Source of the DNA: Phycisphaerae bacterium
Lineage (GTDB): Bacteria; Planctomycetota; Phycisphaerae; Phycisphaerales; SM1A02
NCBI GenBank assembly: GCA_002709295.1
Contig: PAQL01000018.1
Location: 1 to 37,739, forward strand
DNA: 37,739 nt
Reading direction: 5' to 3'
Part shown: positions 1 through 37,739 of the stretch, one piece after another
Layout: every line of letters starts with the position of its first letter
How positions within the stretch are numbered: position 1 is the first letter of the stretch
The notes under the pieces: model-generated
Database searches by the model: none
Told to the model about the DNA's origin: nothing
The model's input: only the letters and a program-made list of their open reading frames with translations
Made by a program: the position numbers and the translations under genes

Positions 1-29
1 TTCCTGGACATCTCTCAGTCAAAGCTCGA

Positions 30-55
30 CGACCGGTCATGTCTTCCTCCGGTCG
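30..55 (-). terminator. Possible terminator hairpin after the PEP-CTERM-like gene
   Basis: A 7-bp inverted repeat (CGACCGG at 30-36, CCGGTCG at 49-55) lies about 20 nt beyond the stop codon of the minus-strand gene that ends at 75. There is no clear T tract after it, so termination is only inferred from position. Confidence 0.3.
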
Positions 56-74
56 CGAGGTGCGTGGTTCTCTG

Positions 75-797
75 TCAGGCGGAACGCCGTCGGCCGCGGG
101 TGATGAATCCGGCGACGCCAAGGAGGGCGATCGCACCGGGGCCGGGCACGTTCACGGTGAAGCTGCCCTGCTGGCCCGGAGTGCCGAGACCCTGGTTCCA
201 GGTGACCTCGAGGGTCGAGAAGCTCAGGTCGGAGTCGCCGATCGAGGCGAAGCGGCCGATGAGGACACCGAGACCGGTGAGGTTGCCGCCGAAATCCGGA
301 ACGCTGCCGACCTGGCCGTTGAGGCTCGGCGGGGAGCCGTTGTACCAGCCGGCGTCAGCACCCGGCGCGGCGGCACCGTTGCCACCGAAGTTCGGGTCGA
401 GACCCGAGCCGGCGCCGGAGCCGGGAGCCTGCTCGGGGGCGAGGGTGTCCTGGGCGAAGCCACCGATGGTGACGAACGAGTCGGCCGCACGCAGGGCGGG
501 GGTGTCGAAGGGGCCGCCCAGGTTGGTGGGCTGCCAGCCGGTGCCGGTGAAGCTCTGGAAGTAGCTGGTGGCGGCGGTGGAGCTGGCGTTGTAGTTGAAG
601 ACGTTCAGGACGGTGTCGTTGCTGTCGTTGGACGACAGGTACAGGTCCTGGACGTTCACGGTGACGTCAGAGCCGTCGAAGTCGGCCGCAGTGACCGAGT
701 AGTTGAAGGTGTAGGCGCCGGTGATGTCGGCGGAGGCTGCGGCGGCGAGGGTCAGAATCGCGGACGCACCGATGGCTGTCTTGGTCTGGTTCATCAT
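75..797 (-). CDS. Exported protein with PEP-CTERM-like sorting tail
   Basis: This 240-residue protein begins with a signal peptide (residues 1-23, hydrophobic ILTLAAAASA, cleavage probably after ASA). The middle is rich in Asn, Ser, Gly and Ala and looks like an extracellular beta-rich protein; I recognise no catalytic motif. The end reads VPGPGAIALLGVAGFITRGR followed by Arg-rich residues: a PGP-type motif, a short hydrophobic helix and a basic tail, the tripartite layout of PEP-CTERM/exosortase substrates as found in planctomycetes. The protein is therefore probably exported and processed at the outer surface. The start is the first of two adjacent ATG codons, with an AGGAAGAAG Shine-Dalgarno-like stretch about 8 nt upstream. 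No exosortase gene lies in this window. The domain assignment of the mature part is unknown. Confidence 0.85.
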   Translation of the reverse strand: MMNQTKTAIGASAILTLAAAASADITGAYTFNYSVTAADFDGSDVTVNVQDLYLSSNDSNDTVLNVFNYNASSTAATSYFQSFTGTGWQPTNLGGPFDTPALRAADSFVTIGGFAQDTLAPEQAPGSGAGSGLDPNFGGNGAAAPGADAGWYNGSPPSLNGQVGSVPDFGGNLTGLGVLIGRFASIGDSDLSFSTLEVTWNQGLGTPGQQGSFTVNVPGPGAIALLGVAGFITRGRRRSA

Positions 798-851
798 CTT
801 TCACTTCTTCCTTGCTCTGGTTCGAGACCTTCCCCAACGAAGGAATCGAAG

Positions 852-1862
852 TCATTCGGGCGTGATCGGGTCCTCTGGCAACCTCGGCTGAAGCCGGATG
901 CCGCCGTCCTCTCCGATCACATGATCCCTTCGCGATCGACCCACACTGCTCGACCGATCGCGAACGGTTCCTCTGCCTGAATCCTCGCCCACGCGACGGG
1001 ATTCCACTGCTGCCGGACCAGAGGTCTCGGCATCCCCGGAACGACTCGTGTCACCATCTCTGGCGACTTCCCCGGATGCGCCCCCCACGGGCGCCCCCTG
1101 GATGATCCGCTCGGGTCCGACGCCCCCGGCAAATCCTCGGGCGGAGTGACCTCCGCCCGAGGATCGTGGGGGGAACGCGTCACGCACTGCACCGGAACCG
1201 GAGTTCGGAGCAGGCGGGGACACGAGATTCAGATCGTCTTCGGCGTGCTCGCGACAGTCCTGTCCCGCGGTGCCCGATCCGGCGGCGTTCCCGTTGCCGC
1301 CGGATCGAGCGTCCGTGTTGGGACAGTGACCAATCGGATCTCTCTCCAGATGCCGTTGGTCTCGCGGTCCGACCCAGGCCCGGAGCTCCCGTTCCTGGCT
1401 GATCTGGGTCGGTTTCACGTCTGAAGGCGCGGAGCGGAGTTCCCGTTCACACTCGTTGCCTACAAGACGCAAGGCGGTCTGGGACGAGAGTTCCCGCTCT
1501 CGTCTGAGGGCCGCCAGAATCTGGCCTGGTCGGGCGCGATGTCGGATCTCCCGTTCCGACAGTGAGGTTTCCACGAGGGCCTCTGGATTCGTCGCCGTGT
1601 CATGGAGCGGCCTGTTCCCGCAGGCCTTTTTTGATGCTCCAGGTTCGTCATCGCCGCGGTTCCCATCGCAGTCGATTCGACCGAGACGCGTTCCTTGCGC
1701 CCCGACCTTGCCAAGAAGAAAAGAGCAGGTTCTCTTGATCGTCTCGTGATCGCCGAAGATCCCCGTGATCTCACCCGTGGAGGCATCGAACTCGACTTCG
1801 ACGACGAATCGTCCGCCGATGTCTCGGTTGCTCCCTGAGAGGTTGAGGTTCGGAGTGCTCAT
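852..1862 (-). CDS. Doubtful open reading frame, hypothetical protein
   Basis: The frame is open for 336 codons from an ATG at 1862; it also stays open upstream to an ATG at 1967. The first 70 or so residues (MSTPNLNLSG..., then FVVEVEFDASTGEITGIFGD) look protein-like with reasonable codon use. After that the translation becomes low-complexity and Arg/Gly/Ser-rich. The part from about 1632 downwards coincides with an array of perfect DNA hairpins. A repeated ERE(L/I) tetrapeptide in the translation is a by-product of the repeated hairpin loop CGGGA, which occurs in two different codon phases and so is a nucleotide-level repeat. I see no ribosome-binding site. Possibly only the first 70-80 codons are real, or the whole frame is chance. 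No family recognised. Confidence 0.25.
   Translation of the reverse strand: MSTPNLNLSGSNRDIGGRFVVEVEFDASTGEITGIFGDHETIKRTCSFLLGKVGAQGTRLGRIDCDGNRGDDEPGASKKACGNRPLHDTATNPEALVETSLSEREIRHRARPGQILAALRRERELSSQTALRLVGNECERELRSAPSDVKPTQISQERELRAWVGPRDQRHLERDPIGHCPNTDARSGGNGNAAGSGTAGQDCREHAEDDLNLVSPPAPNSGSGAVRDAFPPRSSGGGHSARGFAGGVGPERIIQGAPVGGASGEVARDGDTSRSGDAETSGPAAVESRRVGEDSGRGTVRDRSSSVGRSRRDHVIGEDGGIRLQPRLPEDPITPE
1133..1164 (-). terminator. 14-bp perfect hairpin, possible minus-strand terminator
   Basis: ATCCTCGGGCGGAG (1133-1146) and its exact complement (1151-1164) enclose a TGAC loop. Read on the minus strand the stem is followed by a short T run (ATTTG), similar to the TCTTT tail of the strong terminator beside tRNA-Cys. 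It is the longest perfect stem in the window and closes the loop-repeat array. Confidence 0.4.
1275..1307. repeat. 12-bp inverted repeat with GTTCCCGTT loop
   Basis: CGATCCGGCGGC at 1275-1286 pairs perfectly with 1296-1307 around the 9-nt loop GTTCCCGTT. On the minus strand the helix can extend to 14-15 bp through one G·U pair (positions 1274/1308) and further pairs at 1273/1309 and 1272/1310. It is the strongest member of the shared-loop hairpin family. Confidence 0.8.
1483..1504. repeat. 8-bp inverted repeat with TTCCCG loop
   Basis: GACGAGAG (1483-1490) and CTCTCGTC (1497-1504) enclose the hexaloop TTCCCG, which is identical to the loop of the terminator-like hairpin at 1609-1626 although the stems are unrelated. 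This is direct evidence that the loop, not the stem, is conserved. Confidence 0.75.
1609..1632 (+). terminator. Rho-independent terminator-like hairpin with T6 tract
   Basis: GGCCTG (1609-1614) and CAGGCC (1621-1626) enclose TTCCCG and are followed at once by TTTTTT (1627-1632), the canonical shape of an intrinsic terminator for plus-strand transcription. No plus-strand coding gene ends upstream of it, so it would end a non-coding transcript. On the minus strand the same hairpin carries a CGGGAA loop and belongs to the shared-loop family. Confidence 0.5.
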
Positions 1863-2177
1863 GACGATTCGGTCCACGATCTCTCTGCGTCCGTGCCTGG
1901 TTGAAGGCACGAGACATCCTCGACGCATTCGCGTCGTCCGGATCCCGAACGGGATCCGATGAAGCATGCAGGCTGTGACGGAGACGGCGACGTGCCGACG
2001 ACCGTTCGGTCGTGGTGCGCCGCCTGAGGAAGTCGATGTTCATCGAGTGGAACAGGGTCCATCCTCATCCGAACCGATGGGTTCGGAACGCGGGCGCCTT
2101 TGACCGGGCCTGCTGAGTTGTTCCCTTTTTCCAACCTCGGGATGTGCTGGTGGGTGCCAGCGAGGTCAGTGACGAGA

Positions 2178-2242
2178 AGATGCGCCGCATTCGGGGGCAG
2201 GCAAGTCGGAGGAGCCCTTTTTTTTGGGACGTCGGCGCATCT
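2178..2242. repeat. 9-bp inverted repeat flanking a T8 tract
   Basis: AGATGCGCC (2178-2186) and GGCGCATCT (2234-2242) are exact complements and enclose 47 nt that include CCC, eight T residues (2218-2225) and GGG. It lies just before the promoter of the CBM9-like gene. It could end a transcript from either side or be a regulatory fold; I cannot decide which. Confidence 0.5.
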
Positions 2243-2297
2243 CCTTGTCCGGCACCGACCTGCGCTCGACGAAAAGACGGCGGGATGAGCCAGCGGC

Positions 2298-2303
2298 TAC
2301 GCT
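2298..2303 (+). promoter_or_regulatory. -10-like hexamer, predicts leaderless transcript
   Basis: TACGCT ends 6 nt before the ATG at 2310. There is no Shine-Dalgarno sequence and no good -35 box. Transcription starting 6-7 nt after the hexamer would begin at the start codon. Confidence 0.4.
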
Positions 2304-2309
2304 GCCACG

Positions 2310-3215
2310 ATGAACACGAACCGCTCGATCCATCGACTTCACCTCGTGTCCGCGGGGTTCCTGTGTCTCTCGTTCATGGGTTGTCACACCGCGAGCGACC
2401 GGGCTTCGTCGGACGCCGGGACCGGCATCGAGGCGCCGACGGTGCCTGTCGATCACGCGCCGCTGCGCTATCGGTGTCTGAAGACATCCACGCCTCCGTC
2501 GTTCGACGGCGATCTGGAGACCGGTGTCTGGGCCTCCGCGGCCTGGACGAGGCCGTTTCGCGACATCGAGGGGGATCATCGGCCCCGTCCGCATTTCCGG
2601 ACCACCGCGAAGATGCTCTGGGACGACGAATTCCTGTACGTGGCGTGCACCATGGAGGAGCCGGATGTCTGGGCGACCTACGACAAGCGGGACATGATCG
2701 TCTTTCATGAGAACGATTTCGAGGTCTTCATCGATCCGGACGGGGACGGAAACGAGTACTACGAGATCGAGATCAACGTCCTCGGGACGATCTTCGACCT
2801 GTTTCTCCACCGTCCCTACCGCCTCGACGGCCCCGCCGAACACGGATGGGACACCGAGGGGCTTCGCTGGGCCATTCATGTCGACGGGTCGATCAACGAC
2901 CCGAGCGACCGGGATCGCGGCTGGGTGGTGGAGATGGCGATTCCTTTCGAGGATCTCAGGCCGCCCACCCGCCGGGAGGACGGTTCGGCCTGGACGCTGG
3001 CCCCGATCACCGAGCATCTCCGGGATCCCCGCCCCCGGTCCGGAGAGACCTGGCGAATCAACTTCTCACGGGTCCAGTGGGATCTCGAGGTGATCGACGG
3101 GGCCTATCGGAAGATCGAGGGGCGTCCGGAATACAACTGGACGTGGACGCCCCAGTGGGAGATCAACATGCACGTCCCGTCCCGCTGGGGATTCCTGGAT
3201 TTCGTCAAGGAGTAG
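2310..3215 (+). CDS. Lipoprotein with CBM9-like (carbohydrate family 9/DOMON-like) domain
   Basis: The 301-residue protein starts with a lipoprotein signal: a hydrophobic stretch ending in LSFMGC, with Cys25 as the probable lipidation site. From about residue 60 to the end it has the pattern of CBM9-like proteins: SFDGDLETGVWASAAW near the start, DDEFLYVACTMEEPDVWAT, then NDFEVFIDPDGDG (likely Ca-binding acidic loop), and a tryptophan-rich end (WTWTPQWEINMHVP). These beta-sandwich domains bind glycans or form part of surface carbohydrate-processing machinery; no catalytic domain is attached here. It should sit in an outer or inner membrane facing the periplasm. It converges with the HIT gene, 3 nt away. 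The ATG is supported by the signal peptide and by a -10-like box 6 nt upstream. The ligand is unknown. Confidence 0.85.
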   Translation: MNTNRSIHRLHLVSAGFLCLSFMGCHTASDRASSDAGTGIEAPTVPVDHAPLRYRCLKTSTPPSFDGDLETGVWASAAWTRPFRDIEGDHRPRPHFRTTAKMLWDDEFLYVACTMEEPDVWATYDKRDMIVFHENDFEVFIDPDGDGNEYYEIEINVLGTIFDLFLHRPYRLDGPAEHGWDTEGLRWAIHVDGSINDPSDRDRGWVVEMAIPFEDLRPPTRREDGSAWTLAPITEHLRDPRPRSGETWRINFSRVQWDLEVIDGAYRKIEGRPEYNWTWTPQWEINMHVPSRWGFLDFVKE

Positions 3216-3218
3216 GAC

Positions 3219-3635
3219 TCAGGTCATGGCGGCGGTGATCGCCTCGGCGAGTTCCGCGGCATCCCCGTCCAGCTCTCCGGCCCGCCATTCGACCCGAAGA
3301 CCGGCTCCCTGCTCCCGATCAGGGAACCTCGGGATGATGTGGAAGTGCACGTGCATGACCACCTGGCCGGCTTCCGCACCGTTGTTCTGAAGAACATTGC
3401 AGGCAGGGGCCCCGGTGGCGGCGCAGACCGCCCGGCAGAGTCTGGGGAGGACCCGCCCGAGGGCCGCGGCGCTGTCGTCGGAGAGCTCTCCGAGCGTCGC
3501 CTTCTCCTCTCTGGGGATCAGAAGCAGATGTCCGCGGCTGAGAGGGCCGATGTCCAGGAAGGCAAGGACGTGATCGTCCTCATGCACGCGGTGGCAGGGG
3601 ATCTCGCCGGCGAGGATCTTCGAGAAGATGGTCAT
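3219..3635 (-). CDS. HIT family nucleotide hydrolase/transferase
   Basis: This 138-residue protein is the usual size of bacterial HIT (histidine triad, HINT-like) proteins. The diagnostic triad is HVHFH at residues 95-99, followed by IIPRF. The N-terminal MTIFSKILAGEIP, the central FLDIGPLSRGHLLLIPRE and NVLQNNGAEAGQ are all typical of the family. HINT proteins hydrolyse nucleoside phosphoramidates such as AMP-lysine; the physiological substrate here cannot be told from sequence. It is cytosolic. A TAGGAT -10-like box lies at 3681-3686 on the same strand, about 46 nt before the ATG. The next gene upstream (CPBP protease) is 74 nt away in the same orientation, so the two may also be co-transcribed. 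Confidence 0.95.
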   Translation of the reverse strand: MTIFSKILAGEIPCHRVHEDDHVLAFLDIGPLSRGHLLLIPREEKATLGELSDDSAAALGRVLPRLCRAVCAATGAPACNVLQNNGAEAGQVVMHVHFHIIPRFPDREQGAGLRVEWRAGELDGDAAELAEAITAAMT

Positions 3636-3680
3636 CAGGGCCGCATCCGGGGGGCTGGGGTCGGAGTCCGCTCTGCCGGG

Positions 3681-3686
3681 ATCCTA
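3681..3686 (-). promoter_or_regulatory. -10-like hexamer TAGGAT before the HIT gene
   Basis: TAGGAT on the minus strand lies about 46 nt upstream of the HIT start. It resembles the TAGGAT that precedes mqnE. No -35 box is obvious. Confidence 0.3.
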
Positions 3687-3709
3687 CGACGGACCGGGCC
3701 GCCCGGTGT

Positions 3710-4420
3710 TCAGATGAAGCCGAGCATGGAGGCCCCGATGATCACGATCGCGAGATCGACGAGTGCGTGACTGATCCAGCCCGGGATCACGCTGCTCGTG
3801 AATCTCAGGGTGGCCGACCAGATCAGGCCTCCGATGAAGACCCCGGCCGAGCCGATCAGGACGATCCTCAGGTCGAAGAATGCGGCCAGCACGATCACAT
3901 GGTGGATCGTGAAGATCAGGGCCGAGATCGGGATCGCGATGATGAAGGGCAGTCCCAGGACCCTCAGTCTCGAGTCGACGAACCAGCGGAACACGAACTC
4001 CTCGAGGAGGCTGTTCCCGATGGTCAGCCATGAGGCGAAGACCCAGAACCGGGCCGCTTGATCCAGGCCGCTCTCCATCATCACTCCGAGCAGCCCCTCG
4101 GTCTCCACGGTGTCCCGGAATCCGGCGAACCACACGAGGACGATCAGTCCCCCGATCAGGAGTCCGCTGAGAAGCCCCAGCAGGATCGCTCCCGGAGTCG
4201 TTCCGGACCGCCAACCCGACTGGAGATCCCGGCGTGAGATCGTCCGCCATGCCACGAGGGCCGGGATGCCGTAGAGAACGGTCTTGCAGATCGCATAGAC
4301 CGTGCTTCCGGTGGCCCCGGGCCAGATCCAGAGTCCGGCGAGTGAACCGATCGAAGGGGCGATCGCGACCACCAGCAGGGTGGCGAACATCCAGGATCTG
4401 TTCGGGGTCGATTCGTTCAT
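3710..4420 (-). CDS. CPBP family intramembrane metalloprotease
   Basis: The 236-residue protein has about six to seven hydrophobic segments. It carries the three motifs of the CPBP/ABI (CAAX-protease-like) family: EEFVFR at residues 140-145 (two Glu plus Arg), FTIHH at 170-174, and HALVD at 218-222. In the family the Glu and His residues form a membrane-embedded metal site. Members cut prenylated proteins or peptides, or serve in bacteriocin immunity; the substrate here is unknown. The start codon is ATG at 4420 and the N-terminus is short and polar before the first helix. It diverges from nadC across a 227-bp gap and lies upstream of the HIT gene on the same strand. Confidence 0.92.
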   Translation of the reverse strand: MNESTPNRSWMFATLLVVAIAPSIGSLAGLWIWPGATGSTVYAICKTVLYGIPALVAWRTISRRDLQSGWRSGTTPGAILLGLLSGLLIGGLIVLVWFAGFRDTVETEGLLGVMMESGLDQAARFWVFASWLTIGNSLLEEFVFRWFVDSRLRVLGLPFIIAIPISALIFTIHHVIVLAAFFDLRIVLIGSAGVFIGGLIWSATLRFTSSVIPGWISHALVDLAIVIIGASMLGFI

Positions 4421-4647
4421 CGTGGTCTCGCGCCGGGGGGACCGGGAGATCGGCCCGCCGGCTTCTTCATCGGAGATCCGGGGTTGTCACAGGAATGGTG
4501 GTCGGTTTTCGCCCGATCGGATTTCACGATCCGAGGAGTGGCCATCCCTCCGCGGCCGAGACCGGGATCCGGAATCCGGGCGGATCGATCCTGCGAGGGA
4601 CGTCGCCTTCCCGCCTTCGCGGGTACGGTTCCAGTCCGGAGACATCA

Positions 4648-5589
4648 GTGAAGAGCACCCCCCAGAACGATTCCAGACGTCTCGAGCCCTACGGATCCTG
4701 CGATCTCGAGGAGATCTATCAGAGGCTCGTCGTGCCGACCCTCGATCCCGCGATCGATCACTGGCTTTCCGAGGACTTCGGCGATGCCGGCGATCTGACC
4801 ACGTCGGCCTTCATCGCTCCGGACGTGGAGGCCCGGGCCGAGATCCGATCCCGGGACCACGGCGTGATCTGCGGACTGCCGATCGTCCGACGGATCGCCT
4901 CCAGGGCGGCGGGAACCCTCGAGACCGAACAGCTCGCGGTCGACGGCGATCGCGTGGAGCCGGGGATGCGGGTCATGGAGATGCGCGGGCCGCTCGCCTC
5001 GATGCTCGAGGTCGAGCGGACGTTGCTGAATCTGCTGGGTCGCGCCTCGGGTGTCGCCACCGCGACCTCCCGGTTCGTCGATGCGGTCGCCGGCACCGGG
5101 GCGGTCATCGTCGACACCCGCAAGACGACTCCGGGGCTCCGCACCATCGAGAAGTACGCGGTGCGCTGCGGCGGTGGCCGACTTCACCGCATCGGGCTGC
5201 ACGACGCGGTCCTGATCAAGGACAACCATCTCGCCGGCATCGGATCACGTTTCTCCGAAGCGGTGGAGGCCGGGGCCAACGGCTGCCGGGAACAGATGCG
5301 ACCCCGGTTCATCGAGATCGAGGTCGATGATCTCGAGCAGTTCGAGATGGTCCTCGACCTGCCCTCGGGAACGGTCGACATCGTGCTGCTGGACAACATG
5401 GATCTCGCTTCGATTCGAACCGCGGTCGAACGTCGGAATCTTCGGCGTCGAGCCCTGCTTCTCGAGGCCTCCGGCGGCATCTCGATGGAATCGGTCCGGG
5501 CCATCGCCGAGACGGGTGTCGACCGCATCGCGGTCGGTGCCATCACCCACTCCGCGACGCAGATCGATTTCGGTCTCGACATGGACTGA
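4648..5589 (+). CDS. nadC: Nicotinate-nucleotide pyrophosphorylase (quinolinate phosphoribosyltransferase)
   Basis: NadC makes nicotinate mononucleotide from quinolinate and PRPP, a cytosolic step in de novo NAD synthesis. The 313-residue protein is of normal length. It contains the family landmarks in order: EDFGDAGDLTT (43-53), the PRPP/quinolinate region DTRKTTPGLR (156-165), EKYAV, GGGRLHRIGLHD (about 176-186) and KDNH (191-194), then VLLDNMDLASI and the C-terminal EASGG and GVDRIAVGAITHS. I chose the GTG at 4648 because GGAG lies 6-7 nt before it and the family N-terminus fits; the frame is open far upstream but that translation is not conserved-looking. The gap 4421-4647 upstream has no gene; a TACGGT -10-like hexamer is at 4624-4629. 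It is followed after 22 nt by birA. Confidence 0.96.
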   Translation: MKSTPQNDSRRLEPYGSCDLEEIYQRLVVPTLDPAIDHWLSEDFGDAGDLTTSAFIAPDVEARAEIRSRDHGVICGLPIVRRIASRAAGTLETEQLAVDGDRVEPGMRVMEMRGPLASMLEVERTLLNLLGRASGVATATSRFVDAVAGTGAVIVDTRKTTPGLRTIEKYAVRCGGGRLHRIGLHDAVLIKDNHLAGIGSRFSEAVEAGANGCREQMRPRFIEIEVDDLEQFEMVLDLPSGTVDIVLLDNMDLASIRTAVERRNLRRRALLLEASGGISMESVRAIAETGVDRIAVGAITHSATQIDFGLDMD

Positions 5590-5611
5590 CCCCGGGACTC
5601 GGAGCGACTCG

Positions 5612-6430
5612 ATGGACGAGGAACTCGAGGACTGGGCCGATCGACTCGAAGCGACCGCCGCTTCGACCCGATTCGATCCGACGAGGGTCCGGGTCTTCGC
5701 CGCCTGCGAATCGACCCAGGAACCGGCCCGTGACCTGGGAATCGGTTCGGTCGTCACCACCGGAAGACAGACCGCGGGACGGGGACGTCTCGGTCGGGTC
5801 TGGGTCGAGGACCGGGGGACCGGCATCGCCCTGAGCCTCGGACTTCCCGCGATGGCGTCCGACCGCGCCTGCATCGCGGTCGCGGTGGCCTCCATGGAGG
5901 CGGTGCGCGGGGTCCTCGTCGATCACGGTGCGACGCGGGAGGAGGCGGCGCGGGTCGGACTGAAGTTCCCCAACGATCTCGTGGATCGCCGGAAGGGCGG
6001 AAAGATCGGAGGGATCCTCGTCGAGGTCTCGGGCGAGCTGGCGGTCGTGGGCATCGGAATCAACGTCTCGACCCGGGAGTGGCCGGCGGGGATCCGCGGG
6101 GTGTCGGTGGACGAGCTCGCTCCACCCGCGGCGCCCTCGAGGATCGGGCTGCTGGAGCGTCTGCTGGTCGAGATCGACCGGGCGTGGTCTCTTCCCGCCG
6201 AGGAGCTTGATGCGGTCTTCGCGGCGAATCACGCCCCGACCGGAGGCCGGGTGGATATCGGCATCGGTGACGAGGACGAACCATCCGACACGATCTCGGG
6301 ACGACTGATCGAACTCGATCCGCGACGTGGTCTGCAGGTCGAGGCCGATCACGGCCGGGTGGTCGTGCCCGTGGACCGGGCGAGGATCCTGTCCTGGACG
6401 CCGGGCGACCTTCGATCATCGCCGACTTGA
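5612..6430 (+). CDS. birA: Biotin--[acetyl-CoA-carboxylase] ligase
   Basis: This enzyme activates biotin with ATP and attaches it to the carrier protein of acetyl-CoA carboxylase. The 272-residue protein shows EST at 33-35, the biotinyl-AMP loop GRGRLGRVW (about 56-64), KFPND (118-122, usually KWPND), GGKIGGILVE (129-138) and VVGIGINV (145-152), with a short C-terminal SH3-like domain. It lacks the N-terminal winged-helix repressor domain, so it is a class I ligase and not a biotin-operon repressor. ATG at 5612 has GGAG about 7 nt upstream. It follows nadC closely and is probably co-transcribed with it; both serve cofactor supply. Confidence 0.95.
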   Translation: MDEELEDWADRLEATAASTRFDPTRVRVFAACESTQEPARDLGIGSVVTTGRQTAGRGRLGRVWVEDRGTGIALSLGLPAMASDRACIAVAVASMEAVRGVLVDHGATREEAARVGLKFPNDLVDRRKGGKIGGILVEVSGELAVVGIGINVSTREWPAGIRGVSVDELAPPAAPSRIGLLERLLVEIDRAWSLPAEELDAVFAANHAPTGGRVDIGIGDEDEPSDTISGRLIELDPRRGLQVEADHGRVVVPVDRARILSWTPGDLRSSPT

Positions 6431-6471
6431 GTGGGTGGATGCGGGCAGCCGATGTCAGGAGAGTGTCATCG

Positions 6472-7347
6472 ATGCCCGATCATTCCCGAACCATCCTCCT
6501 CCTTCCGGGACTGCTGACGTTCCTGATGGTGATGGCCGTGCCCGGTCACGCCCGGGTCCCTCCGGCCGAGGACGGGGAGCCGATCGGGTTGCGGCGGATC
6601 GCCGATGCGGATGGAAGGCCGGTCGACGATTCTCCCCCGGTTCGACGGGTCGGGGTGAGCGGCTCGAAGGACGAGTTCGATCCGATCGAGGTGAGACGCA
6701 TCGACCTGCAGGCGGTCGAACCGTCCATCGGGGACCGTGGTCCACTCGATCTCAGTCTCCGTTGGATCGATCCCGGACTTCGCCTGCCTTTCGGATACGA
6801 CCAGGTCTACATGGGCAGGGACGGTGGGTTCTGGCGGGCGGACGGCGGTCTGGTCGCTCGATTCGAACAGTCCACCTATCTGCCCTCCCGATACGGAATG
6901 ATTCCGGACATCCCGGCCTCGACGGTCTTCGTGATCGGAGGAGTGCCTCTGGGGGGTGAACCCGGTCATGGTCGCCTGCTGGCCATCGATCCTCTCGATC
7001 CCGCCGGGGTGCCGTCGTTGACGGGGCCCGTCGCCGTGCCGGACGAGTGGCACTCGCCATCCGCGGTTCCGGGAGATCGATTCGCGCGATTCGGATTCGG
7101 TCCCGGATACCGGGTGCCGTTTCGAGTCGATGTGGATGCCGCCCCGGTTCCACAGGGTTCGGCGAGGTTCCAGTCCGACCCCGACTATCGGGCGGCGCGG
7201 ATCACGCGGATGCTGGCCTGCTGGCACGATGCAAGGCCGGATGATCCGGTCGAGCATGTGAAGGAGCTCAGTCCTCGGAGTTCAGATTCGGAAGAGGCAC
7301 GTCCGAGCCCGGAGGACGTAACGGCGAACCCCGATCCAGGGTCATGA
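6472..7347 (+). CDS. Exported protein of unknown function
   Basis: The 291-residue protein has a clear signal peptide (MPDHSRTILLLPGLLTFLMV, cleavage probably after PGHA). The mature part has many Arg, Asp, Pro and Gly residues, with a GGVPLGGEPGHGRL stretch near the middle. I recognise no family. It may be an envelope protein specific to this lineage. The ATG at 6472 is preferred over an upstream TTG because AGGAGAG stands about 9 nt before it and the signal peptide follows directly. It comes 41 nt after birA on the same strand. Its last 80 bp overlap the 3' end of the convergent nitroreductase gene, which is unusual in length for an overlap; one of the two stop positions is fixed by frame, so the overlap is real if both genes are. 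Confidence 0.7.
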   Translation: MPDHSRTILLLPGLLTFLMVMAVPGHARVPPAEDGEPIGLRRIADADGRPVDDSPPVRRVGVSGSKDEFDPIEVRRIDLQAVEPSIGDRGPLDLSLRWIDPGLRLPFGYDQVYMGRDGGFWRADGGLVARFEQSTYLPSRYGMIPDIPASTVFVIGGVPLGGEPGHGRLLAIDPLDPAGVPSLTGPVAVPDEWHSPSAVPGDRFARFGFGPGYRVPFRVDVDAAPVPQGSARFQSDPDYRAARITRMLACWHDARPDDPVEHVKELSPRSSDSEEARPSPEDVTANPDPGS

Positions 7348-7993
7348 TCCGATCGAGCCTCTTCCGGCTGATCGCCGGAACCGTGCAGTCCTCGGCCGGA
7401 TAGCCGACCGGAATCAGCACGAAGGGCCGTTCGTGGGCCGGTCGGTCGAGAATCGATCCGAGGAACTTCATGGGAGTCGGAGTGTGGGTGAGGGTCGCGA
7501 GTCCGGCGACCCTCGCAGCCGCCAGCAGCAGCCCGACGGCGATGCCGACCGACTCGTTGACGTAGTAGACCTGGTCGCTGAGCCGATCCGGTTCATCGTC
7601 CTTGAGGACCTTGAAGACCACGATCAGCCATGGTGCGATCTCGAGGAAGGGCTTGTGCTCGTCGGTGCCCATCGGCCCGAGGTCCTGCTTCCAGGTCTTG
7701 CCCGCCCGACCACCATAGAAGAGCCTCTCCTCCTCCTCGGCGGCGAGCCGGATCTCCCGCTTGATGGCCGGATCCTGGACCGCGACGAACCGCCAAGGCT
7801 GCTTGTTGGCCCCGCTGGGCGCCGTTCCTGCGGTCGCGATGATCCGTTCGATCAACTCCCGGGGGACGGGACGATCGCTGAACTGACGAACGGTCCGTCG
7901 CCTGCGCATGGTCGCGAGGAAGTCGTCGAGAGCCTTCTTCGGGTCATCGGGCGGTGGATCGTCGGCCATGGGGATGAAGCGGTGCTCGCTCAC
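7268..7993 (-). CDS. Nitroreductase family flavoprotein (iodotyrosine-deiodinase-like)
   Basis: The 241-residue protein belongs to the NADH oxidase/nitroreductase FMN fold. RRRRTVRQFSDRPVP and TAPSGANKQPWRFVAV are the FMN phosphate and isoalloxazine contacts typical of the family. The AAEEEERLFY segment, followed later by KPFLEIAPWLIVVFK, matches the iodotyrosine deiodinase (IYD)-like branch better than classical NfsB. VGLLLAAARVAGLATL and PVGYPAED complete the fold. IYD-like bacterial enzymes reductively dehalogenate halotyrosines, but activity here is not proven by sequence. The start is GTG at 7993; an in-frame ATG at 7969 is possible. It overlaps the convergent gene by 80 bp and lies downstream of a small lipoprotein gene. 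Confidence 0.9.
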   Translation of the reverse strand: MSEHRFIPMADDPPPDDPKKALDDFLATMRRRRTVRQFSDRPVPRELIERIIATAGTAPSGANKQPWRFVAVQDPAIKREIRLAAEEEERLFYGGRAGKTWKQDLGPMGTDEHKPFLEIAPWLIVVFKVLKDDEPDRLSDQVYYVNESVGIAVGLLLAAARVAGLATLTHTPTPMKFLGSILDRPAHERPFVLIPVGYPAEDCTVPAISRKRLDRIMTLDRGSPLRPPGSDVPLPNLNSED

Positions 7994-8044
7994 GTCAGAG
8001 GATTGCAGGGCTCGGCCCTGTCGGGACAGGAACCTGCCTGATTT

Positions 8045-8073
8045 CCCTGAAAGAGAGCTTCGCCCTCTCAGGG
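8045..8073. repeat. Intergenic stem-loop CCCTGA/TCAGGG
   Basis: CCCTGA (8045-8050) pairs with TCAGGG (8068-8073); a GAGAG/CTCTC helix is a competing inner pairing. It lies between two minus-strand genes and could end transcription of the lipoprotein gene, but no T tract follows. Confidence 0.35.
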
Positions 8074-8079
8074 ACCGGG

Positions 8080-8117
8080 CGACGACGAGGTCCCGGGATC
8101 GATACCGGGGATCGTCG
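8080..8117. repeat. Intergenic stem-loop CGACGA/TCGTCG with inner CCCGG/CCGGG
   Basis: CGACGA (8080-8085) pairs with TCGTCG (8112-8117), and CCCGG (8092-8096) with CCGGG (8105-8109), giving an 11-bp two-part stem with a GATCGATA loop just after the lipoprotein stop codon at 8126. Likely a terminator or RNA-stabilising hairpin. Confidence 0.4.
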
Positions 8118-8125
8118 GGTCCGAG

Positions 8126-8644
8126 TCACCGCGGAGCGATCCGCTGGTCCGGTCCGGTCCAGATCGCATCTCCACCTCGTTCCTCGATGCGACTCACGCT
8201 TCCGTCGGTCTCGTAATAGGTCCAGGTGCCCACCCGTTCGCTCTCTCCCTTCTCGGAGTTGTAGCGATAGGCTCCCTCGCGTTCGAGGACTCCGGATCCG
8301 TAGAAGGCCCTCGCCCAGCCGTTTCGGTGAAGGCGGGGGCCGTTCTCGCCGGGGCCGGGAGGATCGAATCGCATCTCATAGGTGTACTTGAGGGTGGTCC
8401 GCTGGGGATCCCAGTACTCCAGCTGTGGAATCGGAATCTCGTAGCCACGCCGACCGGTGTCCGCCGGGGTCGACGTGGGGGCGATCTTCTCGACGGTCTC
8501 GGGTTCCTTCGCCGGTGGGGCGTCATCGCCGCATGCGGGAAGCATCATGAGGATCGATGCGAGGGTCGCCGTTCCGGCCATCCGTCCGATCAGGACCGAA
8601 TGGGGGGGACGACTGCATGAGTGGTTGAAGCGGATGCGGGGCAT
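8126..8644 (-). CDS. Lipoprotein with MORN/YwqK-like repeat
   Basis: The 172-residue protein has a hydrophobic stretch ending in LMMLPAC, followed by GDD, so Cys38 is a probable lipidation site. A Pro/Thr-rich linker precedes a domain with aromatic repeats (KYTYEMRFD, NGWARAFYGSGVLEREGAY, GTWTYYETDGSVSRIEERGG), which resembles the MORN-like or YwqK antitoxin-like repeats that read as short beta hairpins. The role is unknown. The ATG at 8644 fits a TACGCT -10-like box 7 nt upstream (leaderless); an internal ATG at 8581 would give a more standard signal length. It is followed by two stem-loops and then the nitroreductase gene. Confidence 0.7.
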   Translation of the reverse strand: MPRIRFNHSCSRPPHSVLIGRMAGTATLASILMMLPACGDDAPPAKEPETVEKIAPTSTPADTGRRGYEIPIPQLEYWDPQRTTLKYTYEMRFDPPGPGENGPRLHRNGWARAFYGSGVLEREGAYRYNSEKGESERVGTWTYYETDGSVSRIEERGGDAIWTGPDQRIAPR

Positions 8645-8651
8645 GCGGTTC

Positions 8652-8657
8652 AGCGTA
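8652..8657 (-). promoter_or_regulatory. -10-like hexamer, predicts leaderless transcript
   Basis: TACGCT on the minus strand ends 7 nt before the ATG at 8644. The same hexamer stands 6 nt before the CBM9-like gene. Confidence 0.4.
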
Positions 8658-8697
8658 TGCCATGCGGGATACCTCCGTGATGAGGCGAGTGGTGGTT

Positions 8698-8964
8698 TCA
8701 GGCGGCCCGGGTGATGCGGGTCCAGCCATCCGGTCCATCGCAGAACGCATCGGGTTCGGGAATGGACCGGCCATCGACTCGAAAGCGGTATCGAACGCCA
8801 TCGGAGACACCATGGACCCGGATCGTCCAGGTCCGGTCATCGGTTCGTTTCATGGCGAGGGTCCTCACGAAGCCGTTTCCGAAATCGATGGTGAGCTCGA
8901 CGACCGAGGCCTCGGGGGCCTCCACCATGAAATCCGACATCCCATTTTCATCGCGTCGCATCAT
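8698..8964 (-). CDS. Small CBM48-like (glycogen-recognition) domain protein
   Basis: The predicted 88-residue product consists almost entirely of one immunoglobulin-like sheet: VELTIDFGNGF, TWTIRVHGVSDGVRYRFRVD and GWTRITRAA. The pattern of alternating hydrophobics with a final YRFRVDG resembles the CBM48/isoamylase N-terminal fold found in glycogen-handling enzymes and in small stand-alone regulators. No catalytic domain is attached and no glycogen gene is nearby, so function is unknown. The start is uncertain: ATG at 8964, the next ATG at 8961, or ATG at 8940. There is no signal peptide, so it should be cytosolic. Confidence 0.6.
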   Translation of the reverse strand: MMRRDENGMSDFMVEAPEASVVELTIDFGNGFVRTLAMKRTDDRTWTIRVHGVSDGVRYRFRVDGRSIPEPDAFCDGPDGWTRITRAA

Positions 8965-9126
8965 CTGCCGGAATCCCCCCGATGATCCCCGCCAGCCTGC
9001 CGCTAGCATGCTCGGATTCCACTTCGGCGTCGCCGACCCTGTAAGAGCGACGATTCCTCCACCGAGCCGAGATCGATGTCGGTTGCATCGACCCATCTTG
9101 GATCATCGACCGGAGTCCTGTCCCGC

Positions 9127-10842
9127 ATGGCTCGACGCAGGAGAAACGCGCCGACGGCGACGGGTTGGATCCGGCGGTGTCGATGGCAAGGTCTGAGCCG
9201 GTGGTTCTCGGCCCTGTTCCGGGTCGTCGGGCTGCTTGCTCCGTCGGTCGTCGTCGGTGCGGCTCACGCCGAGATCAAGGTCGCCTCGACGCCGCTGGTG
9301 GGGGTCCGGGGCGGGGACATCGTGGTTCCGCTGGTCTCCACCGATGGGCAGGATGAATGGCCTCTCACCGTCCCCGTCGCGATCGATGGCGTCATGCGGA
9401 CCGCGACCGTGGCATGGATCATTCCGCGGTCGGTGTCGGTGCCGAGCTGGACCACGCCGGCCTCTCCGGTCTCGATCCGTCTGGCGGAGCGCGAGGGACC
9501 GGCGCCGCAGCGTGGCAACGCGATCGCGATTCTGACGGTTCCGAGCGATGTCGAGGGCGCGATCGAGATCCTCGGTGAACGGTGGACGCCTCGCTGGCTG
9601 CCGGCGACGCCGATCATCGACTTCGATCTCGAGGAGCTCGACTTCAAGGGCGGTGATGTGGAGCCGGTCCTCGACGATCCGATGGAATGGTTTCGATGGG
9701 TGATTCTCGCCGACCTCGCGGGCCGTCGACCGCCCCTTCCGCAGCTGGGTTCCGGGCGTGAGGCCGAAGTCGGACGACGGATCGCGATCTCCATCGCCAG
9801 TGAATGGATGGCCGGACTCGGTCGGGTGGAATCGGTGAGTCCGGGCGTGGCGAAGGAGATCGCGGAGCGACTGGTGGCCACGGTGCTGGACGAGAGCCGC
9901 CCGCTGGGTGATCGGTTCGTGGCGGCCTGGCCGACCGATCCCGCCGAACTCACGAGTCTTCGGCTGCTGCTGCTGGATCCGGAGCGGACGCCGCTCGAGG
10001 CCGCCCGTGCCGGCCTCGCCTGGTTCGAGGCCCGTGCTCCGTTCCTCGCCTGGGCGATCGCGACCTCGGGAGCTTCCGTGACGATCGAGCTGGCGAACCC
10101 GACGCTCGGTGAGCTGGTCGTGCTGGCATCCTGGGGTGACGGTGCCGGCGCCGTGGAGGCGATCGTGCTGCCCCCGAGAACCCTCAGCCGTCATGTCGTC
10201 GAGCGTCCCGTCCTTCCTCGTGGTTCGCTCTCCTCCCGCGAGATCCTCGATCTGGAGGTGGAGCAGCGGGTCCGACGACTCCTCTTCGCGGAGCGGGCGG
10301 TTCCGGTCCGACCCCCGGGAGGGAGTTTCGGTTCGATCGCCCTGTCGCTCACTCTCGCCGCGGCCAACGGGGACTACATCGAGCTTCCGGCTCCGCAGTT
10401 CGGAACGGGAGCGATCCTGAGACGTCGTGGCATGGGGTGGCAGATCTTCGTCGATGCTCGAACCCCCACGGTGATCGAGGAGGATCGCGTCTTCCTCGTC
10501 TTCGGGCCGCCGGATGCCCTCCAGGCCCGGCTGGAGGTCCGTTCGGACGGGATGTTCGAGGCATCGACCTCGCTGGGCAGCGACGGACTTCGGGTGGAGG
10601 TGCGCCGCCATCCGGATCGATGGCGAGCGGTGATCGACATTCCCGAGCCCTGGCTGGCCAACTCGATCGCGGACAGCGAGGCGGGTGCGGTCCTCATCGG
10701 CCTTCGTCGCGACGGCCCGGGAAGTCTGGTCTCCTTCGCAGGACCGCCACCACCGGTCTGGCGTCGAGAGATACCGGTCCGGCCGTTCGCGATCGCGGAC
10801 TGGGGCCGGCCCACCCCTCCGGAGAAGCCTGATCCGAGGTGA
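9127..10842 (+). CDS. Large exported protein of unknown function
   Basis: The 571-residue product has a long basic N-terminus followed by a hydrophobic signal segment (LFRVVGLLAPSVVVGAAHA), with cleavage likely before EIKVAS. The mature protein is predicted to be mixed beta and alpha, with no membrane helix after the signal. Notable parts are an early beta-rich block, a central helical region rich in Leu/Arg/Glu, and a late block with a sugar- or ligand-binding flavour (NGDYIELPAPQFGTG, FVDARTPTVIEEDRVFLVFG) that recalls CBM9/DOMON-like strands, but I cannot assign it. An ATG at 9076 is an alternative start; a TAGCAT hexamer at 9004-9009 could be the -10 box. It ends 78 bp before the ParA-like gene on the same strand. 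Confidence 0.75.
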   Translation: MARRRRNAPTATGWIRRCRWQGLSRWFSALFRVVGLLAPSVVVGAAHAEIKVASTPLVGVRGGDIVVPLVSTDGQDEWPLTVPVAIDGVMRTATVAWIIPRSVSVPSWTTPASPVSIRLAEREGPAPQRGNAIAILTVPSDVEGAIEILGERWTPRWLPATPIIDFDLEELDFKGGDVEPVLDDPMEWFRWVILADLAGRRPPLPQLGSGREAEVGRRIAISIASEWMAGLGRVESVSPGVAKEIAERLVATVLDESRPLGDRFVAAWPTDPAELTSLRLLLLDPERTPLEAARAGLAWFEARAPFLAWAIATSGASVTIELANPTLGELVVLASWGDGAGAVEAIVLPPRTLSRHVVERPVLPRGSLSSREILDLEVEQRVRRLLFAERAVPVRPPGGSFGSIALSLTLAAANGDYIELPAPQFGTGAILRRRGMGWQIFVDARTPTVIEEDRVFLVFGPPDALQARLEVRSDGMFEASTSLGSDGLRVEVRRHPDRWRAVIDIPEPWLANSIADSEAGAVLIGLRRDGPGSLVSFAGPPPPVWRREIPVRPFAIADWGRPTPPEKPDPR

Positions 10843-10893
10843 GACGACTTCGGCGCCAGTTCGTCCACCGCGAGGATTCCACGGCGAAATGGA

Positions 10894-10912
10894 ACCCGTC
10901 AACGGGTACACT
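10894..10912 (+). promoter_or_regulatory. Inverted repeat overlapping the ParA-gene promoter
   Basis: ACCCGT (10894-10899) and ACGGGT (10902-10907) form a 6-bp dyad with a CA centre. Its last base begins the -10-like TACACT (10907-10912), which stands 8 nt before the ATG at 10921. The arrangement fits an operator read by a repressor, possibly the ParA-like protein itself, but no binding is shown by sequence alone. Confidence 0.4.
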
Positions 10913-10920
10913 TGACGCCG

Positions 10921-11913
10921 ATGACTGACGACGCGCCCGTTCATGTCGAATCAGGTCGGTCGAGCCGGAGTTCCACCCGGCGGACCGCCTTTCTGAATCA
11001 GAAGGGTGGAGTCGGCAAGACCACCACGAGCTGCAACCTCGCCGCGGGCATCGCGGACCAGGGGCGTCCGGTTCTCGCGATCGATCTCGACCCCCAGGCC
11101 CACCTCTCCCTGCATCTCGGAGTGGACGGAGACAGCGTCGGCTCGACCGTCTACGACCTGCTCATCGATCCGGACTCGGACATCGAGGACGTGATGGTCC
11201 AGGTGCGGGAGAATCTCTGGTTGATTCCGGCTTCGGTCGATCTCGCCGCCGCCGAGTCCGAACTCGCGGGTGATCCGGATCGGAACGATCTTCTCCGCCG
11301 GCGTCTCGAACCGATCCTCGATCGCTTCGACTTCGTGATCCTCGACTGTCCGCCGAGCCTCGGACTCCTGACCCTCAACGCCCTCGCCGCCGTCGAGGAG
11401 GTCGTCGTCCCCATGCAGGCGCACTTCCTCGCACTCCAGGGAGTCGGCAAGCTGCTCGAGACGGTGCGACTCGTCTCCGCCGGCGTCAACCCCGGGGTCC
11501 GGGTCGCGGGCATCGTGCTGTGCATGCACGAGACCCAGAGCACGCATGCCCGTGAAGTGGTCGCGGAGATCGATGGCTTCCTCGAGGAGGCCCGGGGTTC
11601 GGGAATGCCGTGGGACGGCGCCACCGTGTTCCGGCCCGCGATCAGGCGCAACATCAAGCTCGCGGAGGCTCCGAGTTTCGGCAAGTCCATCTTCGACTAC
11701 GCACCCTGGTGCCCCGGTGCCATCGACTATCGAAAGCTCGCCCAGCGGTTCATCTCCGGCTGGGACGAGTCGAACCCCGATGCCTTCTCCGCCGAGACAC
11801 GGATCGAGACCGAATCGGTCGACATCCAGCGGACCGGAGTCGATGCAGTCGGATCCGGATCGCTCCAGGTCGAGCCTCGTGAGGACGTGCACGGCTCCTC
11901 CGACGCCGGCTGA
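10921..11913 (+). CDS. ParA/Soj family ATPase
   Basis: The 330-residue protein is a ParA-type P-loop ATPase. The deviant Walker A motif KGGVGKTT is at 28-35 after FLNQ, switch I-like DLDPQAH at 55-61, and the Walker B/switch II motif DCPPS at 142-146. It also has the family segment PMQAHFLALQGVGKLLETV and the C-terminal core AEAPSFGKSIFDYAP. These ATPases position chromosomes, plasmids or protein assemblies with a ParB-like partner. No parB gene, recognisable parS site or replication gene is near, so this may be an orphan ParA that sorts a cellular cargo. The last 60 or so residues are an acidic/polar tail beyond the usual fold. ATG at 10921 is preferred to a TTG at 10912. It leads a compact operon: VanZ-like gene after 5 nt, lipoprotein, murJ. 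Confidence 0.9.
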   Translation: MTDDAPVHVESGRSSRSSTRRTAFLNQKGGVGKTTTSCNLAAGIADQGRPVLAIDLDPQAHLSLHLGVDGDSVGSTVYDLLIDPDSDIEDVMVQVRENLWLIPASVDLAAAESELAGDPDRNDLLRRRLEPILDRFDFVILDCPPSLGLLTLNALAAVEEVVVPMQAHFLALQGVGKLLETVRLVSAGVNPGVRVAGIVLCMHETQSTHAREVVAEIDGFLEEARGSGMPWDGATVFRPAIRRNIKLAEAPSFGKSIFDYAPWCPGAIDYRKLAQRFISGWDESNPDAFSAETRIETESVDIQRTGVDAVGSGSLQVEPREDVHGSSDAG

Positions 11914-11918
11914 GATCG

Positions 11919-13124
11919 ATGTCGGAATCTCCGCCGCCGGACCATCCATCGAAAGACGATCCGAATCGAGTCGACCCCGGAGATCTCCGGAAGGCGTCTC
12001 GCGACAGTCCCGAGTGGTGGTCGGCGCACTGGCGCCGGACCGCGGCGGTGCTCGCCATTCTCGTGCTTCTGGTGGGCACCCACATTCCACGGCTCGAGCT
12101 GGGCCCGCCGCATGACGGACCTGACAAGATCCTTCACTTCTTCGCATTCGCGGTGATCGCCGTTCTTCTCCGGATCTCGGATCTCGGGAGGACCGCGATG
12201 CGGACCGGACTCATCGCGATCAGCCTGGCGGTCCTCGACGAGATCACCCAGGAGCTTCCCGGTCTCAATCGAAGCTTCGACCCGATGGATCTCGTGGCGG
12301 ACGTCGCGGGGACCATCACCGCCCTGACATGGTGCGCCGCCCTGGCTCCCACCCGTCGTGGGTCGCCGGGCCACCGCCTTCGTCAGATCCGGCGACTCGC
12401 CGGACTCCGTCTTCTGCTCTCGTCTCCGATGAACTGGGTCCATGTCGCGACCGGAGGCGTGCTGGGTGCGATGCTCGTCGGCGTGTTCCTGGGGGTGGCG
12501 GGCAGGAACCCGATCATCGGACCGATCACCATGGTGGTGGTCGGCGCGATCACCGGGTTCGTGGCCGCGGCGGTGCTGGTCGTGGAGGCGGGTTGCCGAC
12601 ATTCGATCCGGCGGCTGGATCGCGAGCGACGGTGCCTGTCCTGTCTGCGATCCACCCCGCCGGGTGGCGAATGTGAACGGTGTGACGGTCGGTATCTGCC
12701 TGCTCCCGCCGGGGCGGGGGTCACCGATCGCGGGATGCTCCTGAAGACGTCCATCTCCGTCTTCGTGCTTTCGCTGCTCATCGTGGTCGTCTACTTCGGC
12801 GCGATGTCCGGTCTGGCCGGGGCCGGCTCGCCGGGCCTGCAACGCATGGTGACCTGGTACGACGGCCTGTCGACCTCGATGTCGATGGCCCTCGATGCCA
12901 CGGTGCTGGGCATCTCCTCCGCCCTGATCGTGGGGTCGAGTCGCCGCCGATCGGCGATCGCCGGTGAACAGGAGGGGATCCTCTGCCTGGCCTGCGGGCA
13001 CGACCTCCAGGGCACTCCGCATGGAGCCGACGGGGGACGATGCCCGGAATGTGGCACCGATTTCACGATGGAACCGGCCAGGACGATGGCGGGAACGGCC
13101 GCCCAAGGTGAGAATGCCGACTGA
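11919..13124 (+). CDS. VanZ-like membrane protein with two zinc-ribbon motifs
   Basis: The 401-residue protein starts with a VanZ-like domain: a membrane helix at about 42-58, DKILHFFAFAVIAVL (69-83), then DEITQELPGLNRSFDPMDLVADVAG (107-131 in outline). VanZ homologues are linked to glycopeptide tolerance and cell-envelope processes but have no fixed biochemical role. After further helices (about 172-222) come a cytosolic four-Cys cluster C239, C242, C252, C255, two more helices, and a C-terminal zinc ribbon with CLAC (356-359) and CPEC (375-378). The double zinc ribbon fused to VanZ is unusual to me. It lies between the ParA-like ATPase and murJ, and its stop codon overlaps the next start (TGATG), which suggests translational coupling. 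Confidence 0.8.
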   Translation: MSESPPPDHPSKDDPNRVDPGDLRKASRDSPEWWSAHWRRTAAVLAILVLLVGTHIPRLELGPPHDGPDKILHFFAFAVIAVLLRISDLGRTAMRTGLIAISLAVLDEITQELPGLNRSFDPMDLVADVAGTITALTWCAALAPTRRGSPGHRLRQIRRLAGLRLLLSSPMNWVHVATGGVLGAMLVGVFLGVAGRNPIIGPITMVVVGAITGFVAAAVLVVEAGCRHSIRRLDRERRCLSCLRSTPPGGECERCDGRYLPAPAGAGVTDRGMLLKTSISVFVLSLLIVVVYFGAMSGLAGAGSPGLQRMVTWYDGLSTSMSMALDATVLGISSALIVGSSRRRSAIAGEQEGILCLACGHDLQGTPHGADGGRCPECGTDFTMEPARTMAGTAAQGENAD

Positions 13125-13576
13125 TGAACCGGCACCCCCGAGATGATCACCGTTGGTCCGGCACGCGACTCGGCGTGCTCCTGCTCACGTTCGCATTGAT
13201 CGGCGGCTGCGGCTCGAGTCCCGAGTTCCTCCTCGACAGCGACGTGCCGATTCCCGGCGGGTCCTCGGGGCAGGCGACCTTCGGCATCAAGCGGGCCGAC
13301 GGACTGCTCATCGGGGTCGACACGGTCTTCGCCACGAACATCGACGATCCGATGGGAGTGATCGACACTCTTGCGGCTCGATTCGAGGCCGCGGGCTGGG
13401 GTCTCGATTCCCGGGAGCGGACCGTCTCGACCGCGACCGCGGTCTTCGTCCAGGGGGAGCGTCGATGCCGGGTCCGTGTGGTTCGCAACGAACTGGATCC
13501 GGACATGAGCCGGATCGCCTACAACCTGTGGACGGTCGCGGACGACGATCGGGGATCCCGGAAGGTCGATGGCTGA
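13124..13576 (+). CDS. Small lipoprotein of unknown function
   Basis: The 150-residue product has a lipoprotein signal with LIGGC as lipobox (Cys29), followed by GSSPEFLLDSDVPIPGG. The mature domain of about 110 residues ends in a conserved-looking strand-helix-strand pattern (TLAARFEAAGWGLDSRERT, FVQGERRCRVRVVRNELD). No family recognised. It begins within the stop codon of the VanZ-like gene and its end overlaps the murJ start by 8 bp, so it is a tightly coupled member of the operon. Its location suggests an envelope role, but this is inference from context. Confidence 0.75.
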   Translation: MNRHPRDDHRWSGTRLGVLLLTFALIGGCGSSPEFLLDSDVPIPGGSSGQATFGIKRADGLLIGVDTVFATNIDDPMGVIDTLAARFEAAGWGLDSRERTVSTATAVFVQGERRCRVRVVRNELDPDMSRIAYNLWTVADDDRGSRKVDG

Positions 13577-15182
13577 ACCGACGGAAGACCGACCCGCGGG
13601 TCGCGGCTTCGAACGTCATGCGCTCACGGTGACGATGCTCACCGCGGCGAGTCGCCTCGGCGGTCTCGCCCGGGAGGCCTGTTTCAGTCGGATCGTCGGT
13701 CTCACCGATGTCGCGAGCGCGTTCGGCTTCGCCTTCATGGTGCCGAACCTCTTCCGCAGGCTCTTCGGGGAAGGGGCTCTCTCCGCGGCCCTGATTCCCG
13801 AGCAGGCGAGACTCGAGAAGCGGCACCCCGCGGTCGCGGGCCGGCTCGCCACGGTGATGCTGCTCGGACTCGGACTCGGGTTGGCCGCGATCGTCGTGCT
13901 GGGAGAGCTCCTTCTGCTGATGCTCGGGCCCGGAGGCGGTCTCGGGTGGCGGTTGTTGGCCATCATGCTTCCCTACATGCCGCTGGTGTGCATCACCGCG
14001 ATCGCCGGAGCGGTCCTGCAGGTTCGAGGGAGATTCACACCGGCGGCGGCGGCGCCGATCCTGCTGAACCTCGTGCTGGTCGCGTCGCTGCTGATCGCAT
14101 GGAGTCTCGGCGAGGGGCCGGTCGGGGAGCGGCGAATCGGAATCGTGGCCTGGGCGGTGGTCCTTGCCGGGGTGCTCCAGGCGGCCTGGACGATCATCGA
14201 GTTGAGAAGAACCTCGCCGGCGGTGAATGGTCATGTCGATCCGCGGATGACCGGGCTTCGGGTCCGATCCTCGTTCCGGAGGGTGTTCAAGCAGTCGATT
14301 CCGATGATGATCGGGCTTGGAGTCCTGCAGCTCAACACCTTCCTCGACGGACTCATCGCGAGCTGGCCGACCTTCTTCGGTCCCACGATCCTCGGGCACC
14401 CGTATCCCCTCGACGACACTGCGATGGCGACCCTGGGGTACGCCCATCGACTCTACGAGTTCCCGCTGGGGGTCTTCGGCATCGCGATCGCGACCGCGAT
14501 CTTTCCGCAGCTGGCCAGGGAGGTGGGTACCCCTTCGGCCTTCGCGGCCACGATCCGCAGAGGCATCCGTCTGACGATCTTCATCGGGGTTCCGGCGAGC
14601 ATCGGGGTGATCCTGGTCAGACGACCGTTCGCTCAGGTGGTCCTGTTCGGAGGAGCCTTCGATGCCGATGACGTCCGCAAGGTGGCCTTCGTCCTGCTCG
14701 GTTACGCCACCGCGATCTGGAGCTATTCGGCGACGCACCTGCTGGTCCGTGCCTTCTATGCACGTCGGGAACCGATGACCGCGGTGCGAATCGCGGTCGC
14801 GATGGTCGGACTCAACGTGATTCTCAACATCGCGCTGGTCTTCGGGACCGGTCTGGGAGTCGCGGGCCTGGCCTGGAGCACGGCGATCTGCGCGATCATC
14901 CAGACCTTCGTGCTGCTGAGGATTCTCGAGCGAAGGACCGAGCGTCTTCTCGACGGCGAGGTGGTTCGATCCGTGGTGGAGACGGTGCTCTCGAGCATCG
15001 TGATGCTCGTGCTGGTCATGCTCGTGCTCGCCGGGATCCAGCCCCTGCTGCCCGGGGACGGCTGGTGGTCGGCGCTGGTGGAGTTGTCGGCGGCCACCGC
15101 GGTCGGGGTGATCGTCCACCTCGCGCTCTCCCGGTGGCGACGTCGGCCCGAACTCGGCTGGGCGCTGGGTCGGTCCGGGTGA
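13569..15182 (+). CDS. murJ: Lipid II flippase MurJ
   Basis: MurJ moves the peptidoglycan precursor lipid II across the inner membrane. The 537-residue protein has about 13-14 hydrophobic helices, normal for the MOP/MVF superfamily. Family segments are easy to see: ASRLGGLAREACFSRIVG near residue 30, ASAFGFAFMVPNLFRRLFGE, then GALSAALIPE, YAHRLYEFPLGVFGIAIATA and a conserved FPQLAR. The late part VRAFYARREPMTAVRIA is also typical. Its presence supports a peptidoglycan wall in this organism. It is the last gene of the ParA-led operon, and its start overlaps the preceding lipoprotein gene by 8 bp. It converges with mqnE with only 6 bp between the stop codons and no terminator visible there. Confidence 0.95.
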   Translation: MAEPTEDRPAGRGFERHALTVTMLTAASRLGGLAREACFSRIVGLTDVASAFGFAFMVPNLFRRLFGEGALSAALIPEQARLEKRHPAVAGRLATVMLLGLGLGLAAIVVLGELLLLMLGPGGGLGWRLLAIMLPYMPLVCITAIAGAVLQVRGRFTPAAAAPILLNLVLVASLLIAWSLGEGPVGERRIGIVAWAVVLAGVLQAAWTIIELRRTSPAVNGHVDPRMTGLRVRSSFRRVFKQSIPMMIGLGVLQLNTFLDGLIASWPTFFGPTILGHPYPLDDTAMATLGYAHRLYEFPLGVFGIAIATAIFPQLAREVGTPSAFAATIRRGIRLTIFIGVPASIGVILVRRPFAQVVLFGGAFDADDVRKVAFVLLGYATAIWSYSATHLLVRAFYARREPMTAVRIAVAMVGLNVILNIALVFGTGLGVAGLAWSTAICAIIQTFVLLRILERRTERLLDGEVVRSVVETVLSSIVMLVLVMLVLAGIQPLLPGDGWWSALVELSAATAVGVIVHLALSRWRRRPELGWALGRSG

Positions 15183-15188
15183 TTTCGA

Positions 15189-16529
15189 TCAGGTGATGGA
15201 GGGGGAGACGTCGGGAGGCGCGGCCGAGTCGTCCACCAGGGACCAGTCGGCTCCGTTCCGCTTCACTCTTCGATAGAGGGTGTCCCGCTCCACGGGGATG
15301 CAACCCGCCTCGATCGCGGCTCTCCGGAGATCGTTGCTGGTGGTCTCCTGGTGGGTGCCGCTGCCCCCGACGTGCGTGATGTCGTACCAGACCACCGTTC
15401 CGTCGAGGTCGTCGGCGCCGGCATCGAGCATCAGCTGCGACATGCCGAGCGTCTGCATGATCCAGAACGTCTTGGCGTGGGGGATGTTGTCCAGCATCAG
15501 GCGGGCGATGGCGAGGGTCCGGAGATTCTCCATGCCGGTCGGGCCGGGAAGACGCTCGAGTCCGCTCTCGTCGGGGAAGAAGGGAAGAGGAATGATGGTC
15601 TGGAAGTACCCGGTGTCGAGGCCGGCCTGTCCGGGCATCGGCAGACGCTCGCCGGGGTACGCGTCGGAAGGACCGGTCAGCAGCACCCCTGCTTCGCCAT
15701 CGGGGGTGTCGGGTCGGGTGGCGATTCCCTGGGTCCCGGCCCAGTTGCGAAGCGTGTGGTCCTGTTGTCGGCGAAGGAGGTCCATGTGGACCAGTCGCTC
15801 GCGGCGGCCCTCGACGTGGCCGTAGAGCATCGTGGCGTTGGAGTTCAATCCGAGTTCGTGGGCGGCGCGATGGACGTCGAGCCACTGGTCTCCTCGGATC
15901 TTGCCGCGCCAGGCGGTGTCATGCGCACGATCGTCGAAGACCTCCGCACCTCCACCCGGAAGGGAACCCAGTCCCGCCTCGTGAAGATCGGCGAGGACCG
16001 CCATGGTGCCTGCGAGTCCGTCGCGTCCACGCTTGGAGATCCTCTGGAGATGCACGATCTCCACGGCGGTGAAGGCCTTGAGATGCAGCGAGGGAGCCGC
16101 TTCCCGGATCGTCGAGAGCATGGTGGTGTAGTGGTCGAACTTGAACCACGGATGGAGGCCGCCCACCAGGTGGATCTCGGTGGCACCGGCCTCGGCGGCG
16201 CCGACCGCGGCATCCCTGACCTCCTCGACGGTCATCTCGTAGGCGCCCTCCTGGCCTCGCTTGCGGTGGAAGGCGCAGAAGGAGCAGCTGAGGGCACAGA
16301 CGTTGGAGTAGTTGATGTGCCGGTTGATGTTGTAGTAGGCGAGCCGGCCGTGAAGGCGACGTCGGACGACGTCGGCCAGTCGGCAGACGGCATGGATGTC
16401 CGGGGTCCGGTAGAGGACGTTTCCATCCTCGAGGGACAGTCTCCGGCCATCGAGAACCTTTTCCGCGATGGGGTGGAGTGCGGGATCCTGGATCCGGATC
16501 CCGGGGGCTGTTTCGACGACCTCGGGCAT
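15189..16529 (-). CDS. mqnE: Aminofutalosine synthase
   Basis: MqnE is a radical SAM enzyme that makes 6-amino-6-deoxyfutalosine from chorismate-derived enolpyruvyl benzoate and SAM, an early step of the futalosine pathway to menaquinone. The 446-residue protein has the CxxxCxxC cluster motif CALSCSFC (78-85) after INRHINYSNV, followed by FCAFHRK, a glycine-rich EIHLVGGLHP and TMLYGHVE, all typical of the MqnE/MqnC group. I chose ATG at 16529 because it fits the family N-terminus and has a TAGGAT box 7 nt upstream; ATG at 16538 would add three residues. The other mqn genes are not in this window. MqnC is the nearest alternative, but the N-terminal layout favours MqnE. Confidence 0.88.
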   Translation of the reverse strand: MPEVVETAPGIRIQDPALHPIAEKVLDGRRLSLEDGNVLYRTPDIHAVCRLADVVRRRLHGRLAYYNINRHINYSNVCALSCSFCAFHRKRGQEGAYEMTVEEVRDAAVGAAEAGATEIHLVGGLHPWFKFDHYTTMLSTIREAAPSLHLKAFTAVEIVHLQRISKRGRDGLAGTMAVLADLHEAGLGSLPGGGAEVFDDRAHDTAWRGKIRGDQWLDVHRAAHELGLNSNATMLYGHVEGRRERLVHMDLLRRQQDHTLRNWAGTQGIATRPDTPDGEAGVLLTGPSDAYPGERLPMPGQAGLDTGYFQTIIPLPFFPDESGLERLPGPTGMENLRTLAIARLMLDNIPHAKTFWIMQTLGMSQLMLDAGADDLDGTVVWYDITHVGGSGTHQETTSNDLRRAAIEAGCIPVERDTLYRRVKRNGADWSLVDDSAAPPDVSPSIT

Positions 16530-16536
16530 GATGGAC

Positions 16537-16542
16537 ATCCTA
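16537..16542 (-). promoter_or_regulatory. -10-like hexamer TAGGAT before mqnE
   Basis: TAGGAT on the minus strand ends 7 nt before the ATG at 16529 and overlaps an alternative ATG at 16538. If it is the -10 element, transcription starts at the 16529 codon and the mRNA is leaderless. Confidence 0.4.
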
Positions 16543-16758
16543 GATCCCCTTCGCTGCTCGTACCGGGATGGATTCCGGAACACGTTCCCGGACGTGGATG
16601 TTCGTCTGGCGGCCTCCGGGGAAGGAACCGTTCGCGGGGCCGCCAGGTCCGCTCCAGTCGGCCCTCCGGGAAGCCGATTCTACGGACAGCGCCCGCCCCT
16701 CGGTCTGGGGCCTGTGGCGTCGACCCCGGGGCGAAGGGTCGCCGAGACGGAGCCACAC

Positions 16759-18885
16759 ATGAACCACGACCATCATTCGTCGGAAGATGACACCAACCCG
16801 GACGCCACGAGTGGATCCGCGTCCACGCCCGAGACTCCTCGCGCGGGTGCCGACGTCCTGTCGCTGATCGCCGACGTCGAGCGGCATCTCGAGCGGATCC
16901 GCGAGGTTCAGAATCGTCAGACGACGGATTTCGCCGATCTGGCCGAACGGCAGCGCCGGGTCGGCGAGGCCGAGACCGCGCTTGCCGAACGTGCCGACGA
17001 GCTGGAGGCGACCGCCACGGATCTCGCCTCCTCCCGGGAGACGCTGGAGAGCGAACGCGGTGAACTCGAGGTCCTCCGATCCGAACTCGACGAGGTTCGA
17101 TCCGGACTGGATGACGATCGTGCATGCATCACCGGACGGGAGCAGCGGATCGACGCCCGATCCGCCGAGGTCGACAGGCGTTCCTCCGAGCTCGAGAATC
17201 GCGAGCACGATCTGATCCGTCGCATCGCCGAGTCGGAGGCATCCGTCGCGGGGATGCAGGCCGAGATGGACCAGATGACTTCGGACCATGAATCACGGAT
17301 GGACGAGATCGAACAGGCGAACGAACGCCTCCTGGAGACCGAGAGTCGCTGCGGCGAACTCCGGGAGATCGCCGACGGCCGGGAGGCCGAGCTTCTCGCG
17401 ACCCGCACCATGGCGGATGATCTCCAGATCGCGTTGGAGGAATCGGTCCGGACGGTCGGGGAGCTTGAAGCCCGGATCCTCGAGGACGAGCGTCAGATCG
17501 GACTGGCGGGGGGCAAGCTGGCCGAACTCGCGCATGTGATCGCGGAGCAGACCCCCCGGCTCGAACAGGGCGCCGAGGCGATGGCCCTCATCCCACGCCT
17601 CGAGTCCCGGATTCGCGATCTGCAGGAGGAAGTCGCCGAGAAGCACGGGAACGATGGCGAGTTCGCGTCCTTCCGCGAGACCACCCGGGTCCGGATCGAT
17701 CAGCTGGAACGTGACCTCGAGACCGCGAACGCCAGGGCCGCGGAAGCCACCGTCGAGGCGGATTCCGAGCGTATCGAGGCATTGATCTCCGAGGCGCGGG
17801 CGCCTCTGGAACGTCGGATCGTCGAGTTGGAGTCGGATCTTCCGGCATCCGCGGACGGCGACGTCGTGTCCCGCGACAAGTACGAGATGGCGAAGGAACG
17901 ATGCCTGAAGGCCGAGCGTCGTGGTGACGAACTGGAGACCGCGCTGTCGATGGCCAACGACCGGGGTCAGGCCCGGGAGATGGCCAAGCGACTTCGAGCG
18001 AAGGCTGAACGGGTGGGGGACTACGCCAGGCACCTCGATCTTCGCAGGAGGCGGCTGGCTGGATTGCGAGCCGCGATCGCGAAGCAGCGTGGCGGCACCC
18101 TCACCGTGGCCGATGGTTCCGCCCTCCAGGAACTTCAGAGGATCGAGGCACGTCACAGGGAGTTGCAGGAGGTTCGTGAGTTCCTCGGTCGAAGTGAACA
18201 GCAGATGGTCCGTCGATGGGCGCGGCCGCGTTCGGTCGCCATCGTGGCATGGATCCTCGTGCTGGTCGCGATCTCGGCCTTCGCCGGGTGGTTCGGTGTT
18301 CGCGAGTTCGTCCCCGTTCCCGGAGTCGCGGGCGTCACGATCAAGGCGGTCGCCCCCGATGGAAGGACCCTCGTCGGTGAGGACGAGGCCGCGTGGGACA
18401 CCTGGCATCAGGCGCTGGCGACCGATCCCGCGTTCATCGCGATGGTTCATCAGAAGCTCGCGGTCCGCGGCCTCGCCGAAGGCGGTGAATCCGCCACCGC
18501 CGCCATGATGGCGGAGGATCTGAGCTTCGAGGACGAGGGGAGCGGGCGGTTGCGATTGGTTCTGGCGGGCGAGGACGCCCGGGTGCTGGAGCCCACCCTC
18601 GACGTGATCGCGACCAGTCTGGCCTCCCAGTCCGCGCGACTGTCGCCTCGTCGCAAGGACGGAGCGCGGGCGACCCTGCCGACCGAACGTGTGACCTCCC
18701 ATGGCGTGGGGTACGCCACTCTGGTGAAGGGTCCATGGGACTCCCGGGCCCTGGGATGGATGGCCATGATCGCCGGCGGATTCCTCGGGGCCTCGATCCT
18801 TGCGATCGGGATCGTCTACGGCCTCCTCAGTCGATCCAAACGGGTGTTCGAGGAGCAGGAGTCGCTGGAGCACGTCACCGCCTGA
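16759..18885 (+). CDS. Coiled-coil membrane protein with Wzz-like layout
   Basis: The 708-residue protein is unrecognised as a whole. Residues 30-490 are a long coiled coil rich in Glu, Arg, Leu and Ala with heptad-like spacing. A membrane helix follows (RSVAIVAWILVLVAISAFAG), then a periplasmic domain of about 150 residues, and a second helix near the C-terminus (GWMAMIAGGFLGASILAIGI) with a short cytosolic end. Two helices flanking a periplasmic domain with a large coiled coil recalls polysaccharide chain-length (Wzz/PCP) proteins, but here the coiled coil is N-terminal and cytosolic. ATG at 16759 has GGAG 7-8 nt upstream; upstream frame is open but not protein-like. It diverges from mqnE over a 229-bp gap in which I see no other gene. 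Confidence 0.8.
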   Translation: MNHDHHSSEDDTNPDATSGSASTPETPRAGADVLSLIADVERHLERIREVQNRQTTDFADLAERQRRVGEAETALAERADELEATATDLASSRETLESERGELEVLRSELDEVRSGLDDDRACITGREQRIDARSAEVDRRSSELENREHDLIRRIAESEASVAGMQAEMDQMTSDHESRMDEIEQANERLLETESRCGELREIADGREAELLATRTMADDLQIALEESVRTVGELEARILEDERQIGLAGGKLAELAHVIAEQTPRLEQGAEAMALIPRLESRIRDLQEEVAEKHGNDGEFASFRETTRVRIDQLERDLETANARAAEATVEADSERIEALISEARAPLERRIVELESDLPASADGDVVSRDKYEMAKERCLKAERRGDELETALSMANDRGQAREMAKRLRAKAERVGDYARHLDLRRRRLAGLRAAIAKQRGGTLTVADGSALQELQRIEARHRELQEVREFLGRSEQQMVRRWARPRSVAIVAWILVLVAISAFAGWFGVREFVPVPGVAGVTIKAVAPDGRTLVGEDEAAWDTWHQALATDPAFIAMVHQKLAVRGLAEGGESATAAMMAEDLSFEDEGSGRLRLVLAGEDARVLEPTLDVIATSLASQSARLSPRRKDGARATLPTERVTSHGVGYATLVKGPWDSRALGWMAMIAGGFLGASILAIGIVYGLLSRSKRVFEEQESLEHVTA

Positions 18886-19001
18886 TCGGATCGTCCGAGA
18901 AGTTCAGGATCTTCGATGGCTCGCCCGAGGCGCGTCGGGTCGTGCAGCCTCGTCGAGGCGGTGATCCGGGAACGGACCAAAGTGACCCTCCTCCGGAGTC
19001 G

Positions 19002-19304
19002 ATGACACCAGAGGACCTCACCATGACGTTCGAGGTCGGAAAGGACTCGTCGATGAAGCGAACCGCACTCCCCAACGGCTGGCACGTGGTCGATGACCGT
19101 GACGTGATCGAAGCCGACGACATGGAGACTTCCGAGGGACCGGCCCCAATCCGGTTCCCGGGCATCGACACCCCGGCATCGTCCTCCGCGGCCGAGAATG
19201 CTCTGCGAGCCGCCGACGAGGTCTGTCGTCGGATGGAGGTCCTCGCGAGGGAGCTCCACTGCCTGGGCGATTTCGACCATGACGACGGTCCTCGGGCCGC
19301 CTGA
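19002..19304 (+). CDS. Small hypothetical protein
   Basis: A 100-residue cytosolic protein with no signal peptide or membrane helix. It is acidic and contains a C-terminal helix with heptad-like spacing (NALRAADEVCRRMEVLAREL) followed by HCLGDFDHDDG. No family recognised. ATG at 19002 has GGAG 5-6 nt before it; ATG at 19023 is possible. It follows the coiled-coil membrane protein after 116 bp on the same strand. A hairpin directly after the stop codon suggests a transcript end there. Confidence 0.6.
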   Translation: MTPEDLTMTFEVGKDSSMKRTALPNGWHVVDDRDVIEADDMETSEGPAPIRFPGIDTPASSSAAENALRAADEVCRRMEVLARELHCLGDFDHDDGPRAA

Positions 19305-19319
19305 CCCGGACCTTCCGGG
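19305..19319 (+). terminator. Compact hairpin directly after a stop codon
   Basis: CCCGGA (19305-19310) and TCCGGG (19314-19319) pair around a CCT loop and begin immediately after the TGA at 19302-19304, followed by CTTCGTG. Probably a weak intrinsic terminator of the small upstream gene. Confidence 0.4.
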
Positions 19320-19372
19320 CTTCGTGATCGTTCTCGGGCCATCGATTCCCATCAGCTGATGCGAAAACCGGC

Positions 19373-19400
19373 TTGGATCGGGCTGGTTGAGGCGTAGACT
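19373..19400 (+). promoter_or_regulatory. Sigma-70-like promoter before the dockerin-tailed nuclease gene
   Basis: TTGGAT (19373-19378) and TAGACT (19395-19400) are separated by 16 nt, a good match to -35 and -10 spacing. The expected transcription start is about 19407, giving a leader of roughly 55 nt to ATG 19463 or 17 nt to ATG 19424. It is the best full promoter I see in the window. Confidence 0.5.
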
Positions 19401-19462
19401 CGGAATCGGCACCGACTCCGGAGATGCGGTCGAGTGTCCTCCACCCTCGGGGCGTCAGCACC

Positions 19463-21358
19463 ATGATCACGAGTCGTTCCAGCGAAATCCGTCTCTCGGC
19501 CACCGGAAGGGGAGTGAATCGATCGCTCCAGCTCTGGTGCTGCCTGTTGATGCTGCTTGGAACGGCGGGAACGGCCTCAGGCCAGGTCAGATGCTTCTCC
19601 TGGAACATCGCCAAGGCCATCGGAGATCCCGTCGCCATCCAGGATGTCTTCGCGGCCGCCGCCGCGGACGACAAGCCCGGTTTCGCGGTCGCTCCGGCGA
19701 TCATCGCATTGCAGGAGGTCACGTCCTCGACCCGCCGGACGATCATCTCCCTCGTGGAGAGTGCGATCCCCGGGGTCTCCTACGCCCAGGGGATCTACAC
19801 CAGCGGCGGCGGCGAGGACAACTCGGGCGGCGCCCAGCTCCTGCTCTACCGGACGGACATCTTCCAGGAGGATCAGACCGGGCATCGGGACATCTTCACC
19901 GGAGGCGGTCGCGACGCCGATCGTTGGAAGCTCCGCCTGGTCGGCTCCAGTGACGATGCAGGCGTGGTCTGGGTGTACTCGATGCACCTCAAGGCGAACA
20001 ATTCCGAAGCCGACGCCGCCATCCGACTGTCGGGGGCGGAGTCGATTCGAAACGATGCGGACGGTCTTCCCGCCGGATCCAACATCGTCTACCTCGGTGA
20101 CTTCAACGTCTACTCCAACGACGAGCCCGCCTACGAGGAGTTCCTCGCACCCGGTGATGGACGAGCCGAGGACCCCCTGGGCAGTGGAAGCTGGGGCGGA
20201 TCGTCCCACGCCATCAAGCAGACGCAGAGTCCACGGTCGACGGGGGCGGGAGGACTGATCGGCGGCGGGATGGACGATCGTTTCGACTTCCAGCTCATGA
20301 CCGAGGCCCTCATGGACGAGGAGGGGTTCTCGATGGTGCCCGGGACCTATCGCGCCTTCGGCAACGACGGGAACCACTACAACGACTCGATCAACGACGG
20401 CAACAACACCTACTACCCCGGCGACATCTCCAGATCGAACGACCTCGCGGATGCGCTGTTCGAGGCGAGCGACCACATTCCCGTCATCACCGACTGGCAG
20501 ATGCCGGGTCGGATGTCCTGCGTGCTCGACGGGGATCTCGGTCGCGTGGTGAGCGGAGGCAGCGCCTCGATCAATCTGCTGGTCGCGGAGAGCAGGGATG
20601 CGGTCGAGGACTCCTACGTGGATGAAATCGAATTCCAGGCGACCGGCGACGGTCTGCTTCTGGGGGGCGGTTCCGGGGTGGCGCCGCGTCTTCCGAGCTT
20701 CGAGGCGGTTCCATTCTCGCTGGCCGCGGGAGTCGAAGGTGACTTCTTCGGCGTGGTCACGGTGGAGGCGACGACTCCCGGAGTCTCGTATGGATTCCAG
20801 CAGCTCAACACCAGCGGCATCGCCGTCCGTCCCGCCCGCCCCTCATGGAGCGGAGCGGAGCTCGATCAGGATCTGGTGGTCAGTGCTTCCGCCTCTCCGG
20901 ACGGCGGGGTGCTCTTCATCGACGTCCCGATCCACAACTTCGGATGGGATGCAGCCCAGGCGACCCTCGACGTGGATTCGGTCTCCGGTCTGCAGTCCGG
21001 CTTCTTCATCTGGGACGGACTCGGCACCCAGGTGACCTCCGGCCCGCAGCTGCTCCGCTTCGGCTTCCAGACCGACGGCACCGTCGAAGGCGTCTACGCG
21101 GTCGATCTCATCGTTCGCTCGAGCGACGAGGACATTCCCGGCGAGTCGATCCACGACACGACGCTTCGCATCGAGGTGGAGGTCGGTGACGACGGGATCT
21201 TCGGCGACCTCAACGGCGACGGTCTGGTCGACGGCGGAGATCTCGGACTCGTGCTCGGATCATGGGGCCCGTGCCGCGGGTGCGTGGCGGATCTCGATGG
21301 CAACGGCATCGTCGATGGCGGCGATCTGGGTCTGATCCTCGGAGCATGGACCTTCTGA
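19463..21358 (+). CDS. Exported endonuclease/exonuclease/phosphatase-fold protein with dockerin-like tail
   Basis: The 631-residue protein has a signal peptide (SLQLWCCLLMLLGTAGTASG) and an EEP-fold domain with the usual metal and catalytic motifs: FSWNIA (45-50), ALQEV (82-86), SMHLK (173-177), GDFN (212-215) and SDHIPV (336-341). The fold covers nucleases, phosphatases and sphingomyelinases, so the exported substrate could be extracellular DNA or a phosphoester; sequence does not decide. A beta-rich middle region of about 230 residues follows. The end holds two dockerin-like Ca-binding repeats (GDLNGDGLVDGGDLGLVLGS and DLDGNGIVDGGDLGLILGAW) joined by a CRGC pair. ATG 19463 is chosen for signal-peptide length; 19424 is possible. 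The next gene carries the same type of tail. Confidence 0.85.
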   Translation: MITSRSSEIRLSATGRGVNRSLQLWCCLLMLLGTAGTASGQVRCFSWNIAKAIGDPVAIQDVFAAAAADDKPGFAVAPAIIALQEVTSSTRRTIISLVESAIPGVSYAQGIYTSGGGEDNSGGAQLLLYRTDIFQEDQTGHRDIFTGGGRDADRWKLRLVGSSDDAGVVWVYSMHLKANNSEADAAIRLSGAESIRNDADGLPAGSNIVYLGDFNVYSNDEPAYEEFLAPGDGRAEDPLGSGSWGGSSHAIKQTQSPRSTGAGGLIGGGMDDRFDFQLMTEALMDEEGFSMVPGTYRAFGNDGNHYNDSINDGNNTYYPGDISRSNDLADALFEASDHIPVITDWQMPGRMSCVLDGDLGRVVSGGSASINLLVAESRDAVEDSYVDEIEFQATGDGLLLGGGSGVAPRLPSFEAVPFSLAAGVEGDFFGVVTVEATTPGVSYGFQQLNTSGIAVRPARPSWSGAELDQDLVVSASASPDGGVLFIDVPIHNFGWDAAQATLDVDSVSGLQSGFFIWDGLGTQVTSGPQLLRFGFQTDGTVEGVYAVDLIVRSSDEDIPGESIHDTTLRIEVEVGDDGIFGDLNGDGLVDGGDLGLVLGSWGPCRGCVADLDGNGIVDGGDLGLILGAWTF

Positions 21359-21493
21359 GAAGGTCCTCACGCCTGATTCACCGTTTTCCGATCACCGGAC
21401 GTCCGACCGGACGGTAGCTTTCGAGGTGATGGACGATTCCTCTCGTCGGGGGTCGGAGCCACACGTTCCCGCTGCAGAACATCGGAAGCCGTC

Positions 21494-22627
21494 GTGCACC
21501 AGACTCCTCCTCCAATCGGTCGTTCCCTCGCCGCTGCCGGTTCGGTCAGCAGTTCGACCCCATGGTCGGACCGGTCGATCGACGGTCGGAGGGTGATCCC
21601 ACTCACGGTGATCATGCTGGTCCTGTCCTCTCTGATCGCCGTCACCGCCCGGGGCGAGGATTCGGAATACGTGGATGCGGGGCGTGGAGACGTCAGGGTG
21701 GTGCTGCCATCCGACCGCGATCCCGGGGAACCGCTGCCGTTGATCCTGCTGCTTCACTCCTTCGCCTATTCCGGCGAGATCCAGGAGGCCTACTTCCGGT
21801 TCGCCGAGCAGGTCGACGAACAGCGTTTCATCCTGTGTCTTCCCGATGGAAACCGGAACTTCACCGGGCAGCGATTCTGGAACGCGACTCCCGCGTGCTG
21901 CGACTTGTTCAATCAGAATCCGGACGACTCGAGCTATCTGGTCGATCTTCTTGAACTGCTTCAGGACACCTACGCGATCGATGCGGATCGTCTTCACATC
22001 GTGGGGCATTCCAACGGCGGGTTCATGGCTCATCGCATGATCTGCGAGCACGACGGCATGTTCGCGGGGATCGCGACTCTGGCCGCCGCCACCTTCGAGG
22101 ATCCGAACGCCTGCGTGCTGGAGACGCCGGTTCACGTCCTCCAGGTGCACGGCACCCTCGACGTCGTGATCAATTACGGGGGCGGCTGTCTCCCCAACGG
22201 CTGCTATCCATCGGCGGAGGAGACCCACGCGATGGTCGCCGAGGACAACCTGTGCGGTCTGCGTCCGGATCCGGTGCCGGATCCGATCGACATCGTCCCT
22301 GCGCTGTCCGGCGCCGAGACCGAGATCACGCGTTTCACGAACGCCTGTGCACCGGGCGGATCGGCCGAACTGTGGACGGTCCGAGGCGGAGGGCACAACC
22401 CGCCCTTCAACGGAGCCTTCGCGAGGGAGACCGCCCGGTGGCTGCTCGCGCGATCCGCGCCGGCGGTGATCGGCGACCTCGACGGGGATGGCCGGGTCGA
22501 CTCGGCCGATCTCGGCCTTCTGCTCGCGGCCTGGGGGCGTTGCGAGGGTTGCGATGCGGATCTCGATGGTGATGGCATGGTCGGGGGATCCGATCTCGGC
22601 CTGATCACCGCGAACTGGAATCCGTGA
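21494..22627 (+). CDS. Exported PHB-depolymerase-like esterase with dockerin-like tail
   Basis: The 377-residue protein is an alpha/beta-hydrolase of the poly(3-hydroxybutyrate) depolymerase/LpqC esterase group. The nucleophile elbow is GHSNGG (Ser173), preceded by LPLILLLHSF; the acid is in VHGTLD (Asp223) and the histidine in GGGHNPP (His301). Substrates in this group include polyesters and feruloyl or acetyl esters on polysaccharides. The last 50 residues form two dockerin-like repeats (GDLDGDGRVDSADLGLLLAA, DLDGDGMVGGSDLGLITANW) linked by CEGC, as in the neighbouring exported nuclease. The start is uncertain: GTG 21494, GTG 21593 just after GGAGG, or ATG 21614; the signal helix (LTVIMLVLSSLIAVTARG) fits any of them. 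A strong hairpin follows at 22689-22714. Confidence 0.85.
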   Translation: MHQTPPPIGRSLAAAGSVSSSTPWSDRSIDGRRVIPLTVIMLVLSSLIAVTARGEDSEYVDAGRGDVRVVLPSDRDPGEPLPLILLLHSFAYSGEIQEAYFRFAEQVDEQRFILCLPDGNRNFTGQRFWNATPACCDLFNQNPDDSSYLVDLLELLQDTYAIDADRLHIVGHSNGGFMAHRMICEHDGMFAGIATLAAATFEDPNACVLETPVHVLQVHGTLDVVINYGGGCLPNGCYPSAEETHAMVAEDNLCGLRPDPVPDPIDIVPALSGAETEITRFTNACAPGGSAELWTVRGGGHNPPFNGAFARETARWLLARSAPAVIGDLDGDGRVDSADLGLLLAAWGRCEGCDADLDGDGMVGGSDLGLITANWNP

Positions 22628-22688
22628 ATCCGCGAGGCGGGGCCGTCCGGTCCATCGGGGAGGATCGAGACGCCTTCGAGCGGAAACG

Positions 22689-22714
22689 AAAGACCGCCCC
22701 GGAGGGCGGTCTTT
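22689..22714. terminator. Bidirectional intrinsic terminator
   Basis: AAAGACCGCCC (22689-22699) and GGGCGGTCTTT (22704-22714) form an 11-bp perfect stem with a CGGA loop (TCCG tetraloop on the minus strand). A-rich and T-rich ends make it usable from both sides: it ends the esterase transcript on the plus strand and tRNA-Cys on the minus strand. Confidence 0.85.
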
Positions 22715-22717
22715 GAA

Positions 22718-22791
22718 AGGCCGAGGTGGGATTCGAACCCACGAATCACGGATTTGCAATCCGTTCCCTTAGTCCACTTGGGTACTCGGCC
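22718..22791 (-). tRNA. tRNA-Cys (GCA)
   Basis: Read on the minus strand, the acceptor stem GGCCGAG pairs with CTCGGCC, the anticodon arm CGGAT/ATCCG encloses the GCA anticodon (TTGCAAA loop), and the T arm has GGTTCGAATCCC. The gene is 74 nt with discriminator U; CCA is not encoded (TTC follows). It is preceded by a TATACT -10 box and followed within 4 nt by a strong terminator, so it is a monocistronic unit. Confidence 0.97.
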
Positions 22792-22806
22792 GCAGGTGGG
22801 TCACCC

Positions 22807-22812
22807 AGTATA
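22807..22812 (-). promoter_or_regulatory. -10 box TATACT of tRNA-Cys
   Basis: TATACT on the minus strand ends 15 nt before the mature 5' end of tRNA-Cys. No clear TTGACA lies at the right distance. Confidence 0.55.
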
Positions 22813-22906
22813 TCGGCTGCGGGAGAGCCGGCCTTGCGTGCAGAACCTGCGATCCGGCGGGTTTCCGACCGGCCGACCGGGACGCCCACCCCGGTCTCCG
22901 TGGTCT

Positions 22907-22912
22907 TACCAT
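22907..22912 (+). promoter_or_regulatory. -10-like hexamer, predicts leaderless transcript
   Basis: TACCAT ends 6 nt before the ATG at 22919. No Shine-Dalgarno sequence or -35 box is seen. Confidence 0.35.
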
Positions 22913-22918
22913 GCCCTC

Positions 22919-23830
22919 ATGCATGCACGATTCGCTCTCGTGGCCTTGTCGGGGCTCGTCGCACTCTCGGCGTCGACGGCCGAGGCACGGACCCAGGATT
23001 CGGAGGAGACGCCCGACCGGGATCCCGGAACGCCGGTTCGCCGGGTGGTCGTGCCCGAAGGCATGGATACCGGTGATCGCGCCCCGTTGCTGCGGGAGGG
23101 TGGTCTCTTCATCAAGGTGCCGGGTTCCATTCGAAGGGACGACGGTCTGGGCGTGCTCGTCTTCGAGCCCTCCTCCGCGGAGGGTTCCGGACTCCGGCGG
23201 GAACTGATTCTTCTTCCCAGCCGCGGTCTCGAGGATCTCGATCGTCAGCAGCGCACCGTCGACGGGGACGTGATGAAGGTGTCCCGCTACGAGATCAGCG
23301 GTCAGGTCCTGGTCTATCGAGGCCGGAACTTCCTGCTCCCCGAGGCGATCTTCCCGGTAGAGGACATCGGTTCGTCATCCGCATCCCCTCGGCCCGAGCA
23401 GGATGGAGAGGACGAGGCGGCTTCTCCTCCCACCGAGGAGGAAATCGATCGAATCGGCGAGGAACTCGAGCGTCGTCTGGAGGCCCGGATCGGATCGGTT
23501 CCACGGAGCCTCGATGTGCTGGAGGCCTCCCCGGCCCGTGGAGGCGCCATACCGACCGGCACCCGGTTCGTGGATCGTCGGGGCAGACTCTCGCGGGATC
23601 CGGCCAGCGGCGTCTGGAGGTTCGTGCTCTCGGGGGATGGAGGGGGCGCCGCTGCCAGCGTGGTCCTGCTTCCCTGCCTCGAACTGGAGCGCATCGAGCG
23701 TGCGGCCAGGCAGCAGGACATCGTCCGGCCGCGTCTGATCAGTGGAACCGTGACCAACTTCCGGGGTCGCAGCTACCTGCTCCCGACGATCTCCCGGCCC
23801 GCGATCGAAGGTCGTGGCCTGGGGTACTGA
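22919..23830 (+). CDS. Exported protein made of two similar halves
   Basis: The 303-residue protein has a signal peptide (MHARFALVALSGLVALSAST, cleavage after AEA). The mature part seems to be an internal duplication. Each half runs from a strand-rich opening through a hydrophobic LLP strand (ELILLPSRGLEDLDRQQ versus SVVLLPCLELERIERAARQQ), and ends in SGQVLVYRGRNFLLP versus SGTVTNFRGRSYLLP. A Glu/Asp/Ser-rich linker joins them. I recognise no family; it may be a periplasmic or surface beta-structured domain. The start is supported by the signal peptide and a TACCAT box 6 nt upstream. A hairpin follows the stop codon. Confidence 0.75.
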   Translation: MHARFALVALSGLVALSASTAEARTQDSEETPDRDPGTPVRRVVVPEGMDTGDRAPLLREGGLFIKVPGSIRRDDGLGVLVFEPSSAEGSGLRRELILLPSRGLEDLDRQQRTVDGDVMKVSRYEISGQVLVYRGRNFLLPEAIFPVEDIGSSSASPRPEQDGEDEAASPPTEEEIDRIGEELERRLEARIGSVPRSLDVLEASPARGGAIPTGTRFVDRRGRLSRDPASGVWRFVLSGDGGGAAASVVLLPCLELERIERAARQQDIVRPRLISGTVTNFRGRSYLLPTISRPAIEGRGLGY

Positions 23831-23831
23831 A

Positions 23832-23850
23832 GCCTTCGGGACCCGGAGGC
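23832..23850 (+). terminator. Hairpin after the duplicated-domain gene
   Basis: GCCT/AGGC and CGG/CCG stems with one T·G pair enclose a GAC loop, starting 1 nt after the stop codon at 23830. There is no T tract, so termination is only likely by position. Confidence 0.4.
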
Positions 23851-23930
23851 ATCCCATTCCGACTACCCTCTCACTCTCGTGATCGCGACGCGCGATCCAC
23901 GCGAAGAACGACTTGCAGCGGAGCCCGATT

Positions 23931-24437
23931 TTGAGTCATCCCCAGGCCACCATCGAGACCAACCATGGCACCATCACCGTCGAGCTCTGGGAGGACGTGG
24001 CTCCGAACCACGTCCGCAACATGCTCGAGCTCGGCGAACAGGGCTTCTACGACGGTCTCGGCTTCCACCGGATCCTTCCCGGCTTCGTGATCCAGGGAGG
24101 CTGTCCGAACACCAGGGAGGGCGCTGCGGGCATGCCCGGCACCGGCGGCCCCGGTCATCAGCTGAAGGCGGAGTTCAACGATCGCGCCCATGAGAAGGGT
24201 GTGCTTTCGATGGCCCGCTCCGCCGATCCGGACAGTGCGGGAAGTCAGTTCTTCATCTGCCTCGGTCGGGACAAGTGTCAGCATCTCGACGGCGAGTACA
24301 CCGCCTTCGGCAAGGTCGTGGACGGCCTCGACGTGGTGGACGCGATCGCCGGTGTGGACATCGATCCCCACAGCGGAGCTCCGACCGGCGAGATGCCGAG
24401 GATGGTCGGCGGCATCCACCCGATTTCCGCGGAGTAG
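23931..24437 (+). CDS. Cyclophilin-type peptidyl-prolyl isomerase (cytosolic)
   Basis: The 168-residue protein is a single cyclophilin domain. Landmarks are MLELGEQGFYDGLGFHRILP, GFVIQGGCPN, the catalytic region FHRI, GTGGPGH, MARSADPDSAGSQFFICL and DGEYTAFGKVVDGLDVV. It has no signal peptide, so it catalyses proline isomerisation during folding in the cytosol. I chose the TTG at 23931, giving MSHPQATIETNHG, because GGAG stands 7 nt upstream and the family begins there; an in-frame TTG at 23913 is the alternative. It converges with a second, exported cyclophilin gene, with 110 bp between them. Confidence 0.93.
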   Translation: MSHPQATIETNHGTITVELWEDVAPNHVRNMLELGEQGFYDGLGFHRILPGFVIQGGCPNTREGAAGMPGTGGPGHQLKAEFNDRAHEKGVLSMARSADPDSAGSQFFICLGRDKCQHLDGEYTAFGKVVDGLDVVDAIAGVDIDPHSGAPTGEMPRMVGGIHPISAE

Positions 24438-24547
24438 CGCCCCCGGGATCGTTCGGTCTCCACGTCCTCGAATCGTGCTCCGGCTTCCTCGGCCCGTGCC
24501 ACCGGTCCGTGGTGTCCGTTCGCCCTCGCGAGGAGGCTTCCGGGGCC

Positions 24548-25720
24548 TCAGCGGGGGCGTCGTTCAGGCGGTGCGTCGGATGTCGGGTGGACCCACCATT
24601 CGTCGATGCGGGACGAGGATCTGGGGATGCCGGGAACCAGCGGTTCCGCAGGCACCAGACGCATCAGGGCGATCCGCGGCGGATGGACCGGACGACCGCT
24701 CGAGGCGTCACCGATCTCGACGTCGGCGAGACGGGCGATCGGTTCCGCCCCCCGGCTGGCCCATCCGAAGGCGCAGTACTGCCCGTCGAGTCGAGCGGTG
24801 CCCTCTCTGGACAGACAGATGAACCACTGACTTCCCGCACTGTCGGGATGGTCGGCCCGGGCCATGGAGATCACTCCGAGGTCATGGGGCAGGTCCGACT
24901 CCTCCATCGGGAGGTCGTAGCCGGGACCTCCGTCCCCGGTGCCGCTGGGGTCGCCGCCCTGGATCACGAATCGACGGCCACTGGAGTCCATGTGCACCAC
25001 GCGGTGCACGAGGGTGTCCTCGTAGAACCCCTGTTCGGCGAGGAAACGGAAGTTCCATGCGGTGTTGGGCGCGGATTCCGGGGCGAGGTCGATCCGGATC
25101 TCCCCGAAATCGCTCTCCATCACGACGTCGCGATCGACGTAGGTGCGGAAACCGGAGAGGACGAGTTCCTCGCCCTCCTCCCAGTCGGGCGACTCCCGCA
25201 TCGCCTCGAGCCTCTTCACGTCCGCTTCCCGGGTCGGGTCGAGCAGATCGTCACCGAATGCGAAGATCCGGGTGTACCGCGTGCGCCCGTCGGGCCGGGT
25301 GTCCCGGACCGTCCGCACCGGGCGACGGCCCCGAAGGGGTTCGACCACGACGGGCGTGCCCACGGGGAGGCCGTCCGCGATGACCTGCACCCGGGCGGCT
25401 CGTTCCAGATCGAGGGTGACCGGCATCTCCCGACCCAGATCGAGCGGACCGGGTTCCAGTCCGCTGGCGCTGTCCAGGACCCGACCCTCTCCATCCAGCA
25501 GGACGAGCTGGAATCCATCTTCGGGAATCTCCGTCGTGCCCCGGAGGGAGAGGACCATGGGAATGGGTTTCCCGAGCCCGTGATACAGCCTCGACGGCAC
25601 CAGCATGTCCCCATCGATCCTTGCGAAGGGGGACGCCGGGCTCGGATCGGGGCCGATCGGGGATGCGCCGTTCAAGGCGAGGAGGACGGCGAGTGACTGG
25701 ATCACGGAAAGCAACGGCAT
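24548..25720 (-). CDS. Exported protein with C-terminal cyclophilin domain
   Basis: The 390-residue protein begins with a signal peptide (MPLLSVIQSLAVLLALNGAS). Residues of roughly 25-150 form a beta-rich domain that I do not recognise. The cyclophilin domain occupies about 200-365: SDFGEIRIDLAPESAPNT, FLAEQGFYEDTLVHRVV, RRFVIQGGDP, MARADHPDSAGSQWFICLS and LDGQYCAFGWA. Catalytic FHR is replaced by VHR in LVHRVV, so substrate binding may differ. It probably folds proteins outside the cytoplasm. AGGAG stands 7 nt before the ATG at 25720. It diverges from gatB (69 bp) and converges with the cytosolic cyclophilin. The frame is open far upstream, but that translation is antisense to gatB and is not coding. 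Confidence 0.9.
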   Translation of the reverse strand: MPLLSVIQSLAVLLALNGASPIGPDPSPASPFARIDGDMLVPSRLYHGLGKPIPMVLSLRGTTEIPEDGFQLVLLDGEGRVLDSASGLEPGPLDLGREMPVTLDLERAARVQVIADGLPVGTPVVVEPLRGRRPVRTVRDTRPDGRTRYTRIFAFGDDLLDPTREADVKRLEAMRESPDWEEGEELVLSGFRTYVDRDVVMESDFGEIRIDLAPESAPNTAWNFRFLAEQGFYEDTLVHRVVHMDSSGRRFVIQGGDPSGTGDGGPGYDLPMEESDLPHDLGVISMARADHPDSAGSQWFICLSREGTARLDGQYCAFGWASRGAEPIARLADVEIGDASSGRPVHPPRIALMRLVPAEPLVPGIPRSSSRIDEWWVHPTSDAPPERRPR

Positions 25721-25774
25721 GGGAACTCCTGTGGAGTCTCGAGAGTCGGGGCCGATCGGCACCCCGCGTCTTCG

Positions 25775-25780
25775 TAGAAT
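25775..25780 (+). promoter_or_regulatory. -10-like hexamer TAGAAT before gatB
   Basis: TAGAAT ends 9 nt before the ATG at 25790, so the transcript would have almost no leader. A GGGG run lies between box and start. The -35 region is poor. Confidence 0.4.
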
Positions 25781-25789
25781 GCGGGGATC

Positions 25790-27343
25790 ATGTCCACCGG
25801 CCTCACCCCTGACGATATCGCCCGAACCCACCTTCTCGTCGGTCTCGAGATCCATGTCGAGCTCACGACCCGCTCGAAGATGTTCACCCGGGCCGCGAAT
25901 CCGGCCTGTGCCGAGTTCGAGGATGCGGAGCCCAACACCCTCGTCGACCCCCTCGTCGCGGCATTGCCGGGCACCCTCCCCGTGATGAACCGGGCCGCGG
26001 TGGAGATGTCCGCACTGGTGGGGATGGCCCTTGGCTGCTCCATCGCCGAGCACGCGAAGTGGGATCGCAAGAACTACGTCTATCCCGATCTGCCCAAGGG
26101 ATATCAGATCAGCCAGTACGACCTCCCGCTCTGTTTCGACGGGGCGATCGACATTCCCTCCGACGATCCCGATCTCGGTGGGGGGATGAAGCGGATCGGC
26201 ATCATCCGGGCCCATCTCGAGGAGGACACCGGAAAGCTGGGGCACGAACTGCCCGGGGGGGGCACCTACGCCGGAAGCCTCGTCGATCTCAATCGGGCGG
26301 GGACCCCGCTCCTCGAGATCGTCACCGAGCCCGACTTCGACCGGGTGGAGGACGTGCTGACCTTCGCGAGGGAGCTGCGGTCGATCTGTCGCTTTCTCGG
26401 TGTCACCCAGGGGGTGATGCAGAAGGGCCACATGCGATTCGAGCCCAACATCAACCTGGTGATCGAGACCGTGGATGGACGGGAATTCAGGACTCCCGTG
26501 GTGGAGATCAAGAATCTCAACAGCTTCCGTGCGGTGGAGGGCGCCATCCGTCACGAGGAGAAGCGTCAGCTCGAGGAGTTCCTCGAGACCGGACGCACGA
26601 TGGGGCGTGGGATGAAGAGCACTCGCGGCTGGGACGATCAGAAGCTGGTCACCGTGCTCCAGCGTGAGAAGGAGGATGCTCACGACTACCGGTACTTCCC
26701 CGAGCCGGATCTGCTGCCCGTGGAGATGGATCAGGCCTGGCTCGATCGGATCAGAGCGTCGATCCCCGAGCTCCCGCTCGCGAGGCGGGCCCGCTACGCG
26801 GAGGACTATGGTCTCCCCGAGAAGGATGCCGCCGCCCTCCTCGATGAACGGTCGCTCTGTCTCTGGTACGAGCGGGTCGTCGATGCCCAGCTCGGGATGG
26901 ACGAGGCCCCCTCGGCTCATGACGCGGGTCACGACGCGGCGAAGCTGGTCCTGAACCAGATGGCGAAGCGGGGGAACGAGACCGGAGTCGGTCCCCACGA
27001 GATCGGACTGACCCCGGAACAGGTGGCGGAGCTTCTCAAACTGCGACGGGCCGGGACCGTGCCGCCCCAGGCGGTCGATCGTCTGCTGGAGCTGGCGGGG
27101 GATTCTCCGGATTCCATCGCATCGCTCGCGGAGGCCAACGGCCTCGTGGTGGTGCGCGACGAGGGGGCCATGGAGGGCTGGATCGATGCCGCCATCGAGG
27201 CCCAGCCCCAGGCCGCGGACGATGTCCGGAGTGGCAAGGACGCGGCGATCGGTCGACTGGTCGGTGCGGTGATGAAGGCCTCGGGCGGACAGGCCGATGC
27301 CAAGGAGGTCCGGGATCGACTCTTCGCAAGACTGCGAGGTTGA
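25790..27343 (+). CDS. gatB: Aspartyl/glutamyl-tRNA(Asn/Gln) amidotransferase subunit B
   Basis: GatB is the subunit of the GatCAB complex that activates Glu-tRNA(Gln) or Asp-tRNA(Asn) for amidation. The 517-residue protein has normal length and the family segments VGLEIHVEL, SKMFTRAANP, YPDLPKGYQISQYDLPLC, RAHLEEDTGKLGHE, DLNRAGTPLLEIVTEPD and EIKNLNSFRAVEGAI, followed by the GatB/YqeY C-terminal domain. The cysteine normally found in SKMFC is replaced by Thr here. It leads an operon with hpt and a PH-domain gene; gatA and gatC are not in this window. A TAGAAT box stands 9 nt before the ATG. Confidence 0.97.
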   Translation: MSTGLTPDDIARTHLLVGLEIHVELTTRSKMFTRAANPACAEFEDAEPNTLVDPLVAALPGTLPVMNRAAVEMSALVGMALGCSIAEHAKWDRKNYVYPDLPKGYQISQYDLPLCFDGAIDIPSDDPDLGGGMKRIGIIRAHLEEDTGKLGHELPGGGTYAGSLVDLNRAGTPLLEIVTEPDFDRVEDVLTFARELRSICRFLGVTQGVMQKGHMRFEPNINLVIETVDGREFRTPVVEIKNLNSFRAVEGAIRHEEKRQLEEFLETGRTMGRGMKSTRGWDDQKLVTVLQREKEDAHDYRYFPEPDLLPVEMDQAWLDRIRASIPELPLARRARYAEDYGLPEKDAAALLDERSLCLWYERVVDAQLGMDEAPSAHDAGHDAAKLVLNQMAKRGNETGVGPHEIGLTPEQVAELLKLRRAGTVPPQAVDRLLELAGDSPDSIASLAEANGLVVVRDEGAMEGWIDAAIEAQPQAADDVRSGKDAAIGRLVGAVMKASGGQADAKEVRDRLFARLRG

Positions 27344-27369
27344 TCGTGGGCGCATCGGAAAGGAAGCGG

Positions 27370-27921
27370 ATGCATCAGGATCTGGCAGAGGTACTTCTGG
27401 ACGAGGAGACGATCGCGGAACGGGTGGATCAGCTTGCTAAGCAGCTGGCGGCTCGACTCGACGACGTGGCCACGCGGGAGGAGCCCATCGTGATGCTGCC
27501 GGTGCTCACGGGAAGCCTCGTGTTCACCGCCGATCTCATCCGTCGCCTTCCTCACAAGCTCAGGCTCGACGTGGTCACCGTGTCGAGCTATCCGGGAACC
27601 GCCACCAGCAGCACCGGTGCGGCGATCCACTCTCCGCTTCCCGAGGATCTCGACGGTCGTCACGTCGTGGTGGTCGACGACATCTTCGACACCGGTCGGA
27701 CGATGGAGCTGCTCGACGGAGAACTCCGGGCCGCGGGCGCCAGTGGAGTCACCAGCGTGGTCCTGCTCGCCAAGCCGGCTCGACACGAGGTCGAGCTGCG
27801 TCCCGATCTGGTGGGTTTCGAGATTCCGGATGCCTTCGTGGTCGGATACGGACTGGATTACGACGGCCTCTACCGCAACCTGCCCTGCATCGGAACGCTG
27901 AGGCCGGAGCTGATCCGGTGA
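27370..27921 (+). CDS. hpt: Hypoxanthine phosphoribosyltransferase
   Basis: The enzyme salvages hypoxanthine or guanine with PRPP to IMP or GMP. The 183-residue protein shows the PRPP-binding motif DDIFDTGRT (103-111) after VVV, and the C-terminal DLVGFEIPDAFVVGYGLDYD followed by YRNLPCIGTL, which is diagnostic of the HPRT branch. ATG 27370 is preferred because AGGAAG stands 4-5 nt before it; GTG 27346 or TTG 27340 would add 8-10 residues. It follows gatB after 26 nt and overlaps the next start by 4 bp (GTGA). Confidence 0.95.
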   Translation: MHQDLAEVLLDEETIAERVDQLAKQLAARLDDVATREEPIVMLPVLTGSLVFTADLIRRLPHKLRLDVVTVSSYPGTATSSTGAAIHSPLPEDLDGRHVVVVDDIFDTGRTMELLDGELRAAGASGVTSVVLLAKPARHEVELRPDLVGFEIPDAFVVGYGLDYDGLYRNLPCIGTLRPELIR

Positions 27922-28502
27922 AGGTGGACGACTCCCGGGACCGGACCTCGTTCAGCGGGGAGGCGGATGCGGTCATCGCGACGAAGTCCCAGACGCCGCC
28001 GATGCTCGCCTCGATGCTGGACGACGGCGAGACCGTTCTCCTCGTCGCCCGTCCCAGCCTCTGGATGGTGCCGCTCTGGTCCCTCGAGGCCTTCGGCGTG
28101 ATCGCCGGACTGGTCTTCGCCTTCGCGTGGGCGGCGGGCTTCGAATGGTCCCCATGGACCGAGCAGCAGGCCTTCGGGTTCGGTCTGGTCACGATCGCCC
28201 TGCGACTGCTCTACCAGTCTCTGGACTGGGCGAATCGGCTCTACGTCCTGACCGATCGACGCGTCATCCGACGACGAGGCATTCTTCAGGTCGACGTCTT
28301 CGAGGCCAGGCTGGATCGGATCCAGCAGACCAGCGTTCTGCAGCTGGTCAGGGAACGTGCCTTCGGACTGGGCACCATCGCCTTCGCGACCGCGGGCACG
28401 AGCACCCTCGATGCCCTCTGGGAGGCGATCGCCGATCCCTTCGAGGTGCACAGCGAGGTGACCCGGGCGATCGGTCGATACGGTCGGGGTCCGGGCGTCT
28501 GA
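27918..28502 (+). CDS. Bacterial PH-domain membrane protein (YdbS/DUF304-like)
   Basis: The 194-residue protein begins with a polar segment, then two membrane helices (about 54-75 and 86-100), and ends in a bacterial PH (bPH2) domain: NRLYVLTDRRVIRRRGILQV, DVFEARLDRIQQTSVLQ and FGLGTIAFATAG. In this family the pleckstrin-like domain lies on the cytosolic face of the membrane; the ligand is unknown. The GTG start overlaps the hpt stop codon (GTGA), so translation is likely coupled. It converges with the membrane protein gene ending at 28512. Confidence 0.85.
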   Translation: MKVDDSRDRTSFSGEADAVIATKSQTPPMLASMLDDGETVLLVARPSLWMVPLWSLEAFGVIAGLVFAFAWAAGFEWSPWTEQQAFGFGLVTIALRLLYQSLDWANRLYVLTDRRVIRRRGILQVDVFEARLDRIQQTSVLQLVRERAFGLGTIAFATAGTSTLDALWEAIADPFEVHSEVTRAIGRYGRGPGV

Positions 28503-28511
28503 TCGGCGACG

Positions 28512-29489
28512 TCAGGGGGTCGTGGAATCGATGATCGAGGCGATCGATCGCCGGTCGACGATGGAGAGAGTCTGGAGGGATTCGGGGGCGATGATCATCA
28601 TTCCGGTCTCCGCACCTCCGGTTCCGAGGCCGACGGTTCGACCATCGGTCCGGGTCCCCACGAGCAGGATCCGATCCGCCTCCGGGGTGTCGATCACCAT
28701 GACGGGCAGTTCGCGTCGGATCACCGTGACCACACCCGCGCTGGCCGCCGCAAGGCCGACCGTGGTGACCGCGGTGGCGATGGCGATGGTGCCGCAGAGT
28801 CCCCGGACCCATCGTTCGGTCGGAAGACGGAACACGAGGACCGCGAGGAGGATCGCGAGGATCATCGCCACGCAATCGGTGGCGGCGACGTCCCGCAGGG
28901 AATCCGCCCATTCCGGGTTGCCGATCGCATCGTCCAGGGTGCTCCTGGTCCGACTGGAGGCGTGCACCCCGATCAGGATGTCGGCGCCGACCACGAGGGC
29001 CGCGGTCAGTCCGCTGGCCGCGGCCACCGCCGGAGCGGGGCGTTCCGCGCCCCGTCTTCGGGGACGTGCAGCGACCAGCCCGGCGATCGGCGGGATGGCG
29101 AGGGCGAGGGCCGCGGCGAAGAACAGGGGCTCGTCCACACCGCTCCGATAGAGCGAGTGCAGCATGACGATGGGCAGTTCCGCGCCGCTGACGAACGTCT
29201 CTCCGATGGGCCTGATCAAGGCGCCCGCGCCCAGCCAGTGGTCGATGCCGATCCGCTCGGCGATCGCTCCGATGACCAGCAGGCCGATGAGGGCCGCGGC
29301 ACTGGTGAAGGCGATGACGCCAAGTTGCACACCATCCCGAACCGGATCGTCCGGCGACGAGGATCCTCGTGCGAGGACCCTGCTCTTCGCCGCTCCCGAT
29401 GCGGCGGATCGAGACAGGGTCGTCGGTGGTGATGTCCGGGAGCTCTGGCTGCTCCGGACGGGATTCGAGGTCGTCTGATCCTTGCTCAT
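28512..29489 (-). CDS. Membrane protein of unknown function
   Basis: The 325-residue product starts with a Ser/Thr/Arg-rich cytosolic segment of about 55 residues and has four or so membrane helices (for example VIAFTSAAALIGLLVIGAIA and AMILAILLAVLVFRL). The C-terminus is a soluble domain of about 80 residues (ELPVMVIDTPEADRILLVGT..., MMIIAPESLQTLSIVDRRS), likely extracytoplasmic. I recognise no family. The C-terminal part reads like a bacterial biopolymer-transport/ExbD-type or regulator domain only weakly, so I do not assign it. ATG 29489 has GAGG about 7 nt upstream. It lies 37 bp downstream of the DnaJ-like gene and is probably in the same transcript. Confidence 0.7.
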   Translation of the reverse strand: MSKDQTTSNPVRSSQSSRTSPPTTLSRSAASGAAKSRVLARGSSSPDDPVRDGVQLGVIAFTSAAALIGLLVIGAIAERIGIDHWLGAGALIRPIGETFVSGAELPIVMLHSLYRSGVDEPLFFAAALALAIPPIAGLVAARPRRRGAERPAPAVAAASGLTAALVVGADILIGVHASSRTRSTLDDAIGNPEWADSLRDVAATDCVAMILAILLAVLVFRLPTERWVRGLCGTIAIATAVTTVGLAAASAGVVTVIRRELPVMVIDTPEADRILLVGTRTDGRTVGLGTGGAETGMMIIAPESLQTLSIVDRRSIASIIDSTTP

Positions 29490-29526
29490 GGATGGGCCTC
29501 GCCGGACCGGGGGCGGTCGCACGGGT

Positions 29527-30507
29527 TCAGTCGGTCTTGATCTCCGCCGCCCACGGGGTCTCGAGTCGCGGATCAGGCAGGCGCTGACCGAGGGATTCGA
29601 TGGCGGCACGGTCCTCGTCGTTCACTTCGTCGGCCGTCGGGGCCACGATCTCCAGAACCGCATAGAGATCTCCGCTGCGATCAGCGGCGTTGATCCCTCG
29701 ATCCCTGAGACGCAGCTTCGAACCGCTGCGGACTCCTGCGGGGATCTTCAGGCTCGCGGTGCCCTTCAGCAGGGGGACCGGGACTTCGGCCCCAAGGGCG
29801 GCTTCGGCGATCGTGATCGGCACCACCACCTCCAGATCCAGACCGTCCCGGACGAACCAGGGATGCCGTCCGACGCGAATCTGGAGCAGCAGGTCGCCGT
29901 CGGGACCGCCGCTGCGCCCTGGGAGTCCCTTCCCGCGGATCCGGAGGGTGGCCCCGTCGTTGATGCCGGCCGGAATCTTCACGTCCAGCTCGGTCGGTTC
30001 GCCGTCGATTCCTGAGAGTCTCAGCCGCTCGGTTCCTCCGAAGGCCGCGGTCGCGAATCCGATCTCGAGATCGTGTTCGAGATCCCGCCCCTTCATGGGA
30101 CCGGGACTCGGGCTCGGGCCGCCACCGCCTCCGAATCCGCCGAACCCGGAGAAGCCGCCGCCGCCGCGTCGAGCGCGTCCGCCGAAGGCCTCTCCGAAGA
30201 TCGACTCGAAATCATCGGGGGAGATGTCCTGCCAGGCTCCGGCCCCGGGGCCGCCGGCACCGGTCGCGCCGGGAGGCGGACCTTCCACGCCGGCGTGGCC
30301 GTACCGGTCGTACCTCTTCCGCTTCTCGGGATCGGACAGGACGTCGTAGGCGGACTGGATCTCGTTGAATCGATCCGCCGCGCCTTCGCTCTTGTTGAGA
30401 TCGGGGTGGTGCTCCCTCGCCAGCCGGCGATGGGCGGATTTGATCTCGTCCTCCGAGGCACCTCGGGGGATGCCGAGCACCTCATAATGATCGCGTTGAC
30501 CGGCCAT
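29527..30507 (-). CDS. DnaJ/CbpA-like cochaperone without zinc finger
   Basis: The 326-residue protein is a type II J-protein: a J domain at 6-68 with HPD at 34-36, a Gly-rich linker (about 76-135, with [16 protein letters not shown]), and two C-terminal beta domains. The CxxCxGxG zinc-finger repeats of DnaJ are absent. It should stimulate DnaK ATPase and deliver clients; CbpA is the closest well-known type. The end is a normal CTD with [28 protein letters not shown] box 6 nt before ATG 30507 predicts a leaderless transcript. It diverges from the polyferredoxin gene across 69 bp. Confidence 0.93.
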
Positions 30508-30513
30508 GAGTCG

Positions 30514-30519
30514 AGTATA
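30514..30519 (-). promoter_or_regulatory. -10 box TATACT, predicts leaderless dnaJ-like transcript
   Basis: TATACT on the minus strand ends 6 nt before the ATG at 30507. The identical hexamer serves tRNA-Cys, which supports its identity as a housekeeping -10 box. Confidence 0.5.
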
Positions 30520-30564
30520 CGGTTCCTTGGTCAGAGTACAGTTCGCGCCCGCCATGCTCCGACA

Positions 30565-30570
30565 TAGCAT
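30565..30570 (+). promoter_or_regulatory. -10-like hexamer TAGCAT before the polyferredoxin gene
   Basis: TAGCAT ends 6 nt before ATG 30577; TTCGCG at 30542-30547 is a weak -35 candidate 17 nt upstream. The transcript would be leaderless. Confidence 0.4.
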
Positions 30571-30576
30571 GAAGCC

Positions 30577-32661
30577 ATGAAGGCATCCCCTGAGGTATCC
30601 CTTCCCGTGATTCCCGAGCCCCGTCGGGAACGGATTCGACCTCGTCGCAGGACTGGGGGTAGCCGCATGGAGCGGTGGCGGTTCGCCGTCCTGATCCTGA
30701 TCCAGATCCTGATCATCGCCCACGTGATCCAGTGGCTGGTGATGGGGACCACGGTGGCGCCCATCGAGCCGAGCGAGTCGATCAAGACCGTCCGTGGCGG
30801 GGTGATCACCGTCGGTTTCATCTTCTTCGTCGTGGCGATCGGCTCGACGATGATCCTCGGCCGCTTCTTCTGTGGATGGGGCTGCCACATCATGCTCCTC
30901 CAGGACTGGTGCGGACGCCTCCTGGACAGGATCGGAGTCCGACCGCGGCCGTTTCGATCGAGGCTGCTGAGGTTGATGCCTCTCGGGCTCGCCCTCTACA
31001 TGTTCGTCTGGCCGGTGGCCCACCGGTTTCTCGTCGCACCGTGGATGGGCGGCGCCCCCGAATGGCCCGGCTGGTCCTTCGAGGCGACGACCAACAACTT
31101 CTGGGCGACGTTCCCCGGACTGCTCATGGCCGTCCCGTTCCTGCTGGTCTGCGGATTCCTGACCATCTATCTCCTCGGCATGAAGGGGTACTGCACCTAC
31201 GCCTGTCCGTACGGAGGATTCTTCGCGCCCGCCGAGCAGGTGGCTCCGGTCCGGATCCGGGTGCGTGAGGACTCCTGCGAGCATTGCGGGGTCTGCACCG
31301 CGGCCTGCACGAGCAACGTCCGGGTCCACGAGGAGATCGAGTCGTTCGGAATGGTGGTCGATCCCGGCTGCATGAAATGTCTGGACTGCGTGACCACGTG
31401 TCCGCAGGACGCCCTCTACCTCGGCCTTGGAAAGCCGGCCTTGATGGTGGGATCCGAACAGCGCGAGAAGGCGGTCTCGGAGGGGACCCTGAAGCCGAAG
31501 TTCGATCTCTCATGGACCGAGGAGATCGCCTTCGCGGTCATCGCCGTGGTCATGCTTCTCTCGATTCGCGGTCAGTACTCCCTGCCGCTGCTCTTCGCCA
31601 GCGGAGTCACCGCCTGCGGAACCTGGATCGTCTGGAAGGGCTGGCGCACGATTCGCGACTCCAACGCGTCGTTCCACCGGTTCTCCCTGAAGAGATCGGA
31701 CGCCATCCGCCCCGCGGGCTTCACGATGATCACCCTCGCCGCCGGAGTGCTCTTGTGCACCGCATGGATGGGCACGATCAACTTCGCCGGTGACATGGCG
31801 GTCCGGAGCGACGACCGGGTGATCGTTCCCGCCTCGATGGTCTTCAGCCGGACCGGATACGTCTCGCCGGACGGGTCGATCCGGAACGAGGCGGAGAAAT
31901 CCCTGGACTGGTATCGAAGGGCGGGATTCATCGGCGACGGCGGGTGGTCGCCGCTCACCAGCACCCGGAACAACTTCACGATTCGAAGAGCATGGCTGCT
32001 GTCGGTCCTCGGTCGCTTCGACGAGGCCCTCGAGGAGATCGACGACATGGTCTCGAAGGTGGGCCTGAACGAGGATCTCGCGCTGGCTCGTGGACGGGTG
32101 ATCCGGATGCTCGATCCGGCGATCGTGGACGAGACCTACGCCCGGATGCTCGAGGTCGATCCGACCTGGATGAGACTTCGTGACGAACGGATCCTCTGGC
32201 GTCTCGAGGAGCAGACCGAGGCGGACGCGATCGCGGAGGCGCGAGTCGCGCTGGAGATTCATCCCGACGAGCTCCTGCCGATGCGACGCCTCGCGGTGCT
32301 GCTTCTCGACCATGGGGGCCCGGAAGGTTGGCGGGAGAGCGGAGAGATCACCCGTCGAACGCTGGAGATCGAGCCGGAGAACCCGAACGCCTGGAGGGCC
32401 ATGGCGCTCGCGATCGCGAAGTCTGGGGATCTGGAGGCCGCGGAGGAGGCGATGGCGGAGGCGATCTCGCTGGCGGGGGGTGACTGGCGCCTGCGACACC
32501 AGTACTCGATCCTCCTGAACGACCTCGGCCGGTGGGACGATGCCGACGAGCAGTTGGAGATGTCCCTGCAGTTGTGGGAGCAGGCCGGTGGCGAGACCGC
32601 GGGCACGAGACCGTTTCTTCCAGCCCGACCTCTGGGGCCGATGCCTCCGGCTCCGGATTGA
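30577..32661 (+). CDS. CcoG-like membrane polyferredoxin fused to TPR domain
   Basis: The 694-residue protein joins two parts. The N-terminal 420 or so residues are a CcoG/NapH-type membrane ferredoxin: helices around 37-55 and 74-94, FCGWGC (98-103), helices, [10 protein letters not shown] (205-214), and two soluble 4Fe-4S motifs, C234-C237-C240-C244 and C265-C268-C271-C275, followed by C-terminal helices. CcoG (RdxA) reduces copper for cbb3 oxidase assembly. From about 455 to 680 there are TPR-like helical pairs ([10 protein letters not shown]..., [38 protein letters not shown]). Such a fusion to TPRs is unusual to me and could bind assembly partners. No ccoNOP genes are in the window. Residue HIM replaces the usual CP after FCGWGC. 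Confidence 0.85.
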
Positions 32662-32668
32662 GCCGGCC

Positions 32669-33142
32669 TCAGGTGCGGGTGGCGGAATCCAGTCCGGCCA
32701 GCAGCTCGTAGAGCGACTCGGCATCCGGGGAGTCGAATGCTCGTTCCCGGATCATGGGATCGGCCATGAACTTGCTGATCCGACCGAGGGCCTGGATGTG
32801 GTCGGCGATGCGGTTCGCGGGGCTCGCCAGCAGCACGATCATCTTCACAGGTCGACCGTCGATCGAATCGAAATCGACGGGTTCACGAGGCAGGCCGATC
32901 GCCATGGTGATCTCGCGGACTCCCGCGCACTTGCCGTGCGGGATCGCCAGTCCTTCTCCGATGCCGGTCGAACGCTGGCCCTCCCGGTCCCAGACCGTTC
33001 TCCGGAAGTTCTCGGGGTCCTGGATGACGTCCGACGTACACAGCAGATCGCAGAGTTCGTCGATGGTCTCTCGTTTCGTGGCACCTTCGAGAGGCACCTT
33101 GACGAGATGGGGGTCGAGGATTGTGGAGAGTTCGAACGTCAC
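32669..33142 (-). CDS. PTS EIIA-type (PtsN/fructose) regulator
   Basis: The 157-residue protein is a PTS EIIA domain of the nitrogen/fructose class. The phosphorylated histidine is His69 in GIGEGLAIPHGKCAG, and the end contains LLASPANRIADHIQALGRIS and a Leu-rich C-terminal helix, both typical. PtsN proteins relay phosphate from PTSNtr to control potassium uptake, sugar and stress responses. No EI, HPr or permease gene lies nearby, so it is more likely regulatory than transport-linked. GTG at 33142 has GGAG 8 nt upstream and gives the usual length; a TACACT box lies 52 nt upstream. Confidence 0.92.
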   Translation of the reverse strand: MTFELSTILDPHLVKVPLEGATKRETIDELCDLLCTSDVIQDPENFRRTVWDREGQRSTGIGEGLAIPHGKCAGVREITMAIGLPREPVDFDSIDGRPVKMIVLLASPANRIADHIQALGRISKFMADPMIRERAFDSPDAESLYELLAGLDSATRT

Positions 33143-33193
33143 GATCGCAGCTCCGCCTTGATCCTCCCGCAGGGAGGAAACATCGAAGCCATG

Positions 33194-33199
33194 AGTGTA
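33194..33199 (-). promoter_or_regulatory. -10-like hexamer TACACT before the EIIA gene
   Basis: TACACT on the minus strand lies 52 nt before GTG 33142, in the gap after rsmB. The same hexamer precedes the ParA-like gene. Confidence 0.35.
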
Positions 33200-33250
33200 G
33201 CGTTCACCCGGCCCGGGATCGATGCCCCGGGAAACCAATCCCGCCCGGAT

Positions 33251-34747
33251 TCAGGTTTCGGATGCTCCCGCCGCCTCCCGGGTGAGGATGGCATGAAAGC
33301 TGCCGTCGTGGATCTCGCGAGGCCGTGACCCCGGAATGCCGGAAGGGAAGGTCTGGTGCTCGGTCTTGAGGTCGAATCCGAAGTGATGGCCGATCCAGTG
33401 GGCGATCCTGCGATTTTCCACGGGTTCCAGACTGCAGGTCGCGAAGAGGATCGCCCCGGACGGCCCGAGCAGGGGCTGGGTCTCGCGGACGATCGCCTTC
33501 TGGAGGCTGGCGATCGATCGGAGGGTGTCCGAATCGAAGCGGTATCTCGCCTCCGGACGTCGGGCGAGAACTCCGGTGTTGCTGCAGGGGACATCGAGCA
33601 CGAGGAGGTCGGTCCGGCCCATGGCGGGAGCGAGTCCCGCGGGATCGACCACCTCGACCCGGGGATGGTTCTCGAAGGCACGACGCAGGTCGTTTCGTCG
33701 AGTGGCGTCGACATCGGTGGCCATGATCCGGGCGTCCGGGTGCGTCTCCGCGAGCTGCCTCGTCTTGGTGCCGCGTCCCGCGCAGTAGTCGACGATCAGT
33801 TCCGGCCGCAGGCCGGCGGTGGCGGCCACCGGCTCCGCACTGGCGGGATCCTGGATCCGCCGTGAGGGATCCTCCCGGAGGAAGGAGCCGAGGTCGAGGT
33901 GCTCGTCGGTCACCACGAAGAAGCCGTGGCGGTCGTGGGGGGCGAGCGGCCCTTCCTCTCCAGCGAGCGGTTCGAGAGTCCCCGGATCGGTGGCGGTGAC
34001 GCAGATGGGGGGTCGGACCAGATCGTGATGACAGAGTTCACGGGTTCTGGCGAGTCCGTGGGCGGCGATCCAGTGGACCACCAGGGGCTCGCCGTGGCTG
34101 GTCTGCTGACAGAGCCGAAGGACCTCGTCCTCGGCGAAGACGGGTTCGGTGAGGACGAGGGCTCGTCCGTCGACCAGTGGGAGGACGTCCCGGCGTTGAT
34201 GGAAATCGACGGCTTCGGGGTGGTTGGCTGGAAGGATCTCGCCCCGCAAGGCCGCGATTCGTCGAAGGACGGCGTTGACGAGTCCCGCCGCTCCACCGTG
34301 GACGTGTCGACGGACCCGGTTCACCGTCTCATTGATCGCCGCATGGTCGGGCACGCCATCCATCAGCAGCAGTTCTGCGGTGCCGATCAGCAGTGCGGCT
34401 CGGACCGATCCCTGCAGAATGCGCCAATCACGATCCAGTTTCGAGTCCGCGATCGCCTGAAGGGTGTTCCATCGCTGCAGGATGCACTGTTCGAGGGCGC
34501 GAGCGAATCCCGCGTCCCGGCTCGAGAGCCCCGCGGTCTTGACCGATCCGATCGGAAGGTCGGGGTACTTGCGGGCGATGCGGACCAGCCGTGCATGCAC
34601 ACGGTCCCTGGCATCGCCGGTGGTCTCGATGCCGTCGAACTCGTCGGCGGGGCGTGAATCACGTCCGTCGGTTCGACCAGCCGGCTTCCGGGGACCCGGG
34701 GTGCGATCGGAGGAGCCTCGGCCTCTGCGGACGGTTCTTCTTGCCAT
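33251..34747 (-). CDS. rsmB: 16S rRNA m5C methyltransferase (RsmB/Sun family)
   Basis: RsmB methylates C967 of 16S rRNA with SAM. The 498-residue protein has a basic N-terminal extension, a NusB-like helical domain (about 48-170: RVHARLVRIARKY..., ALLIGTAELLLMD, DHAAINETVNRVRRHV), and a C-terminal methyltransferase. SAM motif I reads DYCAGRGTKT (320-329), where the family usually has CAAPGGKT. The two catalytic cysteines are in DVPCSNTG (Cys388) and ATCSLEP (Cys438). The N-terminal NusB domain plus both cysteines make RsmB more likely than a stand-alone NSUN. It lies 6 bp downstream of metK on the same strand, a sensible pairing since metK supplies its methyl donor. Confidence 0.9.
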   Translation of the reverse strand: MARRTVRRGRGSSDRTPGPRKPAGRTDGRDSRPADEFDGIETTGDARDRVHARLVRIARKYPDLPIGSVKTAGLSSRDAGFARALEQCILQRWNTLQAIADSKLDRDWRILQGSVRAALLIGTAELLLMDGVPDHAAINETVNRVRRHVHGGAAGLVNAVLRRIAALRGEILPANHPEAVDFHQRRDVLPLVDGRALVLTEPVFAEDEVLRLCQQTSHGEPLVVHWIAAHGLARTRELCHHDLVRPPICVTATDPGTLEPLAGEEGPLAPHDRHGFFVVTDEHLDLGSFLREDPSRRIQDPASAEPVAATAGLRPELIVDYCAGRGTKTRQLAETHPDARIMATDVDATRRNDLRRAFENHPRVEVVDPAGLAPAMGRTDLLVLDVPCSNTGVLARRPEARYRFDSDTLRSIASLQKAIVRETQPLLGPSGAILFATCSLEPVENRRIAHWIGHHFGFDLKTEHQTFPSGIPGSRPREIHDGSFHAILTREAAGASET

Positions 34748-34753
34748 GCAGGG

Positions 34754-35965
34754 TCAGGACACCGCGGCGGCGGCGGCGGCCTCCTTGAGTGCGGCGGCCT
34801 TGTCCGTGCGTTCCCAGGTGAAGGTCCCCGGTCCGCCTTCGCCGGGCTCCCGCCCGAAGTGACCATGAGCCGCGGTCGCCTTGTAGATGGGCTTGAGCAG
34901 ATCGAGCTCCCGGATGATCCCGGCGGGAGTCAGGCTGAAGTGCTTGCGGACGAGGGCTTCGATCGCCGCTTCGTCGATGGTCGCGGTGCCGGAGGTGTCG
35001 ACGAGGACCGAGGTCGGCTCCGCCACCCCGATCGCGTAGCTCAGCTGGACCTCGCACTGTTCGGCAAGACCGGCTGCGACGATGTTCTTGGCGATGTAGC
35101 GGGCCATGTAGGCGGCGGATCGGTCCACCTTGGAGGGGTCCTTGCCGCTGAAGGCGCCGCCGCCGTGCCGACCGCGGCCGCCGTAGGTGTCGACGATGAT
35201 CTTGCGGCCGGTGAGTCCGCAGTCGCCGTGCGGTCCGCCGAGTTCGAACTTGCCGGTGGGATTGACGTGGACCACGATGTCGTCGTTCCACCAGGATCCC
35301 AGAACCGGTCGGATGATGTGCTCGATGACCTGCTTCTTGAGCTCGGCCTGACGGTCGTCGCCATTCCAATCCGGATCGTGCTGCGTCGACAGCACCACGG
35401 TGCGGATCGCCACCGGCTTGCCCTCGTCGTATTCCACGGTGACCTGGCTCTTGGCATCGGGACGGAGACCGGAAATGGTCGATTCCCGTCGGACCTCCGC
35501 CTGTCGCTTCACCAGAAGGTGGGAGAGGTCGATGGCGAGGGGCATCAGCGATTCGGTGTCGCGGCAGGCGTATCCGAACATGAGGCCCTGGTCGCCGGCG
35601 CCCTGCTCGTCCTCGGAGCCGCCATGCTTGTGTCGATCGACGCCCTGGTTGATGTCGGGGCTCTGCTGGTCGAGCGAGACCAGCACCGCGCAGCTCTTCC
35701 CGTCGAAGCCCTTGGCGGAATCGTCGTAGCCGATCTCCAGCGCGGTGTTCCTCACGAGGTCGGCGATCTCGACGTACCCGTCGCACGACACCTCCCCGGC
35801 CACCACCGCCATGCCCGTGGTCACCATCGTCTCGCAGGCGACTCGGCAGTTGGGGTCGACGGCGAGCATCCCGTCGAGGACCGCATCGGAGATCTGATCG
35901 GCGAGCTTGTCCGGATGACCCATAGAGACGGACTCGGACGTGAAGAAGTGGGGGCGGCTGGTCAT
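34754..35965 (-). CDS. metK: S-adenosylmethionine synthase
   Basis: MetK makes SAM from methionine and ATP. The 403-residue length is normal. Motifs: [20 protein letters not shown] (10-29) with the catalytic His at 17, [26 protein letters not shown], and [19 protein letters not shown]. The protein ends in an Ala-rich helix. AGGAAAG before the ATG is a plausible ribosome-binding site, and TAGGAA overlapping it could act as a -10 box. It is followed after 6 bp by rsmB and preceded by an intergenic hairpin at 35992-36014. I do not see a SAM riboswitch of a known class in the 88-bp leader. Confidence 0.97.
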
Positions 35966-35991
35966 GGGCTTTCCTACGCAGGCATGGCTTC

Positions 35992-36014
35992 ATCCATTCA
36001 ACCGATGAATGGAT
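35992..36014 (-). repeat. 9-bp hairpin between the diheme oxidoreductase gene and metK
   Basis: ATCCATTCA (35992-36000) and TGAATGGAT (36006-36014) form a perfect stem; the loop is TCGGT on the minus strand. It is 26 nt before metK and 40 nt after the upstream stop codon. It may be a terminator (without T tract) or part of a metK leader structure. Confidence 0.5.
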
Positions 36015-36053
36015 CCGCAACGGTATCTCGTGGAGCCGTCGATCGCCAGTGGC

Positions 36054-37739
36054 TCAGAGCGACTGGAGGAAGCTGACGAGGGCCTGGCGGTCCTCCTCCG
36101 GGAGGTTGCGGAAGAACTCCCTGGAATTCTCCGCTTCGCCGCCATGCCAGAGGATCGCCTCCTCCAGGGTCCGGGCTCTGCCATCGTGCAGGAACGCATG
36201 GTCGCCGGCGACGCCCTCGGTGAGTCCGATGTTCCAGAGCGGGGCCGTTCGCCATTCGGCGCCGGAGGCGTCGCCGTCGTTCATCGTGTCGGCGAGTCCG
36301 GGACCGAGGTCGTGCAGGAGCAGGTCGGTGTACGGCTTGATCGTCTGTCCACGAAGTTCGGCGTAGGGGTGATGGTCGCCGGTCTGCAGTTCCGCGACGT
36401 GGCACCGGGCGCATCCCGCGGCTTCGAAGACCGCTTCGCCGTGCAGGGCGACCTCGTCCAGAAGGTCTCGACGGGCCGAGACCCCGAGCAGCGAGGTGTA
36501 GCGGTTCATCAGTTCGAGTTCGGCGTCCGTGATCTCGATCGGACCCGGATCGGTCTCCCCGTCGAGCACGGGGAAGATGGAGTTGGTCACTCCCATGTCC
36601 CGATTGAGCGCCCGGGCGAGTTGTTCGAGGATCGTCGCTCTTCCCGCCTTGGCGTTGAATCGTCCGAGTCGGGTGATCGTGGGATCGACCGGATCCGGAA
36701 CGAGCCGTGCTCTTCCCGAGATGCCGTCGCCGTCGAGATCGCAGGGATCGGCGAGGCCGAGGATGGTCGATTCATCGATCGCCTCGAGGAGTCCGAGGCC
36801 GATCAGAGGCTGGGCGTTGCGGAGCGAGTGGTGTTCCGGTGCCGCGCCCTGGAACGAGAGCAGGGGACGTCGGAGTTCGTACGGAGTGCCGTCGGCGTAG
36901 CTGCCGCTGGTCGTCTCCCAGCCGGCGAGGACCGCGGCCCCCTCTGCATCGTCATCGGCATCGAGCTCGAGGAGTTCGAACCAGTTGAGGTTCCAGCCGC
37001 CGATGCCTGCATCCAGTCGGAATCGGTACACGCCCGGTTGCAGTTCGAGGTTCGTCGAGATCGTGGTCCACGACTGCCAGCCTCCGGTGTACGGGATCTC
37101 CACGCTTGCGAGCATCGAATCCCAGCCGAGTCGCGAGACGTCGATGCGGCCTCCACCGACGTCGCTGGCCACCCGGAGGTCGAGTCGATGGGTCCCGCCG
37201 GTCTTGATCATCAGAGGATGGCCGAGGTACTCCATCCAGTCGCCGGTGTCCACGAAGCCGACGTTCAGGCCGCCTCCGATGTCCGCGCAGGTCTCGGTCT
37301 GGATTCCGCTCATGCCGCTGTAATCCTCGGCCTCGGCTCGGATCAGACCGCCGGACGGGGGGGCCGTCGAGAAGGGCTGCAGGGAGTCGCCGAGGAGCGG
37401 GTGCGGCGTGCCGTGTTCATCGGAGGCCACCCGGATCACGGACTGCACGATGGTCGAGCCCACCTCGGGGGGAAGCGATCGACCGTTGTTCACGTGGCAG
37501 GCGACGCAGCTGGTGTTGAGGAACTTCGGTCCCACGTCTCCGACATGGTCGATCAGCGGGGGGTTGTCCGGTTCGGAGTGCGCCCCGGTCGAGAAGTCGG
37601 TGTGGTGCAGTCGGCGCCCGTGCATGAACGAATGCCCGCTCGCGAGGGCGAGATTGCCCGTGGTCTGCTTGAAGCGGTGTTCCGGTTCGTTCGAGTACTG
37701 GTAGGGAAGAGTCCCGAGTCCGCCGAGTCTGGCGTGATC
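36054..37739 (-). CDS. Diheme oxidoreductase (DUF1111-type) with embedded CBM6, 5' partial
   Basis: The reading frame is open to the window edge, so the N-terminus and signal peptide are missing; 561 residues are visible, starting DHARLGGLGTLPYQYSNEPE. It belongs to the di-heme oxidoreductase (DUF1111/DHOR, thiol-oxidoreductase-like) group related to cytochrome c peroxidases. The two haem c sites are CVACH (about residue 78 of the visible part) and CARCH (about 443). Between them, at about 130-258, sits a CBM6 carbohydrate-binding module (IRAEAEDYSGMSGIQTE, FVDTGDWMEYLG, GGWQSWTTI). A dockerin-like DLDGDGISGRARL follows. An internal ATG at 37625 is not the true start since coding sequence continues upstream. 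It is probably exported and acts on or at a polysaccharide; the substrate is unknown. metK follows after 88 bp. Confidence 0.85.
   Translation of the reverse strand, partial: DHARLGGLGTLPYQYSNEPEHRFKQTTGNLALASGHSFMHGRRLHHTDFSTGAHSEPDNPPLIDHVGDVGPKFLNTSCVACHVNNGRSLPPEVGSTIVQSVIRVASDEHGTPHPLLGDSLQPFSTAPPSGGLIRAEAEDYSGMSGIQTETCADIGGGLNVGFVDTGDWMEYLGHPLMIKTGGTHRLDLRVASDVGGGRIDVSRLGWDSMLASVEIPYTGGWQSWTTISTNLELQPGVYRFRLDAGIGGWNLNWFELLELDADDDAEGAAVLAGWETTSGSYADGTPYELRRPLLSFQGAAPEHHSLRNAQPLIGLGLLEAIDESTILGLADPCDLDGDGISGRARLVPDPVDPTITRLGRFNAKAGRATILEQLARALNRDMGVTNSIFPVLDGETDPGPIEITDAELELMNRYTSLLGVSARRDLLDEVALHGEAVFEAAGCARCHVAELQTGDHHPYAELRGQTIKPYTDLLLHDLGPGLADTMNDGDASGAEWRTAPLWNIGLTEGVAGDHAFLHDGRARTLEEAILWHGGEAENSREFFRNLPEEDRQALVSFLQSL

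Follow-up and report, generated by a model that had tools for sequence, protein, structure and literature searches.

CsrB/CsrC and RsmX/Y/Z consist of numerous hairpins whose stems vary while the loop stays the same, end in a terminator, and act by titration at multiple sites; their loops carry ANGGA or CAGGA for CsrA/RsmE. Staphylococcus sRNAs of the RsaA/RsaE type have UCCC loops, and sRNA sponges, or target mimics, titrate an sRNA by carrying a copy of its target site. For genes encoding PEP-CTERM proteins, the defining paper describes a sigma-54-type DNA motif upstream of the genes, in Proteobacteria only, together with PrsK/PrsR (Haft 2006, PMC1569441). The same paper notes that upstream regions of a different kind precede many PEP-CTERM genes, in Proteobacteria as well as elsewhere, and that further motifs await discovery, leaving control outside the sigma-54 class open (PMC1569441).

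The window analyzed here (the whole stretch of 37,739 nucleotides, from a Phycisphaerae genome designated G000; G001 and G002 are two sister genomes of the same genus) contains ~1.5 kb between a minus-strand PEP-CTERM protein gene (75..797) and a plus-strand gene (2310..3215) for a CBM9-domain protein with a lipoprotein-like start. A preliminary description placed six hairpins between these genes, with unrelated stems and a shared TCCCG (plus strand) or CGGGA (minus strand) loop. All six TCCCG sites (1289, 1387, 1441, 1492, 1549, and 1616) exist and lie in or near apical loops; five of the hairpins are solid and one (1432-1453) is doubtful. Read on the plus strand, the outermost hairpin 1 (1275..1307) has a 13-bp perfect stem and the loop TTCCCGT, and may lie upstream of the transcript start. 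Hairpin 2 (1378..1399, within a longer stem at 1369-1412) has the loop CTCCCG, a G-U closing pair, and 7 of 8 positions paired, with one C-T mismatch. The doubtful hairpin 3 (1432..1453, loop TTCCCG) is weak, and a competing fold puts another loop at its apex. Hairpin 4 (1482..1505) combines an 8-10 bp stem with the hexaloop TTCCCG, hairpin 5 (1540..1561) a 7-bp stem with a loop containing CTCCCG, and hairpin 6 (1609..1632) a 7-bp stem with the hexaloop TTCCCG. Four of the six have perfect stems when G-U is allowed (13, 10, 7, and 7 bp). The stems are mostly unrelated, as had been stated, except for CGGAN(C/T)TCCCGTTC, which surrounds the loop in three copies (repeat family D1). A further hairpin, proposed to fill the widest gap, was found by fold and sequence on the plus strand at 1328..1361 (GACCAA...TTGGTC), without the shared loop. 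Six T residues directly follow hairpin 6 on its 3' side, making it a candidate intrinsic terminator and, as far as the sequence can tell, the likely 3' end of a plus-strand RNA; the terminator scan of the window is not significant by itself (2 found vs. 1.9 expected), and a promoter scan of the window for the sigma-70 type found none.

The six-hairpin array exceeds chance. Among 2,000 dinucleotide shuffles of positions 1200-1660, four hairpins with a shared loop 5-mer occurred in none and three in one, and 75 comparison loci (239,678 bases) never had more than two hairpins sharing a loop 5-mer. Pairs of TTCCC-loop hairpins (score of at least 5.5, within 400 nt, on one strand) were absent from 320 kb of other DNA of the same genome. 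When five of the window hairpins were aligned, with hairpin 1 out of register, pairing was 72.5% vs. 60.1% in shuffles and covariation 0.413 vs. 0.165, which was reached in 0/500 shuffles. No Rfam family matched the window at the gathering score, and a weak match to the serC leader (828-843, E 0.69) lies outside the array. These results support the earlier suggestion of an undescribed regulatory RNA in which the stems vary and the loop does not.

To assign a strand to the array, we compared pair types and folding energies. The hairpins contain 11 G-U vs. 2 C-A pairs on the plus strand (9 vs. 0 without the doubtful hairpin 3), and the minimum free energy (MFE) over 1131-1640 is -278.3 on plus and -252.5 on minus; by z-score, the strands hardly differ (-5.64 and -6.03). 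Pairing and folding favor the plus strand, which we prefer because G-U pairs outnumber C-A pairs, the MFE is lower, and T6 follows hairpin 6. The preliminary description had given precedence to the minus strand, as a CsrA sponge of the CsrB/RsmZ type ending at a hairpin at 1133..1164. This 14-bp perfect hairpin with a TGAC loop is real, and there is a T-run on neither side of it, so that none follows it on the minus strand. The suggested check for csrA did find two genes (G000:C2:105129 and G000:C42:50172, two matches above the PF02599 cut-off), and GGGA occurs in 6/6 window loops on the minus strand and in none on the plus strand, which would suit such a sponge. However, ANGGA occurs in 0/6 of these loops, all of which read CGGGA. 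The CsrB/RsmZ models of Rfam gave no match in the window at gathering and none at E ≤5 over 800-2310 or at the loci L123, L155, L161, and L156, and the PEP-CTERM leaders considered below are most enriched in TTCCC, to which we know of no binding by CsrA. The absence of ANGGA loops, the preference for plus, and the missing T-run all disfavor a minus-strand CsrA sponge, and we consider it very unlikely.

A feature absent from the preliminary description is a coding stretch on the minus strand (1485..1862), antisense to hairpins 4-6; G001 and G002 each have a homologous ORF in this position. The open frame spans 1967 to 852, with the ATG of the predicted orphan protein, P0004, at 1862. In its N-terminal part and a later motif, IRxRARPxxILAALRRxRE, P0004 matches the G001 ORF (46% over residues 2-67 and 68% over residues 100-130), and the G002 ORF is a more distant match (29%); Pfam gave no match to P0004 at E up to 0.1. 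The coding signal is clear in the G001 ORF (third-position GC ~0.78-0.86) and weaker for P0004 in the hairpin region (~0.62-0.72 in a frame-true sliding table). In both the window and G001, this ORF lies upstream of the PEP-CTERM gene in the same direction. The array is therefore antisense to, and partly within, a coding stretch, and since hairpins 4-6 overlap conserved coding sequence, the protein accounts for part of the sequence. We rejected an origin of the array by inversion of a leader segment because the coding motif at 1485-1560 has the same relative orientation as in G001.

Could the protein account for all of it? Repeated Glu-Arg-Glu-(Leu/Ile) codons would yield CGGGA with partly palindromic flanks as a by-product of coding, and ERE(L/I) codons on the minus strand do coincide with 4/6 loops. 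The other two sites (1289 and 1616) fall in another codon phase, the code requires no perfect 13- and 8-bp stems, such an array arose in 0/2,000 shuffles, and in G001 a similar protein motif occurs without the stems; we judge this explanation highly improbable. A second possibility is that the array functions on the minus strand inside the P0004 mRNA, its CGGGAA hairpins having the polarity of the conserved RNA described below (C27) and forming an mRNA-borne copy of it. The homologues of the minus-strand ORF in G001 and G002, the identity of the minus-strand loops with the C27 loops, and the similar strand z-scores would all agree with this. The balance of G-U and C-A pairs, the MFE, and the position of T6 on the plus strand argue against it, as does the presence of the gene in G001 without hairpins, and we regard an mRNA-borne array as improbable.

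Conservation of the hairpins in close relatives had been proposed as a check. The syntenic region of G001 keeps the protein motif but has none of the hairpins, and that of G002 has one UUCCCG-loop hairpin only, which pairs better on the opposite strand. The proposed covariance-model search likewise listed no further cluster in 41 genomes, with at most 150 candidates scored per genome. A triple-GTTCCC pattern matched in 27/101 genomes; by eye, only C27 and C29 of the same genome and C367 of G001 were family-like among the matches inspected. Paired GTTCCCG exceeded a reversed control in G000 (17 vs. 10), G001 (13 vs. 10), and G002 (6 vs. 2), with many of 61 genomes below the control, and we set aside a genome-wide excess as weak, since it is little above the reversed control. 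Three other places were rejected by eye: the suspected array at G000:C7:91163 is a coding stretch with Asp/Asn-rich repeats resembling calcium-binding ones, and G000:C2:155542 and G000:C29:121304 were judged to be coding. Separately, seven places in G016 (e.g., C37:6179 and C139:4850) contain dispersed similar elements GTTCCCGGAACTGTCCC...GGGACAGTTCCCG that resemble mobile palindromic elements, TGTGGATAACTC or its complement occurring within six of them, and G057:C7:288091-288265 consists of 42-nt tandem units starting GTTCCCGA.

By searching with a covariance model of the window hairpins and inspecting the weaker matches in the same genome, we arrived at a second array, C27, which appears to be a structured RNA of ~450 nt. 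It lies at G000:C27:15500-19000 (L123:1490-1960), at L155:2080-2560 in G001, and at L161:650-1080 in G002, and is identified by synteny, loops, and covariation. In the three genomes found for the genus it is located between the same kinds of genes, which in G000 are a gene that we take to be SpoIID-like and a convergent gene. On the UUCCC strand, it comprises three or four hairpins built on the core GGYGTTCCC[GA]CACC (GATGCTCCCGCATC in the third hairpin of G002), one TTCCCA hairpin, a hairpin with the loop CCCTTTTCCC, and a block GCTCCCTG...GAAGGAGAAAC. A further, conserved block adjoins a hairpin that resembles a terminator and is flanked by A- and T-runs. On the GGGAA strand, the loops are mostly [CU]GGGAA and GGGAAAAGGG. 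When 11 C27 hairpins from the three genomes were aligned on this strand, 94.9% of cells were paired and covariation was 0.689 vs. 0.281 (shuffles, 0/500), and slid alignments reached at most 62.2% paired. The UUCCC strand gave 76.8% paired and zero G-U pairs, and a scripted pair count over the hairpins of the three arrays gave 26 C-A vs. 7 G-U. All three genomes have the lower MFE on the GGGAA strand, and the z-score in G002 favors the UUCCC strand (-7.04 vs. -5.23). Judged by base pairing (94.9% vs. 76.8%, with no G-U on the other strand), the strand of the C27 RNA is the GGGAA one. The 11 aligned loops all carry [CT]GGGA; other segments of C27 contain AGGGA, which fits ANGGA and is a point in favor of the CsrA sponge considered above.

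Rfam returned weak matches only, below gathering, for C27 in the three genomes (L123, L155, and L161). The exact C27 pattern was found among GTDB genomes in two Phycisphaerae MAG contigs, of which PKCT01000218.1 is the G002 sequence (100% over 3,589 bases) and JAUIHC010000076.1 probably corresponds to G001. Beyond the genus, flanks of up to 1,500 bases beside the neighboring gene contained no array in seven further genomes from the family (L162-L168). The YUCCCG loops of the window are complementary to the CGGGAA loops of C27. An exact 10-mer of window hairpin 6, TGTTCCCGCA, matches the complement of C27 in all three genomes, and an exact 12-mer of hairpin 1, GCGGCGTTCCCG, matches it in G000, neither being significant by BLAST E-value alone. 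Because the strand balance is reversed between the two arrays, the window RNA and the C27 RNA appear, from their sequences, to expose complementary loops.

Pattern searches also showed that GTTCCCG is clustered in two PEP-CTERM leaders, those at G000:C29 and G000:C10. The sense strand of the C29 leader is known, and its hairpins show 5 C-A vs. 1 G-U, four of the five C-A in one poorly paired site. We then examined the 110 nt before the start codon of PEP-CTERM genes that had been collected by their tail, ignoring the leader except in two genes known from the motif search. From 99 places in the genomes, 69 were hand-picked, mostly for better E-values, and 60 were fetched, giving 61 leaders with the window gene (the eight places picked but left out are G000:C29:193719; G001:C66, C541, two in C405, and C202:8077; and G002:C19 and C57). 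Start codons were assigned from a score for the signal peptide and Shine-Dalgarno sequence, not from annotation. Fifty-two leaders remained after removal of one without a start candidate, one that was too short, and seven with unconvincing starts, one of which (L285) does begin plausibly and lacks TTCCC. Codon-position GC was used to predict the control genes, for which L209, L210, L211, and L213 served as sources only.

TTCCC occurred 67 times in the 52 leaders vs. 7.4 expected from composition, the top z-score of all 1,024 5-mers, and never more than 16 times in 2,000 composition shuffles. At least one copy was present in 31/52 leaders and at least two in 21/52. With nothing dropped, these counts were 32/59 and 21/59, and without the motif-known L244 and L246 they were 29/50 and 19/50, with at least two copies in 6/20 leaders of G000. 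A first control set had TTCCC in 5/32 genes. Compared with a second set of 204 genes from 320 kb plus the window, at least two copies were found in 8/22 G000 leaders vs. 1/204 controls (p = 2e-8) or 1/50 controls with a signal-peptide-like start (p = 2e-4), and at least one in 11/22 vs. 34/204 (p = 8e-4). When 300 nt were considered, 65/85 TTCCC sites started 20-100 nt upstream of the start codon and none closer than 20 nt. In seven other genera the excess was smaller (10/30 genes, 13 vs. 3.1 expected, for 30 loci returned of 90 matches). The leader of the window PEP-CTERM gene itself has no TTCCC and one GGGAA, and those of its syntenic counterparts in G001 and G002 (L272 and L293) have two TTCCC each. 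We rejected masking of the Shine-Dalgarno sequence within the leader by UUCCC, since the complement of UUCCC is GGGAA and not AGGAG.

Stems around the TTCCC sites scored higher than flank shuffles (mean 2.63 vs. 1.99, sd 0.15), and there were 8 strong stems vs. 0.7 in shuffles (maximum 4 in 1,000). A stem score of 4.5 was reached at 12/67 sites, a strong stem being missing at most. These stems bear on our main rival explanation, in which an RNA-binding protein recognizes UUCCC hairpins in leaders, the window RNA is a CsrB-like decoy for that protein, and the C27 RNA is an antisense antagonist or unrelated. The variable stems and constant loop of the array would be expected of such a decoy, and some of the leader UUCCC sites do lie in hairpins. 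Many of them have no evident hairpin, however, and a binding protein leaves unexplained why there should be a conserved RNA with complementary loops whose strand is fixed by G-U pairs; we consider this explanation unlikely.

GGGAA was also enriched in the leaders, with 23 copies vs. 7.2 in shuffles (maximum 17 of 1,000). TTCCC only was found in 27 of the 52 leaders, GGGAA only in 11, both in 4, and neither in 10, a mutual exclusion with p = 0.004. Stems at the GGGAA sites were no better than in shuffles (1.63 vs. 1.90), and 8/23 sites started no more than 25 nt from the start codon. GGGAAA(A)GG, which is the second C27 loop read in sense, occurred eight times in leaders from the three genomes, at 179x its density in 320 kb of G000, and its complement, CCTTT(T)CCC, occurred five times in four leaders, at 112x the genome density, both genome densities coming from few occurrences. 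Going by these motifs, some leaders have the polarity of the C27 RNA and others the complementary one. A leader from another genus, L309 of G004, has by eye three TTTGAGGGAA repeats within the 110 nt before its PEP-CTERM start, at least one of them in the loop of a ATCAGGTT/AACCTGAT stem, in the opposite polarity. The preliminary description had offered as its alternative a plus-strand RNA ending at T6, with UUCCCG loops for GGGAA-containing targets; this appears to fit best, because a conserved GGGAA-loop RNA and GGGAA leaders both exist.

The occurrence of UUCCC leaders together with a conserved GGGAA-loop RNA gives the geometry of antisense control via loop-loop pairing. Our tentative model, to which we assign a probability of about 0.4, is that the plus strand of the window yields an RNA that takes part, through kissing pairing, in a network controlling PEP-CTERM genes, and titrates the C27 RNA as a mimic of the leaders. 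Sequence comparison directly supports the existence of the array, the enrichment in the leaders, and a C27 RNA with covarying stems and an assigned strand; from these we infer transcription of the array, its strand, the pairing, and the direction of regulation. The window transcript would be a structured RNA of perhaps ~250-360 nt, with the last hairpin as its own intrinsic terminator and the others exposing YUCCCG loops for kissing pairing. The loops of the C27 RNA, mostly [CU]GGGAA and GGGAAAAGGG, would pair with PEP-CTERM leaders that carry UUCCC, and the C27 RNA would be titrated by the window RNA, a mimic of those leaders at multiple sites. Direct antisense pairing of the window RNA with the GGGAA class of leaders may occur as well. 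Counted against this model are the absence of the array in G001 and its reduction to one hairpin in G002, the overlap of hairpins 4-6 with conserved coding sequence, the small genome-wide excess of paired GTTCCCG, the lack of a detected promoter, the near-equal strand z-scores, the excess of C-A over G-U in the C29 leader, the many leader sites without a strong stem, and the TTCCC-free leader of the window PEP-CTERM gene. In addition, GGGAA leaders share the polarity of the C27 loops, and one simple sRNA-target scheme therefore misses some leaders. An extension that would cover both classes, and that we think rather unlikely, is that the two multi-hairpin RNAs with complementary loops (UUCCCG in the window; CGGGAA and GGGAAAAGGG in C27) each pair with one class and titrate each other, their ratio setting which part of the surface proteome is made.

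The leader motif offers a concrete, testable planctomycete regulon together with a conserved RNA whose loops are complementary to it. In the open-licence literature, titles and abstract openings on PEP-CTERM and sRNA mention nothing on such control, and the papers listed there on planctomycetes and small RNA show no such regulon. If the leader-mimic model is true, base pairing is organized here as arrays of kissing loops instead of one seed region.

The window RNA would share with CsrB/CsrC and RsmX/Y/Z the variable stems, the constant loop, and the terminator at the end, and titration is its likely mode of action. It differs from them in its plus-strand loop, YUCCCG, and in that the matching partner we found is a complementary RNA. 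C-rich or CU-rich sites for antisense pairing are also a feature of RsaA/RsaE and of Listeria LhrC, and UCCC lies in apical loops or single-stranded sites at 6/6 plus-strand sites of the array, one of them in a weak stem; Rfam, through which the comparison was made, gave no RsaE or LhrC match in the window. In those systems the C-rich motif is located in the sRNA, whereas here UUCCC is also found in the target leaders, and the conserved C27 RNA carries GGGAA in several hairpins per RNA. As in the proteobacterial PEP-CTERM genes, a shared control element lies upstream of the coding sequence; theirs is a DNA motif, whereas the element here is in the leader near the start codon and looks to act at the RNA level. 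Unlike a described sRNA sponge, finally, the window RNA would mimic the leader motif of one protein class with an array of mostly unrelated stems.
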